Source: Oscillospiraceae bacterium
GTDB taxonomy: Bacteria; Bacillota; Clostridia; Oscillospirales; Oscillospiraceae
Assembly: GCA_902765595.1 (NCBI GenBank)
Contig: CACXAQ010000003.1
Span: 35,349-99,348 of the forward strand
Direction of reading: 5' to 3'
DNA: 64,000 nt
The position numbers and the translations under genes are program-made. The notes below the pieces were generated by a model. The model was not told the DNA's origin and did not search any database. It saw nothing but the letters and a program-made list of their open reading frames with translations. Shown here in pieces: positions 1 to 64,000 of this stretch (positions within the stretch are counted from its first letter, which is position 1; each line of letters begins with the position of its first letter).

Positions 1-696
1 GACGTGCTGCTCCACCTGGGGACCTTGGCCTCCATTGCTGTTGTCTATTGGAAGGACCTGGTGGAGATGTTTTACGAGGTGCTGGGTTTTGTGAATCTCG
101 GCCCGCGGGCAGGTCAGAGACAGCAGCGTTATCCCTCTGCGAGACTGTTTTTCATGATCATCCTGGCGACGCTTCCGCTGGTCCTGATCCTTCCCATCAA
201 GGATGAGCTGGAGACCCTGTATTATAACAGCATTTTCATTGGCGTTGCGCTGATTCTGACCGGTTGTATGCTGTATGTTTCCGATAAAATGCTGCCCGGG
301 AAAAAGAACGGCGGCAATATGACGGTGCTGGACGCTCTGATCATCGGCATCTGCCAGTGCGCCGCTACTGTTCCCGGCCTCTCCCGTTCCGGAACTACCA
401 TCACCGCCGGGATCTCCACCGGCCTGGACCGGGAGTTTGCCGTAAAATTTGCCTTTCTCATGTCCATTCCGGCTGTTTTGGGCGCCAATCTCCTGGCCCT
501 GGTGGATGCAATTCAGGACGGGATCCAGTGGTCCTATGTCCCCGCATACCTGGTGGGAATGGTTGTGGCTGCGGTTTCCGGGATCGCCTCCATTCGGCTG
601 CTGAAAGCGATAGCGAAAAAGGGGCGCTTCGGCGGCTTCGCCTACTACTGCTGGGTGGTCGGCGTTTTGGCGATCATTCTGACGATCATTTTCTGA
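1..696 (+). CDS. uppP: undecaprenyl-diphosphatase, 5' end missing
   Basis: Integral membrane enzyme of the UppP/BacA family, which dephosphorylates undecaprenyl pyrophosphate to recycle the lipid carrier for peptidoglycan synthesis. The reading frame is open from the first base, so the N-terminus lies outside the window; about 230 residues remain of the usual 270-280. The family signature PGLSRSGTT is visible about 120 residues into the fragment, followed by several hydrophobic helices. It ends in a TGA 19 bases before ftsK and reads in the same direction. Resistance to bacitracin is the family's well-known phenotype. Confidence 0.93.
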   Translation, partial: DVLLHLGTLASIAVVYWKDLVEMFYEVLGFVNLGPRAGQRQQRYPSARLFFMIILATLPLVLILPIKDELETLYYNSIFIGVALILTGCMLYVSDKMLPGKKNGGNMTVLDALIIGICQCAATVPGLSRSGTTITAGISTGLDREFAVKFAFLMSIPAVLGANLLALVDAIQDGIQWSYVPAYLVGMVVAAVSGIASIRLLKAIAKKGRFGGFAYYCWVVGVLAIILTIIF

Positions 697-715
697 TTAA
701 AAAGGATAGAGCTTT

Positions 716-3367
716 ATGGCGGATAAAAAGAAGACCAATACAAAAAAGAACGATACAAGCAAGGCGGGAAAGAAAAACTCCAAGCCTCAAAAGGTTTTTG
801 AGGAGAATTCCGCGCCTCCCGCGCCGCCTGCGCCTCCCCGTCATCGGGAGATCATGGGCGGAATCTTCCTGGCCCTTTGTGTTCTCATTGCGATCAGCCT
901 TTTCAGCACGGAAGGCGCTTTTGTCGCCTTCTTTGCCGATCTGGTCAAGGGTCTTTTCGGATGGGGCTTTTGGCTCACCCTTCCCGCGTTCCTCTTCTCC
1001 GGATTGATCCTTCTGTTCCACAAGGGAAGACCGGTGGAGCTGCGGGTGTGGTGCGTGCTTCTGCTGCCCCTGTTTTTTGCTGCCATTGCCGCGCTGATCC
1101 AGTCTGCCCCCATCGAAGAGATGGAACTGAAAAGCTATGCGGAGTCGCTTTACACCGGCGGTAAGCAGATGGAGTCCGGCGGCGTGCTGGGCGGCCTGCT
1201 CGCTCTCGGACTGGATAAGGCTGTGAGCAAGGTGGGCGCATATCCCATCCTGTTCGTCGCCTTTGCGGCCTGCCTCATCTATGCCGTTCGCGGGACCTTT
1301 GCCGGCCTTTTTGCCGGACGGAGCCGCGCACAGCTGCAACAGCAGCCCGCTGAGAAAAAGAGCTGGGAAGATACGCTCCGGGAAGAGCTTACGGAAAAGA
1401 AGCCGGAAAAACCGGCGGAAGCCCCTAAATCCAAAAAGCCCAGACGGCCCCTTTACCCGGTGGACATCCCTCTGGGCGAGGACGATGAAGAAAACCTGAG
1501 TCTGAAAGGACCTTCCGGCACCTTCAGCGCGGCGGATTTCGCCGTATCGGAACCGACCGCCAAGCGGACAAAGGTACGGCGGAAGCCCGTCGAGGAATCT
1601 GCCGGCCCCAAGGTGGAGACCTTCAGTTTCCAGGATGCCGACCCGCTGCCCGACGAGGATGTGGTAGACGGGTATAAGAAGGTGCCTGTTGGGCAGAAGA
1701 CGGCAAAGAAGCCGATCGCCATGACGGCGGAGATCTCCGATCCCCCCAAGGGGAAGAAGCTCAGCCAGGAAGAGGTGGATCGGGAAGCCCAGGCGGTTGC
1801 GGACGCCATTTCCAAGTCCTCGGACTCCGCTGCGAGTTATGAGTATCCGCCCATTGATCTGCTGCGCAGCAGCACCGGCGCCGCGGTGGATGCACGGGAT
1901 GAGATCCGCCTGAACGGTGAGCGGCTGGAGAGTGCGCTGCACAGCTTCGGCATCAACGCCGCCATCGTGGGCGTGACCCACGGCCCCACGGTCACCCGCT
2001 ATGACATCGAGCTGGAACAGGGTGTGAAGCTCTCCCGGGTCACCAATCTGGCCGGAGATCTGGCCTTGGCCCTGGGCGTTGTCAATGTGCGTATCGCGCC
2101 CATCCCGGATAAGATCTCTACCGTTGGCATCGAGGTTCCCAACAAGATCGTGAGCACCGTCTATCTGCGGGATATTATCGAATCTCCCCGTTTTCAGAAT
2201 GCCAAATCCAAGCTGAGCTTTGCCTTGGGCAAGGACATCGGCGGTGACTGCATCGTCGGCAACATAGCCAAGCTTCCTCATATGCTGATTGCCGGCACCA
2301 CCGGTTCCGGTAAATCTGTCTGCATGAATTCCCTGATCCTGAGCCTGCTGTATAAGGCCCGCCCGGACGAGGTCCGGCTTATCATGATCGACCCCAAGAT
2401 GGTGGAGCTGGGCGTGTATAACGGCATTCCGCATCTGTATGTACCGGTAGTCACCGACCCCAAAAAAGCGGCCGGCGCGCTGCAGTGGTCGGTGGTGGAA
2501 ATGCTCAAACGTTACCGCAGCTTCTCCGAAATCGGCGTTCGTGACCTGGAGAGCTATAACCGGCATGCGGAATCCACGGGAGAGACTACACTGCCCCAGG
2601 TGGTGATCGTGATCGACGAGTTGGCAGACCTGATGCTGGTGGCCTCCAAGGAAGTGGAAGAGAGCATCTGCCGCGTGGCCCAGATGGGCCGTGCCGCAGG
2701 CATCCATCTGGTGATCGCGACCCAGCGTCCCTCTGCGGACGTGATCACGGGTCTTATGAAGGCCAACATCCCCAGCCGTATTGCTTTTGCGGTCTCCTCC
2801 GCTATGGAGAGCCGTATCATTCTGGACCAGTCCGGCGCGGAAAAGCTGGTGGGCATGGGCGACATGCTGTTCTCACCCTTGGGAAGCGGCAAGCCTACCC
2901 GCATCCAGGGCGCGTTCGTCTCCGATGAGGAGCGGGAAGAGGTCATCCAGTTCATCAAGGACGGCGCGGGAGAGGTCAAGGCAAATGACGAGATCCTGGC
3001 AGCTATGGAAAACGCTGCGGAGGACAAGCCTTCCGCCGACAATTCCAAGAGTGCCAAGGACGATGGCCTTTCCGCCTCCGGGTTTGACGAGATGCTGCCC
3101 CAGGCGGTGGAAGTGGTGCTGGAGACCGGCTCCTGCTCGGTGTCCATGCTTCAGCGCCGGGTGAAGCTGGGTTATTCCCGCGCCGCCCGTATCGTGGACC
3201 AGATGGAAGAGCTGGGTGTAGTCGGACCCTATGAGGGAGCCAAGCCCCGTGCTGTTGTGATCGATCGGGCAGGCTGGCAGGAGCTGCAGGCCCAGCTGGG
3301 CCTGATCGAGGGCGACGATATGTCTCTTGCCGCGGAGATGAGCGAAGCCGCGGATGATGACGAATAA
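716..3367 (+). CDS. ftsK: DNA translocase FtsK/SpoIIIE
   Basis: ATP-driven DNA pump of the division or sporulation septum (883 aa). A basic start is followed by about four membrane helices (residues 45-200) and a charged, low-complexity linker rich in Lys, Pro and Glu. The motor domain carries Walker A GTTGSGKS near residues 527-534 and a Walker B stretch VVIVIDELADLM. The C-terminal winged-helix gamma domain (about 800-865) reads DNA orientation signals. In a spore former the protein may act as SpoIIIE, moving the chromosome into the forespore; sequence alone does not separate it from vegetative FtsK. AAGGA lies upstream of the ATG. Confidence 0.95.
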   Translation: MADKKKTNTKKNDTSKAGKKNSKPQKVFEENSAPPAPPAPPRHREIMGGIFLALCVLIAISLFSTEGAFVAFFADLVKGLFGWGFWLTLPAFLFSGLILLFHKGRPVELRVWCVLLLPLFFAAIAALIQSAPIEEMELKSYAESLYTGGKQMESGGVLGGLLALGLDKAVSKVGAYPILFVAFAACLIYAVRGTFAGLFAGRSRAQLQQQPAEKKSWEDTLREELTEKKPEKPAEAPKSKKPRRPLYPVDIPLGEDDEENLSLKGPSGTFSAADFAVSEPTAKRTKVRRKPVEESAGPKVETFSFQDADPLPDEDVVDGYKKVPVGQKTAKKPIAMTAEISDPPKGKKLSQEEVDREAQAVADAISKSSDSAASYEYPPIDLLRSSTGAAVDARDEIRLNGERLESALHSFGINAAIVGVTHGPTVTRYDIELEQGVKLSRVTNLAGDLALALGVVNVRIAPIPDKISTVGIEVPNKIVSTVYLRDIIESPRFQNAKSKLSFALGKDIGGDCIVGNIAKLPHMLIAGTTGSGKSVCMNSLILSLLYKARPDEVRLIMIDPKMVELGVYNGIPHLYVPVVTDPKKAAGALQWSVVEMLKRYRSFSEIGVRDLESYNRHAESTGETTLPQVVIVIDELADLMLVASKEVEESICRVAQMGRAAGIHLVIATQRPSADVITGLMKANIPSRIAFAVSSAMESRIILDQSGAEKLVGMGDMLFSPLGSGKPTRIQGAFVSDEEREEVIQFIKDGAGEVKANDEILAAMENAAEDKPSADNSKSAKDDGLSASGFDEMLPQAVEVVLETGSCSVSMLQRRVKLGYSRAARIVDQMEELGVVGPYEGAKPRAVVIDRAGWQELQAQLGLIEGDDMSLAAEMSEAADDDE

Positions 3368-3378
3368 AAAGACAGGAA

Positions 3379-3405
3379 CGAAAGGGCGTGTACTGCGCCC
3401 TTTCG
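3379..3405. other. perfect 10-bp hairpin between ftsK and mrnC
   Basis: Arms CGAAAGGGCG (3379-3388) and CGCCCTTTCG (3396-3405) enclose a 7-base loop. There is no T-run, only GGGTTTTGACG, so it is not a classic terminator. It may be a weak attenuator or an RNA processing/stability site between the two genes. The GTG at 3388 sits in the stem, which argues for the ATG at 3418 as the mrnC start. Confidence 0.6.
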
Positions 3406-3417
3406 CGGGTTTTGACG

Positions 3418-3816
3418 ATGAATTCTTTTCACCCTGAAATGAGTACTGCGGAGGTCAACCGCATCAGCATGCTGGGCCTTGCCCATGTGGGAGACGGTGT
3501 TTACGAGCTGCTGACCCGTACCGCTCTTTGCAAAGAAGGACATACCGGCGTTCAGGAACTGCACAGGCTGACCGTGGCCCGAGTCCGGGCGGAGGCCCAG
3601 GCCAGAGCGGCGGAGAAGATACAGCCGCTGCTCTCGGAGGAAGAACTGGCCCTGTATCGCCGCGGGAGGAACACCCATGTGAACTCCGTGCCTCACAACG
3701 CGGAGCTTGCGGATTATCACGCGGCAACGGGCCTGGAGGCCCTCTTCGGCTGGCTCTATCTTCTCGGACGGTTGGAGCGGATCGATACGCTGTTCGCCGC
3801 CATTACGGAGGGATAA
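3418..3816 (+). CDS. mrnC: Mini-ribonuclease III
   Basis: RNase III-type catalytic domain without a double-stranded RNA-binding domain, about 132 aa, the length expected for Mini-III. The family matures 23S rRNA by trimming both ends of its precursor. The conserved N-terminal block LGLAHVGDGVYELLTR holds the catalytic Asp, and a second acidic block lies near the C-terminus (ATGLEALFGWLYLLG). The ATG at 3418 is chosen because the in-frame GTG at 3388 lies inside a hairpin; a clear ribosome-binding site is lacking for either. The stop is two bases before the rqcH start. Confidence 0.9.
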   Translation: MNSFHPEMSTAEVNRISMLGLAHVGDGVYELLTRTALCKEGHTGVQELHRLTVARVRAEAQARAAEKIQPLLSEEELALYRRGRNTHVNSVPHNAELADYHAATGLEALFGWLYLLGRLERIDTLFAAITEG

Positions 3817-3818
3817 CG

Positions 3819-5540
3819 ATGCCCCTTGACGCTGTATGTATCCACGCGCTGGTTGAGGAATTGCGGGAGCGGATCCTGGGTGGGCGGATCGACAAGGTCC
3901 AGCAGCCGGAACGGGATATGCTGCTGCTGTCTCTGCGCGCAAAAGGGGAGAACCTCCGCCTTCTGTTGGCAGCCGGGACCGGCAACGCCCGCTGTCATAT
4001 CACCAACGCCGCCTATGAAAACCCGGCGGAGGCGCCGATGTTCTGTATGCTCCTGCGAAAGCATCTGGTGGGTGCTCGCATCGTTGACGTCCGCCAGCCG
4101 GATTGGGAGCGGATGCTGATCCTGGACCTGGATACCTTTGACGAGCTTGGCGTCGGTTCCCGGAAGCAGTTGGTGGTGGAGATGATCGGCCGCAGCTCCA
4201 ATGTGATCCTGGTGGCCGAGGACGGGCGGATCGTGGACTGCGTGCGCCGGGTAGATTATGCGGGCGACGCGCTGCGCCGGCTGCTCCCCGGCATGATTTA
4301 CCGGCTCCCGCCGCGACAGGAGAAGATCCCGTTTTTCGAGGCGGAGTCTGAGCAGATCTTGAAAGCGTTATCCGAAGCGGATCGGGACGTTCCAATCGAC
4401 AAGTGGCTGCTGGACCGATTTTCCGGCCTTTCCCCGCTGATCTGTCGGGAGCTGGCTTACCGCAGCAGAGAAGATTACGAGCGCCTTCCCGCGCAAATGG
4501 AGGCGCTGCGGGAGAGCGTTGCGGCAGGGGAGTATGAACCCTGCCTGCTCCTGCGTGACGACAAGCCTCAGGACTTCAGTTTCCTTGCCTTCGGGCAATA
4601 TGGCCCGGAAACCCGGATCCAGCGTCTGCCCAGCTTCTCAGAGCTCCTGGACGCCTTTTACACCCGGAAGGACCAGGCAGAGCAGCGCCGCCGCCGCGGA
4701 CAGGAGCTGACCCGCAGCATCCGCACCAGCCGGGACCGTCTGGCGCGAAAGCTCGGAAACCAGCGGGAAGAACTCAAGCGCACCGAGACGAAGGAAGAGG
4801 TCCGCAGCCGGGCAGAATTGATCACCGCCAACCTCTTTCGAATGAAGAAAGGGGACCGGGTGCTGACCTGCCAGGATTATTATGCGGAGGGCTGCCCTGA
4901 GATCACGATTCCGTTGGATGCGCTGAAAACACCCCAGCAAAATGCCGCGGCGCTTTTTAAGGAGTATCGGAAGCTTAAGGGCGCAGAGCAGCATCTGACC
5001 GTGCTGATCGCCCAGGGAGAACAGCAGCTGGATTATCTGAACAGCGTTTTGGAAGAGCTGCAGCGGGCTGAGAGTGAAAAGGATCTGGCAGATATCCGCC
5101 GGGAGCTTGCCGAAACGGGATATTTGAAAAAAGGAAAGGTCTCAAAAGCGGTCAAGGGCAAGGCCCAGGCTCCGATGCGCTTTGTCAGTGACGACGGCTT
5201 CGAGATCCTGGTTGGCCGCAGCAACGTGCAAAACGATGAGCTGACCACCCGGATCGCCCGGAGGACCGATTGGTGGCTCCATACCCAGAAGGTTCATGGC
5301 AGCCATGTGATCCTGCGCTGCGAAGGTGAGACGCCCAGCGATGCTGCCCTGGAGCAGGCGGCGTCCATCGCCGTCTACTATTCTCAAGGGCGTGACGGCG
5401 GCAAGATCCCCGTCGATTACACCATGGTCCGCTTCGTGCGAAAGCCCTCCGGGGCGATGCCCGGGAAGGTGATCTACACAGAGTACAAGACGATGATGGC
5501 CCATGGGGATGAAGCCCTGGTCACGCGGCTGAAAAAGTGA
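3819..5540 (+). CDS. rqcH: Rqc2 homologue RqcH (NFACT protein)
   Basis: Ribosome quality-control factor of the NFACT/FbpA family, 573 aa. The family binds stalled 50S subunits with peptidyl-tRNA and recruits Ala-tRNA to add C-terminal alanine tails that mark the nascent chain for degradation. Visible are an N-terminal NFACT-N domain with the DVRQPDWER block, a central region with charged coiled-coil helices (about residues 300-440), and a C-terminal NFACT-R domain (about 445-560) with WWLHTQKVHGSHVIL. GGAGGG overlaps the mrnC stop and sets the ATG at 3819. An older annotation is fibronectin-binding protein. Confidence 0.93.
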   Translation: MPLDAVCIHALVEELRERILGGRIDKVQQPERDMLLLSLRAKGENLRLLLAAGTGNARCHITNAAYENPAEAPMFCMLLRKHLVGARIVDVRQPDWERMLILDLDTFDELGVGSRKQLVVEMIGRSSNVILVAEDGRIVDCVRRVDYAGDALRRLLPGMIYRLPPRQEKIPFFEAESEQILKALSEADRDVPIDKWLLDRFSGLSPLICRELAYRSREDYERLPAQMEALRESVAAGEYEPCLLLRDDKPQDFSFLAFGQYGPETRIQRLPSFSELLDAFYTRKDQAEQRRRRGQELTRSIRTSRDRLARKLGNQREELKRTETKEEVRSRAELITANLFRMKKGDRVLTCQDYYAEGCPEITIPLDALKTPQQNAAALFKEYRKLKGAEQHLTVLIAQGEQQLDYLNSVLEELQRAESEKDLADIRRELAETGYLKKGKVSKAVKGKAQAPMRFVSDDGFEILVGRSNVQNDELTTRIARRTDWWLHTQKVHGSHVILRCEGETPSDAALEQAASIAVYYSQGRDGGKIPVDYTMVRFVRKPSGAMPGKVIYTEYKTMMAHGDEALVTRLKK

Positions 5541-5983
5541 AAGTGAAAATGAAAAGAAGGAAAACGTTTATTGTGACCCTGTTTGTTCTGTATCTTGCGG
5601 TTTTGGCTTTCCTGCTGTTTCACCGGACTGCGAGAGAAGAACGTTCCTATAATCTGATTCCCTTGGAAACTATAAGAAATTGGCTGGATCTTCTTGTTCG
5701 CGACGATCCGCTTGCCGTTTCTTTTCGCCCGATTTCGCTCGCGAATCTTCTTGGAAACCTCTTTGTCCTCCTCCCAATGGGATTTTTCTTTCCGGCTTTG
5801 TTTTCCCGGCAGAAATCTTTCTGGCTGTTTTTACTGACTACGGTTCTGCTTGTCTGCCTGATCGAGCTTGCGCAGCTGTTGACCAGGCGAGGGGCCCTGG
5901 ATATAGACGACCTGCTTCTCAATGTTCCAGGCGCCTGCCTGGGCTGGCTTGGATGGCGGCTCTGGAGCCGAAAAAAAGAATAG
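5537..5983 (+). CDS. VanZ-like membrane protein
   Basis: Small integral membrane protein of the VanZ-like family, 148 aa, with four predicted helices and a short basic C-terminus. The conserved pattern LANLLGNLFVLLPMGFFFP followed by ELAQLL, DIDDLLLN and G-LGW is typical. VanZ confers low-level teicoplanin resistance in enterococci, but the role of chromosomal relatives is unknown. The GTG at 5537 overlaps the rqcH stop by four bases; an in-frame ATG at 5549 is an alternative start. Transcription should end at the strong hairpin directly after the stop. Confidence 0.85.
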   Translation: MKVKMKRRKTFIVTLFVLYLAVLAFLLFHRTAREERSYNLIPLETIRNWLDLLVRDDPLAVSFRPISLANLLGNLFVLLPMGFFFPALFSRQKSFWLFLLTTVLLVCLIELAQLLTRRGALDIDDLLLNVPGACLGWLGWRLWSRKKE

Positions 5984-6017
5984 AAAAGCACGGATCCTTT
6001 CGGATCCGTGCTTTTCT
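5982..6017. terminator. bidirectional terminator, VanZ-like / ybaK
   Basis: A 16-bp perfect stem with a TTTC loop. The outer part is AGAAAAG/CTTTTCT, giving a T-tract on either strand. It separates the + operon that ends with the VanZ-like gene from the - operon that ends with ybaK. Confidence 0.85.
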
Positions 6018-6029
6018 GCTGTAAGGAAC

Positions 6030-6503
6030 TCAGGCTTCCGGAAGCTTGCATACGTCGATCCATTCCAGGGCTCTGGAGCAGCGGAACAACTCTTCCAGAT
6101 CCAGCTCGATGGCGCTGTTGGGACTGCCCACAGCGGGAAAGACGGTGGTAAAGCGTTTGAGACTGTCGTCCAGATACACAGGGATCCCCTCATTGCAGCC
6201 GAAGGGACAAACCCCGCCGATGGGGTGACCCACCAGCTCCTGCACTTCTTCGGCCGAGAGCATCCGTGCCTTGAAGTGGAATTTCTCTTTAAACTTCTTG
6301 TTGTCGATCCGCGCGTCGCCGGCGGCCAGGATCAGCATGCAGCCCGTCTCGGTCTTGAAGGATAACGTCTTTGCGATCCGCGCGCCCTCCACACCGAGAG
6401 CCTTGGCGGCCAGATCCACCGTGGCGGAAGAGACCGTGAATTCCATGACCCGGTCTTCCATGCCCAGGGAACGAAAATACGCGAGCCCCTTTTCAATGGA
6501 CAT
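6030..6503 (-). CDS. YbaK/EbsC-type aminoacyl-tRNA deacylase
   Basis: Free-standing tRNA-editing domain (157 aa) of the YbaK/ProX group, which hydrolyses misacylated tRNAs such as Cys-tRNA(Pro) or Ala-tRNA(Pro). The conserved elements are the lysine of AKTLSFKT, the GDARIDNKKF block, and GHPIGGVCPFG followed by VYLDDSLKRF. The exact tRNA substrate cannot be told from sequence. It is the last gene of the xpaC-telA-lemA-like operon and its start overlaps the stop of the gene before it, so it is probably translationally coupled. Confidence 0.88.
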   Translation of the reverse strand: MSIEKGLAYFRSLGMEDRVMEFTVSSATVDLAAKALGVEGARIAKTLSFKTETGCMLILAAGDARIDNKKFKEKFHFKARMLSAEEVQELVGHPIGGVCPFGCNEGIPVYLDDSLKRFTTVFPAVGSPNSAIELDLEELFRCSRALEWIDVCKLPEA

Positions 6504-7039
6504 CAGGCGAATACCTCCGGCATATCGACATCGGCAAGTATGGCCAGTGGACCGGTGGGGAAGCGGTCATATTTGGAGAGGAAAGCCCGTACCGTCTGAT
6601 TATACGGGTCGCCGGAAATACGATCGGATGCGGCGCTGATCCGGTCCATACAGTCTCGGACGGTCTCCGCGTCCGCCTCAGGCAAGGTGGCGGACAAGAG
6701 TCTTTGCTCTGTGGAGATCAGCTCCGTGCGGAGCGTATCGTAATACCAGAAGAGGAGACCGGCACCGGTGCTTTCTCTGCTCAGCGCAGACTGCAGATCA
6801 TCTGCGGCGGAGCGCAGGTCCTCCGCGTCGATTCCGTTTTGCTTTGCTACGCTGGACAGTAAGACCGCGTCCTGACGGATCGCCTCCAGCTGATTGCCAA
6901 TTCGGTCAGTCTCATAGAAACTGTCCTGAATTTCCCGGCACATCGCGCCGAACTTCCAATGCACGTTGATGAGCGTGGATCCGGCAACGATCAGAAAAGC
7001 CAGAATGATCGCTGTGACAGGATTTCTGAAAAACTTCAT
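6503..7039 (-). CDS. LemA-like membrane-anchored protein
   Basis: 178 aa with one N-terminal membrane helix (about residues 9-27) and a helical extracytoplasmic or cytoplasmic tail. The C-terminal block DPYNQTVRAFLSKYDRFPTGPLA resembles the LemA signature (YN-V--F...FP..--A), and the layout of one helix plus a helical bundle also fits LemA. The similarity is short, so family membership is likely rather than certain, and LemA's own function is not established. Placement directly after telA supports the call, since LemA and TelA genes often neighbour each other. Confidence 0.65.
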   Translation of the reverse strand: MKFFRNPVTAIILAFLIVAGSTLINVHWKFGAMCREIQDSFYETDRIGNQLEAIRQDAVLLSSVAKQNGIDAEDLRSAADDLQSALSRESTGAGLLFWYYDTLRTELISTEQRLLSATLPEADAETVRDCMDRISAASDRISGDPYNQTVRAFLSKYDRFPTGPLAILADVDMPEVFA

Positions 7040-7059
7040 GGCTTACTCCTGTGAAGGGC

Positions 7060-8214
7060 TCAGCCCTTCATCTCCAGCAGCTTCTGCTTCAGGGCGCCTT
7101 CGATGCGGCCCAGCTCTTCCTCGGCCTGGGCGCGGCGCTCGCGGCCCTGATCCTGGATCTCACGGACCTCGTTGAGCGTCGCGATCAGCTCTTCGTTGGT
7201 CTTGCGCAGGGTCTCCATATCCACAATGCCCCGCTCGGATTCTTTGGCGATGGCGACACTGCCCTGGTGCAGAGTCTGGGCGTTCTTCTGCAAAAGATCG
7301 TTGGTCACATTGGTGACTTCCCGCTGGGCCTTCATGGCCTGCTCGGAGTGGTACAGGGATAAGGCCATGACCATCTGGTTTTTCCACAGAGGGATGGTAT
7401 TCACGATGGAGGTGCGGATCTTCTCAGCCATCAGGCTGTCGTTGTTCTGGACCATGCGGATCTGGGGAGACATCTGGACGGAGATCATCCGGGTCAGCTC
7501 CAGGTCGTGGATCTTCTTCTCAAAGCGGCCGATCATGTTGGCAAAGTCGTTGGCAGCCTGGGCGTCTTCCGGGAGGCCGGTCTCATTGGCCTTTTTCACG
7601 TACTCGGGAAGCTCTACCTGCCGCAGATGCTCGATCTTCAGCTTGCCGGCCAGGATGTACATGGTCAGCTCCTTCATATACTCCTCGTTTTTCTCATACA
7701 TCTTGTCCATCATGGTGATGTCCTTGAGAAGGGTGACCTCGTGCTTTTGCAGGGACTCCACGATCTTGTCCACATTGACCTCGGCCTTGTCATACTGGGC
7801 TTTCAGGGAAGCGAGGCTCTGCTGACTCTTTTTGAAAAGGCCCAGGAAGCCCTTCTTCTCCTCCGTGTCAAAGTTGAGGCCCTTCAGCTCTACAACCAGG
7901 TCGCCCAGCATGTGGCCCACTTCGCCCAGATCCTTTGTGCGGACTGTGGCAAGGGCTGCGTCGGAGAATTCGGAGATGTTCTTCTGAGCGGCGCTGCCGT
8001 AGTTCATGACCTGCTCGGTATTGAGCACATCGATCTTCTCGGAGAACTCACGCACGGCGGCCTGCTCTGCTTCAGACAGATTGCTGATGTCCAGCTTTTC
8101 TGCGGGCGCCTGTTCTTCGACTTTTTCTTCTTCCTGTGCGGGCGCTTCCTGCACTGCGGCGGCGGTGCCGTTGGGATCCAGGGTCAGAAAGGGGATCTTG
8201 GTTTCTTCACTCAT
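7060..8214 (-). CDS. toxic anion resistance protein, TelA family
   Basis: 384 aa, mostly alpha-helical and highly charged, with no membrane segment. It matches the TelA/KlaA family, named for tellurite resistance and later linked to envelope stress. Recognisable are FLGLFKKSQQSLASLKAQYDKAEVNVDKIV, a long central helical region, and PLWKNQMVMALSLYHSEQA. A Glu- and Ala-rich N-terminal tail precedes the domain. The ATG at 8214 is preferred over 8223 because AGAAAGGA sits nine bases before it. The gene follows xpaC by about 40 bases. Confidence 0.9.
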   Translation of the reverse strand: MSEETKIPFLTLDPNGTAAAVQEAPAQEEEKVEEQAPAEKLDISNLSEAEQAAVREFSEKIDVLNTEQVMNYGSAAQKNISEFSDAALATVRTKDLGEVGHMLGDLVVELKGLNFDTEEKKGFLGLFKKSQQSLASLKAQYDKAEVNVDKIVESLQKHEVTLLKDITMMDKMYEKNEEYMKELTMYILAGKLKIEHLRQVELPEYVKKANETGLPEDAQAANDFANMIGRFEKKIHDLELTRMISVQMSPQIRMVQNNDSLMAEKIRTSIVNTIPLWKNQMVMALSLYHSEQAMKAQREVTNVTNDLLQKNAQTLHQGSVAIAKESERGIVDMETLRKTNEELIATLNEVREIQDQGRERRAQAEEELGRIEGALKQKLLEMKG

Positions 8215-8254
8215 GACAAACATTCCTTTCTATTGAAAACTTATTGTGTTCCTG

Positions 8255-9070
8255 TTATTGCTTCATGACCTGCTGCGCGCCGGCCTGCTGTGCGTCGGCA
8301 GCGGGTTTGATTTCAAAATCTTTGTTGCCGGTAAGGCCTTCCCGCTGGAGCATGGTATTCATCACCTGAATGTCGGTTTCGATATCCAAGGCCTGATTGG
8401 CGAACAGGGAATCCAGCATTTTCTTGAAGGCGGCGATGGCGTCATCCAGCATGGCGTCGATGCTCTTCATGGTCTTGTCCAGATTCTCTCCCTCGATCCC
8501 CTGGGCGCTCATGCGGTCGTAGGTGTTCAGGAGCTTGATGGTGGTGGGGAGATAGAAGTTCAGAAATTTCTTGATCTGGGGGATGTCCGAGGGGTCGGCA
8601 ATGGCGTCCTGGGTGATCTTGTCCGTTACACGCATGAGCTCGTTGATCTTCACGCGGATCTCAGGATCCTTGATGGACATATAGAGCCGTCCCATTTCGC
8701 TGAGCGCCCGGTTGCCCTCCTCCAAGATAGGATCGACCTCCGGCCCGTAGCTTTTTTTCTGGGACTGCTTCTGCTGCTGCACCCGCTGGGAGGTATATTG
8801 GGGGCTTGCTTGCTGCTGGGTCCGCTGAGAGGTGTACTGGGGCTTCACCTTGGCCGCTTCCTGGGCGGCCCGCCGGGCTTCTTCCTCTTCCTTCTTCTCT
8901 TTGTTCGCACTGGCCCGTCCGATCATATAGGCGATGGACCCACAAATCCCGAAGCTCAGCAGCAGACCGGACAGGCTGTACATGGGCATAAATGTGGAGA
9001 GAATGACCCAGGTCAGAACAAAGGACCATATTGACCTGGGACCGGATCTTCTATTCCTGCGTCTTGCCAT
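8255..9070 (-). CDS. XpaC-like 5-bromo-4-chloroindolyl phosphate hydrolysis protein
   Basis: 271 aa of the XpaC family, first gene of the xpaC-telA-lemA-like-ybaK operon. The N-terminus is basic (ARRRNRRSG) and is followed by one or two membrane helices (about residues 16-55). A Gln/Lys-rich linker with imperfect repeats of QYTSQR-QQQ leads to a helical C-terminal domain. Despite the family name, no enzymatic mechanism is established. GGAGG nine bases before the ATG at 9070 fixes the start. Confidence 0.82.
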   Translation of the reverse strand: MARRRNRRSGPRSIWSFVLTWVILSTFMPMYSLSGLLLSFGICGSIAYMIGRASANKEKKEEEEARRAAQEAAKVKPQYTSQRTQQQASPQYTSQRVQQQKQSQKKSYGPEVDPILEEGNRALSEMGRLYMSIKDPEIRVKINELMRVTDKITQDAIADPSDIPQIKKFLNFYLPTTIKLLNTYDRMSAQGIEGENLDKTMKSIDAMLDDAIAAFKKMLDSLFANQALDIETDIQVMNTMLQREGLTGNKDFEIKPAADAQQAGAQQVMKQ

Positions 9071-9099
9071 ATTAGGATCCTCCAACAATTATTCATTCT

Positions 9100-9128
9100 A
9101 TTTTATCTCGAATTGTTCTTATCGTCAA
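9100..9128 (-). promoter_or_regulatory. sigma-A promoter for xpaC-telA-lemA-ybaK
   Basis: Read on the - strand, TTGACG and TAAAAT are separated by 17 bases. It is divergent from the rpe promoter, with the two -35 boxes only six bases apart. Confidence 0.65.
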
Positions 9129-9133
9129 GAGTA

Positions 9134-9163
9134 TTGCAATTTTCATGGAATGTGTAGTATAAT
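9134..9163 (+). promoter_or_regulatory. sigma-A promoter for rpe-recR
   Basis: TTGCAA (9134-9139) and a consensus TATAAT (9158-9163) are 18 bases apart. They lie 47 bases before the rpe start. Confidence 0.65.
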
Positions 9164-9210
9164 GTACCGTCTTCAGCAGATTGTTATTCACATACAAGGA
9201 GGCAGGCCCT

Positions 9211-9870
9211 ATGATCAAGATCGCACCCTCGATCCTATCCGCTGACCTGGCGAGGCTTGGCGAAGAGGTGGAAGAGATCCGCGCAGCCGGCGCCAATTAT
9301 GTGCATTTTGACGTGATGGACGGGGCCTTTGTTCCCAACATTTCCATGGGGATCCCGGTGCTGAAATCGCTGCGGAAAGCTACGGACATGTTCCTGGACG
9401 CCCACCTGATGGTGGACAGGCCCGGCCGCTACGTGGAGCAGTTCTGCAAAGCCGGCGCGGACCTGGTGAACGTCCACGTGGAGGCGGACAGCCCCGAGAA
9501 CATTGCTGCCGCACTGGAGAAGATCCGTGACTGCGGGAAAAAGACTGGCGTGACCCTGAAGCCCGGCACCCCTGCCGAGGCGATTCTGCCTTTTCTGGAT
9601 CAGGTCGATCTGGTCCTGGTGATGACGGTGGAGCCCGGTTTTGGCGGGCAGCGTTTTATGGCGGATATGCTCCCCAAGATCCGGACCATTCGGGATTGGA
9701 TCCGCGTACGGGGGCTTTGCTGCGAGCTTGAGGTGGACGGCGGGGTCGATGCCGAAACGGCTCCTCTGTGCGTCCGGGCAGGTGCAAATGTCCTGGTCGC
9801 GGGCAGCGCGGTCTTCGGAAAGAAAGATCGGGCCGCCGCTGTCCGTATGCTCCGCGAGGCGGAAATCTGA
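9211..9870 (+). CDS. rpe: ribulose-phosphate 3-epimerase
   Basis: TIM-barrel enzyme of the pentose phosphate pathway, interconverting D-ribulose 5-phosphate and D-xylulose 5-phosphate. It is 219 aa, normal for the family. Conserved blocks are IAPSILSADLARLGEE at the N-terminus, HFDVMDGAFVPN with a catalytic Asp and metal ligands, DAHLMV, and TVEPGFGGQ. AAGGAGG upstream selects the ATG at 9211 over upstream in-frame starts. recR follows after 16 bases. Confidence 0.96.
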   Translation: MIKIAPSILSADLARLGEEVEEIRAAGANYVHFDVMDGAFVPNISMGIPVLKSLRKATDMFLDAHLMVDRPGRYVEQFCKAGADLVNVHVEADSPENIAAALEKIRDCGKKTGVTLKPGTPAEAILPFLDQVDLVLVMTVEPGFGGQRFMADMLPKIRTIRDWIRVRGLCCELEVDGGVDAETAPLCVRAGANVLVAGSAVFGKKDRAAAVRMLREAEI

Positions 9871-9886
9871 GGAACGGAGAATCAAA

Positions 9887-10486
9887 ATGTCTTTCTTTCC
9901 AGCTTCTCTTGAAAACCTGATCGATCAGTTTGCGGCGCTTCCCGGTATTGGGCGTAAAAGCGCGCAGCGGCTTGCGTTTCATGTGCTGGCTCTGCCGGAG
10001 GAGAACGCCCTCGCTTTTGCCAACGCCATTACCGAAGCCAGACGCAGCGTTCACTGCTGCAAGATCTGCCAGAATCTGACGGAAGGGGAGGTCTGCTCCA
10101 TCTGCCAGAGCGATCGGCGGGACAAGACAACCATCTGCGTTGTATCCGAACCTCGGGATGTGCTCAGCATCGAGCGGGGACATGAGTATAACGGCACCTA
10201 TCATGTGCTCCACGGCGTCCTTTCCCCCATGAGCCATGTGGGCCCGGAGGATATTCGGATCAAAGAACTGCTGCACAGGGTCGCGGAGGAAGACGTGGAA
10301 GAGGTCATCATGGCCACCAACCCCGATACGGAAGGGGAGGCTACCGCCATGTATATCTCCCGCCTGCTGAAGCCCTTCCAGGTAAAGGTCACCCGCCTGG
10401 CCTATGGGATCCCGGTCGGGTCCAATTTGGAATTTGCCGACGACGCGACGCTCAATCGCGCCATCGAGGGCCGCACGGAGATGTGA
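9887..10486 (+). CDS. recR: recombination protein RecR
   Basis: 199 aa, normal length. RecR acts with RecO and RecF to load RecA onto SSB-coated single-stranded gaps. The helix-hairpin-helix LPGIGRKSAQRLAFH is at residues 18-32, the zinc finger CCKICQ...CSIC lies around 55-72, and the Toprim domain follows, with EPRDVLSIE and ATNPDTEGEATAMY. The gene lies outside the dnaX-ybaB-recR context common in Bacillota. Confidence 0.96.
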   Translation: MSFFPASLENLIDQFAALPGIGRKSAQRLAFHVLALPEENALAFANAITEARRSVHCCKICQNLTEGEVCSICQSDRRDKTTICVVSEPRDVLSIERGHEYNGTYHVLHGVLSPMSHVGPEDIRIKELLHRVAEEDVEEVIMATNPDTEGEATAMYISRLLKPFQVKVTRLAYGIPVGSNLEFADDATLNRAIEGRTEM

Positions 10487-10556
10487 ATAATCAAGCTCTG
10501 ACACGGCTATAATCTGAGCAATACATAGCAATGAAAAACCTTAGAATGGAGTAAAA

Positions 10557-12218
10557 ATGGTACAAAAACTGAAAATAATCCCCCTTGGCGGGCTTGGCGA
10601 GATCGGCAAGAACATGACTGCGATCGAGTACGGCAATGATATTATCGTTGTGGACTGCGGCATGGGCTTTCCCGATGAGGATATGTACGGTATTGACGTG
10701 GTCCTGCCGGACATCAGCTACCTCAAAAATAACGCCTCCCGCGTGCTTGGCATTATCCTGACCCACGGGCATGAGGACCACATTGGGGCGGTCCCCTATG
10801 TGCTTAGGGAGCTGGATGTGCCCATCTATACCACGCCCCTTACGGCGGCGCTGGTGGAGCTGAAGCTGGAGGAGCATGACCTTCTGCGCAACTCTCAGAT
10901 CTTTACGAAGAAGCCCGGCGCGGTGTTCCGCCTGGGACACTTCGGCATCGAGTTTATCCATGTGAACCACAGCATCCCCGATTCGGTTGCGCTTGCCATC
11001 AAGACGCCGTTGGGCACGGTGATCCACACCGGGGACTTCAAGATCGACGTGACCCCCATTTCCGGCGGCATGATCGATCTGGTCCGTTTTGGCGAGTTGG
11101 GGAATGAGGGCGTGCTCGCCCTGATGATGGACTCCACCAATGTGGAAAAGCCCGGGCATTCCGATTCCGAACGGAAGGTGGGCGCAGGCTTTGAAAAGCT
11201 CTTCATGGGCTGCAAAAAACGAATCATCATCACCACCTTTGCCTCCAACGTCCACCGCCTGCAGCAGATCATCAATGTGGCGGCCAAGTTCAAACGCAAG
11301 GTTGCCATTACCGGCCGCAGCATGGAAAACGTCCTGCGCGTATCCACTGTTTTGGGATATATGGATATTCCCGACAACGTGATGGTGGATTTGGACCAGG
11401 TGAACAAGCTGCCCCGGGACCAGGTCGTCATCATCTCCACCGGCAGCCAGGGTGAGGCCATGTCCGCTCTGTATCGGATGGCTTTTTCCGAGCACAAGCA
11501 GATCCATGTGGACGCGGGGGATCGGATCATCATCTCCGCCTCCGCCATCCCCGGCAACGAAAACACCATCAGCCGCGTCATCGACGAGCTGTTTCATAAG
11601 GGCGCAGAGGTCATCTATGACCGGCACACGGACCTTCACGTCTCCGGCCACGCGTCCCAGGAAGAGCAGAAGATGATGCTGGCGCTGATCCGGCCCAAGT
11701 ACTTCATCCCTGTCCACGGCGAGTACCGCATGCTGGTCAAGCATGCCGAGATCGGCAAAGAGATGGGCGTGGCGCCGAAAAACGTGGTGATCGCCGAAAA
11801 CGGCAGCGTGATTGAAATCAGCAAAAAGGGCATCAAGTGCACCGACAGCGTTCCCGCGGGCGCTGTCCTGATGGACGGCAGCGGCGGTATTGAGGAGGTT
11901 GGCAGCGTGGTGCTGCGGGACCGCCGCAAGCTTGCCGAGGACGGCATGATCGTGGTCGTGCTGCCTTTCTCTTCCTATGACCACCGCTTGATGGCGGATC
12001 CCGAGATCGTCACCCGCGGCTTCATTTATGTGAAGGAAGCCGAGGAGATGATGGAAGAGCTGAAGCGTGTCACGCTGGAATCCGTTGAGGCCTGCCATGC
12101 CCAGCACATCAACGACTGGACAACCATCAAGGCCCGGGTCAAGAACAATCTCTCCGGGTATCTGTACAAGACCACACGGCGCAGCCCTATGATCCTGCCC
12201 GTCATCTCCGAGATCTGA
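10557..12218 (+). CDS. rnj: ribonuclease J
   Basis: 553 aa metallo-beta-lactamase/beta-CASP ribonuclease with 5'-3' exo- and endonuclease activity, central to mRNA turnover and rRNA maturation in Gram-positives. The zinc-binding motif HGHEDHIG is at residues 70-77. HTGDFKID and MDSTNVEKPG follow, then the beta-CASP blocks, and FIPVHGEYRML supplies the late metal ligand. The C-terminal domain is present. GGAG lies eight bases before the ATG. TATAAT at 10508-10513 is a possible -10 box, without a good -35. Confidence 0.95.
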   Translation: MVQKLKIIPLGGLGEIGKNMTAIEYGNDIIVVDCGMGFPDEDMYGIDVVLPDISYLKNNASRVLGIILTHGHEDHIGAVPYVLRELDVPIYTTPLTAALVELKLEEHDLLRNSQIFTKKPGAVFRLGHFGIEFIHVNHSIPDSVALAIKTPLGTVIHTGDFKIDVTPISGGMIDLVRFGELGNEGVLALMMDSTNVEKPGHSDSERKVGAGFEKLFMGCKKRIIITTFASNVHRLQQIINVAAKFKRKVAITGRSMENVLRVSTVLGYMDIPDNVMVDLDQVNKLPRDQVVIISTGSQGEAMSALYRMAFSEHKQIHVDAGDRIIISASAIPGNENTISRVIDELFHKGAEVIYDRHTDLHVSGHASQEEQKMMLALIRPKYFIPVHGEYRMLVKHAEIGKEMGVAPKNVVIAENGSVIEISKKGIKCTDSVPAGAVLMDGSGGIEEVGSVVLRDRRKLAEDGMIVVVLPFSSYDHRLMADPEIVTRGFIYVKEAEEMMEELKRVTLESVEACHAQHINDWTTIKARVKNNLSGYLYKTTRRSPMILPVISEI

Positions 12219-12228
12219 GGAGAAGCCC

Positions 12229-12561
12229 ATGAACATCCAGATATTCGGCAAATCCAAATGCTTTGACACAAAAAAAGCGGAACGCTGGTTCAAGGAACGG
12301 CGGATCAAATACCAGTATATCGACCTGCTGCGCTACGGCATGAGCAGGGGGGAGCTGAACGCGGTCAAAAACGCCGTGGGACTGGAGAATCTGGTCAACA
12401 AAGACGACCTAGATTATCCGTTGTTTCAATATCTGGCCTCCAATGAGGCCAGGCTGGAAAAGCTCTATGAGGTGCCGGAATTGATCCAAAGCCCGGTCGT
12501 TCGAAACGGGAAACAAGCCACCGTCGGCTATTGTCCCGAAATCTGGAAAACATGGGAATAA
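12229..12561 (+). CDS. ArsC/Spx-family thioredoxin-fold protein
   Basis: 110 aa of the ArsC-like superfamily. The active-site region is SKCFDTKKAERWF with Cys11, and the cis-Pro region is IQSPVVRNGKQATVGYCPEIW. It lacks the second cysteine of the Spx CXXC and the CX5R arrangement of classical arsenate reductase, so neither function can be assigned. A single-cysteine redox or regulatory role is possible. GGAGAAG is eight bases before the ATG, 10 bases after rnj. Confidence 0.85.
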   Translation: MNIQIFGKSKCFDTKKAERWFKERRIKYQYIDLLRYGMSRGELNAVKNAVGLENLVNKDDLDYPLFQYLASNEARLEKLYEVPELIQSPVVRNGKQATVGYCPEIWKTWE

Positions 12562-12568
12562 AACAAGT

Positions 12569-12600
12569 GAGCCCCTGGGGTCATGGACTCCCAAGGGCTC
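12569..12600 (+). terminator. weak terminator-like hairpin after the ArsC-like gene
   Basis: GAGCCC and GGGCTC arms with internal TGGG/CCCA pairing and one mismatch. There is no good T-run (TCTTCATG follows). Confidence 0.4.
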
Positions 12601-12620
12601 TCTTCATGTAAGTCAAAGGA

Positions 12621-12655
12621 AAAAGCCGGGTGCGTTTTTCGCACCCGACTTTTTC
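12621..12655. terminator. bidirectional terminator downstream of secG
   Basis: CGGGTGCG and CGCACCCG arms around a T5 loop, flanked by AAAAG and CTTTTT, so it can end transcripts on either strand. secG reads into it on the - strand. Confidence 0.85.
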
Positions 12656-12673
12656 AGATTCGGAACTGATCGA

Positions 12674-12997
12674 TCAGCCTTCCGCGCCGGTCTCTTCCTC
12701 AGTCTCAACCGTATCGGTAACGGCAACAGGCTCTTCCGCAACGGTCTCTTCGCGGCCGATGCCGGACTTTGCCATCAGGTTCAGGACCAGGGTCAGAACC
12801 ACGAAGCCAATGGCGAACCACTTGGTCATCTTGGCGAGCTTGGCATCCAGGGACTTGGCCTTTCCCTTGGAAAGGAAGGTCTCAGCGCCGCCGGAGATGG
12901 AGCCGGAAAGGCCGGCGCTTTTGCCGCTCTGCGCGAGCACGATGGCAGTAAGAGCGAGGCCGGACAGAACTTGAATGATGGTAAAGAAGATAGACAT
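12674..12997 (-). CDS. secG: preprotein translocase subunit SecG
   Basis: Small subunit of the SecYEG channel, 107 aa. Two membrane helices (about residues 3-23 and 58-77) flank the conserved cytoplasmic loop LAQSGKSAGLSGSISGGAETFL. The acidic C-terminal tail is longer than in the shortest SecG proteins. AAAGGA nine bases upstream supports the ATG at 12997. Confidence 0.93.
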   Translation of the reverse strand: MSIFFTIIQVLSGLALTAIVLAQSGKSAGLSGSISGGAETFLSKGKAKSLDAKLAKMTKWFAIGFVVLTLVLNLMAKSGIGREETVAEEPVAVTDTVETEEETGAEG

Positions 12998-13040
12998 GTA
13001 TCTCGATCCTTTCGACTTAGCAAAATTTATCAGCCTTGAG

Positions 13041-13069
13041 AGTATAACACAGACAATCGGCCAATTCAA
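13041..13069 (-). promoter_or_regulatory. sigma-A promoter for secG
   Basis: On the - strand, TTGAAT and TATACT are 17 bases apart, about 45 bases before the secG start. Confidence 0.6.
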
Positions 13070-13104
13070 GCCTTAATTTTCATTTTCATAAAAGATTTTG
13101 AACC

Positions 13105-13779
13105 CTATTCAGGATATACAACCACCTTGATATCAAAGGATTCTTCTTCCGTGCGGTAGGGGTATTCGAATTGCAGAGAACCGTTTTTGCAGTAGACCGT
13201 AAGAGCGTCGACATCCCTTTCGTCCAGATAGAGATCCAGGATCCATGCGTTCTCCTCCCCGATCACGGGGACGAAATGGTCCGGGTACAGATCAATGAAC
13301 ATGGAAAGGATAACCGTGGTGTCATCATCCACGGTATCGCTGTCATAGAGCTCAAAATAGGGCGTACGTCCCGATGCGGTCCCGAAGTAACCCCATACTT
13401 CGTAGGGCCCGGCCAGGGAGTCGTCTTTGCCGGTATAGTTACTGATCGTGAGGATACCGTGCCACCAGGAGCCCAAACGCAGGGGCGTGGAAGCGGCAGT
13501 GGGCACGTCCGCAGAGCCGGACGTGGTATCCTGGGTTTCGGGGAGGGAAACATTTGATGTTGCCGTCCGGGCGTTCAATGCAAGGAGAAACATTGCGGCG
13601 ACAGCAACGCAGATCATGACCGCTGCGGCGATGATGATCCGAATCCCGCGTTTACGACGGACATTAGCGGCAGGAGCGGTATTGGCGCCGGAGGCGTTGG
13701 GATAGATGAAAGCACCGCATTTTCGGCAATTCGTTTCGATTTCAGAGACATAGGAACCGCATTTATCACAGATCGGCAT
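13105..13779 (-). CDS. zinc-ribbon membrane protein of unknown function
   Basis: 224 aa. The N-terminal zinc ribbon has two CXXC pairs (CDKC at residues 4-7 and CRKC at 18-21). A basic RRKRG stretch is followed by one membrane helix (about 46-67), so the ribbon is cytoplasmic and the rest outside. The outer part has a Ser/Thr-rich linker and a roughly 110-residue beta-rich domain starting LGSWWHGILTISNYTG. The architecture is common in Clostridia; no function is recognised. The downstream gene secG has its own promoter. Confidence 0.8.
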   Translation of the reverse strand: MPICDKCGSYVSEIETNCRKCGAFIYPNASGANTAPAANVRRKRGIRIIIAAAVMICVAVAAMFLLALNARTATSNVSLPETQDTTSGSADVPTAASTPLRLGSWWHGILTISNYTGKDDSLAGPYEVWGYFGTASGRTPYFELYDSDTVDDDTTVILSMFIDLYPDHFVPVIGEENAWILDLYLDERDVDALTVYCKNGSLQFEYPYRTEEESFDIKVVVYPE

Positions 13780-13886
13780 AGATTGTCCCCTCCGTTTTTT
13801 CTATATTCTACAGGAATTTGATTGGTTTTTCAAGGCTGCAAATATAGACAATGGAAAGATATCATGACAGAATCTGAAAAATGTCT

Positions 13887-13914
13887 TTGCAAGAATGCAA
13901 TAGCGTGGTATAAT
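13887..13914 (+). promoter_or_regulatory. sigma-A promoter for the TetR-family gene
   Basis: TTGCAA and TATAAT with 16-base spacing, 22 bases before the start codon. Confidence 0.6.
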
Positions 13915-13936
13915 TATCAGGAATGGAGGAAGTAGA

Positions 13937-14497
13937 ATGTCAACATCTACAAAAGAGGCCCTTGCTGCTGCGCTTAGACACATGATGAATGTGAAGCCGA
14001 TCGGGAAGATCACTGTGAAGGATCTGGTGGAGATCTGCGGTGTGAACCGGCAGACTTTTTATTATCATTTTGATGATGTTTACGATCTTTTGGAATGGGT
14101 CTTCGAGGAAGACGCGAACCGTGTTCTTCCGCATAAGGTGATCTACGACCATTGGCGGGAAGACATGCTGATCTTTATGGACTATCTTCAGACCAACAGC
14201 GTCTTTACTTTGAACGTGTACAACTCCAACAGCCGGATCTATATGCTGCGCTACCTGGAAGAAAAGATGGAGGTCTGTATCCGCAGCTTCGCGGTGATCG
14301 TATCCGAGGGCGTCAATATCGACCGGCAGGATTTCGAGTTTGTTGTCAAGTTTTACGCCAAGTGCGCCATCGGCCTGATTGCCCATTGGATGGACCTGGG
14401 GATGCAGCTTCCCAAGGAGATCACGACCGAACGGATCCTTACTGTGATGGACAACAGCGTGGAAAACATGCTGGCCCGTTTCAAAATTGAAAAATAA
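13937..14497 (+). CDS. TetR/AcrR-family transcriptional regulator
   Basis: 186 aa. The N-terminal helix-turn-helix is ITVKDLVEICGVNRQTFYYHFDDVYDLLEW, the usual TetR recognition region. The C-terminal half resembles the DhaS-like TetR_C group of Bacillota. The ligand is unknown. The gene stands alone between a promoter and a terminator; the neighbouring flavoprotein gene is a possible target, but no shared operator was found. GGAGG lies nine bases before the ATG. Confidence 0.88.
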   Translation: MSTSTKEALAAALRHMMNVKPIGKITVKDLVEICGVNRQTFYYHFDDVYDLLEWVFEEDANRVLPHKVIYDHWREDMLIFMDYLQTNSVFTLNVYNSNSRIYMLRYLEEKMEVCIRSFAVIVSEGVNIDRQDFEFVVKFYAKCAIGLIAHWMDLGMQLPKEITTERILTVMDNSVENMLARFKIEK

Positions 14498-14500
14498 AGT

Positions 14501-14529
14501 AAAAGCACCGTCCAAAGCGGTGCTTTTTT
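14501..14529 (+). terminator. intrinsic terminator after the TetR-family gene
   Basis: AAAAGCACCG / CGGTGCTTTT stem followed by further Ts. Confidence 0.88.
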
Positions 14530-14540
14530 CATAATCGGGC

Positions 14541-14569
14541 TTGTTATTTGCTTTGCCTTCGGGTATAAT
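14541..14569 (+). promoter_or_regulatory. sigma-A promoter for the flavoprotein gene
   Basis: TTGTTA and consensus TATAAT are exactly 17 bases apart, 45 bases before the start codon. Confidence 0.65.
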
Positions 14570-14613
14570 AGGATCAAATCGATTGCACACAATCAAAAAA
14601 GGAGAAAGTCCAA

Positions 14614-15432
14614 ATGGCAGATACTTTTGACGTGATGATCATCGGCGGCGGTGCGGCGGCCACATCCGCTGCTTTGACCCTTCTCAACCGCGGCAAGACC
14701 GTGGGCGTTGTGACCAACAAGCCCGAGACCAGCAGTCTCTATAAGGCTGAAAAGGTGACCAACTATCCCGGCCTTCCGCCCATGACCGGCGCGGAGCTCA
14801 CGGAGCTCTTTCGCCGTCAGCTGGAGGAGAGTAAGGCGGAGGTCATCGTTGGCCGCGCCCTTTCCGTTATGCCCATGGGAGACACTTTTGGCGTAGCCGT
14901 GGGAAGCGACTATTATATGTGCAGGGCCCTGATCATCGCCGCCGGCATCACCCGGGAAAAGCTCTATCCCGGGGAAGGGGAGTTCCTGGGCCGCGGCGTC
15001 AGCTACTGCGCCACCTGCGACGGGATGCTCTATCGGGGCAAGACCGTGGCTGTCATCGGCGGCGGGGAAGAGGCCCGGCACGACGGGGACTTTCTGGAGA
15101 GCATCGGCTGCACGGTGCTGCGTTTTGAACAGAACGGAAAGTTTGAGATCCGCGGCGGCATGAAGGCGGATACGCTTGTTTTTGCCGGCGAGGAGCACAA
15201 GGTGGATGGGGTGTTCATCATCAAGGATACCGTTTCCGTCACCCGCCTGGTTCCTGGCCTTGCGTATGACAGCGGCGCCATCGTGGTGGATCGTCACATG
15301 GCCACCAGCGTCCCCGGCGTTTTTGCGGCGGGCGACTGCACCGGAAAGCCTTATCAGCTGGCCAAGGCCGCGGGCGAAGGCAATGTGGCCGCGCTTTCCG
15401 CCTGCGATTATCTGGCAAAGCTCGGAAAGTGA
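14614..15432 (+). CDS. thioredoxin-reductase-like FAD oxidoreductase, short form
   Basis: 272 aa, shorter than the 305-315 aa of NADPH thioredoxin reductase. The FAD site IIGGGAAATSAAL, the redox pair CATC (Cys132, Cys135) and the C-terminal FAD block GVFAAGDCTGKPYQLAKAAGEG are all present. The second nucleotide domain is reduced: GGGEEA at 149-154 remains, but the HRRxxxR motif that binds the NADPH phosphate is absent and the domain is about 35 residues short. This suggests a different electron donor, such as ferredoxin, as known for flavin-type ferredoxin-thioredoxin reductases of clostridia. The donor is inferred. A good AAGGAG lies upstream. Confidence 0.85.
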   Translation: MADTFDVMIIGGGAAATSAALTLLNRGKTVGVVTNKPETSSLYKAEKVTNYPGLPPMTGAELTELFRRQLEESKAEVIVGRALSVMPMGDTFGVAVGSDYYMCRALIIAAGITREKLYPGEGEFLGRGVSYCATCDGMLYRGKTVAVIGGGEEARHDGDFLESIGCTVLRFEQNGKFEIRGGMKADTLVFAGEEHKVDGVFIIKDTVSVTRLVPGLAYDSGAIVVDRHMATSVPGVFAAGDCTGKPYQLAKAAGEGNVAALSACDYLAKLGK

Positions 15433-15463
15433 GCCCGCTTGCGAAAAAATGTGCCGGGATCGG

Positions 15464-15492
15464 TTGACAAGGATTCCGGCACATTGTATAAT
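15464..15492 (+). promoter_or_regulatory. sigma-A promoter of the valS T-box leader
   Basis: Consensus TTGACA (15464-15469) and consensus TATAAT (15487-15492) with the optimal 17-base spacing. Confidence 0.85.
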
Positions 15493-15504
15493 CCTGACAT
15501 CAAT

Positions 15505-15747
15505 CATTTGTGCGCTGTGACGGATAGGAGTACGGGTCTGGCAGATCGCAGAGAGGGGACGGACGGTGCAAGTCCCTGTGATGCAGCCCGGAAGGTCGAT
15601 CCTGAGCGCCCGGGGGGAAGGGAAACTGCGTAGTCCCGGCGTCGGCCCGCGTTAAGGGCATGAAAGTGCCGCCTCAAGGCGGAATTCAGGTGGTACCGCG
15701 GTATTTGATCGCCCTGAGACGAAAGTCTCGGGGCGTTTTCGATTTTT
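15505..15747 (+). ncRNA. T-box riboswitch of valS
   Basis: tRNA-sensing leader that tests charging of tRNA-Val. The T-box sequence AGGTGGTACCGCG is at 15688-15700. The variable base of its TGGT is T, which pairs with discriminator A73, as expected for tRNA-Val. The GGAGTACGGG start of stem I lies near 15525. A GTC at 15595-15597, on the 3' side of stem I, is a plausible valine specifier, but the pairing was not fully modelled. The leader ends with the terminator CGCCCTGAGAC/GTCTCGGGGCG (15710-15735) and a T-rich tail, followed by valS. Confidence 0.92.
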
Positions 15748-15759
15748 AAGGAGGACAAC

Positions 15760-18381
15760 ATGAAAGAACTTCCGAAAGTGTATGAACCCCAGAAGGTGGA
15801 AAAGAAGATCTACGATTTCTGGATGCAGGGCGGCTGGTTCAAGGGCGTTATCGACCCTGAGAAGAAGCCCTTCTCCATCGTGATGCCGCCTCCCAATGTG
15901 ACGGGGCAGCTCCACATGGGCCACGCCATGGACTCTACGCTCCAGGATATTATAACCCGCTACAAGCGCATGCAGGGCTACTCTACGCTGTGGCTCCCCG
16001 GCGTCGACCACGCGGGCATCGCCACCCAGATCAAGGTGGAAGAGGTGCTGCGTAAAGAGGGGATGACCCGTTATGACCTGGGACGGGACAAGTTCCTGGA
16101 TCGGGTCTGGCAGTGGAAGGAGCAGTACGGCGGGCGCATCGTGGAGCAGCAGAAGAGCATGGGCGTCTCCTGCGATTGGGACCGCAGCCGCTTCACCATG
16201 GACGAGACCTGCGCCAAGGCTGTGCGCGAAGCCTTCTGCAGCCTGTACGAGAAGGGCCTGATCTACAAGGGCAGGCGCATCATCAACTGGTGCCCCCATT
16301 GCCGTACCGCGCTTTCCGACGCAGAGGTGGAATATAAGGACATTCCGGGCCATTTCTGGCACATCCGTTATCCCATTGAGGACTCCGACGAGGAATTCAT
16401 CATCGCCACCACCCGTCCCGAGACCATGCTGGGCGACTCCGGCGTGGCCGTGAACCCCGCGGACGAGCGCTACACCCATCTGGTGGGGAAGAACGCCATC
16501 CTGCCCCTGGTGGGGCGGAAGCTGCCCATCGTGGCGGACGACTACGTGGAGCTGGGCTTCGGCACCGGCGCCGTGAAGATGACCCCCTGCCACGACCCTA
16601 ACGACTATGAGGTGGGCCTGCGCCACAATCTGGAGCAGATCCAGGTGATCGATGAGGACGCAAAGATCTGCGACGGCGGCAAGTATGACGGCATGGACCG
16701 CTACGAGGCTCGCAAGGCTATCGTTCAGGATCTGGAGGAGCAGGGCTATCTGGTCAAGGTGGAGCCCTACAGCCACAATGTGGGCTGCTGCTACCGCTGC
16801 GGCACTGTGGTGGAGCCTCTCACCAGCCCCCAGTGGTTCGTGAAGATGGCGCCTCTGGCCAAGAAGGCCATTGAGGTCGTCAAGGATGGCCGCATTCGCT
16901 TCGTGCCTGAGCGATTTACCAAGACCTACCTGAACTGGATGGAGAACGTGCACGACTGGTGCATTTCCCGTCAGCTCTGGTGGGGACACCAGATCCCCGC
17001 CTGGTACTGCGATGACTGCGGTCATATCACCGTATCCCGTGAGGACGCCTGCCAGTGCGAGAAGTGCGGCAGCAAGCGTATCCGCCGGGAGGAGGACGTG
17101 CTGGACACCTGGTTCTCCAGCGCCCTGTGGCCTTTCTCCACCATGGGCTGGCCCGACAAGACTCCGGAGCTGGATTACTGGTATCCTACCACCGTGATGG
17201 TCACGGGCTACGACATCATCTTCTTCTGGGTCTCCCGCATGATCTTCTCCGCCATGGAGCACATGGACAAGGAGCCCTTCCAGACCGTGTTCATCCACGG
17301 ACTTGTCCGTGACAGCCAGGGCCGCAAGATGTCCAAGTCCCTCGGAAACGGCATCGACCCGCTGGAGATCGTGGAAAAGTACGGCGCGGACGCGCTGCGC
17401 TATAACCTGATCACCGGAAACAGCCCCGGCAACGACATGCGCTTCTATGTGGAGAAGTGCGAAGCCATGCGCAACTTCTGCAACAAGCTCTGGAACGCCA
17501 GCCGCTTTGTGATGATGAATCTCACCATCGACAAAAATGAGCTGCCCGGGAAGTTGGAGATCGAGGACAAGTGGATCCTCTCTAAATTGAATGATACGGT
17601 CAAAGAGGTCTGCGAGAACATGGACAGCTACGAGCTGGGCGTGGCCGCGGGCAAGATCTATGACTTCATCTGGGACAGCTTCTGCGACTGGTATATCGAG
17701 CTGACCAAGCCCCGTCTCAACGGCGAGGACGAGGAGTCGAAGATCGGCGCCCAGAAGGTCCTGCTCTATGTTCTGACCGAGATCTTGAAGCTGGTGCATC
17801 CGTTTATGCCCTTTATCTCTGAGGAGATCTGGCAGGCGCTGCCCCATGAAGGGGAGGCGCTGATGGCGGCACGCTACCCCGAGTTCCGGGAAGAACTGAG
17901 CTTCCCCGAGGATGAGCAGAGCTTTGAGATGGTCATGACCGCCATCAAGGCGGTCCGTGCCCGCCGCAGCGATATGAACGTGCCGCCCTCCCGCAAGGCG
18001 CATTTGATCATCGCCACCGAGCGGAAGGCCGCGTTCGTGGCCGGCACCAGCTATATCTGCAAGCTGGCCTACGCAAGCGAAGTCACTGTGCAGGACGACG
18101 CGCCTGAGAGCACGGCCGGCATGGTCTCCGTCGTCACCGACAACGCCCGCATGTTCATGCCCATGGCGGAGCTGGTGGATCTGGAGAAGGAGCGGGCCCG
18201 CATCGAGAAGGAGCTTCAGAACGCCGAAAAGCAGCTCGCCGCCCAGATCGGCAAGCTTTCCAACCAGAACTTTGTCACCCGCGCGCCGGAGGCCGTTGTC
18301 AATGCCGAGCGGGAGAAAAAGGCCAAATTGGAAGCCCTGATCGAAAATCTGAAGGTGAGCCTGGAGAATTTGGGCAAATAA
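15760..18381 (+). CDS. valS: valyl-tRNA synthetase
   Basis: 873 aa class I aminoacyl-tRNA synthetase that charges tRNA-Val. The signature [14 protein letters not shown] is near residue 44 and the KMSKS loop ([14 protein letters not shown]) near residue 523. The connecting editing domain contains [10 protein letters not shown]. The anticodon-binding domain and the C-terminal coiled coil ([19 protein letters not shown]) complete the normal layout. AAGGAGG is eight bases before the ATG. Expression is controlled by the T-box leader. Confidence 0.97.
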
Positions 18382-18420
18382 AACCGGATTCGACGACATT
18401 TTCAACCATTATTTCATACA

Positions 18421-18456
18421 ATAGCGCTGCATCCTTGGGTGCAGCGCTATTTCTAT
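18421..18456 (+). terminator. hairpin terminator between valS and spoIIAA
   Basis: ATAGCGCTGCA / TGCAGCGCTAT 11-bp stem, followed by TTTCTATCTTT. Confidence 0.7.
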
Positions 18457-18473
18457 CTTTGGGAGGCGGGAAA

Positions 18474-18794
18474 ATGAATATCAGCACGGCTTATTCTTCC
18501 GGACGCCTGACAGCGTTTTTTTCCGGGGAATTGGATCAGCATGAGGCTCGCGGCGCCATGCGGAGCCTGGAGGATCTGTTGGATGCGTATCTGCCCCGGG
18601 ACCTGGTGCTGGATCTGTCCGGTTTGAATTTTATGGACTCCTCGGGTATTGCGCTGATCATCCGCGTGAGCCGTCGAGTGAAAGAGATGGGGGGCCGGAT
18701 GTGGATCGAAAATCCGGCAAAGCAGCCGAGACGCGTGATCGATGCCTCCGGGATCGACCGGCTGATCCCGGTGGCCACGAACAGTATTTCATAA
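18474..18794 (+). CDS. spoIIAA: anti-anti-sigma factor SpoIIAA
   Basis: 106 aa STAS-domain protein of the forespore sigma-F switch. The unphosphorylated form binds SpoIIAB and frees sigma-F. The phosphorylation site is in NFMDSSGIAL, with Ser57 matching the Bacillus phosphoserine. The start at 18474 is preceded by GGGAGGCGGG. Order and spacing with the next two genes reproduce the Bacillus spoIIA operon. No sigma-H promoter was confidently found upstream. Confidence 0.95.
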   Translation: MNISTAYSSGRLTAFFSGELDQHEARGAMRSLEDLLDAYLPRDLVLDLSGLNFMDSSGIALIIRVSRRVKEMGGRMWIENPAKQPRRVIDASGIDRLIPVATNSIS

Positions 18795-18821
18795 GCGAAT
18801 AGTCATTTCGGGAGGGAAACG

Positions 18822-19262
18822 ATGAACGCAAAAAACTACATAAAGCTGGAATTCCCCAGCAAAAGCAGCAACGAGGCCTTTGCACGCACGGCGGCTGCGG
18901 CCTTTGCGGCTCAGCTCGACCCAACACTGGAGGAAATCGGGGATATCAAGACCGCTGTATCTGAGGCCGTCACCAACTGCATCGTACACGCCTATCCGGA
19001 AACAGTCGGCAAGGTCCGCATGCGTCTTCGGATCCTGGACGGAGATGTTTTGGAGATCGCGGTGCAGGACTGGGGCAGAGGGATCGCAGACATCCGAAAG
19101 GCGAGGGAACCTCTGTTCACTACGGGCGGGGAGGAGCGCAGCGGCATGGGCTTTACCATTATGGAGAGCTTTATGGACAAGCTGCGGGTGCGCTCGACAC
19201 CGGGAAAGGGGACGACGGTGACCATGCTGCGGTCGATCCTCTCCCGCGAAAAGACTCGATGA
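18822..19262 (+). CDS. spoIIAB: anti-sigma F factor / serine kinase SpoIIAB
   Basis: 146 aa GHKL ATPase that binds sigma-F and phosphorylates SpoIIAA. The N-box is AVSEAVTNCIVHAYP; the G1 box is in VQDWGRGIADI and the G2 region in EERSGMGFTIMESFMD. Length agrees with the family. Its stop overlaps the sigF start by four bases (ATGA). Confidence 0.95.
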   Translation: MNAKNYIKLEFPSKSSNEAFARTAAAAFAAQLDPTLEEIGDIKTAVSEAVTNCIVHAYPETVGKVRMRLRILDGDVLEIAVQDWGRGIADIRKAREPLFTTGGEERSGMGFTIMESFMDKLRVRSTPGKGTTVTMLRSILSREKTR

Positions 19263-19966
19263 ACGAAGAGAAAATCGAGGACCTCCAGGCAGCGCAAAAT
19301 GGGGATCGGGAAGCCGCCGGCAGGCTGATCGAGGAGAACAGCGGTCTGATCTGGAGTATTGCGCGCCGGTATTTCGGACGCGGCGTGGATCCGGAGGATC
19401 TTTATCAGCTGGGCTGCGTGGGCTTTCTCAAGGCCATCGATGGCTTTGATCCCGATTACGGTACAAGGTTCTCCACCTACGCCGTACCCAAGATCGCAGG
19501 AGAGATCCGTCGTTTTCTCCGGGACGATGGCATGATCAAGGTCAGCCGCGGCATCAAGGAGCAGGCGGCGCAGATCCACATGACCCGGGTGGCCCTGGAG
19601 CAGAAAAACGGTCGGGAGCCCACGCTCTCGGAACTGGCAGCGGAAACCGGGTTCTCCCCGGAGGATATTGCCTTTGCCGAAACCGCTACAGGGCCCGCAG
19701 AGAGCATCCAGCGTCAAAGCGGCGAGGACGGTTTTTCTTTGGAATTGGTGCTGGGCGACTATCAGGCGGAGGAACGGATGCTGGAGCGAGTCACGCTCCG
19801 TGCTCTGGTGGAAAAGCTGCCGGAGCGGGAGCGGAAGGTGATCGCGCTGCGGTATTATCATGGGCTCACCCAGCAAAGCTGCGCCAAAGCGCTTTTGGTG
19901 TCCCAGGTGCAGATCTCCCGGCTGGAGCATCGCGCCATCGATCAGCTGAGAAAGATGCTGGAATAA
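19259..19966 (+). CDS. sigF: RNA polymerase sigma-F factor
   Basis: Forespore-specific sigma factor (SpoIIAC), 235 aa. Region 2 has EDLYQLGCVGFLKAIDGFDPDYGTRFSTYAVPKIAGEIRRFLRDDG, the typical core-binding and -10 recognition sequence. Region 3 (PTLSELAAETGFSPEDI) and region 4 (GLTQQSCAKALLVSQVQISRLEHRAIDQLRKML) follow. It is translationally coupled to spoIIAB, and its presence indicates a spore former. Confidence 0.95.
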   Translation: MNEEKIEDLQAAQNGDREAAGRLIEENSGLIWSIARRYFGRGVDPEDLYQLGCVGFLKAIDGFDPDYGTRFSTYAVPKIAGEIRRFLRDDGMIKVSRGIKEQAAQIHMTRVALEQKNGREPTLSELAAETGFSPEDIAFAETATGPAESIQRQSGEDGFSLELVLGDYQAEERMLERVTLRALVEKLPERERKVIALRYYHGLTQQSCAKALLVSQVQISRLEHRAIDQLRKMLE

Positions 19967-20013
19967 AACCGGGAGTTTTCAGGAATTCCCATCTCTTTTG
20001 TCAAAAACGCGGC

Positions 20014-20042
20014 TTGACTTTGACGCGTATTCCGTCTATAGT
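20014..20042 (+). promoter_or_regulatory. sigma-A promoter of the aro operon
   Basis: TTGACT (20014-20019) and TATAGT (20037-20042) with 17-base spacing. The predicted start of transcription is around 20049, at the edge of an inverted repeat. Confidence 0.75.
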
Positions 20043-20049
20043 ATTCTTA

Positions 20050-20066
20050 GTTACCAATGTGGTAAC
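20050..20066. promoter_or_regulatory. inverted repeat, putative operator at the aro start site
   Basis: GTTACCA-ATG-TGGTAAC, a perfect 7-bp inverted repeat with a 3-base spacer, directly downstream of the -10 box and spanning the predicted start. Position and symmetry fit a repressor site. The binding protein is unknown; the TrpR-related YerC encoded at 37.6 kb is one candidate only by fold. Confidence 0.55.
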
Positions 20067-20081
20067 GAAGGAGATAGATAG

Positions 20082-20135
20082 ATGAAATGTCCTTTTGATC
20101 GCTGCAGGTTCATCCTTGCTGCATGGATGCGGTAA
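20082..20135 (+). CDS. candidate leader peptide of the aro operon
   Basis: A 17-codon frame, MKCPFDRCRFILAAWMR, preceded by GAAGGAG ten bases before the ATG. It has two Phe and one Trp codon, more aromatic residues than expected by chance in so short a frame. It is followed by mutually exclusive hairpins and an intrinsic terminator, the arrangement of a ribosome-mediated attenuator. Translation is not proven. Confidence 0.45.
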   Translation: MKCPFDRCRFILAAWMR

Positions 20136-20209
20136 GGCGGATTTGTGGTGCGTGAAAGGACGCATGAACATGCATTTTCCGCACAGGTTTTTCCTGGGCG
20201 GCTTTTTTT
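20121..20209 (+). promoter_or_regulatory. candidate attenuator of the aro operon
   Basis: GCATGGATGCG (20121-20131), which includes the leader Trp codon, can pair with CGCAT...CATGC (20161-20173). That segment can instead form TGCGT/ACGCA (20149-20164). The upstream GTGCG (20148-20152) can also pair with CGCAC in the terminator stem. The terminator is CCGCACAGG / CCTGGGCGG (20179-20201) with one mismatch, a T5 loop and a seven-T tail. The sense of regulation is not resolved. Confidence 0.55.
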
Positions 20210-20242
20210 ATGGATTTGGGATCCACTTGATGAAAGAAACGG

Positions 20243-21256
20243 GTGATTCATTTGATCGTTATATTGAGGCATGACGCGGCAGCGGAGAAGCAGGAAGAGC
20301 TGGTCTGCTGGCTGGAAGCCCAGGGACTGAAGATCCAGCGTTTTGACGGGGAGTTCCAGACGGCAATCGGCCTGATCGGAGACGCTTCCCGTGTTGACGT
20401 GGAGCTGATGAGCGGTCTTGATATTGTAGAGAAGGTCTGTCGAGTTTCGGAGCCTTATCGGGACTGCAGCCGTAAGCACCATCCCCAGGATACGGTGGTC
20501 AATGCATGCGGCGTCCCTGTGGGCGGCGGACACTTTGCCATGATCGCGGGGCCCTGCGCGGTGGAAAGCGAAGAGCAGATCGTGAGCATTGCCCGGGCAG
20601 TGAAGGCAGCCGGCGCAGATCTTCTGCGGGGCGGCGCCTTTAAGCCCCGGACCTCCCCCTATGATTTTTCCGGCTTGAAGGCTGAGGGCCTGAAATATCT
20701 GCGCGTGGCCCGGGAGGAGACGGGCCTTCCCATCGTTACGGAACTGATGGATATCCGGGACCTGGAGCTGTTTGAGGACATTGATGTGATCCAGGTCGGC
20801 GCGCGGAACATGCAGAACTTTGACCTGCTGCGGGAACTGGGGAAGACCCGGAAGCCGATCCTGCTCAAGCGGGGACTTGCCAACACGCTGCGGGAGCTTC
20901 TGCTCAGCGCGGAATACATCATGGCCAGCGGCAATGAGCAGGTCATCCTCTGCGAGCGGGGGATTCGCACTTTTTCGGACTACACCCGCAACACCCTGGA
21001 TCTCTCTGCGGTGCCCATGCTCCATGAGCTGAGCCATCTGCCGGTGATCGTGGATCCCAGCCACGCCACCGGGATCGCCCGGCTGGTTTCACCGATGGCC
21101 CTGGCCGGTACGGCAGCCGGGGCGGACGGATTGATGATCGAGGTCCACAACGATCCGATGAAGGCCCGCTGTGACGGAGCTCAGGCGCTCACCCCTCAGG
21201 CCTTTGCAGTCCTTGCGGATAAGGTACGACGGGTCCGGGAGACGGTTATGGCGTAA
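20243..21256 (+). CDS. aroF: DAHP synthase with N-terminal ACT-like domain
   Basis: First enzyme of the shikimate pathway: PEP plus erythrose 4-phosphate to 3-deoxy-D-arabino-heptulosonate 7-phosphate. It is the type I-beta form, 337 aa. An N-terminal ferredoxin-like regulatory domain (about 1-75) precedes the barrel with [41 protein letters not shown] and VDPSHATG. The regulatory domain in relatives gives feedback control by Phe or Tyr. The start is GTG 20243; TTG 20252 is possible, and neither has a strong ribosome-binding site. Confidence 0.95.
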
Positions 21257-21287
21257 AGATCTGAAACGCTTGAAAGGAGAGCGGCAA

Positions 21288-22346
21288 ATGAGAACAGTCG
21301 AGATCCCGGCATCCCGCCCCTATCGGGTCCTGATCGGCCGCGGACTCCTCTCGCAGGCAGGCGAGCTGATTCGCGCCGTGAGCGATGCCGGTACTGCAGT
21401 CATCGTATCCGGGGAACACGTATATCCGCTGTATGGGTCGGAACTGGAACGCGCGCTGGATCGTGGCGGGTTCCGACTGCTGCATTGGGTCCATCCCTCC
21501 GGAGAAAAACATAAAAACCTGGAAACTTACGGAAAGCTATTGAACTATCTTTCCGAAAACCGTATCGGCAGGGGAGACCTTCTCCTGTCCCTGGGCGGGG
21601 GCGTGACCGGTGATTTGACCGGCTTTGCCGCTGCGACCTACCAGCGGGGCATGGACTATGTACAGATCCCCACCACGCTGCTGGCCATGGTGGATTCCTC
21701 CGTTGGGGGGAAGACGGCGGTCAATCTCCCCGCCGGAAAGAATCTGGCGGGCTGCTTCCATCAGCCGAAAACAGTCCTATGTGACCCAAATCTGCTGTCC
21801 ACGCTGCCGGAACGGGAATATCGAAGCGGCTGCGCGGAAGTGATCAAATACGCCATGCTGTGCAGCCCCTCCCTTTTCCGCCAGCTCCAGACGGCATCTG
21901 CCTGGGAAAACCCGGAGCAGGTGATCGAGTGCTGCGTTGCGATCAAGCGGGATTATGTCGGGCAGGATGAATTCGATGTGGGCATTCGTCGTTATTTGAA
22001 TCTGGGGCACAGCTTCGGTCACGCGGTAGAGGCCTGCAGCGGCTATGCCTGCTCACACGGGGAAGCCATATCTGTCGGAATGGCCATGATCGCCCGGGCA
22101 GCTGCAGAAAAGGGGATCTGTACACCGGATGCCCTGGATGCGCTGCTGGCACTGTTGGAAAAATACAAGCTGCCTACAGAGACGGATATTCCGTTGGATC
22201 AACTCCAGCGTGCAGTTCTCTCCGATAAAAAGCGTAAAGACGAGCAGATCCATCTGGTGGTGCCGGAGACGATCGGTCGCTGTCGGATCATTCCCGTCCC
22301 GGTGGAGGAGCTTCGAGACTGGCTGCGGCTGGGAGGAGCGAGATGA
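21288..22346 (+). CDS. aroB: 3-dehydroquinate synthase
   Basis: 352 aa NAD- and metal-dependent enzyme converting DAHP to 3-dehydroquinate. Conserved blocks are SGEKHKNLETYGKLLNYL, LSLGGGVTGDLTGFAAATYQRG, PTTLLAMVDSSVGGKTAVN and the metal-binding LGHSFGHAVE. AAAGGAGAG lies before the ATG at 21288. It starts 31 bases after aroF and overlaps aroA by four bases. Confidence 0.96.
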   Translation: MRTVEIPASRPYRVLIGRGLLSQAGELIRAVSDAGTAVIVSGEHVYPLYGSELERALDRGGFRLLHWVHPSGEKHKNLETYGKLLNYLSENRIGRGDLLLSLGGGVTGDLTGFAAATYQRGMDYVQIPTTLLAMVDSSVGGKTAVNLPAGKNLAGCFHQPKTVLCDPNLLSTLPEREYRSGCAEVIKYAMLCSPSLFRQLQTASAWENPEQVIECCVAIKRDYVGQDEFDVGIRRYLNLGHSFGHAVEACSGYACSHGEAISVGMAMIARAAAEKGICTPDALDALLALLEKYKLPTETDIPLDQLQRAVLSDKKRKDEQIHLVVPETIGRCRIIPVPVEELRDWLRLGGAR

Positions 22347-23602
22347 ATGTTACACTTGCCCCCGGTCCCCGCTGCGGATGCGTACAGGTCCCAACTTCCA
22401 AATCCCATGCCCACCGTTTGCTGATTTGTGCAGCCGCGGGAGCGCGGGAGACTTGTATTGCCTGCGGTGAGCTTTCCCGTGATGTAGAGGCCACTGTCAA
22501 CTGCCTGCGTGCACTGGGCGCCGGGATCCGGGAGACGAAACCGGGAGTGCTTTCTGTTACACCGATTTGCCGCGTGCCTGCGGAAACATGCGTGCTGCCC
22601 TGCGGTGAAAGCGGCTCCGCGCTTCGCTTCCTGTTGCCCTTTGCGGGCGCCCTTGGCGCGAAAGCTGTTTTCATGCGGGAGGGCCGTCTGCCGAAGCGTC
22701 CTCTGGAGCCGCTGGCGGGGGAGCTCTGCCGCCATGGGATGCGCCTGGAGACGCAGGGTGACCTGCTTTATTCCCAGGGGCAGCTTCAGCCCGGGAATTA
22801 CGCGCTGCCGGGGAATGTGTCTTCCCAGTTCATTTCCGGCCTGCTGATGGCACTCCCGCTTTTGGAAGGCGAGAGCAGCCTCACGGTGACAGGACCGATA
22901 GAGTCCGCATCCTACATTACGATGACTGAGGAAACGCTGCGCCTGGCAGAGATCCGGATTAGAAGTGAAAACAGTGTTTATAAGATCCCGGGCTCCTGTC
23001 GTCCTTGTATGCCGGAATGCGTCAAGGTAGAGGGAGACTGGTCCGGAGCCGCGTTTTTCCTGTGCATGGGCGCCCTTTCACCTGCGGGTATCATGGTGAA
23101 GGGGCTTTCACAAAGCTCAGTACACGGCGACCGGGCCATCCTGGATCTGCTGAGAAGCTTCGGCGCGGAGGTATGGGCGCGGGAAGATGCGATTCTGGTC
23201 CGTCGCGGCGTTTTGCGCGGGCAGATCATTGACGCCGCGCCGATCCCGGATCTGATCCCGCCGCTCAGTGTTTTGGCAGCGGTGGCGGAAGGGGAAACCC
23301 GGATCGTGAACGCGGGGCGCCTTCGCCTGAAGGAATCAGACCGGTTGAAGAGCATTACCCATATGCTCCGCGCTCTCGGCGCGTATGTTGAGGAACTGCA
23401 AGACGGCCTCCGGATCCGCGGGAGAGAGCAGCTTGGCGGCGGCACGGTGCCCTGTGCGGGGGATCACCGCATCGCCATGTCGGCCGCCGTCGCTGCTTGC
23501 GCCTGTTCGGACTCGGTAAGCATCCCGGATGCAGAATGCGTACAAAAGTCCTACCCCCGGTTCTGGCAGGACCGGGAAGCCCTGGAGGTAATAGACGAAT
23601 GA
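22343..23602 (+). CDS. aroA: EPSP synthase
   Basis: 419 aa 3-phosphoshikimate 1-carboxyvinyltransferase, joining PEP to shikimate 3-phosphate. The N-terminal substrate loop is TSKSHAHRLLICAAA, the second conserved site is CGESGSALRFLLPFAG, and the C-terminal block is RLKESDRLKS...DHRIAMSAAVA. The Ala and Ser at positions where class I enzymes have Thr suggest the divergent class II type. It overlaps aroB and aroC by four bases each. Confidence 0.95.
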   Translation: MNVTLAPGPRCGCVQVPTSKSHAHRLLICAAAGARETCIACGELSRDVEATVNCLRALGAGIRETKPGVLSVTPICRVPAETCVLPCGESGSALRFLLPFAGALGAKAVFMREGRLPKRPLEPLAGELCRHGMRLETQGDLLYSQGQLQPGNYALPGNVSSQFISGLLMALPLLEGESSLTVTGPIESASYITMTEETLRLAEIRIRSENSVYKIPGSCRPCMPECVKVEGDWSGAAFFLCMGALSPAGIMVKGLSQSSVHGDRAILDLLRSFGAEVWAREDAILVRRGVLRGQIIDAAPIPDLIPPLSVLAAVAEGETRIVNAGRLRLKESDRLKSITHMLRALGAYVEELQDGLRIRGREQLGGGTVPCAGDHRIAMSAAVAACACSDSVSIPDAECVQKSYPRFWQDREALEVIDE

Positions 23603-24669
23603 GCAGCTGGTGCGGAGAAAACTTGAAATTAAAGATCTTTGGCGAGTCTCACGGTCCTTTTGTAGGGATGACCCTTGAAGGGATCCCGGAGGGCGAGCAG
23701 ATCGACTGTTCCGTGCTCCAATGCTTGATGGAACGCCGTGCGCCGGGAAGAAACGCCTGGTCTTCCGGGCGGAACGAGGCGGATGTGCCGGAGTTTCTCG
23801 AGGGTATCCTGAACGACAGAACTACCGGCGCGCCGATCACGGCGATCCTCCGCAACAATGACACGCGTTCGGAGGATTACGCCTCTTTGCAGTATGTACC
23901 GCGCCCCGGGCATGCAGACTATACCGCGTTTGTCAAGTTTGGGGATCAGTACGATTTTCGCGGTGGCGGACCGTTTTCCGGCCGCCTGACAGCGCCCCTT
24001 TGCCTCGCGGGCGGGATCTGCCTGCAGCTTTTGGAGCGGGAGGGGATTCGCGTGATCTCCCGCATCGCGGAGATCGGCTGCGTGTGCGACAGGGGAGAGC
24101 TGCTTTCCTCCACAGCGGAGAAGCCCTTTCCCGCGGTGGACGACGCCTGCGGAGAAGCCATGCGCGCCAGGATTGCCCAGGTCAAAGCAGAAGGGGACTC
24201 CGTCGGCGGCGTGATCGAATGCAAGGTGCTGGGACTGCCAGCCGGCCTGGGAGGTCCAATGTTTGACGGCATGGAGAGCCGGATCGCGGAGATCGTCTTC
24301 GGCATCCCGGCTGTGAAGGGGATCGAGTTCGGCGTGGGCTTTGCCTCCGCCCGTCTCACCGGCAGTGAGAATAACGATCCTTTCTCTGTGAGGGAGGGAC
24401 GCGTTATTACCGATACCAATAACTGCGGCGGGATCCTGGGCGGGATCACCGATGGAATGCCGCTGCGCTTTCGCGTCGCGATCAAGCCCACGCCGTCTAT
24501 TGCAAAAGTGCAGCGGAGCGTGGATCTTAGATCGATGCGGGAAACGGAACTTGCGGTCGCCGGAAGGCATGATCCCTGCGTCGTGCCGCGCGCGGTCCCA
24601 GTCATAGAAGCCGCGGCGGCGCTCGGCGTCTATGATGCTCTTCTGCAACGGAAAAAGGAGCTTGCATAA
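23599..24669 (+). CDS. aroC: chorismate synthase
   Basis: 356 aa enzyme that converts EPSP to chorismate using reduced FMN. Signatures present: GESHGPFVGMTLEGIPEG, PGRNAWSSGRNEADVPEF, the flavin-binding RPGHADYTAFVKFG, and FRGGGPFSGRLTAPLCLAGG. The C-terminal RSMRETELAVAGRHDPCVVPRAVPV completes the family pattern. The ATG at 23599 overlaps the aroA stop (ATGA), and the TAA is directly followed by the next ATG. Confidence 0.96.
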   Translation: MSSWCGENLKLKIFGESHGPFVGMTLEGIPEGEQIDCSVLQCLMERRAPGRNAWSSGRNEADVPEFLEGILNDRTTGAPITAILRNNDTRSEDYASLQYVPRPGHADYTAFVKFGDQYDFRGGGPFSGRLTAPLCLAGGICLQLLEREGIRVISRIAEIGCVCDRGELLSSTAEKPFPAVDDACGEAMRARIAQVKAEGDSVGGVIECKVLGLPAGLGGPMFDGMESRIAEIVFGIPAVKGIEFGVGFASARLTGSENNDPFSVREGRVITDTNNCGGILGGITDGMPLRFRVAIKPTPSIAKVQRSVDLRSMRETELAVAGRHDPCVVPRAVPVIEAAAALGVYDALLQRKKELA

Positions 24670-26154
24670 ATGGAGCTTTCGGATTACAGACAGGAGCTGG
24701 ACAGGCTCGACAGGGACCTGGTACAGCTCTTTCTCCGGCGGATGGAGATCTCCGGTGAGATAGGGCGCTACAAGAATAAAAAACACCTTCCGATTTTGGA
24801 TTCGGAGCGAGAGATACAGAAGCTGAACGAGTTGAGATCTCTCGCACCAAGCAAGATGCAGAAAACTGTCGCGTCCCTTTATGAGAGGATCTTTGAACTG
24901 AGTCGGGAATACCAGAATAAGCTGAGCGATCAAAAACGCTGCGGTCTGTTGGGGGAGACGCTGGGACATAGCTATTCGCCCCGGATCCACGAGATTTTGG
25001 CCGACTATGAATACCGGCTTTACGAAAAAAAACCGGAAGAGCTGGATGCGTTTTTGCGCAGCGGAGAATGGGACGGCCTGAATGTGACCATCCCTTATAA
25101 AAAGACTGTACTCCCTTATTGCAATACGCTCTCGGAAACGGCCAAGCTGATCGGGAGCGTGAATACCCTTGTACGGCGTCCTGACGGCTCTATTTATGGC
25201 GACAACACTGACGCCTATGGTTTTTCTCTTCTGCTGAATAAGCTGGGCCTGGATCTGGCAGGGAAAAAGACAGTGGTCCTTGGCAGCGGAGGCGCTTCTG
25301 CCATGGCCTGCGTGATGCTCCGGCAGATGGGCGCTGGACAGGTGGTCGTCATTTCCCGCAGCGGAGAAAACAACTACGGGAATCTGGAATTGCACCGGGA
25401 CGCGGTGCTGCTGGTCAACGCTACGCCTGTTGGGATGTATCCACATAATGGACATGCCGCCGTTGATCTGGCGTCGCTTCCAAATCTGCAGGGCGTTGTG
25501 GATTTGGTCTACAACCCCCGCCGCACGGCTCTGCTGATGCAGGCCGAGGCAAGGGGGATCCCCTGTGTGGGCGGTCTTCTGATGCTGACAGCTCAGGCCA
25601 AGCGAAGCGCGGAACTGTTTAGTGGAAATAGCATTCCCGATACCGAGACAGACCGGATTGAGGGGCTGCTGAAACGAGAGATGCAGAACATTGCGCTGAT
25701 CGGCATGCCGGGCTGCGGCAAGAGCAGCATTGCTCGGATCCTTGGCAAAAGGCTGAACCGGCCGGTCCTGGAAGCGGACGAAGAGATCGAAAAGACCGCC
25801 GGGCGCAGCATCCCCGAGATTTTTGCAGAAGAGGGGGAGGAAGGCTTCCGCAGGCGGGAGACGCAGGTCCTTCGGGAGCTGGGAAAGCGCTCCGGCGCGA
25901 TCCTCTCCACCGGCGGCGGCTGCGTGACCCGGGAGGAAAACTACCCGCTGCTGCATCAAAACAGCCTGATCATCTGGCGAAAACGTGCTGTTCCCGATTT
26001 GCCCCGGGAGGGGAGACCGATCTCCCAAAGTCGGGCTCTGGAGGAGCTCTACCGGGAACGAGAGCCCCTGTATCGCCGCTTTGCGGATGTGGTGATCGAG
26101 GAGACGGAGACCGTGGAGGAAGCGGTGGAAAAGATCCTGGAGGTGCTGAAATGA
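24670..26154 (+). CDS. chorismate mutase-shikimate dehydrogenase-shikimate kinase fusion
   Basis: 494 aa trifunctional protein. Residues 1-85 are an AroQ-type chorismate mutase (ELDRLDRDLVQLFLRRMEISGEIGRYK). Residues 90-335 are AroE, with GHSYSPRIHEIL, the catalytic Lys in NVTIPYKKTVLP, NTDAYGF, and the NADP site VLGSGGASAMA. Residues 338-494 are AroK, with the P-loop GMPGCGKSS, STGGGCVTREEN and lid GRPISQSRALEELYREREPLY. AroE and AroK act before chorismate and the mutase after it, so the fusion joins non-adjacent steps. The start directly abuts the aroC stop. Confidence 0.94.
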   Translation: MELSDYRQELDRLDRDLVQLFLRRMEISGEIGRYKNKKHLPILDSEREIQKLNELRSLAPSKMQKTVASLYERIFELSREYQNKLSDQKRCGLLGETLGHSYSPRIHEILADYEYRLYEKKPEELDAFLRSGEWDGLNVTIPYKKTVLPYCNTLSETAKLIGSVNTLVRRPDGSIYGDNTDAYGFSLLLNKLGLDLAGKKTVVLGSGGASAMACVMLRQMGAGQVVVISRSGENNYGNLELHRDAVLLVNATPVGMYPHNGHAAVDLASLPNLQGVVDLVYNPRRTALLMQAEARGIPCVGGLLMLTAQAKRSAELFSGNSIPDTETDRIEGLLKREMQNIALIGMPGCGKSSIARILGKRLNRPVLEADEEIEKTAGRSIPEIFAEEGEEGFRRRETQVLRELGKRSGAILSTGGGCVTREENYPLLHQNSLIIWRKRAVPDLPREGRPISQSRALEELYREREPLYRRFADVVIEETETVEEAVEKILEVLK

Positions 26155-26597
26155 AGCTTCTGGTTTTGAATGGGCCGAATCTGAATCTGCTTGGTCTGCG
26201 AGAGCCGGAGATTTACGGATACAAGAGCTACAAGGATCTGGAAGAATATATCCAGAAGACTTGTAGCGAAGAAAACATCGATGTGTCCGTTGCCCAGACT
26301 AACCACGAGGGCTGCCTGGTGGATCAGATCCAGGAGGCCCGGGGCGTTTTTGACGGAATCGTCATCAATCCCGCGGCCTATACCCATACCAGCATTGCCA
26401 TCCTGGATGCGCTGAAGGCTGTGGCGCTGCCGGCTGTGGAGGTGCATCTGAGTGATCTGAGCCAGAGAGAGCCTTTCCGGCAGATCTCTTACGCGGGCAT
26501 GGCCTGCCTCAAAACCTACGCTGGCTTTGGCTTTGAGGGTTATCGGCAGGCGATCCTGTTCCTGAAAGACTATTTGGAGGGAGGCAAGAAAACATGA
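26151..26597 (+). CDS. aroQ: type II 3-dehydroquinate dehydratase
   Basis: 148 aa dodecameric enzyme forming 3-dehydroshikimate. The conserved stretch is LVLNGPNLNLLGLREPEIYG with the catalytic Tyr, then QTNHEGCLVDQIQEA, NPAAYTHTSIAILDAL and EVHLSDLSQREPFRQISY. It overlaps the fusion gene by four bases and the DUF554 gene by four bases, so all seven genes form one tightly coupled unit. Confidence 0.96.
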   Translation: MKLLVLNGPNLNLLGLREPEIYGYKSYKDLEEYIQKTCSEENIDVSVAQTNHEGCLVDQIQEARGVFDGIVINPAAYTHTSIAILDALKAVALPAVEVHLSDLSQREPFRQISYAGMACLKTYAGFGFEGYRQAILFLKDYLEGGKKT

Positions 26598-27310
26598 TCG
26601 CGGTATTTGTCAACATGGCCACCGTGCTGGTTGGCAGTCTCCTGGGCATCTTATTCCGGAATCGTCTGAAACCGCAGCTGCAGGAGGCTCTGATGAAGGC
26701 CTTGGGCCTTTGTACGGTGCTGATCGGGATCAGCAGCGCGATCAAGACAGAAAATGTTCTCTGTGCCATCATTTGCATGGTTCTGGGCACAGTCCTGGGC
26801 GAACTGCTGCGCATCGATGATGGGATCGAGAACGCGGGGGATTTCATCAAAGGGAAACTCTTCCGAAACGGCGGCGGAAACAGCCGCTTTACCGAGGGCT
26901 TTGTCTCCGCCTGTATCCTGTTTTGCATCGGCTCCATGACGATTGTCGGCTCTCTGGAAGCGGGGATCCGTCACGATTACAGCATCATCTATGCCAAGAG
27001 CACACTGGACTTCGTTTCGTCCATGGCCTTCGGCGCGGCGATGGGACTTGGCGTCACCTGCTCGGTGCTGTTCATCCTGCTGTTCCAGGGTGGGTTGACC
27101 CTGTTATCCGGACTGCTGGCTCCTGTGCTCAGCAGCGCCGTTGTGACGGAGATGTCTGCGGTAGGCGGCGTGATCCTGATTGGGATGGCGTTCAATATGC
27201 TGGGACTTGGGAAAGAGCGCATCAAGGTAGCAAACATGCTGCCGGCGATTTTCCTGCCGATCGCGTATATCCCCCTGGCATCCTGGATCTCCGGTCTGAT
27301 CGGCGGATAA
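26594..27310 (+). CDS. DUF554 family membrane protein
   Basis: 238 aa integral membrane protein of the DUF554 (YdfK/YqgA) family, with about six or seven predicted helices. It starts MIAVFVNMATVLVGSLLGILFRNRL, typical for the family, with ALGLCTVLIGISSAIK and FCIGSMTIVGSLEAG further on. The function is unknown. It overlaps aroQ by four bases and is the last gene before the terminator, so it is co-expressed with the shikimate genes. Confidence 0.9.
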   Translation: MIAVFVNMATVLVGSLLGILFRNRLKPQLQEALMKALGLCTVLIGISSAIKTENVLCAIICMVLGTVLGELLRIDDGIENAGDFIKGKLFRNGGGNSRFTEGFVSACILFCIGSMTIVGSLEAGIRHDYSIIYAKSTLDFVSSMAFGAAMGLGVTCSVLFILLFQGGLTLLSGLLAPVLSSAVVTEMSAVGGVILIGMAFNMLGLGKERIKVANMLPAIFLPIAYIPLASWISGLIGG

Positions 27311-27314
27311 AAAG

Positions 27315-27359
27315 AAAAAGGAACGGTTCTCATGCAGCTCAGGAGAACCGTTCCTTTTT
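27315..27359. terminator. bidirectional terminator, aro operon / pcrA
   Basis: A 17-bp stem beginning AAAAAGGAACGGTTCTC with an A/T-rich base on both sides. It serves the convergent aro operon and pcrA. Confidence 0.9.
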
Positions 27360-29723
27360 TTATCGTTTGGTCATGTGCTGCGCGGCGGCGCGAAGCATCA
27401 GCTTTTTCAGGCCGATCTTTTCAAATTGGATCTCGATCAAAAAGTCTCCGCCCATGGGAGTCATTTTGATGATCACACCGTCCCCGAAGGCCTTGTGACA
27501 AACCGCGTCACCCAGGCTGAAGCTGGGTGGGGGAGCAGAAGATTTATGCGGCGTCGGGGCGACAGGACGATATAGCTTTGGCTCCGGAGCGCGGCTGACG
27601 AAGCCCAGCTCCTGCCTCCGGTCGTGATAGCCATAGCCCTTGGGCAGATTCTTGTGGATATGTTCTTCCGGAATCTCGTCAACGAAGCGGGAGGCGCGGT
27701 TGGCGGTGGTACGGCCAAAGAGCATGCGCTGTCTGGCACAGACCAGAAAGAGCTTCCGCTTGGCCCGGGTGATGGCCACATAGCAGAGACGCCGTTCCTC
27801 CTCCATCTCCTCAGGCTCGCCGATGGCGCGCATCCCGGGGAAGATGGTCTCCTCCATGCCCACCAGGAAAACTGTGGGGAACTCCAGACCCTTTGCGCTG
27901 TGCATGGTCATCAGCACCACGCTGTCCGCATCCTTGTCATAGGTGTCCAGATCCGTATACAGCGCCACATTTGCCAGATATCCGTCCAGGGTCTCATCGC
28001 CGGATTCCTTCATGAAGCTGAGGATACTGCTCTTCAGCTCCTTTACATTCTCGGCGCGGGTAATATCCTTGTCGTCTGTCGAGGTCTCCAGGAGGCGCAG
28101 ATAACCGGTCTTTTCCAGCAGCTCGTCATACAGTGCATCGGGCGTGTTGTTTTCGGAAAAACGCCGCAGTTCTTCGATCATCTGGGCGAAAAGCAGCATT
28201 TTCCCGGCGGCACGTTTCAGATCCGGATAGCGATCTGAATGGCTCAAGACCGAGAAGAGGCTTTGATCCTCCTGCCGTGCGATCTCCCGGGCGACCTCCA
28301 TGCTCCGCTCACCGATGCCCCGGGGCGGGCTGTTCACGATCCGCAAAAGCCGCAGATCATCGGCTGGGCTCGCGATCACGTTCAGATAAGCCAGCATGTC
28401 CTTGATCTCCGCGTGATCAAAGAATCGGGTTCCGCCGATGATGCGATAGGGGATCCCGCTGCGCTTGAAAGCAAATTCCAGCTGATTGGACTGGGCGTTC
28501 ATTCGGTACAGCACCGCGTGATCCCGCCAGTTCGCGCCCTGGCCAAAGCTGGCAACAATGTTGGAAGCCACAAACTGGGCTTCCTCATTTTCGTTATCGG
28601 CGCAGTACAGCTCGATCTTGTCCCCGGCCCCGGCATTGGTCCACAGTTCCTTTCCCTTTCGGCCCAGGTTGTTGCGGATCACGGCGTTTGCCGCGTCCAA
28701 GATGTGGCCGGTGCTGCGGTAGTTCTGCTCCAGACGAATGGTGCGGCAGTTGGGGAACTGCTTTTCAAAGGAGAGGATGTTCTCGATCGTCGCGCCGCGG
28801 AATTTATAGATGCTCTGGTCATCGTCGCCGACGACGCAGATATTGCCCCATCCGCCGGCCAGCGTGGAGGCCAGCAAGTACTGCAGGTGGTTGGTGTCCT
28901 GATACTCGTCCACCAGAACATACTGGAAGCGGCGCTGCCAGTAGGCGCGGACATCCTCGTTTTCCAGCAGAAGCTTTACAGTAAAGGCGATGAGATCGTC
29001 AAAGTCCATGGCGTTGGCCGAGAACATCCTGCGGGCATACTCCTGGTAGACCTGCCCCACGCGGGCCCTGCGAAAATCGCTGGAGGCGCGTGCCTGCCGC
29101 TGGTATTCCTCCGGCCCGATCCGGGCGTCCTTGGCGCGGCTGATCTCCCCTAAAACAGAGCGGACCGGATAGGTCTTCTCGTCCAGCTCCATTTCCTTGA
29201 GGATCCGCTTTACAAGACTCTGACTGTCGGAAGTGTCATATATTGTGAAGTTATCTGCAAAGCCCAGCTTCTCTGCATCGCGCCGCAAAATGCGCACACA
29301 GGCGGAGTGAAAGGTGCAGGCCCAGATGTCGTTTGCTTCGGGACCCAGCATCTTTTCCAGGCGGGATTTCATCTCGTCGGCAGCCTTGTTGGTGAAGGTG
29401 ATCGCCAGGATCCGCCACGGCGCGACGGGATCCAGAGCCGCCAGCTTTTCCGCCTCGGGACCGCCGGACTCCAGCAAACGCAGGGCGCTCTCGTCCGCGC
29501 CTGGGGGCAGCTCAGTGCTGTCGCTGGCGCGGCCGAACTTCAGGAGATTTGCGATGCGGTTGATGAGTACGGTGGTCTTGCCGCTGCCGGCGCCCGCTAA
29601 AATCAACAGGGGGCCTTCCGTCGCCATCACAGCTTCAAGCTGCATGTTGTTGAGTCGGCCGTATTCAGCCTGAATCAGCTTTTTTCGTGCGCTGCAGAAG
29701 CGCTCTTGAAATGTCGTCATCAT
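27360..29723 (-). CDS. pcrA: ATP-dependent DNA helicase PcrA/UvrD
   Basis: 787 aa superfamily 1A helicase, used in nucleotide excision repair and to remove RecA filaments. Walker A GAGSGKT is at residues 44-50. Further motifs are VDEYQDTNHLQ (II), GDDDQSIYKFRGA (III), LEQNYRSTGHIL (IV), VVLMTMHSAKGLEFPTVF (V) and RRLCYVAITRAKRKLFLV (VI). The C-terminal tail ends in a Tudor-like block (GDAVCHKAFGDGVI). The ATG at 29723 is used; ATGs at 29720 and 29732 are alternatives. No Shine-Dalgarno is visible. Confidence 0.93.
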   Translation of the reverse strand: MMTTFQERFCSARKKLIQAEYGRLNNMQLEAVMATEGPLLILAGAGSGKTTVLINRIANLLKFGRASDSTELPPGADESALRLLESGGPEAEKLAALDPVAPWRILAITFTNKAADEMKSRLEKMLGPEANDIWACTFHSACVRILRRDAEKLGFADNFTIYDTSDSQSLVKRILKEMELDEKTYPVRSVLGEISRAKDARIGPEEYQRQARASSDFRRARVGQVYQEYARRMFSANAMDFDDLIAFTVKLLLENEDVRAYWQRRFQYVLVDEYQDTNHLQYLLASTLAGGWGNICVVGDDDQSIYKFRGATIENILSFEKQFPNCRTIRLEQNYRSTGHILDAANAVIRNNLGRKGKELWTNAGAGDKIELYCADNENEEAQFVASNIVASFGQGANWRDHAVLYRMNAQSNQLEFAFKRSGIPYRIIGGTRFFDHAEIKDMLAYLNVIASPADDLRLLRIVNSPPRGIGERSMEVAREIARQEDQSLFSVLSHSDRYPDLKRAAGKMLLFAQMIEELRRFSENNTPDALYDELLEKTGYLRLLETSTDDKDITRAENVKELKSSILSFMKESGDETLDGYLANVALYTDLDTYDKDADSVVLMTMHSAKGLEFPTVFLVGMEETIFPGMRAIGEPEEMEEERRLCYVAITRAKRKLFLVCARQRMLFGRTTANRASRFVDEIPEEHIHKNLPKGYGYHDRRQELGFVSRAPEPKLYRPVAPTPHKSSAPPPSFSLGDAVCHKAFGDGVIIKMTPMGGDFLIEIQFEKIGLKKLMLRAAAQHMTKR

Positions 29724-29730
29724 GGCATGC

Positions 29731-29759
29731 ATTGTAGCACGAAAGCGAAGCAGATACAA
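29731..29759 (-). promoter_or_regulatory. putative promoter for pcrA
   Basis: On the - strand, TTGTAT and TACAAT are 17 bases apart. The predicted transcription start falls on or next to the ATG at 29723, implying a leaderless mRNA. Confidence 0.5.
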
Positions 29760-29808
29760 GCGCGGATTGCATCGCCGTTTCCAATATATGAAAACAGGGG
29801 CAAGCGGC

Positions 29809-29837
29809 TTGCAAAACGGAGAAGCTTCAAGTAAAAT
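29809..29837 (+). promoter_or_regulatory. sigma-A promoter for the GH25 gene
   Basis: TTGCAA and TAAAAT with 17-base spacing, 51 bases before the start codon. Confidence 0.6.
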
Positions 29838-29888
29838 GTAGAAAAGCTTACGCATTTTCGAGAATCCTACAGACGAGAAGGAATGCTC

Positions 29889-31673
29889 ATGACGAAGATC
29901 AAATCTGTTTTCCGCAGGATCTGGGACCTGATAAGCGATCCGCGGTTGGAAAAACCGCTGATGATCGCAGCCCCTGTTCTGACGCTGGTGCTGGTTGGGT
30001 TGATCCTGCTTCCGCGTCTTCTGAACACAGATCCTACCGCAAAGGCGAGCGTGATCGTGGAACCGGCTGTTCAGACGATAGCTCCTGCCGCCGCGGTTAC
30101 AGCGCCATCGCCGGAAGCAACGATCGAGCCAACGCCCGATCCGACGCCCGATCCGACGCCGACTCCCACTGACACTCCGCAAATTGCCTTGCATCTGGCG
30201 GCAAACTCCGTCAATCGGGATCTTTATGTCAGAGTGATGGGGGAGAATGGTGACCCGGTCACAGGTCACACTTTCCGGCTGGATTTTCTCTTTCCGGACG
30301 GCTTGACCTACAGTTATGATACCGAAGAAGACGGGAGCAGCTGCTATCTGGTCCATTTGGAGCCCGGGGAGTATAAGGTCAGCATGCAGCCCTATGAGGG
30401 TTACTCGGTGCCGGACCCGATCCAATGCACCGTTCGTGCGGATGCCCAATATACCCCCATCGAAGACATTGAAGCGGTTGTGGATGTGAAGGATGTGTCC
30501 GAGGTTTCCCAGGCTGAGGTCCCCGATGAAACAAACGACGCTCCGGAGGAGACCGTGCCGGAAGTCATTGTGATATCCAATGAGGAGCTGTCCGAGGATA
30601 AGGTCCCGGTACTGGATGAACAGGGCAACCAGCTTTATATCTATCGGTTCCCATTAGGCCCGAACGGGTACTTGCTCTATCGCGGCACAGACATTGAGAG
30701 CGATGTGTTTCCCGTGGATGAAGATGGGGATGAGATCCCGGAATATGGTCTGTATCTGGTCGAGCCGGAGATTCAGATAGAAACGGAAGAACCGGCAGAT
30801 CCGGAGGAACCCGGTGATCCTGGTGATACTCCCGGAGAAGCGGAGCTGCCTTACTATGTCAGCGTAGCGCTCTTCAAGCCTGACGGAACTCCTGTGGATA
30901 CATACGAATATATTCTGGTGCCGCTGACGGAAAGGATCGAAAAGAAGGTCGGTTGGCAGACCATTGACGGAAAAGAGTACTTTTTGTATGAAGACGGGAG
31001 TATGGCGGTCGGCCTGAAACGGATCGGAGGAAAGCTCTACTATTTCAATCTGTACGGTGTAAAGGCGAACTCGATCGGGATCGACGTATCCTTCTATAAT
31101 GACGACATCGATTGGCAGGCGGTCAAGTCCCAGGGGATCGACTTTGCCATTATTCGCATAGGTGGTCGAGGCTGGAGCACAGGGGTGCTGTACGATGACA
31201 GCCGTACCCAGGAGTATCTCCGCGGCGCTCACGCTGCCGGCATCAAAGTGGGCGTTTACTTCTATTCCACCGCTATAAATCCCTATGAAGCGGTGGAAGA
31301 GGCAAGTGTGGCGCTCAAAGCGGTAGGGGGGATCTCTCTGGATTACCCGATCTTCATCGATATGGAGTACTCCGGGGACTATCCCTCCGGGCGAGCTGAC
31401 CGCCTTTCGGCCAGCCAGCGCTCTGAGATCGCAGTTGCGTTTTGCGAAACGGTCCGCAACAGCGGTTATCGTCCCGGCGTTTACGCCGGACAAAACTTTT
31501 TGAAGTCCGCAATTAACTACAGCTCCATATCCGGCTATACCATCTGGCTTGCCAGCTACACCAGGGACAATCAGCTTCCCAATTATTCCAATCGCTACGA
31601 CATCTGGCAGTTTACCGACCGGGCCTATGTGGACGGGATGGACGGCGGTGTGGATATGAATGTGATCTTCTGA
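29889..31673 (+). CDS. membrane-anchored GH25 lysozyme with wall-binding repeat
   Basis: 594 aa. A cytoplasmic basic start and one membrane helix (about residues 25-45) lead to a Pro/Thr-rich linker with repeated TPDP. Next come beta-rich segments resembling SpaA-type modules, an acidic linker, and a choline-binding-like repeat (WQTIDGKEYFLYEDGSMAVGLKRIGGKLYYFN). The C-terminal GH25 muramidase domain begins IGIDVSFYNDDIDWQAVK; its catalytic acidic pair is FIDMEY (Asp491, Glu493). It probably remodels peptidoglycan at the outer membrane face. AGAAGGA favours ATG 29889 over 29883. Confidence 0.9.
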   Translation: MTKIKSVFRRIWDLISDPRLEKPLMIAAPVLTLVLVGLILLPRLLNTDPTAKASVIVEPAVQTIAPAAAVTAPSPEATIEPTPDPTPDPTPTPTDTPQIALHLAANSVNRDLYVRVMGENGDPVTGHTFRLDFLFPDGLTYSYDTEEDGSSCYLVHLEPGEYKVSMQPYEGYSVPDPIQCTVRADAQYTPIEDIEAVVDVKDVSEVSQAEVPDETNDAPEETVPEVIVISNEELSEDKVPVLDEQGNQLYIYRFPLGPNGYLLYRGTDIESDVFPVDEDGDEIPEYGLYLVEPEIQIETEEPADPEEPGDPGDTPGEAELPYYVSVALFKPDGTPVDTYEYILVPLTERIEKKVGWQTIDGKEYFLYEDGSMAVGLKRIGGKLYYFNLYGVKANSIGIDVSFYNDDIDWQAVKSQGIDFAIIRIGGRGWSTGVLYDDSRTQEYLRGAHAAGIKVGVYFYSTAINPYEAVEEASVALKAVGGISLDYPIFIDMEYSGDYPSGRADRLSASQRSEIAVAFCETVRNSGYRPGVYAGQNFLKSAINYSSISGYTIWLASYTRDNQLPNYSNRYDIWQFTDRAYVDGMDGGVDMNVIF

Positions 31674-31685
31674 TGGAGTGATGCG

Positions 31686-31722
31686 AAAAAGCTCCTGTGT
31701 TCATGAACACAGGAGCTTTTTC
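31686..31722. terminator. bidirectional terminator, GH25 / surface protein
   Basis: AAAAAGCTCCTGTGT / ACACAGGAGCTTTTT, 15-bp perfect stem around TCATGA. Confidence 0.9.
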
Positions 31723-31765
31723 TGGTTTTTCCGCAGGGTTTACTTATGCGCTTTGAGGAGTGGAA

Positions 31766-34576
31766 TCACTCCTTGGCGGAATTCTGCTGATTCTCGGACA
31801 ACTCCGACTCAAAGCTTGCTTCCTCGTAAGGAGCGCTCTTTTTGCCGAACTGTTTTTTCTTCTTCTGCAGGACCAGGAACGCCGCGATGACAGCCAGCAG
31901 AAGGGCGGAAGCAATCAGGAGAATGATAAAGAGGGTGCTGTTGGATTCGTCACCGGTACGGGGCTGCTTGGAATCATTCTGGGGCGTGATACCCTGGGTG
32001 ATGGTCAGCTTGCCGTCGATCTTGGTGATGTTGTAGTTTTCGGTGACATCGGCGCCCTTCGCGTCAACGATGTGGACCTCGGTGACTTTCTTGACATAGG
32101 TTCCCACATTGATGACACCGTTGGTGACAAGGTTGCCCTTCGCGTCCGTAACGGTAAACTTGACGCCGTCTTTATCCCGGAACTTGTGACCGCTGACCAG
32201 GGAGGTGGCCTTAACATTGTTGTTCACAAGGGCCTTGCCGTCATAAGTCTTGCTTGCGGAGACGGCTTCCAGGGTCAGATCGAATTTCTTGACGGTCAGG
32301 GTGGCGTTGGCTGCGGTGATCTTATACTTGTCGGGGCTTACGTCGGAGCCGTTCTTGTCCTTGATGGTGACGACGGGCACGATGGTGTAGGTACCGGCAT
32401 TGGTTATCTCATCAAGCACCTGGTCGCCCTGCTTGATCTGCAGCTTCACGGAGGCTACATCGCCGTCCAGGAGGCCGCTGATGTTATAGCCGCTCTGATC
32501 CGGCTTGCGGGCGGTTCCGTCATAGGTCCAGGACTGATCCTTCGTGGTCACAGCAACGGGGATAGTGGTCTTCTCGCTTACGTTGATGGTCAGCTTCCCG
32601 TCGACCGTTTTGATCGTGTAATTTGCGGTCACGTCCGCACTGCCGTTGTTCGTGTCGACGATCCGGACCGCGTTTTTATCGATGCTGGTAACAAAGGTCT
32701 CTTTGCCGCTGCCTTTGACGAAGTCACCCCGCAGCTCATGGCCGGAGAGAAGGCCTTCAGCCTTGTAGCCGTGCTGGAATTTCTTGTCCGCCGTAGCGCA
32801 GTCTTTCGCCTCGATGACCTTGTTGCCGTTGGTGGTCACGGCGCCGGTGATGGCGGTAATGGTAACAGTGCGCGCAGTCACGGTGATCTTGCCGGCATTG
32901 TCGTTATCGATCGTGACGGCGTATTTGCTCTCCGTTACATCATTTCCGTCCTTGTCCTTGATCACAAGGGAGGAGATCCTGCTCGGAACAGGGGAGGCGG
33001 TCACGTCGGTGCTACCGCCTTCAAAGCTCACCAGGATGCTGTCGCCCTCGGCCAGAGCACCCTTGGTGATCTCGCAATCATTTGCGGTGATGAGGCTTCC
33101 GGAGTACTCCGCGGTGCGGTCCTTGGAGCGGATCGTGACGGCGATCTTCTCCGGGGGAGCAGGGGGCTCCACGCCTTCGCTCTCCCGATATGTGATCTCA
33201 TAGTTCTCCGTGTTGTCGGTTTCACCGTTTTTGATGACGGCACCGGAAGGAACGGCAACGTATTTGCCATCCTCGGTCAGACGGACCGTGAGCGTTACAG
33301 ACGCAATGCTGTCGCCCTCGTTCAGCGTACCGGAGAGATCGTAGCCGTTTGCCACATATTCATCGCCGTCTGCGATGGGGGCTTTTGCGGTAATGGTGAT
33401 CTCTGTCTTGACGGGAATCACATCCGGATCAGGCGTAACAACGGGATCGGGAGTGACCTCAGGATCGGGAGTGACCTCAGGATCGGGAGTGACCTCCGGC
33501 TTTTCCACAGGTTCGCTGGGAACATATTTGAGCGCATAGTTTTCGGTGACGTCTTTGTCGCCGTGCTTGATCACGGCGGAGGAAGGCGTGCAGATAAACT
33601 GTCCATCCTGTTCGCTGACAGTCAGCGCGACCTCATCGATGGTGTCTCCTTCGGCAAGCTGCCCTTGATAACTGTAGAAGTTGGGAACAAAACCGTCATC
33701 CTGCTGTACGGGAACATTGGCGAGGATGGTGATGATGGGCTTCCAGGCAGCCTCAACGCGGCAGTCTGCAAAGGGGAGAAACGTCTCTCCGGGGTTCAGG
33801 GTAAGGGCGGCGCCGTTCTCGTAGCGGACGTTCCATTCGGAAAAATGTTTTGTCTCCGTATCTTCGGGAGCATCGCCGGCGGTATAGGGCTTACCGAAGG
33901 CAAGCTTGTTTCCCGTGCCTTCGGACTGGCTGTCTAAGACCTCGGTAACCGTGATTTCCGCCTCGGGATCAACAAGGGATAGGACTACTGTGATCGTGTA
34001 TACCTGGGGGTCTGCCGTAGAAAAGGACGAAAACAGGTCTTCATTGAAGATTGCCTTCTTTTCATCGATGACCGTGTCCTCGGTCTCATCTTCCTCGGCG
34101 GCCAGAGCTTCGGCCTTCAAAGTGAGACTTGCATCCTTTTTGCTTGCAGTGAAGGGCAGTACTTTCGTTTTGGCGTCGTCCTTCAGCTCATCTCCGCGGA
34201 GGTAGGCCTGGGAAACAATAAAGCCCTCGGGCGGAGTAATGACCAGGTCGTTTTTGAGCAGGTCACTCATGACGACAGAGCCAGGCATGCGGGTCATCGG
34301 AACGGGTTTCTTTTCAGAATCGCCGCTGGGGCCATTTCCTTCCAGCAGAATGGAATAGGGCTTTTTGTTCAGCAGCTCCGTTTCCTTCTCTGCGGGGACG
34401 GGGATCAGTTTTTCCTCAGCTTCTTTATCCGGGTTCAAAAGAAAGAGCTCATAGACGAGAGACTCCTTTCCGGAGACCCTTGCCTCATCATCTGCAAACC
34501 CCAGGCTGCCGGCAAACTGGATCGAGAATACCAAAACCAGCAGCAGGCACAGCATGGTTTTCATTGCTTTCTTCAT
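31766..34576 (-). CDS. large surface protein with MBG-like repeats, probable sortase substrate
   Basis: 936 aa. A signal peptide (KKAMKTMLCLLLVLVFSIQFAGSLGFA) starts a secreted beta-rich protein. The middle holds a PDPEVT repeat spacer and several 70-90-residue modules with recurring VTENY-I, GKLTI and SGH-FR patterns, like MBG/Ig-type repeats. Near the C-terminus KQPRTGDESN precedes a membrane helix and KKKKQFGKK. This resembles an LPXTG sorting signal with Q in place of L. The tail after the helix is about 30 residues, longer than usual. The sortase gene lies just upstream in the same operon. GAGGTG supports the start. Confidence 0.82.
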   Translation of the reverse strand: MKKAMKTMLCLLLVLVFSIQFAGSLGFADDEARVSGKESLVYELFLLNPDKEAEEKLIPVPAEKETELLNKKPYSILLEGNGPSGDSEKKPVPMTRMPGSVVMSDLLKNDLVITPPEGFIVSQAYLRGDELKDDAKTKVLPFTASKKDASLTLKAEALAAEEDETEDTVIDEKKAIFNEDLFSSFSTADPQVYTITVVLSLVDPEAEITVTEVLDSQSEGTGNKLAFGKPYTAGDAPEDTETKHFSEWNVRYENGAALTLNPGETFLPFADCRVEAAWKPIITILANVPVQQDDGFVPNFYSYQGQLAEGDTIDEVALTVSEQDGQFICTPSSAVIKHGDKDVTENYALKYVPSEPVEKPEVTPDPEVTPDPEVTPDPVVTPDPDVIPVKTEITITAKAPIADGDEYVANGYDLSGTLNEGDSIASVTLTVRLTEDGKYVAVPSGAVIKNGETDNTENYEITYRESEGVEPPAPPEKIAVTIRSKDRTAEYSGSLITANDCEITKGALAEGDSILVSFEGGSTDVTASPVPSRISSLVIKDKDGNDVTESKYAVTIDNDNAGKITVTARTVTITAITGAVTTNGNKVIEAKDCATADKKFQHGYKAEGLLSGHELRGDFVKGSGKETFVTSIDKNAVRIVDTNNGSADVTANYTIKTVDGKLTINVSEKTTIPVAVTTKDQSWTYDGTARKPDQSGYNISGLLDGDVASVKLQIKQGDQVLDEITNAGTYTIVPVVTIKDKNGSDVSPDKYKITAANATLTVKKFDLTLEAVSASKTYDGKALVNNNVKATSLVSGHKFRDKDGVKFTVTDAKGNLVTNGVINVGTYVKKVTEVHIVDAKGADVTENYNITKIDGKLTITQGITPQNDSKQPRTGDESNSTLFIILLIASALLLAVIAAFLVLQKKKKQFGKKSAPYEEASFESELSENQQNSAKE
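33445..33498 (-). repeat. three 18-bp direct repeats coding PDPEVT
   Basis: Three perfect in-frame copies of an 18-bp unit (core gatcgggagtgacctc, spaced 18 bases), with degenerate copies alongside. They encode the Pro/Asp spacer of the surface protein and may vary in number between strains. Confidence 0.85.
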
Positions 34577-34610
34577 TTGGGTTCACCTCACAATGTAAAG
34601 GGTAGTGTGC

Positions 34611-35408
34611 TCAATGGATGGGAACGAGTTTTCCCTGAACGACGTAACGGGCGTCATAGAATTCATAAGAGCAGGTCGAGAGAGTAATGATATGGTCTTC
34701 GGAGTTCAGCTCTACGTCTGCCTTGAAATCCGACTGTGATGCCATGCGCTTCAGGTAGCTGTCGTATGCTTCAGGACTGTCAAAGGAAAAAGTGTAGGTG
34801 TCGGAATCCGCGTCGGTCAGATACGCGGCAAAGATCTCGACACGATAGTTCATGTCCCTGGTGCTGAGGTACATGATGGGATGTTCCCGGTAGTAGTTGA
34901 CGTTCGTGTAGTTGACGAGACTTGCAAATTTGGAGCCATCCTGCATGTGATGACCGTAGATCACGGTGTTTTCACTGGAAAAATCACGGTTGCAGTTGCA
35001 GTCAACAAACAGGGAGCCGCTGAGGCTTCGGGTGCCGTCCAGGAAGTGGTCCAGGTAAAACTCGTTGTTGTCTGCTTCAACTACACCATAATCGATAGGC
35101 GTTGAAGGGCTGTAGATCCAGGCAACGGCATCGGGATAATCTGAGAAGAACTTATCAAGATCGTACATGCTGTTGAGCGGAGAAATCTCATCGTCAAGCT
35201 TGATCGCGTCTTCTGTTTCGGTTGAGTAGACACGGGGAGTAGGGGAGACGGCCTGCTTAATGGAATACTCGGTAGCGGCGCCGCTGTCCTTTACCCTGGC
35301 CTCTTTGTGTTCGAGCTTGTCAGTAATGAGCTTGTAAGCGCTGAAAATCATGACGCCTACCAATGCACCGGATACGATAACAAGCAGAAGCTGTACATAT
35401 TTTTTCAC
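34611..35408 (-). CDS. srtB: class B sortase
   Basis: 265 aa membrane-anchored transpeptidase with one N-terminal helix (about residues 6-27). The catalytic triad is visible: His153 or His154 in VIYGHHMQDGSKF, Cys246 in TLSTCSYEF and Arg254 in DARYVVQGKL. The long spacer and TLSTC motif are typical of class B. The start is GTG 35408 with AAGGGGG upstream. The probable substrate gene follows after 34 bases in the same operon. Confidence 0.93.
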   Translation of the reverse strand: MKKYVQLLLVIVSGALVGVMIFSAYKLITDKLEHKEARVKDSGAATEYSIKQAVSPTPRVYSTETEDAIKLDDEISPLNSMYDLDKFFSDYPDAVAWIYSPSTPIDYGVVEADNNEFYLDHFLDGTRSLSGSLFVDCNCNRDFSSENTVIYGHHMQDGSKFASLVNYTNVNYYREHPIMYLSTRDMNYRVEIFAAYLTDADSDTYTFSFDSPEAYDSYLKRMASQSDFKADVELNSEDHIITLSTCSYEFYDARYVVQGKLVPIH

Positions 35409-35533
35409 GCAACAGCCCCCTTTCCTTTGCTATGGCCCCATTATAGTACAAGAGTTTCAAAAAAGAAACATAAGAAGTCTTAAGAATGGCCGAACGGTCT
35501 GGAAGGTCCAGGCAACCATGGAAAACACGTCCA

Positions 35534-35568
35534 TAAAAAAACACAGACAGGATTTCTCCTGTCTGTGT
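35534..35568 (-). terminator. terminator of the tRNA operon
   Basis: ACACAGACAGGA / TCCTGTCTGTGT stem; the A-run at 35534-35541 is a T-tail on the - strand. Confidence 0.85.
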
Positions 35569-35570
35569 GC

Positions 35571-35645
35571 TGGAGGCGCCACCCAGATTTGAACTGGGGA
35601 ATCGAGGATTTGCAGTCCTCTGCCTTACCACTTGGCTATGGCGCC
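35571..35645 (-). tRNA. tRNA-Cys (GCA)
   Basis: Cloverleaf with acceptor GGCGCCA/TGGCGCC, discriminator T (U73, as in tRNA-Cys), encoded CCA and anticodon loop CTGCAAA. Last gene of the four-tRNA operon. Confidence 0.95.
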
Positions 35646-35650
35646 ATATA

Positions 35651-35679
35651 ACATTTGCGGGCTGAAGGCCCGCAAATGT
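35651..35679 (-). other. hairpin spacer between tRNA-Gly and tRNA-Cys
   Basis: A 12-bp perfect stem ACATTTGCGGGC / GCCCGCAAATGT. There is no T-run on the transcribed strand, so it is probably an RNA processing or spacer hairpin rather than a terminator. Confidence 0.55.
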
Positions 35680-35685
35680 ATTTTG

Positions 35686-35761
35686 TGGAGCGGGCAACGA
35701 GGCTCGAACTCGCTACCTCCACCTTGGCAAGGTGGCGCTCTACCGGATGAGCTATGCCCGC
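35686..35761 (-). tRNA. tRNA-Gly (GCC)
   Basis: Acceptor GCGGGCA/TGCCCGC, U73, encoded CCA, anticodon loop TTGCCAA. Confidence 0.95.
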
Positions 35762-35783
35762 GAAGACCCCGCTGATAGCGGGG

Positions 35784-35859
<76 letters not shown>

Positions 35860-35872
35860 ATATTGACATCTT

Positions 35873-35949
35873 TGGTGGGAACAACTGGACTCGAACCAGT
35901 GACCCCCTGCTTGTAAGGCAGGTGCTCTAACCAGCTGAGCTATGCTCCC
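35873..35949 (-). tRNA. tRNA-Val (TAC)
   Basis: Acceptor GGGAGCA/TGTTCCC, A73, encoded CCA, anticodon loop CTTACAA. First gene of the operon. Its A73 agrees with the T at the variable position of the valS T-box. Confidence 0.95.
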
Positions 35950-35966
35950 GCGCTGACAGCTTTGTT

Positions 35967-35995
35967 ATCATACACGAAACAAAGCTGAATGTCAA
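35967..35995 (-). promoter_or_regulatory. promoter of the tRNA operon
   Basis: Consensus TTGACA and TATGAT, 17 bases apart on the - strand, just upstream of tRNA-Val. Confidence 0.8.
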
Positions 35996-36004
35996 TAATT
36001 ATTT

Positions 36005-36898
36005 TCAAATATTTTCTTCCGCTTCTTCCGGCTCCCGGATGAGGCTCTGCAATTCACCGGGGGTAAAGGTATACAGCGTGTTGCAGAACTGGCAGCTCAC
36101 ATCCACCGGCTTTCCTTCGTCGGCCATATGCCGGAGCTCCTCCGGGCCGATGCTGACCAGCGCCTGCTCCACGCGCTCCCTGCTGCAGCCGCAGCGATAG
36201 CCCACGGGGCTTTCGCCGACCAGATGATATTCCATCCCCTTGAGTACCTGGGCGAACATGGCTTCTGCACCGTCCTCAGCCAGGACGGTGGTAAGCTGGT
36301 CCATCATAAAGATGTTATCTTCCAGCCGATCGATCAATGCTTCATCCGCTCCGGGCATAAGCTGTACCAGGAAACCTCCGGCCGCTTTGATGCTGGAATC
36401 GGTATCGACCAGGACGCCGAGAGCGCAGGCAGAGGGGACCTGCTCACTGGAGAGCAGATAAGCTGTCAGGTCCTCCGCAATTTCGCCGCTGACCAGTTCC
36501 GTGGAGCCAATATAGGGCTCCTTCAGCCCGATGTCGCGGCTGACGGTGAGCATTCCGTCCCGTCCGACCGCAGCGCCGACATTGAGCTTTCCGTCGCTGC
36601 GGAGAGGGGGATCCACATGGGGATCGTCCACATATCCCCGTACATAGCCCTGGGAATCCGAGACGGCAACGACGCTGCCGATGGGTCCGCCGCCGTTGAT
36701 GCGGATGGTGAGACTGGCTTTTTCTTCCTTCAAGCTCTCACCGAGAAGGGAGGCGGCGCAGAGCGTACGCCCCAGGGCAGCGGAGGCGGTGGGGGAGCAG
36801 CCGTGGATCTCCCTGGCGCGCTGAACGGTATCCCGCGCGGTGACGACTGCCATTTTTACATAGCCTTCGGCTGCGGTGGCGTGAATGATCTTATCCAT
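36005..36898 (-). CDS. hslO: redox-regulated chaperone Hsp33
   Basis: 297 aa holdase chaperone activated by oxidation. The N-terminal domain has RTLCAASLLGESLK and IRINGGGPIGSVVAVSD. The C-terminal zinc-binding redox switch shows CGC and CQFC, matching the CXC...CXXC pattern. It would protect unfolding proteins in the cytosol during oxidative stress, a plausible need in an anaerobe. It overlaps the methyltransferase gene by eight bases and is last in the yerC operon. Confidence 0.95.
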   Translation of the reverse strand: MDKIIHATAAEGYVKMAVVTARDTVQRAREIHGCSPTASAALGRTLCAASLLGESLKEEKASLTIRINGGGPIGSVVAVSDSQGYVRGYVDDPHVDPPLRSDGKLNVGAAVGRDGMLTVSRDIGLKEPYIGSTELVSGEIAEDLTAYLLSSEQVPSACALGVLVDTDSSIKAAGGFLVQLMPGADEALIDRLEDNIFMMDQLTTVLAEDGAEAMFAQVLKGMEYHLVGESPVGYRCGCSRERVEQALVSIGPEELRHMADEGKPVDVSCQFCNTLYTFTPGELQSLIREPEEAEENI

Positions 36899-37631
36899 GA
36901 AAATCCTCTCCTCTGATTGCGGTGATCAGCATTCGTCCCTGATCGGACTGAGGGCCGTCTTCGTGCAAAACTACAGAAGAAAAGCCGGCCCGCTCCAAAA
37001 GAATGCGGAGGTGCTCCGGATCGTGGGCGTATTCCAGGTGCTCTTCCGCGCTGCGGCTCCACAGACGGCCGCGTCGCTCAAAAAGATCCATGCCGTAAAG
37101 AACTGCGTTTTTCTCCTCCTGATAATCTGCCCGCCAGACGCAGAACACATCCTCTTTTTCATCAAGAAAAATCTGCCCGTCCAGAGAGCGGAACCAATCC
37201 GGCAATCTTACGTCAAATAAAACGAGGCCGCCGGGACGGACAAATAGATGAAGACGGCGGAATACCTCCGGAAGTGCCTCGGGAGGAATGTAGTTCATCC
37301 CATCCAGGGAACAATAAGCTGCGTCCACAGTTCCGTAGAGATCCAATTCTTCCGCCTTTTGATTCAGAAACAGCGGAGCACAGGGGAGACCGACGCATTT
37401 TTCCTGCGCCTGCATCAGCATATCCACTGAAGCGTCCACACCGATCAATTCATATCCGCGTCGGGTCATTTCAGCGGTCAATGTTCCGGTCCCGCAGCAT
37501 AAATCCAGAAGGAGACGGAATTCGCCGCCGCAGCGCCCGAACTCCGTCTCATAAAAATCTGCAAACGCACCGTAGGGCACGTCCCCTGTGAGCTGGTCAT
37601 ACCAGGACGCCAGTGAATCGTAGCAACTCAC
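36891..37631 (-). CDS. class I SAM-dependent methyltransferase
   Basis: 246 aa with the Rossmann-fold AdoMet site LLLDLCCGTGTLTAEMTRRGYELIGVDAS near residue 42. VDAAYCSLDGMNYI and the GGLVLFDV block match motifs of this methyltransferase group. The substrate is unknown; the protein resembles YqeM/YodH-type clostridial enzymes only in general layout. Its end overlaps hslO by eight bases and its start overlaps the yerC stop by four bases. Confidence 0.85.
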   Translation of the reverse strand: MSCYDSLASWYDQLTGDVPYGAFADFYETEFGRCGGEFRLLLDLCCGTGTLTAEMTRRGYELIGVDASVDMLMQAQEKCVGLPCAPLFLNQKAEELDLYGTVDAAYCSLDGMNYIPPEALPEVFRRLHLFVRPGGLVLFDVRLPDWFRSLDGQIFLDEKEDVFCVWRADYQEEKNAVLYGMDLFERRGRLWSRSAEEHLEYAHDPEHLRILLERAGFSSVVLHEDGPQSDQGRMLITAIRGEDFHG

Positions 37632-37924
37632 GGATTGTCATCCTCCACACGCTGAAACACGATGCCGTAACCGCCTTTTCCATACTGCAGGGAGCGGTTG
37701 ACGCGGCTGATGGTGGCACTGGAGGCGCCGGTTTCGGCCAGGATATCATTATAGATCATGCCCTTATTCAGGCAGGAGGCAACCTGATAGCGCTGCTCCA
37801 TGGCCATCAATTCCGAAATCGAGCAAAGGTCTTCAAAGAACTTCTTGCATTCCTCCACGTTTTCCAGCGACAGGATCGCCTGGTACAACTTTTCGTTGCG
37901 GGGCTTTTTCAAGAGTTTGTTCAT
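37628..37924 (-). CDS. YerC/YecD family TrpR-related protein
   Basis: 98 aa DNA-binding protein of the TrpR superfamily. The helix-turn-helix is ISELMAMEQRYQVASCLNKGMIYNDILAETGASSATISRVNRSL. Unlike classical TrpR, ligand and targets of the YerC group are not known. GGAGG five bases before ATG 37924 supports this start over 37936. First gene of a three-gene operon with overlapping ends. Confidence 0.88.
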   Translation of the reverse strand: MNKLLKKPRNEKLYQAILSLENVEECKKFFEDLCSISELMAMEQRYQVASCLNKGMIYNDILAETGASSATISRVNRSLQYGKGGYGIVFQRVEDDNP

Positions 37925-38038
37925 GACGGCCTCCATATATCTGTTACATGATTTGATAATAATAAAATAACCTATTGAAACAAAAAAGTAAAGAGAAAAG
38001 TGGAAAATACCGGAAATAATATTGATTTCAGGAAAGTC

Positions 38039-38067
38039 TTGCGAATTGCAGGATATTCGATTATAAT
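38039..38067 (+). promoter_or_regulatory. sigma-A promoter for nfeD-stomatin
   Basis: TTGCGA and consensus TATAAT, 17 bases apart, 25 bases before the NfeD-like start. Confidence 0.7.
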
Positions 38068-38092
38068 GAAACAAAGAAAGGAGTGAGTTGCA

Positions 38093-38533
38093 ATGCTTAG
38101 CGTAAATATGACGGTCGTTTGGCTTGTCGCGATGATCATCCTTCTGGTAATCGAGGGGCTGATCCCAGGGCTTGTCTCCATCTGGTTTGCCGCCGGCGCT
38201 CTTGTGGCAATGGTCGCGGCCCTGTTTGGCGCGCCACTCTGGCTTCAACTCGTTTGGTTCCTGGTGGTTTCCATTGTGCTTCTGGCGCTGACGCGTCCCC
38301 TGGCAAAGAAGTACGTCAATTCCAGAACCATGCCCACCAACGCAGATCGCACCATCGGAAAAGAGTGTGTGGTGACGGAAGAAATCGATAATCTTCGCGG
38401 AACCGGCGCGGTTTCCGTGGACGGAAAGATTTGGACTGCGCGGTTGGAACAGGAAGATGGACGAGCCCCAAAGGGAAGCGTGGTCAAAGCGGTCAGGATC
38501 GAGGGCGTTCGTTTGATCGTCACAGACCGCTGA
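38093..38533 (+). CDS. NfeD-like membrane protein
   Basis: 146 aa. Two or three membrane helices (about residues 8-65) precede a C-terminal OB-fold domain (about 85-146), starting TIGKECVVTEEIDNLRGTGAVSVDGKIWTARL, the typical short NfeD layout. Members work with stomatin/SPFH proteins in membrane microdomains. The stomatin gene follows after 43 bases, supporting that partnership. Confidence 0.9.
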   Translation: MLSVNMTVVWLVAMIILLVIEGLIPGLVSIWFAAGALVAMVAALFGAPLWLQLVWFLVVSIVLLALTRPLAKKYVNSRTMPTNADRTIGKECVVTEEIDNLRGTGAVSVDGKIWTARLEQEDGRAPKGSVVKAVRIEGVRLIVTDR

Positions 38534-38576
38534 TTGAATTCGTGTAACCAAAATTCTAATAATGGGAGGAAACAAT

Positions 38577-39425
38577 ATGAATTTCAGCGTTGGATCTTTT
38601 GCTTTGATCGCGGTTATTCTTGTGGTCGTTGTGATCCTGATCCGGAATATCCGCATCGTTCAGCAGGCACGTGCCTACGTGATTGAGCGTCTGGGTGCAT
38701 ATAAGGAAACCTGGAATGTGGGTATGCACCTGAAGTGGCCCTTCATCGAGAGAGTCGCAAAGGTCGTCTCCCTGAAGGAACAGGTTGCCGACTTCCCGCC
38801 TCAGCCCGTGATCACCAAGGATAACGTCACCATGCAGATCGACACGGTGGTTTACTTCCAGATCACCGACCCCAAGCTCTACACTTATGGCATCGAGCAG
38901 CCCATGGTAGCCATCGAGAATCTGGCCGCCACTACCCTGCGTAACATCATCGGCGACCTGGAGCTGGACCAGTGCCTGACCAGCCGCGACATCATCAACA
39001 CCAAGATGCGCGCCATCCTGGACGAGGCCACCAGAGAGATCCAGAACGCCATGGAGAAGCAGATGAAGGCCGAGCGCGAACGCCGTGAAGCCATCCTCCG
39101 CGCCGAGGGCGAGAAGCGCGCCGCCATTCTGGAGGCCGAAGGCGAGAAGGAGTCCGCCATTCTCCGTGCCGACGCCAAGAAGCAGCAGCAGATCCTGGAG
39201 GCCGAAGGCGAAGCCGCGGCTATCCTGAAGGTCCAGCAGGCTACCGCCGAAGGTATCCGTCTCATCAACGAGGCGGCCCCCACGGAGGGCGTCCTGCGCA
39301 TCAAGGCGCTGGAAGCCTTTACCGCCGCTTCCCAGGGACAGGCCACCAAGATCATTATCCCCAGCGAGATCCAGGGCCTGGCCGGCCTTGCCACCGGCGT
39401 GATCGAAGCCGCCAAGGAGAAGTAA
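38577..39425 (+). CDS. SPFH/Band 7 (stomatin-like) protein with an internal gap
   Basis: 282 aa. One N-terminal helix (about 5-25) precedes the Band 7 domain (QQARAYVIERLGAYKETWNVGMHLKWPFIERV) and a long Ala/Glu/Lys-rich helical region. At about residue 153, ILDEAT runs directly into REIQNAMEKQMKAER. Relatives have about 18 residues here, of the type DPWGIKV-RVE-K-I-PP. The gap is in frame, so the protein stays open, but a beta-strand of the SPFH domain would be lost. GGAGG seven bases before ATG 38577 fixes the start. Confidence 0.88.
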   Translation: MNFSVGSFALIAVILVVVVILIRNIRIVQQARAYVIERLGAYKETWNVGMHLKWPFIERVAKVVSLKEQVADFPPQPVITKDNVTMQIDTVVYFQITDPKLYTYGIEQPMVAIENLAATTLRNIIGDLELDQCLTSRDIINTKMRAILDEATREIQNAMEKQMKAERERREAILRAEGEKRAAILEAEGEKESAILRADAKKQQQILEAEGEAAAILKVQQATAEGIRLINEAAPTEGVLRIKALEAFTAASQGQATKIIIPSEIQGLAGLATGVIEAAKEK

Positions 39426-39453
39426 GGCTTTTCCACAGCTTGATAGTATTAAG

Positions 39454-39660
39454 AGAGCGCCCATGGGGGCGCTCTCAAGCTGTCGACAAATTGTCGACAG
39501 CTTGAAACACAAAACGGGGAACTTCCGAAAAAGCTCCCCGTTTTGCATTGATTGAACGTGAAGAGGGGACTACCATCCCCTCTTCACAATCACCCCATGC
39601 GTGTCAAAGCCTTGCTGCACGTGTTTGTCTACGGTCATAGAGCGCCCATGGGGGCGCTCT
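39454..39660. repeat. cluster of five hairpins bounded by a duplicated palindrome
   Basis: The 288-base gap after the stomatin gene holds no gene. Hairpins: GAGAGCGCCC/GGGCGCTCTC (39453-39476); CAAGCTGTCGACAA/TTGTCGACAGCTTG (39476-39504); AAAACGGGGA/TCCCCGTTTT (39511-39544, terminator-like); GTGAAGAGGGGA/TCCCCTCTTCAC (39558-39587); and a second copy of the first hairpin core (39639-39660). The two identical 22-base palindromes lie 185 bases apart. The third hairpin can end the stomatin transcript. Confidence 0.75.
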
Positions 39661-39713
39661 CTATTTTCATAACAGGCTGATCGTCCTCCGCGGAGATTTT
39701 GCTTCTTGCATTG

Positions 39714-40628
39714 TTATGTTGAAGAAAAAATGCGCGGCAAGAGAGAAGCTGTGTATTCTTCAAGCGCCTGAAAGCTGATGTGGGGATGATAGACCGCCTC
39801 CAGCTCATCATGCATTTCCTTGGCTCTCCGCAGCTCAAGCAGGGCGTTTTTCAGCAGTGGGTCTTCAGCGTTCAAATCCGAAAAGGCAGTAAAGGCGAGC
39901 TTTGCGTCCGGAAGGATCAGGGCCTCCAGTCTGTCAGGATCAAGGGGTGAGGGGCATAGTACGGCGTTCCAGCCTTTTTTCTTGGCCTGCTCCGCGCCGT
40001 CGCGCAGAAGCGTTTCGGAACAGGGGAGGCACTGAAAACCGTCCAGTTCCATCCTCAGGCGCAGAATACCCTTCCATGTGATCGCGCTCAAAAACCGACG
40101 ATAGAGGCGTCCCGTTCCTCCCCGATCCGGAAGAGCCTCCAGCACAGCACGGCCTGCATCGTCCGGGGCAGGACAAAGAGAGGCGTCAGTATTGGCAGCA
40201 TACTTTTCCAGCAGACGGTAAGCAGATCCATACTTGCCCTTGTATGCTGCGTTCAGTTTCTGTAAGCGTTCGATTTCATGCGGATCGAAGGACTTACGGA
40301 AAAACGCGCCGAGGTTTACATAATCAGTATCAGCGCCAAAAATTCGCGGCTCGATCACATGGGGCGCGGTCCCGTCCACCCAGGCCTGTTTCAGATCAGG
40401 AATATAGATGCCGTCCAATGAATCCGGGTCGCCGGAGCAGAGTACGTAGTGGATGTCCAGCCCACGTGCCTCAGCTTCCTTGCCGATCCTGCGAAGAAAA
40501 CTGGATTTCCCCGTTCCCGGACCGCTTTTCAGAATGTGCAGGAAAGCGTCTGTTGCGGGAGGAAAATCCTGATAGAGGGATACAAAGCCTCGCCTGGAAT
40601 TGGCGCCGAGAAAATAGGTGAATGTCAT
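39714..40628 (-). CDS. P-loop ATPase-like protein of unknown function
   Basis: 304 aa. The start MTFTYFLGANSRRGFVSLYQDF and Walker A KSGPGTGKSSFLRRIG (near residues 34-48) recall the PRK06851-type clostridial P-loop proteins. It continues with VLCSGDPDSLDGIYIPDLKQAWVDGTAPHVIEPRIFGA, a block typical of the group. No catalytic partner or pathway is known. GGAGG six bases before the ATG at 40628. Confidence 0.78.
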   Translation of the reverse strand: MTFTYFLGANSRRGFVSLYQDFPPATDAFLHILKSGPGTGKSSFLRRIGKEAEARGLDIHYVLCSGDPDSLDGIYIPDLKQAWVDGTAPHVIEPRIFGADTDYVNLGAFFRKSFDPHEIERLQKLNAAYKGKYGSAYRLLEKYAANTDASLCPAPDDAGRAVLEALPDRGGTGRLYRRFLSAITWKGILRLRMELDGFQCLPCSETLLRDGAEQAKKKGWNAVLCPSPLDPDRLEALILPDAKLAFTAFSDLNAEDPLLKNALLELRRAKEMHDELEAVYHPHISFQALEEYTASLLPRIFSST

Positions 40629-40718
40629 GGCATACCTCCTTGAGATACTTCCAGTCTATGCGTTGTTCTGCCATGCTTGACATCTTGCCGGCGTTCTCCT
40701 ATAATTTTCCCGGAGTTG

Positions 40719-41366
40719 ATGCTTGTGTATACCTTTCTTTTTTTCGATTTTGACGGGACCCTGTTTGATACCGTAGAGGGGATCACCAAGAGCGTTCGGT
40801 ATTCGCTGCAAAAGCGAGGAATGGACGCGCCGCTGGAGGAGCTGCGCTGCTTTGCCGGTCCTCCGCTGGAAGAGATGTACATTGAGAAATTCGGCTTTTC
40901 TCCGGAGGCTGCGGTCCAGGCTGTGCGGGACTTTCGGGAACGCTACGTCCCCATCGGACTGTATGAGAGCAGAGCCTTTCCGGGTATGCGGGAGCTGCTT
41001 GCAGACCTGCGCACAGCGGGGAAAAAACTGGCGGTGACCACCTCCAAACCTCAGAGCCTGGCGGAAGAATTGCTCCGCAGGGAGAAGCTGGACGGCTTGT
41101 TTGATCTGATCTGCGGCGCGGGGGATCAGGGAGAGGGAAATGCCAAGTGGCAGGTCCTGCAGCGCGCCATGGAGAAGCTGGGCGCCGGAACAGAGGAATC
41201 TGCTCTGATTGGGGACACCAAATACGATGTGGCCGGCGCGGTGCGCGTGGGGATCCCCTGCATCGGCGTTGCTTACGGTTATGCGGCTCCCGGAGAGCTG
41301 GAGAAAGCCGGCGCCGCTGCGATCGTACAGGATCTGCGCGAATTGAAAAAGCTGCTACTGTCATAG
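40719..41366 (+). CDS. HAD-family phosphatase (phosphoglycolate phosphatase-like)
   Basis: 215 aa haloacid dehalogenase superfamily hydrolase. Motif I is FFDFDGTLFDT with the nucleophile Asp, motif II VTTSKPQS, and motif IV LIGDTKYDVAGA. The helical cap between motifs I and II is of the Gph/PpaX type. The natural substrate cannot be told. The start is ATG 40719; GTG 40725 has better spacing to GGAG. Confidence 0.9.
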   Translation: MLVYTFLFFDFDGTLFDTVEGITKSVRYSLQKRGMDAPLEELRCFAGPPLEEMYIEKFGFSPEAAVQAVRDFRERYVPIGLYESRAFPGMRELLADLRTAGKKLAVTTSKPQSLAEELLRREKLDGLFDLICGAGDQGEGNAKWQVLQRAMEKLGAGTEESALIGDTKYDVAGAVRVGIPCIGVAYGYAAPGELEKAGAAAIVQDLRELKKLLLS

Positions 41367-41373
41367 CGAAAGG

Positions 41374-41403
41374 AAGCCGGCGTGGGAAAACTCTCACACC
41401 GGC
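41374..41403. terminator. hairpin terminator of the HAD gene
   Basis: AGCCGG...CCGGCT stem with internal GTG/CAC pairing. It overlaps the 3' end of the convergent SLOG gene. The T-run is poor. Confidence 0.5.
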
Positions 41404-41915
41404 TGCGTATTGGACGGGATCGGAATTTGCAGGACTTCCAGCCCTTGACGCTCTGCGTAAAGAATGGTGCTCATGGTTCCGCCCGGGGTGCCGTTGTAGC
41501 AGGCAAGCAGCAGGGAGGAACGGTCTACCATGTAGCGGTTGCGGCGTATCATGCATTCGGGGCTGTAGGCGATCTGCAGGACGGTGACCTGATCGCAGCG
41601 GTCGATCAATCCGTTGTAACGGACACGCTGAGGCCGCTCCCAGAGCTCGGGCTGGTTGCCGCAGGGAATGACTGCGTCCAGCGTGATCTCCGGATGGATC
41701 TCCCGCATGGCCAGTACGGCGTCTGCAAAATACATATCGCAGCCTTCGGCCATCCCGCAGAGAAAATGTCGATAACCCCGATCATAGATCTCTACAAGTG
41801 CCTGGACCATCTCAAGCTTCAGATCCACACAGCGCAGATCGTCTTCCCGATAGCGCCAGGGGAGTTTTCCGGGACGATGACCGGTAAAACAACAGGTCAG
41901 TTCACGTTTCCGCAT
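41394..41915 (-). CDS. SLOG-family protein (YpsA/DUF1273-like)
   Basis: 173 aa Rossmann-like SLOG domain. The start is CCFTGHRPGKLPW, then HFLCGMAEGCDMYFADAV, and near the end CYNGTPGGTMSTILYAERQG. SLOG proteins bind nucleotide-derived ligands; YpsA affects cell division in Bacillus, but that cannot be transferred here. AAAGGAG lies upstream of the ATG. Confidence 0.85.
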   Translation of the reverse strand: MRKRELTCCFTGHRPGKLPWRYREDDLRCVDLKLEMVQALVEIYDRGYRHFLCGMAEGCDMYFADAVLAMREIHPEITLDAVIPCGNQPELWERPQRVRYNGLIDRCDQVTVLQIAYSPECMIRRNRYMVDRSSLLLACYNGTPGGTMSTILYAERQGLEVLQIPIPSNTQPV

Positions 41916-41964
41916 CTTTCCGCTCCTTTGTTTACTGGTTCTATTGTAGCGTGTAAAAACACAC

Positions 41965-41993
41965 TTGTCAAAGGGGAGAGGCTGTGCTATACT
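41965..41993 (+). promoter_or_regulatory. sigma-A promoter of the FMN riboswitch
   Basis: TTGTCA and TATACT with 17-base spacing, ending nine bases before the riboswitch. Confidence 0.75.
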
Positions 41994-42001
41994 GCGTTTG
42001 T

Positions 42002-42107
42002 CTTCAGGGCAGGGTGTAATTCCCGACCGGCGGTACAGTCCGCGAGCCTTCGGGCCGATCCGGTGTGATTCCGGAACCGACAGTGACAGTCTGGATGGAA
42101 GAAGACG
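42002..42107 (+). ncRNA. FMN riboswitch (RFN element)
   Basis: The conserved RFN core is clear: CAGGGCAGGGTGTAATTCCC near the 5' end, GACCGGCGGTACAGTCCGCGAGCC, CCGGTGTGATTCCGG, and CAGTGACAGTCTGGATGGAAG at the 3' end. It should reduce expression of the riboflavin transporter gene when FMN is plentiful, through the terminator that follows. Confidence 0.96.
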
Positions 42108-42143
42108 GGAAAATCTGATATTCCTGTCCTCTCTTTATGTCTG

Positions 42144-42177
42144 CCTGAAGTCCGTTTTGGTCTTCAGGTGTTTTTTA
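42144..42177 (+). terminator. terminator of the FMN riboswitch expression platform
   Basis: CCTGAAG / CTTCAGG stem followed by TGTTTTTT, 14 bases before the ribU start. Confidence 0.85.
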
Positions 42178-42190
42178 TGGAGGGAATCGT

Positions 42191-42937
42191 ATGGAAACAC
42201 TGAGAAAAACATTTGAGTCCGCGAAGGACAACCTGGGCTTTTTGCTGATCTGTCTGCTGGTGTTTGCAGGCCTGTTTCTGATCGCGCTGCTTTTTGAGCG
42301 GCTGCTGGTCAAGAACCGGAAAAAGCTTTCCGATACCCATTACATCAGCTACACCGCCATCTTTTCCACTATGGCGGCGGTTTTGATGTTGCTGGAGATC
42401 CCGCTTTTCTTCGCACCGGGCTTCTATAAGCTGGACCTGAGTGAACTGCCGATCATGATCTGCACCTTCTATCTCGGACCTGTGGCGGGCGTTGTTTCGG
42501 AGTTTATCAAAGTCGCGCTGAAGCTGCTGATCAAAGGGACCTCTACCGCTTTTGTGGGAGACTTTGCAAACTTTGCCGTCGGCTGTACCTTCGTGCTGCC
42601 GGCCAGCATCCTGTATCACGCCAAACCCAGCAAGAAAACGGCTCTTTGGGGAATGATCCTTGGAACTCTGGTGATGACGGTATTCGGCAGCGCATTCAAC
42701 GCGCTGTATCTGATCCCCAAGTTTGCCCAGCTATTCCACATGGAGCTGGAGAAGATCGTTGCCATGGGCACGGACGTGAACGCCGGCATCACCGACGTCT
42801 ACACTCTGGTCCTGTACGCTGTCGTGCCGTTTAACCTTCTCAAGGGTGCCGTGGTTTCTGGCCTGACCTTCCTGCTGTATAAGCGTATTTCTCCTTTGAT
42901 GCACAAGGGAGACGCCCGTAAGAAAAAAGCGGCGTGA
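42191..42937 (+). CDS. ribU: riboflavin ECF transporter S component
   Basis: 248 aa membrane protein of the RibU family, which binds riboflavin and works with the shared EcfAA'T module (not in this window). The core has KLDLSELPIMICTFYLGPVAGVVSEFIKVALKLLIKGTSTAFVGDFANF, the typical RibU ligand region. An N-terminal extra helix (about 15-38) and a basic linker precede it. The FMN riboswitch upstream supports the substrate. Ends in DARKKKAA. Confidence 0.94.
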   Translation: METLRKTFESAKDNLGFLLICLLVFAGLFLIALLFERLLVKNRKKLSDTHYISYTAIFSTMAAVLMLLEIPLFFAPGFYKLDLSELPIMICTFYLGPVAGVVSEFIKVALKLLIKGTSTAFVGDFANFAVGCTFVLPASILYHAKPSKKTALWGMILGTLVMTVFGSAFNALYLIPKFAQLFHMELEKIVAMGTDVNAGITDVYTLVLYAVVPFNLLKGAVVSGLTFLLYKRISPLMHKGDARKKKAA

Positions 42938-42952
42938 TAATCCTGAAGCAAT

Positions 42953-42990
42953 TTGCCCCGGAATTGCAGTCCGGGGCAGTTGCTTTTTTC
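42953..42990 (+). terminator. terminator after ribU
   Basis: TGCCCCGGA / TCCGGGGCA stem followed by GTTGCTTTTTT. Confidence 0.85.
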
Positions 42991-43037
42991 GGGAAAAATG
43001 ATAAAATACTGGCAGAATGATTCACGGAGGGATCGGT

Positions 43038-43631
43038 ATGATCATCACCATCGGCAGAGAACACGGCAGCAACGGGCACCTGATCGCCAGCGGTCTTGCG
43101 GAGGAATTGGGCTATCGCTGCCTCAGTAAGGAAATCGTGGACAAGGCGGCTGAGGATTCCAGCTTCAATAAGGCGATCCTTGCCTCCTATGACGAGAAGC
43201 GGATTTCGCCCTATATTGCCACATCTCCTCACTATATGGGCATGGGAGAGGGCTTTCGCCTGAGTACCCAGATCGCTGCCGCCCAGTTTGACGCCATCCG
43301 GAGTCTTGCCGAAGCAGGGAACTGCATCTTTGTTGGCCGCTGCGCGGACTATGTGCTGCGGAATCGGAAGGATCTGTTTCGGGTGTTTATCAGCGCTCCT
43401 GTGGAGTTCCGGGTCCGCACCATGATGGATCGCAAGGGACTTAGCGAGGAGCAGGCGAAAAAGTTGATCCGGCAGGTGGATAAGGACCGTTCCAGCTATT
43501 ATAAATACTATACCGATCAGATCTGGGGCGAGATCGAAAACTACGATCTTTGCATCAACAGCGCCCGTGTCGGTGTGGACGCCGCAGTCAAAGCCATTGC
43601 CGGCGTCGTTCGCGGCCTGAGCGGGGAATGA
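43038..43631 (+). CDS. cytidylate kinase-like family protein
   Basis: 197 aa P-loop protein of the cytidylate kinase-like group found in clostridia. The nucleotide site is GREHGSNGHLIASGLAEELGY, a degenerate form of GREYGSGG. LSKEIVDKAA, GNCIFVGRCADYVL and RVFISAP follow the CMP-kinase order. It differs from Cmk proper, so the substrate is open. GGAGG seven bases before ATG 43038 sets the start. Confidence 0.87.
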   Translation: MIITIGREHGSNGHLIASGLAEELGYRCLSKEIVDKAAEDSSFNKAILASYDEKRISPYIATSPHYMGMGEGFRLSTQIAAAQFDAIRSLAEAGNCIFVGRCADYVLRNRKDLFRVFISAPVEFRVRTMMDRKGLSEEQAKKLIRQVDKDRSSYYKYYTDQIWGEIENYDLCINSARVGVDAAVKAIAGVVRGLSGE

Positions 43632-43656
43632 TAATCTAGTATATGGCTTTTTCAGA

Positions 43657-43690
43657 ACAAGACCGCGCCCTTCCGGGGGCGCGGTCTTGT
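43657..43690. terminator. bidirectional terminator, kinase-like gene / recG
   Basis: ACAAGACCGCGCCC / GGGCGCGGTCTTGT, 14-bp stem; convergent genes on both sides. Confidence 0.85.
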
Positions 43691-43701
43691 CAAATATAAG
43701 A

Positions 43702-45756
<2,055 letters not shown>

Positions 45757-45757
45757 A

Positions 45758-46822
45758 TTATTCCGAGTATACGACCTTGTATTTATCAGCCTCGGGTGAG
45801 AGGGTGAAGTCTTCCAACAGTCCCTTGGTGCAAACGATCCGGTCGTCGTTGGTGATGAGGATCATTTCGAAGCCGCCGTAGGTCCGCCAATAGTTGAGCG
45901 CCTTGCTCTCCCCCAGGACGAACATGGCGGTGGACAGGCAGTCAGCCATGGTTCCATCCTCGCAGATGATGGTCACGGACCGCAGAGCGCTGCCGCTGGG
46001 ATAGCCGGTGGCGGGGTTGATGATGTGATGGTAGACCGTGCCCTTCAGGGTGAAATTGCGCTGGTAGGGACCGCTCGTGACGACGGCAGTTTCGCCGACG
46101 CCGATAACGCCCACATAGCCATTGGGGTCTTCCGGGTCCTGAATGGCAACTTTCCACAGGCTCCCGTCAGGCTTCAGACCAAGGGTCTGCACATTGCCGC
46201 CAAGGGAGATGATCCCGCTTTCCACACCGGCCTGACGCATGGAATCAATGGCGTTTTCCGCCGCACAGCCCTTGGCCACTGCCCCGAAGGTAAACTGGCC
46301 GTTCTCGGGGATGATGAGCGTATAGGAGCCGGAGGCAGGGAAACTGGTGAGGATCATCTTGTCAAAGCATAGCCGGGAAAGATCCTCCTGGATCTCAGCG
46401 TCGGTGGGCTTGTAATACTTCTGGTCCACAAACCCCCAGCGCTTGACGAGCGGGTACAGACTCAGATCCAGAGCGCCGCCGCTCTGGTCATAGACGGTCT
46501 TGGCGCTGGTGAGCATCTTGGCGATCTGGGCGGATACCACGACGCTGGCGCCGTTGGCGTGATTGATGGCGTATACCGTGCTGGTGGGAAGCTCCGGATC
46601 CAGCATTACATCCATGGCCAGGATCACGCTTTCAGCCGCGTTCAAGCCTGCCTCGGCGTTCTTGCCGTAGGCCGTCAGGGTCATGATCGTGTCCATGGCA
46701 TAGATCTCCCGCTGTTCTCTGCGGTTTTCTCCGCAGGCTGCCAGCGGAAGGACCAGAAGCAGACACAGAATGAGCGCGGTCAGACGTACAAAACGTTTAG
46801 AGAAGATCTTTATGACTTTCAT
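45758..46822 (-). CDS. apbE: FAD:protein FMN transferase, lipoprotein
   Basis: 354 aa ApbE-family flavin transferase that attaches FMN to Thr residues of extracytoplasmic proteins such as RnfG/NqrC. The signal peptide ends in a lipobox, LPLAAC (Cys about residue 30), so it is tethered outside. Family blocks: MDTIMTLTAYG, GALDLSLYPLVKRWGF, FGAVAKGCAAENAID, SLGGNVQTLG and HHIINPATGYP. The start overlaps the end of the aldo/keto reductase gene by 26 bases, so the two are co-transcribed. Confidence 0.93.
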   Translation of the reverse strand: MKVIKIFSKRFVRLTALILCLLLVLPLAACGENRREQREIYAMDTIMTLTAYGKNAEAGLNAAESVILAMDVMLDPELPTSTVYAINHANGASVVVSAQIAKMLTSAKTVYDQSGGALDLSLYPLVKRWGFVDQKYYKPTDAEIQEDLSRLCFDKMILTSFPASGSYTLIIPENGQFTFGAVAKGCAAENAIDSMRQAGVESGIISLGGNVQTLGLKPDGSLWKVAIQDPEDPNGYVGVIGVGETAVVTSGPYQRNFTLKGTVYHHIINPATGYPSGSALRSVTIICEDGTMADCLSTAMFVLGESKALNYWRTYGGFEMILITNDDRIVCTKGLLEDFTLSPEADKYKVVYSE

Positions 46823-47825
46823 AGAATTCCCGATAGTCCTTTAGCATGTATTTGAGCAGGTTCGGGGTGTCCAGCTGATAGGGGCAGCGGCTGGAGCAGC
46901 TGTGGCACTCCAGGCAGTTTTCGATCTGGTTCATCTTGGCCTGCCATTCCGGGGTCATGTACTGCTGCCAGGGAGAGCGGCGGAGCAACATGTTCATCCG
47001 GGCGCAGTTGCGGATCTCAATCCCGACAGGGCAGGGCATGCAGTAACCGCAGCTGCGGCAGAAGGAACCGGAGAGCTCCTGGCGCTCTTTCTTGATAAAG
47101 GCGTTCAGCTCCTCGTCCAGGTCCGGGTCCTCTTCGGCAACAGCCAGCCACTGTTCCAGCTCCTCCAGCTTCTGGATGCCCCAGATGGGGACGACGTTGT
47201 CATACTGCTTCATAAAGGCGTGGCAGGCACGTACATTGGTCAGCATGCCGCCAGCGAGACCCTTCATGGCGATATAGCCCATGCCGGCTTCCCGGCACTT
47301 GTTTGCCAGCGCCAGATCGCGCTCGCTGGAAATGTAGCTGAAGGGGAACTGCAGCGTTTCAAAGAGGCCGGAGGCGATGCAGTCTTCCGCCACCTTGACC
47401 CGGTGCGTCGTGACGCCGATGTGGTCGATCCAGCCGCGCGCTTTCGCCTCCATAGCTCCTGCGTAGGCGCCGTTGGGGTCCTGCGGATCCGGGACCTCCG
47501 GGACCTGATGGAACTGGAAGAGATCGATATGGTCGGTTTTCATCATGCGGAGGCTGTTTTCGATGTGGGCGAGGACGCCATCCTTGTCCCGGGCAGCGCT
47601 CTTGGTGGAGATCACGATTCGATCCCGCACATCGGAGAGGGCCAGGCCGATCTTCTCCTCGCTGTCGGTGTATGCGTTGGCAGTGTCGAAATAGTTGATG
47701 CCGCCTTCATAGGCTGCCTGCAGAAGACGAACGGCGTAATCCTTGTCACAGCGCTGGACCGGAAGACAGCCCATTGCGGTTTTGGTGACCATCAGACCGG
47801 TTTTGCCAAGGGGGATTTTTTTCAT
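46797..47825 (-). CDS. aldo/keto reductase with C-terminal Fe-S domain
   Basis: 342 aa. The aldo/keto reductase barrel (about 1-260) has the catalytic Asp/Tyr region FDTANAYTDSEEKIGLAL, the lysine in ISTKSAA and the histidine in DLFQFHQV. The C-terminal ferredoxin-like part has CRSCGYCMPCPVGI and CLECHSCSSRCPY, enough for two 4Fe-4S clusters. This is a known clostridial type of unknown substrate. It forms an operon with apbE. Confidence 0.92.
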   Translation of the reverse strand: MKKIPLGKTGLMVTKTAMGCLPVQRCDKDYAVRLLQAAYEGGINYFDTANAYTDSEEKIGLALSDVRDRIVISTKSAARDKDGVLAHIENSLRMMKTDHIDLFQFHQVPEVPDPQDPNGAYAGAMEAKARGWIDHIGVTTHRVKVAEDCIASGLFETLQFPFSYISSERDLALANKCREAGMGYIAMKGLAGGMLTNVRACHAFMKQYDNVVPIWGIQKLEELEQWLAVAEEDPDLDEELNAFIKKERQELSGSFCRSCGYCMPCPVGIEIRNCARMNMLLRRSPWQQYMTPEWQAKMNQIENCLECHSCSSRCPYQLDTPNLLKYMLKDYREFYESHKDLL

Positions 47826-47859
47826 GGTAGACCCTCCCGGAAAAATATTAAAACAAGAC

Positions 47860-47888
47860 TTTACAAGTGCGGATGGATTTGTTATAAT
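47860..47888 (+). promoter_or_regulatory. promoter of tRNA-Arg
   Basis: TTTACA and consensus TATAAT, 17 bases apart, about 70 bases before the tRNA. It faces the promoter at 47912-47940. Confidence 0.7.
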
Positions 47889-47911
47889 ACCTCCTGCTCG
47901 AAAGCAAGGAC

Positions 47912-47940
47912 ATTATACCAGATGTTTTATTCCTTGTAAA
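47912..47940 (-). promoter_or_regulatory. promoter of the aldo/keto reductase-apbE operon
   Basis: TTTACA and TATAAT, 17 bases apart on the - strand. It is a near mirror image of the promoter at 47860-47888. Confidence 0.7.
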
Positions 47941-47960
47941 GTTTGGGCAAAAAAGAATAT

Positions 47961-48037
47961 GCGGCCGTAGCTCAGCTGGATAGAGTGCCAGACTCCGACT
48001 CTGGAGGTCGTGGGTTCGAATCCCGTCGGCCGTACCA
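47961..48037 (+). tRNA. tRNA-Arg (CCG)
   Basis: 77 bases with encoded CCA. The anticodon stem-loop is CCAGA-CTCCGAC-TCTGG (anticodon CCG, codon CGG), the T-arm GTGGGTTCGAATCCCGT. The acceptor pairs GCGGCCG with CGGCCGT, including a G-U closing pair. Confidence 0.93.
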
Positions 48038-48073
48038 AATACAGACATCCCCGCAGGGGGATGTCTGTATTTG
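48038..48073 (+). terminator. terminator of tRNA-Arg
   Basis: AATACAGACATCCCC / GGGGATGTCTGTATT stem followed by TGG. A near-copy follows the duplicated tRNA end at 48192-48228. Confidence 0.75.
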
Positions 48074-48090
48074 GTTATGTCACTGTGTAT

Positions 48091-48170
48091 GAACCCACGA
48101 CCTCCAGGTGCGAAGCACGTTCAATCCGCCGGAGGCATTTCGCGCGAAGCGCGGAACAGGTCGTGGGTTC
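48091..48170. repeat. palindromic insert beside tRNA-Arg
   Basis: GAACCCACGACCT (48091-48103) and AGGTCGTGGGTTC (48158-48170) form a perfect 13-bp closing stem derived from tRNA-Arg sequence. Inside are small hairpins GTGC-GAA-GCAC (48109-48119) and CGCGC-GAA-GCGCG (48141-48153). The left arm extends to a 16-base inverted copy of tRNA-Arg bases 48002-48017. Confidence 0.75.
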
Positions 48171-48190
48171 GAATCCCGTCGGCCGTACCA
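48158..48190 (+). pseudogene. 3' fragment of a second tRNA-Arg
   Basis: Identical to the tRNA-Arg variable region, T-arm and acceptor 3' strand (48005-48037), including CCA. The first 44 bases of the gene are absent and replaced by the palindromic insert. The similarity continues past the gene into the terminator. Confidence 0.85.
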
Positions 48191-48191
48191 A

Positions 48192-48234
48192 ATAGAGACA
48201 TCCCCGCAAGGGGATGTCTCTATTTTTTGATTTG
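48192..48234 (+). terminator. terminator after the tRNA-Arg fragment
   Basis: AGAGACATCCCC / GGGGATGTCTCT stem with a T-run, a near-copy of the hairpin at 48038-48073. Confidence 0.75.
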
Positions 48235-48238
48235 TTTA

Positions 48239-48274
48239 GAATGAGCGCCTCCGTTTATGGAGACGCTCATTCTG
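48239..48274 (-). terminator. hairpin downstream of the CDF gene
   Basis: AGAATGAGCG / CGCTCATTCT outer stem with CTCC/GGAG inside. The - strand continues into a T-rich stretch, fitting a terminator for the transporter gene. Confidence 0.6.
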
Positions 48275-48322
48275 TAAAACTGTCTATGGCTGGATAATCT
48301 TTTTTGGATAATGACAGATAAA

Positions 48323-49474
48323 TCACTCTTCGGAAAAATCTGTATCCATTGCGACCTGCAATGTGTAGTCCGGGAAGGCTTTCTGCACGTCGGCTACTAC
48401 TTCCTCATACACTGCCCTGCGATCTTTTGCGTCGAAGCTGATGACCACATCAAAGCGCATGGCTTGCTGATCTTTCAGCAGGTAAAAGCCGTGGAGCTGC
48501 TTTACGTGCTCATGAGAAAAAACGATCTCACGGACCTTTTTGTGCGCCGCAATAACTTCTTCATCTCTGGTGTTGATGGAATACACGCCGACCGCGGTCA
48601 AAATGACATGATGCTCCTGGAGGACCTTCATTGTGATCTCCCGGATCAGCTGATCCAGCTGGTCTGCCGAATAAGTATCGGGCACCTCGATGTGGATGGA
48701 GCCGTTCCAGGTGTCCGGGCCGTAATTGTTCAGCACCAGGTCATACGCCCCCCGCACGTCGGGGAAGCTGGTGACCGTTTTCCGTATGCTCCGGGCAAGC
48801 TCTGCATCGTTCCGCTCGCCAAGGATCTGAGAGATCGTCTCCCGCAGCATTTCAATGCCGGACTTGATGATAACGAGAGAGATAATGGCGCCGAGCCAGG
48901 CCTCCAGAGAGACATGGAAGAGCAGGAAGATCCCGGCGGCAAGCAGGGTGGAGGCAGAAATGACAGAGTCCAGAGTGGCGTCTTTTCCGGAGTTGATGAG
49001 GGAATCGGAATTGACTTTTTCCCCGATCTTCTTCACATGGCGCCCCAGCAGGATCTTGACAACCACGGCTACGGCGACAATGATCAGAGAAACGGCATTG
49101 TAGTCCGGCGTTTCCGGGTGGAGGATCTGTTTGACGGACTCCACCAGGGAAGTGATACCGGCGTACAGTACGATCACGGAGATGATCATGGCGCTCAGGT
49201 ATTCGATACGGCCATATCCAAAGGGATGCTTCTTGTCCGGTTCCCTGGCGGCCAGCTTCGTCCCCACGATGGTAATGAGTGAGCTGCCCGCGTCCGAGAT
49301 GTTATTGACCGCGTCCAGGACGATCGCAATAGAGTTTGCCATCAGGCCGATCACGGCTTTAAATGCTGCCAGGAAAACATTTGCGACGATCCCGATAATG
49401 CTGGTTTTAACGATGGTTTTCTCGCGGGAAATCTCGACCCCGTTCGTTGTGACACTCTCGCTGAATTCTGTCAT
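48323..49474 (-). CDS. cation diffusion facilitator transporter
   Basis: 383 aa CDF exporter of divalent metals (zinc, manganese or iron type). Six membrane helices are predicted; the metal site on helix II is DAVNNISDAGSSL and on helix V DATLDSVIS, both with D-x3-D spacing. HPFGYGRIEYLSA lies between. The C-terminal cytoplasmic domain is longer than usual and appears to contain a second ferredoxin-like segment. AAAGGAGG fixes ATG 49474. The metal specificity is not determined. Confidence 0.92.
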   Translation of the reverse strand: MTEFSESVTTNGVEISREKTIVKTSIIGIVANVFLAAFKAVIGLMANSIAIVLDAVNNISDAGSSLITIVGTKLAAREPDKKHPFGYGRIEYLSAMIISVIVLYAGITSLVESVKQILHPETPDYNAVSLIIVAVAVVVKILLGRHVKKIGEKVNSDSLINSGKDATLDSVISASTLLAAGIFLLFHVSLEAWLGAIISLVIIKSGIEMLRETISQILGERNDAELARSIRKTVTSFPDVRGAYDLVLNNYGPDTWNGSIHIEVPDTYSADQLDQLIREITMKVLQEHHVILTAVGVYSINTRDEEVIAAHKKVREIVFSHEHVKQLHGFYLLKDQQAMRFDVVISFDAKDRRAVYEEVVADVQKAFPDYTLQVAMDTDFSEE

Positions 49475-49484
49475 TTTTCCTCCT

Positions 49485-51989
49485 TTACAGGTACTGACCG
49501 GTAACAGATTTTTCGTTTCCTCGTATTTCTTCCGGTGTTCCACAGGCAACGATCCTGCCGCCCTGTTCTCCGCCTCCCGGCCCCATGTCGATCACGTAAT
49601 CCGCATTGCGGATCACATCCAGGTCGTGCTCGATCACGATGACGGTTGCGCCGTTGTCGATCAGGGTCTGAAAAACACGCAGAAGGGTCTGTACATCCAG
49701 CGGATGAAGGCCGATAGTCGGCTCGTCAAAGACGAATACCGAATCTGATTGCAGTCTTCCCATTTCGCTCGCCAGCTTCAGCCGCTGGGCTTCGCCGCCG
49801 GACAGACTGGGAGTTTCTTCACCCAAAGTCAGGTAACCAAGGCCCAGACTTTGCAGCACTTCAAGCCGGCTGCGCACGAGCTTCATATCCCGGCAGAAGT
49901 CCAGAGCTGTGCTGACATCCAGCGCCATCAACTCCGGAAGGGAAAGCGCTTTCCCGTCCTTGTTCAGATGGCGGATCTGCCAGGCCTCCTTCCCATAGCG
50001 GGAGCCTCTGCACTCGGGGCAGGGAATGTCCACGTCCGGCAAAAACTGCACATCCAGACTGACGGAGCCGGTCCCATCGCAGACAGGACAGCGCAGGTCG
50101 CCCGTATTGTAGGAAAAAGAAGAGGCTTTTCGTCCCCGATCCCTGGCGTCAGGTGTCCGCGCGTAGATTTTGCGCAGCTCGTCATGGACATTGGCATAGG
50201 TCGCAACCGTGGAGCGCACGTTGATGCCGATAGGCGTCGCGTCGATCAGCTTCACGTGCTCGATCCCTTCTGCCGTAATCGATTTCACATGCTCCGGGAA
50301 ACGCGTCCCGCCGGTCAGGGCGGAAAGCGCCGGGACCAGGCTTTCCAGGATCAGCGTCGTCTTTCCCGAGCCGGAAACGCCGGTCACGACGGTAAGACGT
50401 CCTTTCGGAAAATCCACCTCCAGGGGCTTTACCGTGTGCAGGGCATATGTGGAAAGGTGGATTGTTCCAAGCGAAAACAGCTTGTCTTTTTGCGCCTGTT
50501 TTCGATAAAGCTGATTTTGCTTCATCAGGAAAGGCCCGATCCGAGAGTCTGGATTCTCCGTGAGCTGGCTCACCGAACCCTCGGCAATGACCTGACCGCC
50601 TGCTGCTCCGGCTCCAGGCCCCATCTCGATGATCCAGTCAGCTTCCTTCAGGATCTGTGTATCGTGATCCACCAGCAGCACCGAGTTGCCGTCTGCGATA
50701 AGATCATGCATTACGCCGGTCAGGCCGACGATATTGGACGGGTGCAGCCCGATGGACGGTTCATCCAGCACGTATAAAACGCCGGTCGTCCGGTTGCGAA
50801 CGGCTCTTGCCAGCTGCATCCGCTGCCGTTCGCCGGTGGACAGGGTCGAGGCAGCCCGGTCAAGGGAGAGGTAGGATAATCCCAGATCCATCAGCCGCTT
50901 TGCGACAAGATGAAAAGAGGCACAGATGCTCTCCGCCATGGGACGCATTTCTTTCGGCAGAGACGCCGGCACGCCCCGGACCCATTCGCAGAGATCGGAC
51001 AGGGGCATTTTACATACCTGATCCAGGGTAAGGCCTCTTATCTGCGGCGCCCTGGCAGCTTCGGAAAGCCGTGTGCCGTGGCAGTCAGGGCAGATCTCCT
51101 CTTTCAGGAACTTCTCCACCCGCTTCATGCCTTTTTCGTCCGTGACCTTGTTCAAGGCGTTCAGAACGGTGGCCGTAGCGCTGTAATAGGTAAAGTCCAT
51201 CTCCCCGGCAGTGGCCGTGTCCGCTTTTTTGGGACGGTAGAAGATGTGCTTTTTGACCATCGGTCCGTGGAGGACGATCTCTTTTTCCTCCGGTGTCAGA
51301 TCTCGATAAGGAACATCGGTCCTGACGCCCATGGCCCGGCAAACGTCGGTCATCAGCGACCACATCAGACTGTTCCACGGTGCGACGGCCCCCTCGTCGA
51401 TCGTCAGGGACACGTCGGGGATCAGACTGTTCTCATCCACCGTGCGGACCGTGCCTGTGCCGCCGCAGCATTTGCAGGCACCCTGGCTGTTGAAGGCAAG
51501 CTCCTCGGCTCCCGGTCCGTAAAAGCGTGCTCCGCATTCCGGGCAAACGATCTCTTTTTCCGCGGCAACGCTCATGGACGGGGGACAGAGATGCCCGTTG
51601 GGACAGCGGTGGCTGGCAAGACGGGAGAACATCAGACGCAGGCTGTTGAGAAGCTCTGTGCCCGTTCCGAAGGTGGAGCGGATCCCGGGTACACCGGGCC
51701 GCTGATGCAGGGCCAGGGCGGCGGGGACATACAAAACCTCGTCCACATCGGCTCTGGCGGCCTGCGTCATGCGCCTGCGCGTGTAGGTGGAAAGAGACTC
51801 CAGATAGCGTCTGGAACCCTCCGCATACAGAACCCCCAGCGCCAGGGAGGATTTTCCCGAGCCGGACACGCCTGCGATCCCGACGATTTGATTCAAGGGT
51901 ATGTCCACGTCCACATTCTTCAGATTGTGTACACGCGCGCCTTTGATCTCTATTCTTTTAGGGATATGATCTGTGAAGTTTCGATCCAT
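49485..51989 (-). CDS. UvrA-like ABC ATPase, class II
   Basis: 834 aa, shorter than canonical UvrA (about 940). Two ABC halves are present: Walker A GVSGSGKSS at 40-48 and GVSGSGKTT later, signatures LSTGERQRMQLARA and LSGGEAQRLKLASEMG, and zinc modules CPECGARF...CKCCGG and CPVCDGTG...CPECRGSR. The N-terminal half appears shorter in the UvrB-binding region, which marks UvrA2. Relatives add resistance to DNA-binding drugs in some hosts. ATG 51989 is chosen; an upstream ATG at 52043 is only a few bases from the predicted transcription start. Confidence 0.88.
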   Translation of the reverse strand: MDRNFTDHIPKRIEIKGARVHNLKNVDVDIPLNQIVGIAGVSGSGKSSLALGVLYAEGSRRYLESLSTYTRRRMTQAARADVDEVLYVPAALALHQRPGVPGIRSTFGTGTELLNSLRLMFSRLASHRCPNGHLCPPSMSVAAEKEIVCPECGARFYGPGAEELAFNSQGACKCCGGTGTVRTVDENSLIPDVSLTIDEGAVAPWNSLMWSLMTDVCRAMGVRTDVPYRDLTPEEKEIVLHGPMVKKHIFYRPKKADTATAGEMDFTYYSATATVLNALNKVTDEKGMKRVEKFLKEEICPDCHGTRLSEAARAPQIRGLTLDQVCKMPLSDLCEWVRGVPASLPKEMRPMAESICASFHLVAKRLMDLGLSYLSLDRAASTLSTGERQRMQLARAVRNRTTGVLYVLDEPSIGLHPSNIVGLTGVMHDLIADGNSVLLVDHDTQILKEADWIIEMGPGAGAAGGQVIAEGSVSQLTENPDSRIGPFLMKQNQLYRKQAQKDKLFSLGTIHLSTYALHTVKPLEVDFPKGRLTVVTGVSGSGKTTLILESLVPALSALTGGTRFPEHVKSITAEGIEHVKLIDATPIGINVRSTVATYANVHDELRKIYARTPDARDRGRKASSFSYNTGDLRCPVCDGTGSVSLDVQFLPDVDIPCPECRGSRYGKEAWQIRHLNKDGKALSLPELMALDVSTALDFCRDMKLVRSRLEVLQSLGLGYLTLGEETPSLSGGEAQRLKLASEMGRLQSDSVFVFDEPTIGLHPLDVQTLLRVFQTLIDNGATVIVIEHDLDVIRNADYVIDMGPGGGEQGGRIVACGTPEEIRGNEKSVTGQYL

Positions 51990-52057
51990 CTTAACTCTGC
52001 CGTCCTGTTTCGAAAAATACCCTTCATCCTGGGGGCGCAGCATGTTATCAAAAAATT

Positions 52058-52086
52058 ATGGTACAAGCCAGAGCGGTTTTTGTCAA
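52058..52086 (-). promoter_or_regulatory. promoter of the uvrA2-like gene
   Basis: Consensus TTGACA and TACCAT, 17 bases apart on the - strand. Confidence 0.65.
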
Positions 52087-52159
52087 GTTCTCCTTGTAAT
52101 CTCACAGAGCCATATCGTGATAACTTCATTGATTTGTGGTATCATTTTTCTTAGCTGCA

Positions 52160-52168
52160 TGTTATAAT
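52160..52168 (+). promoter_or_regulatory. extended -10 promoter before the hairpin element
   Basis: TGTTATAAT, an extended -10 (TGnTATAAT), without a good -35. The predicted start (around 52175) coincides with the first bases of the structured element. Confidence 0.5.
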
Positions 52169-52172
52169 GGTC

Positions 52173-52460
52173 TTGATTTCAAGCGACTGCGCTTGATAAT
52201 GACCATCGGATGGCGAAATCAATCGAGAATTCGATTGATTTCGCTGCCAAACGACAGGTTTGGCAGCGAATGATTCTAAAAATCATTCGCCCGATGCTCA
52301 TTGCAATGAGTATATGGCAAAACAGCCGTGCTGTTTTACCGCGCAGCAAAGCTGCGCGGCGAAAAGCTTTTTTGCTTCGCGGTACACTGGAGATTGCGGC
52401 ATAACCGGGAGGTTTGCCGACGATCTCGCAGACCTCCCGCTGAAAGGCAATTGAAGTCAA
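52173..52460 (+). ncRNA. candidate structured RNA or tandem-palindrome element
   Basis: Back-to-back palindromes with almost no spacer: TCAAGCG/CGCTTGA (52179-52196); CGAAATCAATCGA/TCGATTGATTTCG (52214-52243); CTGCCAAA/TTTGGCAG (52244-52266); CGAATGATT/AATCATTCG (52267-52289); AAAACAGC/GCTGTTTT (52319-52337); CCGCGCAGC/GCTGCGCGG (52339-52359); CGAA-AGC/GCTTCG (52360-52379); CGGGAGGT/ACCTCCCG (52406-52439). AATGACCATCGG (52198-52209) can pair 11 of 12 with CCGATGCTCATT (52291-52302), closing three hairpins in a four-way junction. TTGATTTCAA and TTGAAGTCAA (one G-U) close the whole. No known family was recognised. Confidence 0.5.
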
Positions 52461-52481
52461 CAATGTTCAGGAGGGTAAATA

Positions 52482-53108
52482 ATGAATAAAAATGACTGCA
52501 TCATTCGTTTGGAAAGGACAGAAGACTTTAGAGAAGTCGAGTTTCTTGTCAGAGAATCGTTCTGGAACGTCTATCGCCCGGGCTGCAGCGAGCACTATGT
52601 GATCCATGCGCTGAGGGATGACCCGGCATTCGTGAAAGAACTGGATTTTGTCATGGAAAAGGACGGCAGGCTCATCGGGCAAAACATGTTCAAGCAAACG
52701 GTGATCAATGCCGACGACGGCAGAGACGTCCCTGTTTTGACCATGGGGCCGATCGGGATCACCCCGGAGCTGAAGCGCAAAGGCTACGGAAAGAGACTGC
52801 TGGATCATTCTCTGGAACAGGCTGCCGCATTGGGTTACGGCGCTGTCCTGTTTGAGGGCAATATCGGCTTCTATGGCAAGAGCGGGTTCGACTACGCCAG
52901 AAGATTCGGGATCCGGTATCACGATCTGCCGGAGGGAGCGGACGATTCCTTTTTCCTATGCAGAGAGCTGATCCCCGGCTACCTTGACGGCGTTACCGGC
53001 GTGTATCAAACCCCGCGGGGTTACTACGTGGATGACGCTGAGGTGGAGGAATTCGACAAAGCCTTTCCGTACAAGGAGAAGCTGAGGCTTCCCGGTCAAA
53101 TTTTCTGA
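52482..53108 (+). CDS. GNAT acetyltransferase
   Basis: 208 aa. The GNAT fold is seen in the acceptor-side N-terminus (VRESFWNVYRPGCSEHYV) and the acetyl-CoA loop MGPIGITPELKRKGYGKRLLDHSLEQA, followed by YGAVLFEGNIGFYGKSGFDYA. The C-terminal tail carries YVDDAEVEEFDKAFPYKEK, typical of a clostridial subgroup of unknown substrate. AGGAGGG lies nine bases before the ATG, directly after the hairpin element. Confidence 0.92.
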   Translation: MNKNDCIIRLERTEDFREVEFLVRESFWNVYRPGCSEHYVIHALRDDPAFVKELDFVMEKDGRLIGQNMFKQTVINADDGRDVPVLTMGPIGITPELKRKGYGKRLLDHSLEQAAALGYGAVLFEGNIGFYGKSGFDYARRFGIRYHDLPEGADDSFFLCRELIPGYLDGVTGVYQTPRGYYVDDAEVEEFDKAFPYKEKLRLPGQIF

Positions 53109-53128
53109 ATGATGATTTGCTGAACATT

Positions 53129-53162
53129 GGAGCCGGTACGTTCGTTTCGGCGTACCGGCTCC
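53129..53162. terminator. hairpin after the GNAT gene
   Basis: GGAGCCGGTACG / CGTACCGGCTCC 12-bp stem; no T-run, so termination is uncertain. Confidence 0.5.
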
Positions 53163-53217
53163 TCTCTGAAGATTCGCGGCCGGATTATCCGCCGCATGAA
53201 CAATATAGCAAGAGAAA

Positions 53218-53736
53218 ATGAATGGATGCTGTATGCCGGATGTGTTGACGATAAAGGGCAGAGAATACCATTTAATCCGTCTTCTCGGGAAAGGAAAGGG
53301 CGGTTATTCCTATCTGGTGACCGATGGAGAGACCCTATTCGTATTAAAGCAGATTCATCATGAGCCCTGCGAATACTACAGCTTTGGAAACAAGCTGGAA
53401 TCGGAGCTGCGGGATTATGAGACCCTGCAAAAGATCGGGATCCCCATGCCAAAGCTTCTGGATGTTGATCCACAGCAGGAACGCATTTTGAAGGAATATA
53501 TTGAGGGCGAGACCGTGTCAGATCTGGTTCATGCTGGCCGTATGGAACATTCCTGGCTTGAGCAGGTGCGGGACATGTGCCGCCTGCTGTATCCTGCCGG
53601 GCTGAACATCGACTATTATCCCACGAACTTTGTCTTAAACGGCGGCAGGCTCTACTATGTGGACTACGAATGCAATGCCTACATGCGGGACTGGGATTTC
53701 GAGCATTGGGGGATTCAATACTGGACAGTCAAATGA
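53218..53736 (+). CDS. protein kinase-like/APH-like protein
   Basis: 172 aa, a compact kinase fold. The glycine loop is LLGKGKGGYSYLV, the ATP lysine is in FVLKQIHH, and ERILKEYIEGETV is the hinge. The catalytic loop is LNIDYYPTNFVLN (Asp and Asn conserved), and VDYECN stands for DFG. The small size and missing C-lobe helices fit Kae1/Bud32-like or choline/aminoglycoside-phosphotransferase relatives. The substrate is unknown. The start is uncertain: ATG 53218 or 53233. Confidence 0.78.
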   Translation: MNGCCMPDVLTIKGREYHLIRLLGKGKGGYSYLVTDGETLFVLKQIHHEPCEYYSFGNKLESELRDYETLQKIGIPMPKLLDVDPQQERILKEYIEGETVSDLVHAGRMEHSWLEQVRDMCRLLYPAGLNIDYYPTNFVLNGGRLYYVDYECNAYMRDWDFEHWGIQYWTVK

Positions 53737-53751
53737 AACGGGAGTAAAATA

Positions 53752-54618
53752 ATGAAATTTCAACAATACCGGGAAGAGGATTATGAAGCGGTCTGCGCGT
53801 TTCTGATCGATCTAAATCGGAATGACCGGGATCATATCAACTGGAATTGGGCCCGTTTTGAATGGATGTTCGAGCATCCGGAGTTCGATAAGAATTCCAT
53901 TTCCTCCATAGGGCTTTGGTTCAGCCATGACAAGGTCGTGGGCGCGGCGATTTATGACATGTACTTCGGCGAAGCCTTTTGTGCCGCATTGCCCGGATTT
54001 GAAGAGCTGTATCCGGAGATCCTGGAATACGCATACAGGGAACTGAAAGACAGCACCGGTCTCGGCATCGCGATCTGTGATGGCAATGGAAAAGAGATCG
54101 AAGCGGCAAAAGCCCAGGGGTTCGCCCCGGCTGAGCAGACCGAGACGGTGATGAAGCTGGAGTTGGACAGAATGATTCCAGGAAAGCTGTCAGAAGGCTT
54201 TCGCTTTGCGGAATTGGACCCGGCTAAGGAGGCCTATGCATTTCAGTGGCTCCTATGGCAGGGCTTTGACCACGGAGATGACCGGGCAGAATTTGAGCGG
54301 GAAGACCCGATTATCCCGCAAATCCGCAGGCGTTTTGATCCCGCATTGAGCATTGCAGCGGTCGATCAGGCAGGAAAAAAGCTTGCCTACTGCTGCCTTT
54401 GGTATCAACAAGGCACCGATTACGCCTATGTGGAACCGGTCTGTACGGTTCCCGCCGCCAGAGGAAAAGGCCTTGCCAAGGCTGTGTTGTTTGAAGCGCT
54501 GAATCGGGCGAAGAAACTGGGCGCGGAGAGAGCTTACGTGATTTCGGATATGGACTTTTATACGAAACTGGGATTTAAGATCGACCGACGGTATTCGTTT
54601 TATTGGAAAAGCTATTAA
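53752..54618 (+). CDS. two-domain GNAT acetyltransferase
   Basis: 288 aa with a degenerate N-terminal GNAT half (about 1-135) and a full C-terminal half (about 140-288). The acetyl-CoA motif is VEPVCTVPAARGKGLAKAVLFEALNRAKKLGAERAYV, then DFYTKLGFKIDRRYSFY. The 15-base gap to the kinase-like gene suggests co-transcription. The substrate is unknown; resistance or metabolite acetylation are both possible. Confidence 0.88.
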   Translation: MKFQQYREEDYEAVCAFLIDLNRNDRDHINWNWARFEWMFEHPEFDKNSISSIGLWFSHDKVVGAAIYDMYFGEAFCAALPGFEELYPEILEYAYRELKDSTGLGIAICDGNGKEIEAAKAQGFAPAEQTETVMKLELDRMIPGKLSEGFRFAELDPAKEAYAFQWLLWQGFDHGDDRAEFEREDPIIPQIRRRFDPALSIAAVDQAGKKLAYCCLWYQQGTDYAYVEPVCTVPAARGKGLAKAVLFEALNRAKKLGAERAYVISDMDFYTKLGFKIDRRYSFYWKSY

Positions 54619-54658
54619 TCATACATAGGATCGTTAAGAGCGAAAGGAGAAAGAGAAC

Positions 54659-56122
54659 ATGCCATGCACAACGATTCTGGTCGGGAAAAAGGCCAGCAAT
54701 GACGGATCGACCATGATCGCCCGTACCGACGACGGGCATTTTGACGTGAAAAAGATGGTCGTCGTATCTCCAAGTAAACAGGGAAGAGTCTATAAAAGCG
54801 TGCTCTCCCATGTGGAGATCCCGCTGCCAGCCAAACCCCTGCGCTATACTGCCTGTCCCAGCGTGGATCTGAAGGACGGCATCTGGGCGGCCACCGGCAT
54901 CAATGAAGCGAACGTGGGCATGACCGCCACCGAGACCATCACCTCCAACCCTCGGGTCCTTGCGGCAGATCCGCTGGTGGTGCTGAAAAAAGCGGAGAAG
55001 GAAGGAGAGACTGAGATCCCCGGCGGCATCGGGGAAGAGGACATCGTGGTCCTGGTGCTGCCCTATATCCGCACCGCACGGGAAGGTGTTCTGCGCTTGG
55101 CGGAGCTTTTGGAAAAATACGGTACCTACGAGTCCAACGGCATCGCCTTCAACGACGAAAACGAGGTCTGGTGGCTGGAGACCATCGGCGGCCACCATTG
55201 GATGGCAAGGCGCATCCCGGATGAATGCTGCGTCATCAATCCCAATCAATTCGGCATGGACGCCTTCGACCTGGAGGACGCCTTCGGCGCGCAGAGGGAA
55301 CATCTCTGCTCCCGGGACCTGCGGGAGTTCATCGCGGAAAACCACCTGGATCTGAATCAGAACGGCGCCTTCAATCCCCGGGACGTGTTTGGCTCTCGCC
55401 GGGATATGGACCATATCTATAACACCCCTCGCGCCTGGTTTATGGGACGTTATCTTACGCCCTTCTCCCACCGCTGGGACGGTCCCGATGCTGAATTCGG
55501 GCCGGAGAGCGACAACATCCCCTGGTCCCTGGTTCCCGACCGGAAGGTAGCGGTGGAGGACGTAAAATACCTGCTCTCTTCCCATTATCAGGGGACGCCC
55601 TACAATCCCTATACCAATCAGGACACCGGCAAACGGGGGATCTACCGTTCCATCGGCATCAACCGCACCGGCGTTACCAGCGTTTGCCAGATCCGCAGCG
55701 GCGTCCCGGAGGCGGTGAAGGGCGTGGAGTGGATCTGCTTTGGCTCCACCACCTTCTCGGCCATGCTCCCGGTGTATCCCGGCGTCAGCAAACTCCCGCA
55801 ATATTTGAGCGACGTGAGCCTGGACGTGTCCACAGAGAACTTTTACTGGGCAAGCCGGATCATCGACGCCTTGGCGGACCACAATTATGCTTCCTGCGTC
55901 CAGCAGATCGAGCGGTATCACAACACTGTGTTTACCAGGGGCCGCCAGATCCTTCGGGAGGTTGACGCCAAGATCGCTGAGGGAGCTCCGAAGACCGTGC
56001 TGCAGGAGGGAAACGAGGCCCTTTGCCGCATGGCCAGGGAGGAGACGACCGCCACGCTCAATAAGGTTCTTCTGGAGGCCAGCACGCACATGAAAAACGG
56101 CTATAATCTTGCGGATAACTAA
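54659..56122 (+). CDS. pepD: C69 family dipeptidase
   Basis: 487 aa N-terminal nucleophile hydrolase. The sequence begins MPCTTILVGKKAS-DGSTMIARTDD; Cys3 would be the nucleophile, so removal of Met-Pro is expected for activity. EVWWLETIGGHHWMARRIPDECCVINPNQF and ISSNPRVL-like ITSNPRVLAADPL match the family. Such enzymes cleave many dipeptides in the cytosol of lactic acid bacteria. AAAGGAG lies upstream; no signal peptide. Confidence 0.93.
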   Translation: MPCTTILVGKKASNDGSTMIARTDDGHFDVKKMVVVSPSKQGRVYKSVLSHVEIPLPAKPLRYTACPSVDLKDGIWAATGINEANVGMTATETITSNPRVLAADPLVVLKKAEKEGETEIPGGIGEEDIVVLVLPYIRTAREGVLRLAELLEKYGTYESNGIAFNDENEVWWLETIGGHHWMARRIPDECCVINPNQFGMDAFDLEDAFGAQREHLCSRDLREFIAENHLDLNQNGAFNPRDVFGSRRDMDHIYNTPRAWFMGRYLTPFSHRWDGPDAEFGPESDNIPWSLVPDRKVAVEDVKYLLSSHYQGTPYNPYTNQDTGKRGIYRSIGINRTGVTSVCQIRSGVPEAVKGVEWICFGSTTFSAMLPVYPGVSKLPQYLSDVSLDVSTENFYWASRIIDALADHNYASCVQQIERYHNTVFTRGRQILREVDAKIAEGAPKTVLQEGNEALCRMAREETTATLNKVLLEASTHMKNGYNLADN

Positions 56123-56166
56123 GTTCATAGACAGACAAGCAACCGAAACAAAGGAGACAGCAGTAT

Positions 56167-56895
56167 ATGCTTGAAATCAGAGATTTGAGCTTCGCCGTCA
56201 CGGAGGACGAGCGAAAAAAAGAGATCATCCACGATCTGAATCTGACGGTGGAAAACGGAAAATTTACCGTAATCACCGGCCCCAACGGCAGCGGGAAATC
56301 CACCCTGGCCCGGCTCATTATGGGTATTGAAAAGCCGCTCTCCGGCCGGATCCTTCTGGATGGGGAGGATATCACGGACCTTGACATCACAGAGCGGGCC
56401 AAGCGCGGCATCAGCTTTGCCTTTCAGCAGCCGGTGCGCTTCAAGGGCATCCGGGTGCAGGATCTGCTGCGCCTTGCCGCCGGGAAGAATCTTTCCATCT
56501 CCTCGGCTTGCGAGTATCTCTCAGAGGTGGGGCTCTGCGCCAGAGACTATATCGATCGGGAAATCAATTCCTCCCTTTCCGGGGGCGAGCTGAAGCGAAT
56601 CGAGATCGCAACGCTCCTGGCCCGGCACACCAAGCTCAGTCTCTTTGACGAACCGGAAGCCGGGATCGACCTGTGGAGCTTCCAGAACCTGATCCGGATC
56701 TTTGAGAAGATGCGCAGCGAGATCCAGGACAGCTCCATTCTTATCATCTCCCATCAGGAGCGGATCCTGCAGATCGCAGACGAGATCGTGGTGCTGTCAG
56801 ACGGACAGATCAGCCGCCGGGGAAGCCCGGAGGAAGTGCTGCCCATGCTCATCGGGCAGACCGCGCCGGTCAGCGCCTGCCAGAGACTGCAGTAA
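56167..56895 (+). CDS. smsC: SufC-like ABC ATPase (SmsC)
   Basis: 242 aa ATPase of the Fe-S assembly scaffold. Walker A is TGPNGSGKSTLARLIMG (near residue 38), the signature LSGGELKRIEIATLLAR, and Walker B LSLFDEPEAGIDLWSF. Only smsB follows, after 13 bases. No cysteine desulfurase, SufU or full-length SufB/SufD pair is in this window, the gene content of the minimal SMS system. Confidence 0.9.
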   Translation: MLEIRDLSFAVTEDERKKEIIHDLNLTVENGKFTVITGPNGSGKSTLARLIMGIEKPLSGRILLDGEDITDLDITERAKRGISFAFQQPVRFKGIRVQDLLRLAAGKNLSISSACEYLSEVGLCARDYIDREINSSLSGGELKRIEIATLLARHTKLSLFDEPEAGIDLWSFQNLIRIFEKMRSEIQDSSILIISHQERILQIADEIVVLSDGQISRRGSPEEVLPMLIGQTAPVSACQRLQ

Positions 56896-56908
56896 GGAGG
56901 GGATAGAC

Positions 56909-57835
56909 ATGGTAAAGCTTGACGCCATCCAAAAACGACTGATCGAGGAGATCGCGGATCTGCACAGCGTCCCCTCCGGAGCCTATAATTTCCGCGCCAA
57001 CGGCGAGCTGGCCGGGCGTTCGACCACTGCCAATATCGATATTGTCTCCAAGACCGACAAAAGCGGCATCGATATCCACATCAAGCCCGGTACGAAAAAC
57101 GAGAGCGTGCACATCCCTGTTGTTCTCTCTGCCAGCGGCCTGAAAGAGACGGTCTATAACGACTTTTACATTGGCGAAGACAGTGACGTGGTCATCGTCG
57201 CCGGCTGCGGCATCGACAACTGCGGCAGCCAGGACTCCGAGCACGACGGCGTTCACCGCTTCTTTGTAGGCAGAAATGCCAAGGTGAAATACGTGGAGAA
57301 GCATTACGGCTCCGGAGACGGCAGGGGACAGCGGATCCTGAATCCGGTGACGGAGGTCTACCAGGAAGAGGGAAGCTCCGTCGAAATGGAGATGGAGCAG
57401 ATCAAGGGCGTGGATTCCACCCAGCGCACCACCCTGGCTGAGCTGAAGGCGGGGGCACGCCTTGTGGTGAAAGAGCGGCTCATGACCCACGGCAGCCAGA
57501 ACGCCGTCAGCACCTATCAGGTGAACCTGAACGGAGCCGGCGCCACCGCGGACGTGGTATCCCGGTCTGTCGCCCGGGACGATTCCACCCAGACCTTTAA
57601 CGCGCGCATCACTGGAAACGCCCCCTGCAGCGGCCACACGGAATGCGATTCCATCATCATGGATCGCGGCCATATTCTGGCGATCCCGTCTCTGGAAGCA
57701 AATGACGTGGACGCCATGCTGGTCCACGAGGCCGCCATCGGCAAAATTGCCGGAGATCAGCTTATCAAGCTTATGACCCTCGGCCTTACGGAGCAGGAGG
57801 CGGAGGAACAGATTATCAACGGCTTCCTGCGTTGA
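56909..57835 (+). CDS. smsB: SufB/D-like scaffold protein (SmsB)
   Basis: 308 aa, shorter than SufB (about 465) or SufD. The beta-helix core is present with YIGEDSDVVIVAGCGIDNCG, HDGVHRFFVGRNAKVKYVEKHYG and the C-terminal CSGHTECDSIIMDRGHILAIPSLEANDVDAMLVHEAAIGKI, the conserved SufB/D signature. It should be the scaffold on which the Fe-S cluster forms together with SmsC. AAGGAGGGG lies before ATG 56909. Confidence 0.9.
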   Translation: MVKLDAIQKRLIEEIADLHSVPSGAYNFRANGELAGRSTTANIDIVSKTDKSGIDIHIKPGTKNESVHIPVVLSASGLKETVYNDFYIGEDSDVVIVAGCGIDNCGSQDSEHDGVHRFFVGRNAKVKYVEKHYGSGDGRGQRILNPVTEVYQEEGSSVEMEMEQIKGVDSTQRTTLAELKAGARLVVKERLMTHGSQNAVSTYQVNLNGAGATADVVSRSVARDDSTQTFNARITGNAPCSGHTECDSIIMDRGHILAIPSLEANDVDAMLVHEAAIGKIAGDQLIKLMTLGLTEQEAEEQIINGFLR

Positions 57836-57920
57836 GGAACACATCAAATTACGACGAAAAACGCTGCGAGCATGTGATCCGCAGGATCCTCCGCGAGGCA
57901 TGATTCATTGCAATACAGGC

Positions 57921-57958
57921 AGAAAGAGGACCGGGAGTAATCTTCCGGTCCTCTTTCT
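57921..57958. terminator. bidirectional terminator, smsB / fchA
   Basis: AGAAAGAGGACCGG / CCGGTCCTCTTTCT, 14-bp stem between convergent genes. Confidence 0.88.
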
Positions 57959-57970
57959 GTGCAAAAAAGC

Positions 57971-58606
57971 TTATTCGGTTACGATCGCAAGGATCTTTTC
58001 ATAGCCCTTGTCCGCAAGGGGCAGTGCGTGGTGCAGCAGCGCCTCGCCTTTTTCCCTGTACGCATTCACAAAAGCCTCGTCCTTTATGGAGCCGATATTG
58101 ATGAGCACGTTCAGCCAGGCACCCTGGATGCCGCTCTTCAGGCTCAGGAACGCGACCCCAAGGTCGCTGGCGGAGCTGAGGTTAAAACCAGCCTCCAGAA
58201 ACGCTGTGGTGAGCGTAAGAGCTTCGTCACAAAGCTCCATACACTCCATGGGCGTCTTGGTGCAGGCCTTGAGTCCTTCCTGGATGGCGGCGCTTCGGGC
58301 GGCCTTCTGTTCCTCCGTATCCTTCGGCATGGCGAAGGCGGCGCTGACCAGGTTGAAGGCCTCCGTGTCCCGATCCATCACGTCCAGAAGCCTGGCCTTC
58401 AGTTCCTGCCCTTTTTTCTCCACCTGGGCGGCAAACTCTGCAAGCTCGGCGTACTTTTTACGTCCCTGGGTGAGACAGGCGACCATGGCGGTAAGCCCCG
58501 CACCGACAGACCCGGCCAGGGCCGCGGCGGAGCCGCCGCCGGGGGCGGGGGCGTCGGAAGCCATTGTATCCACAAAGCCGGTTACGGTCATTTCCGTGAG
58601 TTTCAT
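57971..58606 (-). CDS. fchA: formimidoyltetrahydrofolate cyclodeaminase family protein
   Basis: 211 aa all-helical enzyme converting 5-formimino-THF to 5,10-methenyl-THF and ammonia. The conserved N-terminal block is FVDTMASDAPAPGGGSAAALAGSVGAGLTAMVACLT. FLEAGFNLSSASDLGVAF and the GAWLNVLINIGSIKD block complete the family pattern. It lies 13 bases after ftcD; in mammals both are one fused protein, here separate. Confidence 0.94.
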   Translation of the reverse strand: MKLTEMTVTGFVDTMASDAPAPGGGSAAALAGSVGAGLTAMVACLTQGRKKYAELAEFAAQVEKKGQELKARLLDVMDRDTEAFNLVSAAFAMPKDTEEQKAARSAAIQEGLKACTKTPMECMELCDEALTLTTAFLEAGFNLSSASDLGVAFLSLKSGIQGAWLNVLINIGSIKDEAFVNAYREKGEALLHHALPLADKGYEKILAIVTE

Positions 58607-58619
58607 TCCGGGCGCCTCT

Positions 58620-59534
58620 TCAGCTTTCCATGTCGATCAGGTGGTATTCCATGATCTGATTCTTGCAGTCGAAGTTTTCAATCTTCAGGTAGTACTCCGC
58701 GCAGTCGATCAGTGCCTTGGCGGGGGTAAGACCCACGATCTCCGTCCCGATGATGCGCACGCCGTAGCGATCCGCCAGAGTGCGGATCATCTCGTAGGCG
58801 TAGAACAGGGGCGTGTCCTCGTAGTTTACCATGTTCATGGAGACCTGGGCAATGTTGCGCTCTTCCAGCATGATGCCGATGGCCTTGCAGGAGCGGAAGC
58901 CGCCGGAGGAGCCGCGGATGGCTTTGGCGATCTTCTTGGCGATCTCCACATCGGCGGTATCCAGATTCACGTTGAATGCGATCAGGGGCATGCGCGCGCC
59001 GATGGCGGTGATGCCGGCGGTGGGATGGATCTTCCGCTCGCCGTAATCCGGCGCCCAGTCTTCCTGCAGCAGCTTCTCGGGCATCCCCTCAAACTGTCCC
59101 TTGCGGCAGGACGCCAGGTTCCTCCGCTCCGGACGGGTGGCGGAGTCCTCATACAGGAAAGAGGGGAGACGCAGCTCGTCCCAGACCCGCTGGGCGACCC
59201 GCTTGGACATTTCCACGCATTCCTGCACGGTCACGTCCATCTGAGGGACAAAGGGGATCACATCCACCGCGCCCATGCGGGGATGCTGCCCCTCATGCTT
59301 GGTCATATCGATGGTCTCCACGGCTTTTTTCGCCAACTGGAAGGCCGCCTCCTCGATGGCTGCCGGGGAGCCGATCAGGGTAAAGACGCAGCGGTTGTGG
59401 TTCCCATCGGTCTGCACGTCAAAGAGCGTACAGCCGGGGATGGCATTGGCCACATCCACCAGGCCCTGAAAGACAGCCTCATCCTTTTCCTTGCTGACGC
59501 TGAAGTTGGGGATGCATTCCACGAGCTTTGCCAT
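58620..59534 (-). CDS. ftcD: glutamate formimidoyltransferase
   Basis: 304 aa enzyme moving the formimino group from formiminoglutamate to tetrahydrofolate, giving glutamate. It starts AKLVECIPNFSVSKEKDEAV; DVQTDGNHNRCVFTLIGSP, HPRMGAVDVIPFVP and the GITAIGARMPLIAFNVNLDT block are family hallmarks. GGAGG eight bases before ATG 59534 sets the start. With fchA it forms a - strand pair divergent from hutU. Confidence 0.95.
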   Translation of the reverse strand: MAKLVECIPNFSVSKEKDEAVFQGLVDVANAIPGCTLFDVQTDGNHNRCVFTLIGSPAAIEEAAFQLAKKAVETIDMTKHEGQHPRMGAVDVIPFVPQMDVTVQECVEMSKRVAQRVWDELRLPSFLYEDSATRPERRNLASCRKGQFEGMPEKLLQEDWAPDYGERKIHPTAGITAIGARMPLIAFNVNLDTADVEIAKKIAKAIRGSSGGFRSCKAIGIMLEERNIAQVSMNMVNYEDTPLFYAYEMIRTLADRYGVRIIGTEIVGLTPAKALIDCAEYYLKIENFDCKNQIMEYHLIDMES

Positions 59535-59656
59535 ATCAGATACCTCCGAAATATTGATTTCTGAAATGAGTTTATCACAGGCGGGCAAAAGTGTCCAGAG
59601 CCTTTCCCGTCAATTCTTTTTTGTCGTACATGACAGGAAAAGAAACACTGTTTCTC

Positions 59657-59685
59657 TTGCACTTGGGGGGCAAAAATGTTATATT
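59657..59685 (+). promoter_or_regulatory. sigma-A promoter for hutU-hutI-fhs
   Basis: TTGCAC and TATATT with 17-base spacing, 88 bases before the hutU start. Confidence 0.6.
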
Positions 59686-59773
59686 GAATTCCGGCCATTA
59701 TCGGATCTGCGGTCGGACATAAAACTGCCGCGGGTCTTGTACGAAGAATAACTAATTGGGAGGAGTTCGCATC

Positions 59774-61792
59774 ATGAATCTCGCAGATGAAGCCATGACC
59801 ATTAAACTGGATTATGAGCTGCCGGAATACCCCAAAATGGATCCCAGCTATCGCCGCGCGCCGCGCCGGGAGTCCAAGCTCAGCGAGGCAGATAAGGCTC
59901 TCGCCATCAAGAATGCGCTTCGTTACATCCATCCGGATCATCACGCCCAGATGGCGAAGGAATTCGCCCAGGAGCTGGAGGAGAAGGGCCGTATTTACGG
60001 TTATCGCTTCCGCCCGGAGGGCAAGCTTTCCGGCAAGCCCATCGACCAGTATAAGGGCAAGTGCGTGGAAGGCCGTGCCATTCAGGTCATGATCGACAAT
60101 AATTTGGACTTCGATGTGGCGCTCTATCCCTATGAGCTGGTGACCTATGGCGAGACCGGCCAGGTCTGCCAGAACTGGATGCAGTATCGACTCATCAAGA
60201 AATATCTGGAGGAGCTGACCGACGAGCAGACCCTGGTGGTCATGTCCGGCCATCCCCTGGGCCTGTTCCATTCCCACAAGCTGGCTCCCCGGGTCATCAT
60301 TTCCAACGGCCTGATGGTCGGCGCTTTTGACGATCAGGAAAACTTCAATCGTGCCGCTGCCCTTGGCGTGGCCAACTACGGTCAGATGACCGCCGGCGGC
60401 TGGATGTATATCGGACCCCAGGGCATCGTCCACGGCACCTTCAACACCCTGCTGAACGCAGGACGCCTGAAGCTGGGCATCCCCCAGGACGGGAACCTGG
60501 CGGGCAAGCTCTTTATCTCCTCGGGCCTCGGCGGCATGAGCGGCGCCCAGGGCAAGGCTGCCGTTATCGTCGGTGTCGCCTCCATCATCGCGGAGGTGGA
60601 TGAGAGCCGCATCCAGACCCGTTACGAACAGGGCTGGGTCACCCATCGCACCGATGATCTGGCTGAGGCAGTCAAGATCGCGCTGGAGCACCAGAAGGCG
60701 GGCAAGGGCTGCGCCGTCGCATACCATGGCAATGTGGTGGACCTGCTGGAGTACCTGCTGGAGAAGGACATCCACGTGGATCTGATGAGCGACCAGACCT
60801 CCTGCCACGTCCCCTATGACGGCGGGTACTGCCCCCAGGGCCTGACCTTTGAACAGCGCACCGAGATGCTGGCGGAGGATCCCGAAGATTTCCGCAAGCT
60901 GGTGGACAAGTCCCTGCAGCATCACATCGAGCTGATCGAGAAGTTCCACGACCGCGGCACCTACTTCTTTGACTACGGCAACAGCTTCCTGAAGGCCGTG
61001 TACGACACCGGCGTCAAGAGCATCTGCAAGAACGGTGAGAACGACCTGGACGGTTTTATCTTCCCCTCCTACGTGGAAGACATCCTTGGCCCCTGCCTCT
61101 TTGACTACGGCTACGGCCCCTTCCGCTGGTGCTGCCTGAGCCGCGACCCCAAGGATCTGGAGAAGACCGACAAGGCCGCCGCCGAGTATATCAAGGCCCA
61201 CAACCGTCGCTACCAGGACTATGACAACTATGTCTGGGTCCGGGATGCCCAGGAGAACAAGCTGGTGGTGGGCACCCAGTGCCGTATTCTGTATCAGGAC
61301 GCCATGGGCCGCATGAACATCGCCCTGAAGTTTAACGAAATGGTCCGCAACGGTGAGATCGGCCCTGTGATCCTGGGCCGCGATCACCACGATACCGGCG
61401 GCACCGACGCGCCCTTCCGGGAGACCTCCAACATCAAGGACGGCTCCAACATCATGGCCGAGATGGCCACCCAGTGCTACGCCGGCAACGCGGCCCGCGG
61501 TATGAGCTATATCGCGCTGCATAACGGCGGCGGCACCGGCATCGGCCGCGCCATCAACGGCGGCTTCGGCATGGTGCTGGACGGCTCCGAGCGGGTGGAC
61601 AATATCCTCAAGATGTCCATGCCTTGGGATACCATGGTTGGCGTTGCCCGCCGCAGCTGGGCCCGCAATGAGCACGCCATGACCACCGCGGCCGAGTACA
61701 ACAAGATGTACGCCGGGCAGGATCATATCACCATGCCTTATGTGGCGGACGACGACATTGTCGCCGAAGCCGTCAAGAGCATGAAAAAGTAA
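59774..61792 (+). CDS. hutU: urocanate hydratase
   Basis: 672 aa, the long form common in clostridia (classical HutU is about 555). It converts urocanate to 4-imidazolone-5-propionate using tightly bound NAD. Blocks seen: ELVTYGETGQVCQNW, LVVMSGHPLGLFHS, GGWMYIGPQGIVHGTFNT, LFISSGLGGMSGAQGKAAVI, DQTSCHVPYDGGYCP, and HNGGGTGIGRAINGGFGMVLDGS near the end. GGAGG lies upstream of ATG 59774. Confidence 0.95.
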   Translation: MNLADEAMTIKLDYELPEYPKMDPSYRRAPRRESKLSEADKALAIKNALRYIHPDHHAQMAKEFAQELEEKGRIYGYRFRPEGKLSGKPIDQYKGKCVEGRAIQVMIDNNLDFDVALYPYELVTYGETGQVCQNWMQYRLIKKYLEELTDEQTLVVMSGHPLGLFHSHKLAPRVIISNGLMVGAFDDQENFNRAAALGVANYGQMTAGGWMYIGPQGIVHGTFNTLLNAGRLKLGIPQDGNLAGKLFISSGLGGMSGAQGKAAVIVGVASIIAEVDESRIQTRYEQGWVTHRTDDLAEAVKIALEHQKAGKGCAVAYHGNVVDLLEYLLEKDIHVDLMSDQTSCHVPYDGGYCPQGLTFEQRTEMLAEDPEDFRKLVDKSLQHHIELIEKFHDRGTYFFDYGNSFLKAVYDTGVKSICKNGENDLDGFIFPSYVEDILGPCLFDYGYGPFRWCCLSRDPKDLEKTDKAAAEYIKAHNRRYQDYDNYVWVRDAQENKLVVGTQCRILYQDAMGRMNIALKFNEMVRNGEIGPVILGRDHHDTGGTDAPFRETSNIKDGSNIMAEMATQCYAGNAARGMSYIALHNGGGTGIGRAINGGFGMVLDGSERVDNILKMSMPWDTMVGVARRSWARNEHAMTTAAEYNKMYAGQDHITMPYVADDDIVAEAVKSMKK

Positions 61793-61797
61793 GAAAA

Positions 61798-61826
61798 GGG
61801 GCGACCCTATGGGCCGCCCTTTTTTC
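61798..61826 (+). terminator. hairpin between hutU and hutI
   Basis: GGGCG / CGCCC stem followed by TTTTTTC, 16 bases before the hutI start. It may reduce readthrough from hutU. Confidence 0.6.
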
Positions 61827-61841
61827 AAACGGGAGAAGAGA

Positions 61842-63071
61842 ATGAAGAGACTGCTGATCGAGGATATCGGTTTACTGGCCACGCCTCTTGGATCCGCTGC
61901 GCAAAAAGGCCCGGCACAGGGCAACATTCAATTACTTAAAGATGCCTGGATCCTGATCGAGGATGGGCTTGTTGCTTCCCTTGGCACCGGTGATGCGCCG
62001 AAGTGCGATGCTGTTCGGATCAATGCGGACGGAAAGCTTGTCACGCCGGGCCTGGTGGACGCCCATACCCATTTGATCTTTGGCGGCTGGCGGCAGAACG
62101 AGCTTGGGATGAAGCTCCATGGAGTCAGTTATCTGGAGATCCTGGCTCAAGGCGGCGGGATCCTCTCCACGGTGAAGGCGACCCGTGAGGCCACCGGGGA
62201 AGAGCTGTTTGAAAAGGCTCGGGAAGCTTTGGACGAGATGCTGGGCTTAGGCGTGACCACAGTGGAAGCCAAGAGCGGCTACGGTCTGGATCTGGAAACG
62301 GAGCTCAAGCAGCTGCGCGTGATTCAAAAGCTCAACGAAGAACATGCCGTGGATCTGGCCGCCACCTTCCTTGGCGCGCACGCTCTGCCTGTCGAGTATA
62401 AAGAGGACAGGGACGGCTATCTTCGGCTGCTGTGCGAGAAGGTGATCCCCGCGGTTGCGGAAGAAAAGCTGGCGGAGTTTTGCGACGTGTTCTGTGAAAC
62501 CGGGGTATTCACAGCGGAGGAGTCCCGCCGGATCCTGGAGTGCGGGAAACGTTACGGCCTGATCCCCAAGATCCACGCGGATGAGATCGATCCCATCGGC
62601 GGATCCCAGCTTACGGCGGAGGTAGGGGCCATTTCTGCGGAGCACCTGATCGTTTGCCCGCCCGATGGGATCGAGGCGATGGCAAAGGCCGGGACCGTTG
62701 CCTGCTGCCTTCCGGCCACCAGCTTCTATCTGGGCTCCACCTATGCCCCGGTGCGGGAAATGATCAAGTCGGGTGTGCCGGTTGCGCTGGCTTCGGACTT
62801 TAATCCCGGCTCCTGTCCCAGCCTGAACCTGCAGTTCGTGATGAATCTGGGCTGCCTCCGCTATCGGATGACGCCGGAGGAGGTCCTGACAGCGGTCACG
62901 CTGAACGGTGCCGCTGCGATCGCAAGAGCGGACCGGATCGGCTCTCTGGAAGTCGGTAAACAGGCGGACCTGGTGATCTGGGAGGCTCCCGATCTGGACT
63001 ATATTTGCTACCGCATGGGCAGCAATCTGGTAAAAACAGTAATCAAGAAGGGAATTGTAGAAAGGGGATAA
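61842..63071 (+). CDS. hutI: imidazolonepropionase
   Basis: 409 aa amidohydrolase that opens the imidazolone ring to N-formimino-L-glutamate. The metal site starts [16 protein letters not shown], continues with [31 protein letters not shown] and [15 protein letters not shown], then [24 protein letters not shown] nine bases before ATG 61842 sets the start. fhs begins four bases after its stop. Confidence 0.95.
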
Positions 63072-63075
63072 ACGC

Positions 63076-64000
63076 GTGGCATACTTGACCGACATCGAAA
63101 TCGCACAGTCCTGCAAAATGCAGAAGATCACAGAAATCGCACACAAGGCGGGGATCGACGAAAAGTATCTGGAGCAGTACGGCAACTACAAGGCCAAAGT
63201 GGATCTCTCCCTGCTGAAGGATCTGGCCGACCGGCCGGACGGCAAGCTGATCCTGGTGACGGCTATTACGCCCACCCCCGCCGGAGAGGGCAAGACTACG
63301 ACTTCCGTGGGCCTTACCGATGGGCTGCGGAAGATCGGTAAAAACGCCATAGTAGCCCTGCGTGAGCCCTCTCTGGGGCCGGTTTTCGGCGTCAAGGGCG
63401 GCGCAGCCGGCGGCGGCTATGCCCAGGTCGTGCCCATGGAGGACATTAACCTCCACTTCACCGGCGATTTCCACGCGATCGGCGCGGCCAACAATCTTCT
63501 GGCCGCTATGCTCGATAACCACATTCAGCAGGGGAACACCCTGGGCATCGATCCCAAGGCCATTACCTGGAAACGTGCTGCAGGGCGTCCCCCGGGAGGA
63601 TGGCTTTGAGATCACCGTTGCCAGTGAGATCATGGCGGTGCTGTGCCTATCGTCCGGGATCTCTGATTTGAAGCAGCGCCTTGCCCGGATCATCGTTGGC
63701 TACACCTATGACGGCAAGCCTGTTACCGCCCATGACCTGAAGGCTGAGGGCGCCATGGCGGCGCTGCTGAAGGACGCCATCAAGCCCAATCTCGTTCAGA
63801 CCCTGGAGGGTACTCCCGCTTTTATCCACGGCGGCCCCTTCGCGAATATTGCCCATGGCTGCAACAGCGTGATGGCAACCCGTCTCGCCCTGAAGCTCAG
63901 TGACTATACGGTTACGGAAGCAGGCTTCGCTGCGGATCTTGGAGCGGAAAAGTTTGTGGACATCAAGTGCCGCATGGCTGGGCTGAAGCCCTCTGCCATG
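63076..64000 (+). pseudogene. fhs: formate-tetrahydrofolate ligase, frameshifted, 3' end outside
   Basis: The first 167 codons encode normal Fhs: GTG start with AAAGGGG upstream, P-loop [12 protein letters not shown] near residue 65, [36 protein letters not shown], and [14 protein letters not shown]. At 63577-63580 the frame is lost and stops at 63607-63609. The +1 frame resumes [20 protein letters not shown] and stays open to base 64000. About 20-25 residues (VVDMNDRALRNIV-type segment) are missing at the junction. The enzyme would make 10-formyl-THF from formate and ATP, or run in reverse to gain ATP. Confidence 0.9.

What the first reader, a model, noticed from the sequence alone, without database searches (positions are those of the whole stretch)
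52160..52475. Chain of back-to-back palindromes that folds as a closed structure from a predicted transcription start
The 438-base gap between the uvrA2-like and GNAT genes holds at least seven distinct perfect palindromes of 7-13 bp with almost no bases between them. AATGACCATCGG and CCGATGCTCATT close three hairpins into a junction like a cloverleaf, and TTGATTTCAA with TTGAAGTCAA close the whole 288-base element. An extended -10 box places the transcript start at the first bases, and the element ends just before the GNAT ribosome-binding site. Flanks AATGGTC (52166) and AATGTTC (52462) could be an imperfect target duplication, so a MITE-like element is the main alternative to a structured cis-RNA. 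The palindromes differ from each other, so this is neither a CRISPR nor a simple repeat.
Basis: partly seen in the sequence, partly recalled or inferred. Interest (0 to 1): 0.72.

Follow-up and report, generated by a model that had tools for sequence, protein, structure and literature searches.

The report
Cut mobile repeat in gene leader
The chain of palindromes is a damaged copy of a small mobile DNA repeat found about 40 times in this gut bacterium's genome, and it sits in the control region of an acetyltransferase gene that in many relatives starts with a tiny conserved upstream peptide and a switch-like RNA leader.

Summary
The palindromes are real and fold far better than chance, but the "288-base closed element" is two unrelated things joined. 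(1) 52196-52377 is a 3'-truncated copy (182 of 204 bp) of a MITE-like repeat with about 40 copies here; it is in 18 of 36 sampled congeners and 0 of 23 genomes of other genera. Complete copies have imperfect 22-bp terminal inverted repeats, a 2-bp AT target duplication (one clean site), a palindromic target preference, and a consensus folding as two tandem three-hairpin cloverleafs. Stems covary, yet G.T and A.C mismatches are equally frequent (73:71), which suggests pairing kept at DNA level rather than as one-strand RNA. No autonomous partner was found; IS30-like mobilisation in trans is the best guess. (2) 52378-52481 is the native leader of the GNAT gene. In relatives it holds an ORF, mostly 11 codons (MKxxxTPEIVG-stop), whose end can pair with a following hairpin's loop; the hairpin's 3' arm can pair with its 5' arm or with the GNAT ribosome-binding site. 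It looks like a translation attenuator. In the window the repeat replaced the ORF's start region. Moderate interest: a new repeat family and a leader not found described in limited literature searches.

The parts
52160..52168 (+). extended -10 box TGTTATAAT, likely promoter of the GNAT gene (inferred)
   Evidence: sequence; TGTTATAAT / TGCTATAAT upstream of the leader in relatives L240 / L241; the consensus scan did not list it
52196..52377 (+). 3'-truncated copy of the MITE-like repeat (positions 1-182 of 204); the 22-bp 3' terminal repeat is missing
   Evidence: about 40 places in own genome (41 match blocks, one of them a second piece of the same copy); most complete copies are about 204 bp
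52196..52217 (+). 5' terminal inverted repeat ATAATGACCATCGGATGGCGAA, beginning with the AT target dinucleotide
   Evidence: 79 matches to the terminal pattern (up to 3 mismatches) in own genome, 0 for the reversed control pattern
52197..52303 (+). first cloverleaf unit: closing helix 52198-52209/52291-52302 around hairpins 52213-52244, 52240-52270 and 52266-52290
   Evidence: helices 1-4
52305..52377 (+). second cloverleaf unit, lacking its closing 3' strand and the 3' arm of its last hairpin; hairpins 52316-52340 and 52338-52358 remain
   Evidence: consensus fold of complete copies; helices 5-9
52372..52404 (+). remnant of the leader ORF: TTG CTT CGC GGT ACA CTG GAG ATT GCG GCA TAA; its TTG now lies in repeat-derived sequence and no AGGAG precedes it
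   Evidence: related ORFs are mostly MKxxxTPEIVG-stop
52390..52399 (+). leader segment 1: ORF end (GAGATTGCGG region) that can pair with the loop 52417-52425 of the next hairpin
52405..52438 (+). conserved leader hairpin, arms 52407-52417 / 52428-52438 (GGGAGGTTTGC / GCAGACCTCCC)
   Evidence: 98.1% of cells paired over 36 leaders
52468..52474 (+). GNAT Shine-Dalgarno CAGGAGG, complementary to CCTCC in the 3' arm of the leader hairpin
   Evidence: 179 Watson-Crick and 1 G.T of 180 cells for CCTCC with GGAGG in 36 leaders; folds
52482..53108 (+). GNAT N-acetyltransferase, 208 aa
   Evidence: Pfam PF00583, PF13527, PF13508 over cut-off
49485..52043 (-). UvrA-like ABC ATPase, 852 aa, divergent upstream gene
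   Evidence: below the curated cut-offs of the UvrA equivalog models

Best explanation
52196-52377 is the remnant of a non-autonomous mobile DNA repeat (MITE-like) that inserted upstream of the leader ORF of the GNAT gene and later lost its last 22 bp together with the ORF's start region; a short match (GCTTTTTTG) between the repeat and a related leader makes a deletion there plausible (inferred). SHOWN: dispersed copies, terminal inverted repeats, a 2-bp AT duplication at one cleanly resolved site, palindromic target preference, two tandem cloverleafs in the consensus, stem covariation without strand bias. INFERRED: a DDE transposase encoded elsewhere, most like IS30 in its 2-bp duplication, palindromic targets and 2-bp joints between elements, recognises the ends and pastes the repeat into AT-rich sites, often just upstream of ribosome-binding sites; stems are kept matched by DNA-level processes (template switching between palindrome arms, or a need for folded DNA). 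52378-52481 is the native GNAT leader with four segments: (1) the end of a short ORF, (2) the 5' arm and loop of a hairpin that starts at the ORF's stop codon, (3) its 3' arm CCTCC, (4) the GNAT Shine-Dalgarno. Segments 1:2 and 3:4 can pair together (gene off); a ribosome held on the ORF end would free 2 to pair with 3 and so expose 4 (gene on). The pairings are supported by sequence; the switch itself is INFERRED. In this genome the repeat removed the ORF's own ribosome-binding site, and the remaining leader folds in the off-type form, so control has probably changed or been lost.
For: Copies; 41 match blocks; 18 of 36 congeners, 0 of 23 genomes of other genera at E 1e-6; terminal pattern: own 77 hits, G085 87, G109 92; 0-2 reversed-control hits per genome. 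Ends: (79 vs 0). Duplication: the filled site in L037 against seven loci of six genomes that read GTG, GTT or ATC, then AT, then GG; AT at both ends in 72 of 78 complete copies. Target logo: (90 sites). Covariation: (45 of 84 pairs changed on both sides; shuffles 13.1, slid versions 13-21). No strand bias: (G.T 73, A.C 71 in 79 pairs; RNA control FMN riboswitch 11 and 1). Loop inversions: (CTTTG in 11, CAAAG in 9 of 78). Two elements sharing a 2-bp AT: (L315). IS30 hallmarks: PMC9333248, passages. Leader: 33 of 102 genus genomes, own included; 22 of 197 order genomes, own included; 16 of 111 genera; 31 of 37 ORFs have 11 codons; Glu in 36 of 37; ORF-end:loop helix covaries (24 cells changed on both sides, shuffles 11.5, 0 of 500 reach it) with G.T 37 and A.C 13; with the ORF end masked, the hairpin forms in 36 of 36 folds.
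Against: No autonomous partner: the 8 stronger PF13936 loci and 11 rve or DDE_Tnp_1 loci from 7 repeat-rich genomes show no element ends at 4 mismatches or fewer, except L308, where the two ends belong to a short repeat copy beside a weak rve match. Only one of six filled sites with a relative gives a clean duplication (L037); L060, L150 and L133 fit 2 bp but the relative carries TT, AA or GT; L032 and L168 cannot be resolved. With the RNAalifold structure the ratio is G.T 55 to A.C 37 (56 pairs). The RNA control is small, and in it transversion-type double changes also outnumber transition-type ones (15 and 3 cells), so that measure does not discriminate. Leader: unmasked folds show the off-type form (1:2 with 3:4) in only 10 of 36, 3:4 alone in 3 and the hairpin 2:3 in 23, so the default state is uncertain; CCTCC and GGAGG hardly vary, so covariation cannot test 3:4. 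The genome is a fragmented assembly (84% complete, 61 contigs), so a false join at this repeat cannot be excluded.
Confidence: 0.85

Rival explanations
1. The repeat is a transcribed structured RNA (regulatory 5' leader element or small RNA) whose fold is under selection as RNA and which also happens to be mobile.
For: Strong stem covariation; 33 of 84 complete copies lie within 45 nt of a Shine-Dalgarno plus start codon that points away from them, against 7 of 168 distant flanks and 5 of 168 wrong-strand flanks, so many are probably transcribed; the RNAalifold structure gives G.T 55 to A.C 37.
Against: On the consensus fold G.T and A.C are equally common (73 and 71) and stay so after thinning (46:57, 33:33, 16:20), whereas RNA selection on one strand favours G.U: FMN riboswitch 11 and 1, GNAT leader helices 24:2 and 37:13. 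Loops occur in both orientations.
Confidence: 0.08
2. The repeat moves as single-stranded or folded DNA: a Y1 (IS200/REP-type) transposase or a serine recombinase recognises the cloverleafs or the AT core, rather than a DDE transposase recognising linear ends.
For: The first unit folds as a closed cloverleaf in the window and both do in the consensus; the joined ends form the palindrome TCATTATAATGA, as seen in L315; a 2-bp crossover at AT would look like a 2-bp duplication.
Against: The target preference is palindromic and symmetrical and both ends carry long inverted repeats, as for DDE elements. Neither Y1 transposases nor serine recombinases were searched for.
Confidence: 0.2
3. The junction at 52377/52378 is an assembly artefact: a repeat copy joined to the wrong contig end.
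For: Draft assembly with 61 contigs; several copies sit at contig ends (L010, L025, L044); in the 13 relatives where one search lists both the uvrA stretch and the GNAT stretch, they lie on different contigs; none of the other leaders printed runs into a repeat within the 45 nt shown.
Against: The truncation lies inside the repeat's last hairpin, and the TTG of the repeat continues the leader ORF in frame with the conserved end TLEIAA. The genes before this GNAT gene differ between relatives anyway.
Confidence: 0.1
4. One 288-nt structured cis-RNA closed by TTGATTTCAA/TTGAAGTCAA.
For: Strong overall fold.
Against: The outer helix does not form; the two halves have separate origins: one is dispersed without the other and the other is conserved in relatives without the first.
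Confidence: 0.02

Closest known systems
Bacterial MITEs (review PMC10969869, passages seen; PMC2229807, abstract and outline seen)
   Same: Short, terminal inverted repeats, target duplication, tens of copies, AT-rich targets near genes, very stable predicted fold (that review's legend gives -113.09 for QMITE2; consensus here -115.4 kcal/mol).
   Different: Two tandem three-hairpin cloverleafs; the word cloverleaf has 0 occurrences in the main text of that review. 2-bp AT duplication. No parent element identified.
IS30 family insertion sequences (PMC9333248, passages seen)
   Same: 2-bp direct repeats, nearly palindromic hot spots, insertion next to own inverted repeats through an IR-IR junction.
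   Different: No transposase in the repeat; the 8 stronger IS30-like loci of the genus do not carry these ends; the own genome has only one PF13936 match just over the cut-off, in a 184-aa frame that I did not identify.
REP/REPIN elements with RAYT transposases (search listings only; details recalled)
   Same: Dispersed palindromic repeats; paired palindromic units.
   Different: 204 bp with an AT target duplication and long terminal repeats; Y1 transposases not searched for.
Leader-peptide translation attenuators of erm/cat type (recalled)
   Same: Short ORF, then segments with alternative pairings 1:2/3:4 against 2:3, the last segment holding the ribosome-binding site of the gene.
   Different: Precedes a GNAT of unknown substrate; inducer unknown; translation and stalling not shown.

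Membership tests
MITE | short element without coding capacity, many dispersed copies | tested here: met
   about 204 bp in most complete copies, about 40 places in own genome; coding was not tested formally, but indels in the alignment are not in threes
MITE | terminal inverted repeats | tested here: met
   imperfect 22-bp repeats in complete copies; 79 terminal-pattern hits vs 0 control; the window copy has only the 5' one
MITE | target site duplication | tested here: met
   2-bp AT at L037 against seven loci of six genomes; three other sites consistent, two unresolved
MITE | mobility: sites filled in one species and empty in another | tested here: met
MITE | related autonomous element with the same ends | tested here: not met
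   none among paired ends in held loci or among the transposase loci examined; the search is not exhaustive
IS30-derived element | 2-bp duplication at a palindromic target | tested here: met
   IS30 traits from PMC9333248
IS30-derived element | ends shared with an IS30-family transposase gene | tested here: not met
   8 stronger PF13936 loci of the genus without these ends
known Rfam RNA family | match at or above gathering score | tested here: not met
   no match in 52044-52481; loci L214, L037 and L068 give no match above gathering score at E up to 1
translation attenuator (leader-peptide type) | conserved short ORF just upstream | tested here: met
   of 37 loci, 31 ORFs have 11 codons, 3 have 10, 2 have 12 and 1 has no TTG in range; Glu codon GAG 35, GAA 1, Asp GAC 1; translation itself not shown
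translation attenuator (leader-peptide type) | ORF end pairs alternatively with the following hairpin | tested here: met
   80.2% of cells paired, covariation above all 500 shuffles and all slid versions; G.T 37, A.C 13
translation attenuator (leader-peptide type) | alternative pairing masks the gene's ribosome-binding site | tested here: inconclusive
   CCTCC and GGAGG complementary in 36 of 36 leaders but nearly invariant; with ORF end and 5' arm removed they pair in 32 of 36 folds
translation attenuator (leader-peptide type) | ribosome position on the ORF changes expression | not testable with these tools
   needs reporter and toeprinting experiments

The most novel reading that the evidence does not exclude
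A mobile repeat whose hereditary unit is a folded DNA form: two tandem cloverleafs that the mobilising enzyme or the replication machinery must read as folded single-stranded DNA, with stems continually re-matched by template switching or by selection for folding. It can carry extra multi-hairpin cargo (356-bp version), and here it has broken into a four-segment leader-peptide attenuator of a GNAT gene, scattered through the order, for which the literature searches made here found no description.
Probability: 0.2. Interest if true: 0.7.

Novelty: new variant of a known kind. Interest (0 to 1): 0.5.

Why it matters
Covariation is usually taken as proof of a functional RNA. This repeat has abundant compensatory changes, yet G.T and A.C mismatches are equally common in its stems and loops occur in both orientations, which points to maintenance at the DNA level. 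It could serve as a natural case for template switching as a source of false RNA signal (mechanism argued in PMC8794818, abstract and opening text seen). It also adds a mobile element family that often lands just upstream of ribosome-binding sites, and it exposes a leader ORF with alternative RNA pairings before a GNAT gene, found in 16 of 111 sampled genera of the order, that ordinary reporters can test.

Tried and rejected
Rfam at gathering threshold on the window and at E up to 1 on three related loci: nothing above gathering score in the region. Plasmid and phage collections by distant blastn and viral contigs by an end pattern: no match. Autonomous partner: paired ends 230-6000 bp apart in held loci gave six cases: elements with nested inserts, a duplicated piece, a stretch with N, and two neighbouring ends; PF13936, PF00665 and PF01609 searches gave transposases without these ends. 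Y1 and serine recombinases were not searched. Gene context from longest ORFs was too crude because ORFs run through the repeat; replaced by the Shine-Dalgarno test. The 90 of 90 AT..AT count is biased, because local alignments must end in matches; the less biased figure is 72 of 78. A long-range pairing of the ORF end with the stretch just before the Shine-Dalgarno (seen in some folds) is broken in several relatives and was not adopted. RNAalifold on the 78 complete copies gave fewer pairs (56 pairs, G.T 55, A.C 37); the count 73:71 uses the fold of the consensus, restricted to 79 of 84 pairs that are Watson-Crick in at least 80% of cells. Transversion-type double changes (149 cells against 57) were dropped as an argument for DNA-level upkeep, because the FMN control shows the same excess (15 against 3). 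The FMN control has 31 rows, one of which repeats the own genome. For one search, L230 was left out (insertion in the hairpin loop) and one duplicate removed, leaving 36 of 38 loci, L233 was skipped by the motif, leaving 37 of 38. Literature: nine searches; those aimed at the repeat and at the leader found no description of either, searches were for comparison; subscription papers are mostly not held.

Full report
WHAT IS THERE. The gap between the divergent UvrA-like gene (49485-52043, minus) and the GNAT gene (52482-53108, plus; Pfam PF00583, PF13527 and PF13508) is 438 bases and does hold a chain of palindromes. As single-stranded DNA, 52160-52475 folds at -91.1 kcal/mol against -45.9 (sd 4.1) for shuffles. 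The outer closing pair does not form.

TWO THINGS, NOT ONE. A search of the own genome with 52150-52490 found 52196-52377, or large parts of it, at about 40 places (74-99% identical), while the bases outside it are single-copy apart from a few bases at some matches (41 match blocks, one of them a second piece of the same copy). Conversely, 52384-52481 aligns to the upstream region of the same GNAT gene in relatives that have no repeat there.

THE REPEAT. Complete copies are about 204 bp with imperfect 22-bp terminal inverted repeats, ATAATGAYCATCGGATGGCGAA and TTCGCCATCATATAATCATTAT. The terminal pattern has 79 matches in the own genome with up to 3 mismatches and none for the reversed control. 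The window copy lacks the last 22 bp. Copies occur in 18 of 36 congeners and in none of 23 genomes of other genera of the order (E 1e-6). Over 102 genus genomes the pattern count reaches 87 and 92 in two genomes, with 0-2 control hits per genome; 74 of 102 have at least one match, but single matches are near the control level. No match in the plasmid, phage or viral collections.

INSERTION. Filled and empty sites were compared. The copy in L037 lies inside an ORF; seven loci of six relatives (L068 and L230 are one genome) read straight through with a single AT where the filled site has AT on both sides. L060 and L150 (both in a leader before a gene whose product starts MANIKSS or similar, by its sequence rpsT) and L133 fit a 2-bp duplication, but the relative has TT, AA or GT there; L060 and L150 are compared with the same locus, L189. 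L032 and L168 could not be resolved. AT is present at both ends in 72 of 78 complete copies. Over 90 distinct sites the flanks show a symmetrical preference, T A T T before and A A T A after the AT, in a 59% G+C background. L315 holds two elements sharing a 2-bp AT. The IS30 literature describes 2-bp direct repeats, nearly palindromic hot spots and insertion next to its own inverted repeats (PMC9333248, passages), so IS30-type mobilisation is the closest analogy. It is only an analogy: the eight stronger PF13936 loci in the genus and 11 rve and DDE_Tnp_1 loci in seven repeat-rich genomes carry no such ends of their own, and the own genome has one PF13936 match just over the cut-off in an unidentified 184-aa frame and one below it. 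Of 84 complete copies, 33 have a Shine-Dalgarno and start codon within 45 nt pointing away (22 on the 3' side, 11 on the 5' side), against 7 of 168 distant flanks and 5 of 168 wrong-strand flanks.

STRUCTURE AND HOW IT IS KEPT. The consensus of 78 complete copies folds as two tandem cloverleafs of three hairpins each, -115.4 kcal/mol; one copy folded alone prefers a single seven-hairpin star closed by the terminal repeats at -109.1, so both forms are possible. Of 84 pairs, 45 have a change on both sides (shuffles 13.1, sd 2.1; slid versions 13-21) and 96.8% of cells pair. This would normally be read as RNA selection. But in the 79 pairs that are Watson-Crick in at least 80% of cells, G.T occurs 73 times and A.C 71 times; thinning to 57, 29 or 15 copies leaves 46:57, 33:33 and 16:20. 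On the RNAalifold structure it is 55:37. RNA selection on one strand predicts an excess of G.T: the FMN riboswitch of the same genus shows 11 and 1 (31 rows), and the two testable helices of the GNAT leader show 24:2 and 37:13. Double changes are of transversion type in 29 types and 149 cells and of transition type in 26 types and 57 cells, but the FMN control has the same excess (15 and 3 cells), so I draw nothing from this. Loops occur in both orientations: hairpin 3 has CTTTG in 11 and CAAAG in 9 of 78 copies, the closest such pair being 97.5% identical elsewhere; short loops make some reverse-complement partners likely by chance, hairpin 7 has none, and I made no formal test. The pattern fits palindrome arms templating each other, as argued for RNA genes in PMC8794818 (abstract and opening text). 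A 356-bp version with about 152 bp of further hairpins in the loop of hairpin 3 has copies in L136, L148 and L316-L318, so the repeat tolerates cargo; some of these loci may be the same places under different names.

THE LEADER. A covariance model from 12 leaders finds one leader in each of 33 of 102 genus genomes, own included, and in 22 of 197 genomes of the order, own included, in 16 of 111 genera. In 38 of 39 loci read, the ORF-stop-hairpin motif was found (not in L327), and 36 of those 38 continue into an ATG-started ORF of 207-212 aa that begins like the GNAT protein. Of 37 loci counted, 31 ORFs have 11 codons, 3 have 10, 2 have 12 and 1 has no TTG in range. The Glu codon is GAG in 35, GAA in 1 and GAC (Asp) in 1, and the next-to-last codon uses all four third bases for Val (24), two for Ala (11) and is Glu in 2, which suggests, without a formal test, selection on the peptide. 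The stop codon touches ACCGGGAGG.

PAIRINGS IN THE LEADER. Hairpin arms pair in 98.1% of cells, with 8 both-sided cells against 1.9 in shuffles, although the number of pairs with both-sided changes does not exceed the shuffles (2 against 1.2). The ORF end can instead pair with the hairpin's loop over ten pairs: 80.2% of cells pair, 24 cells and 7 pairs are changed on both sides (shuffles 11.5 and 4.4), and the covariation score exceeds all 500 shuffles and all slid versions. CCTCC and GGAGG are complementary in 36 of 36 leaders but nearly invariant. Predicted folds: hairpin in 23 of 36, ORF-end:loop together with CCTCC:GGAGG in 10 (the window's leader among them), CCTCC:GGAGG alone in 3; with the ORF end masked, hairpin in 36 of 36; with the 5' arm masked too, CCTCC:GGAGG in 32 of 36. 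This is the four-segment logic of translation attenuators (recalled): a ribosome held on the ORF end would switch the gene on. In the earlier folds of 14 longer leaders, hairpin and competing forms were likewise mixed, and L075 did not mask its Shine-Dalgarno even with the 5' arm removed.

THE WINDOW. The repeat ends at 52377; the TTG at 52372 in its last hairpin is in frame with CTT CGC GGT ACA CTG GAG ATT GCG GCA TAA, so the conserved end (TLEIAA) survives but the ORF's AGGAG does not. Related leaders L240 and L241 contain GCTTTTTG and GCTTTTTTG at their ORF start, so a deletion at a short match between repeat and leader is a plausible origin (inference). If the extended -10 at 52160-52168 is used, the repeat is now part of the GNAT 5' leader (inference), and without ORF translation the leader may rest in its off-type fold (inference).

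LIMITS. The organism is known only through an unnamed draft assembly; an assembly error at the junction is possible. Mobility is inferred from filled and empty sites, not observed. The mismatch and covariation tests count cells, not events. Novelty statements rest on the full-text searches of open papers listed in Tried and rejected.

Noticed in passing
L136:6268-6623, L148:166-521, L316:1084-1439: 356-bp version of the repeat carrying about 152 bp of additional hairpins (TTGCTCCCCAATAA..TTATTGGGGAGCAA and others) in the loop of hairpin 3; several copies in one genome, so the enlarged form seems mobile. L062 has a different insert at nearly the same place.
   Followed up: partly
L208:2416-2480, L210 near 2472: Much shorter palindromes (about 55-65 bp) with ATAAT-like starts and a single hairpin (AACGCCGCAAGGCGTT), possibly minimal relatives of one cloverleaf unit.
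   Followed up: no
L036:2451-3661: Two repeat copies in opposite orientation flank a gene whose protein looks (from memory, no family search) like a diacylglycerol-kinase-type lipid kinase; could be chance or a composite arrangement.
   Followed up: no
L060:1501-1706, L150:3539-3741, L201:3272-3470: Repeat copies in a leader before an rpsT-like gene, at the same position in L060 and L150 when compared with L189; L150 and L201 also share flanks, so an old shared insertion is likely.
   Followed up: partly
window 41996-42110 and 15508-15719: FMN riboswitch and T-box leader at gathering threshold, plus five tRNAs; the riboswitch served as RNA control.
   Followed up: partly
L072, L076, L077, L079-L084, L086, L087 upstream of the GNAT gene: GNAT homologues whose printed 210 bases upstream do not show the leader; in L084 a leader lies roughly 260 bp further upstream.
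   Followed up: no
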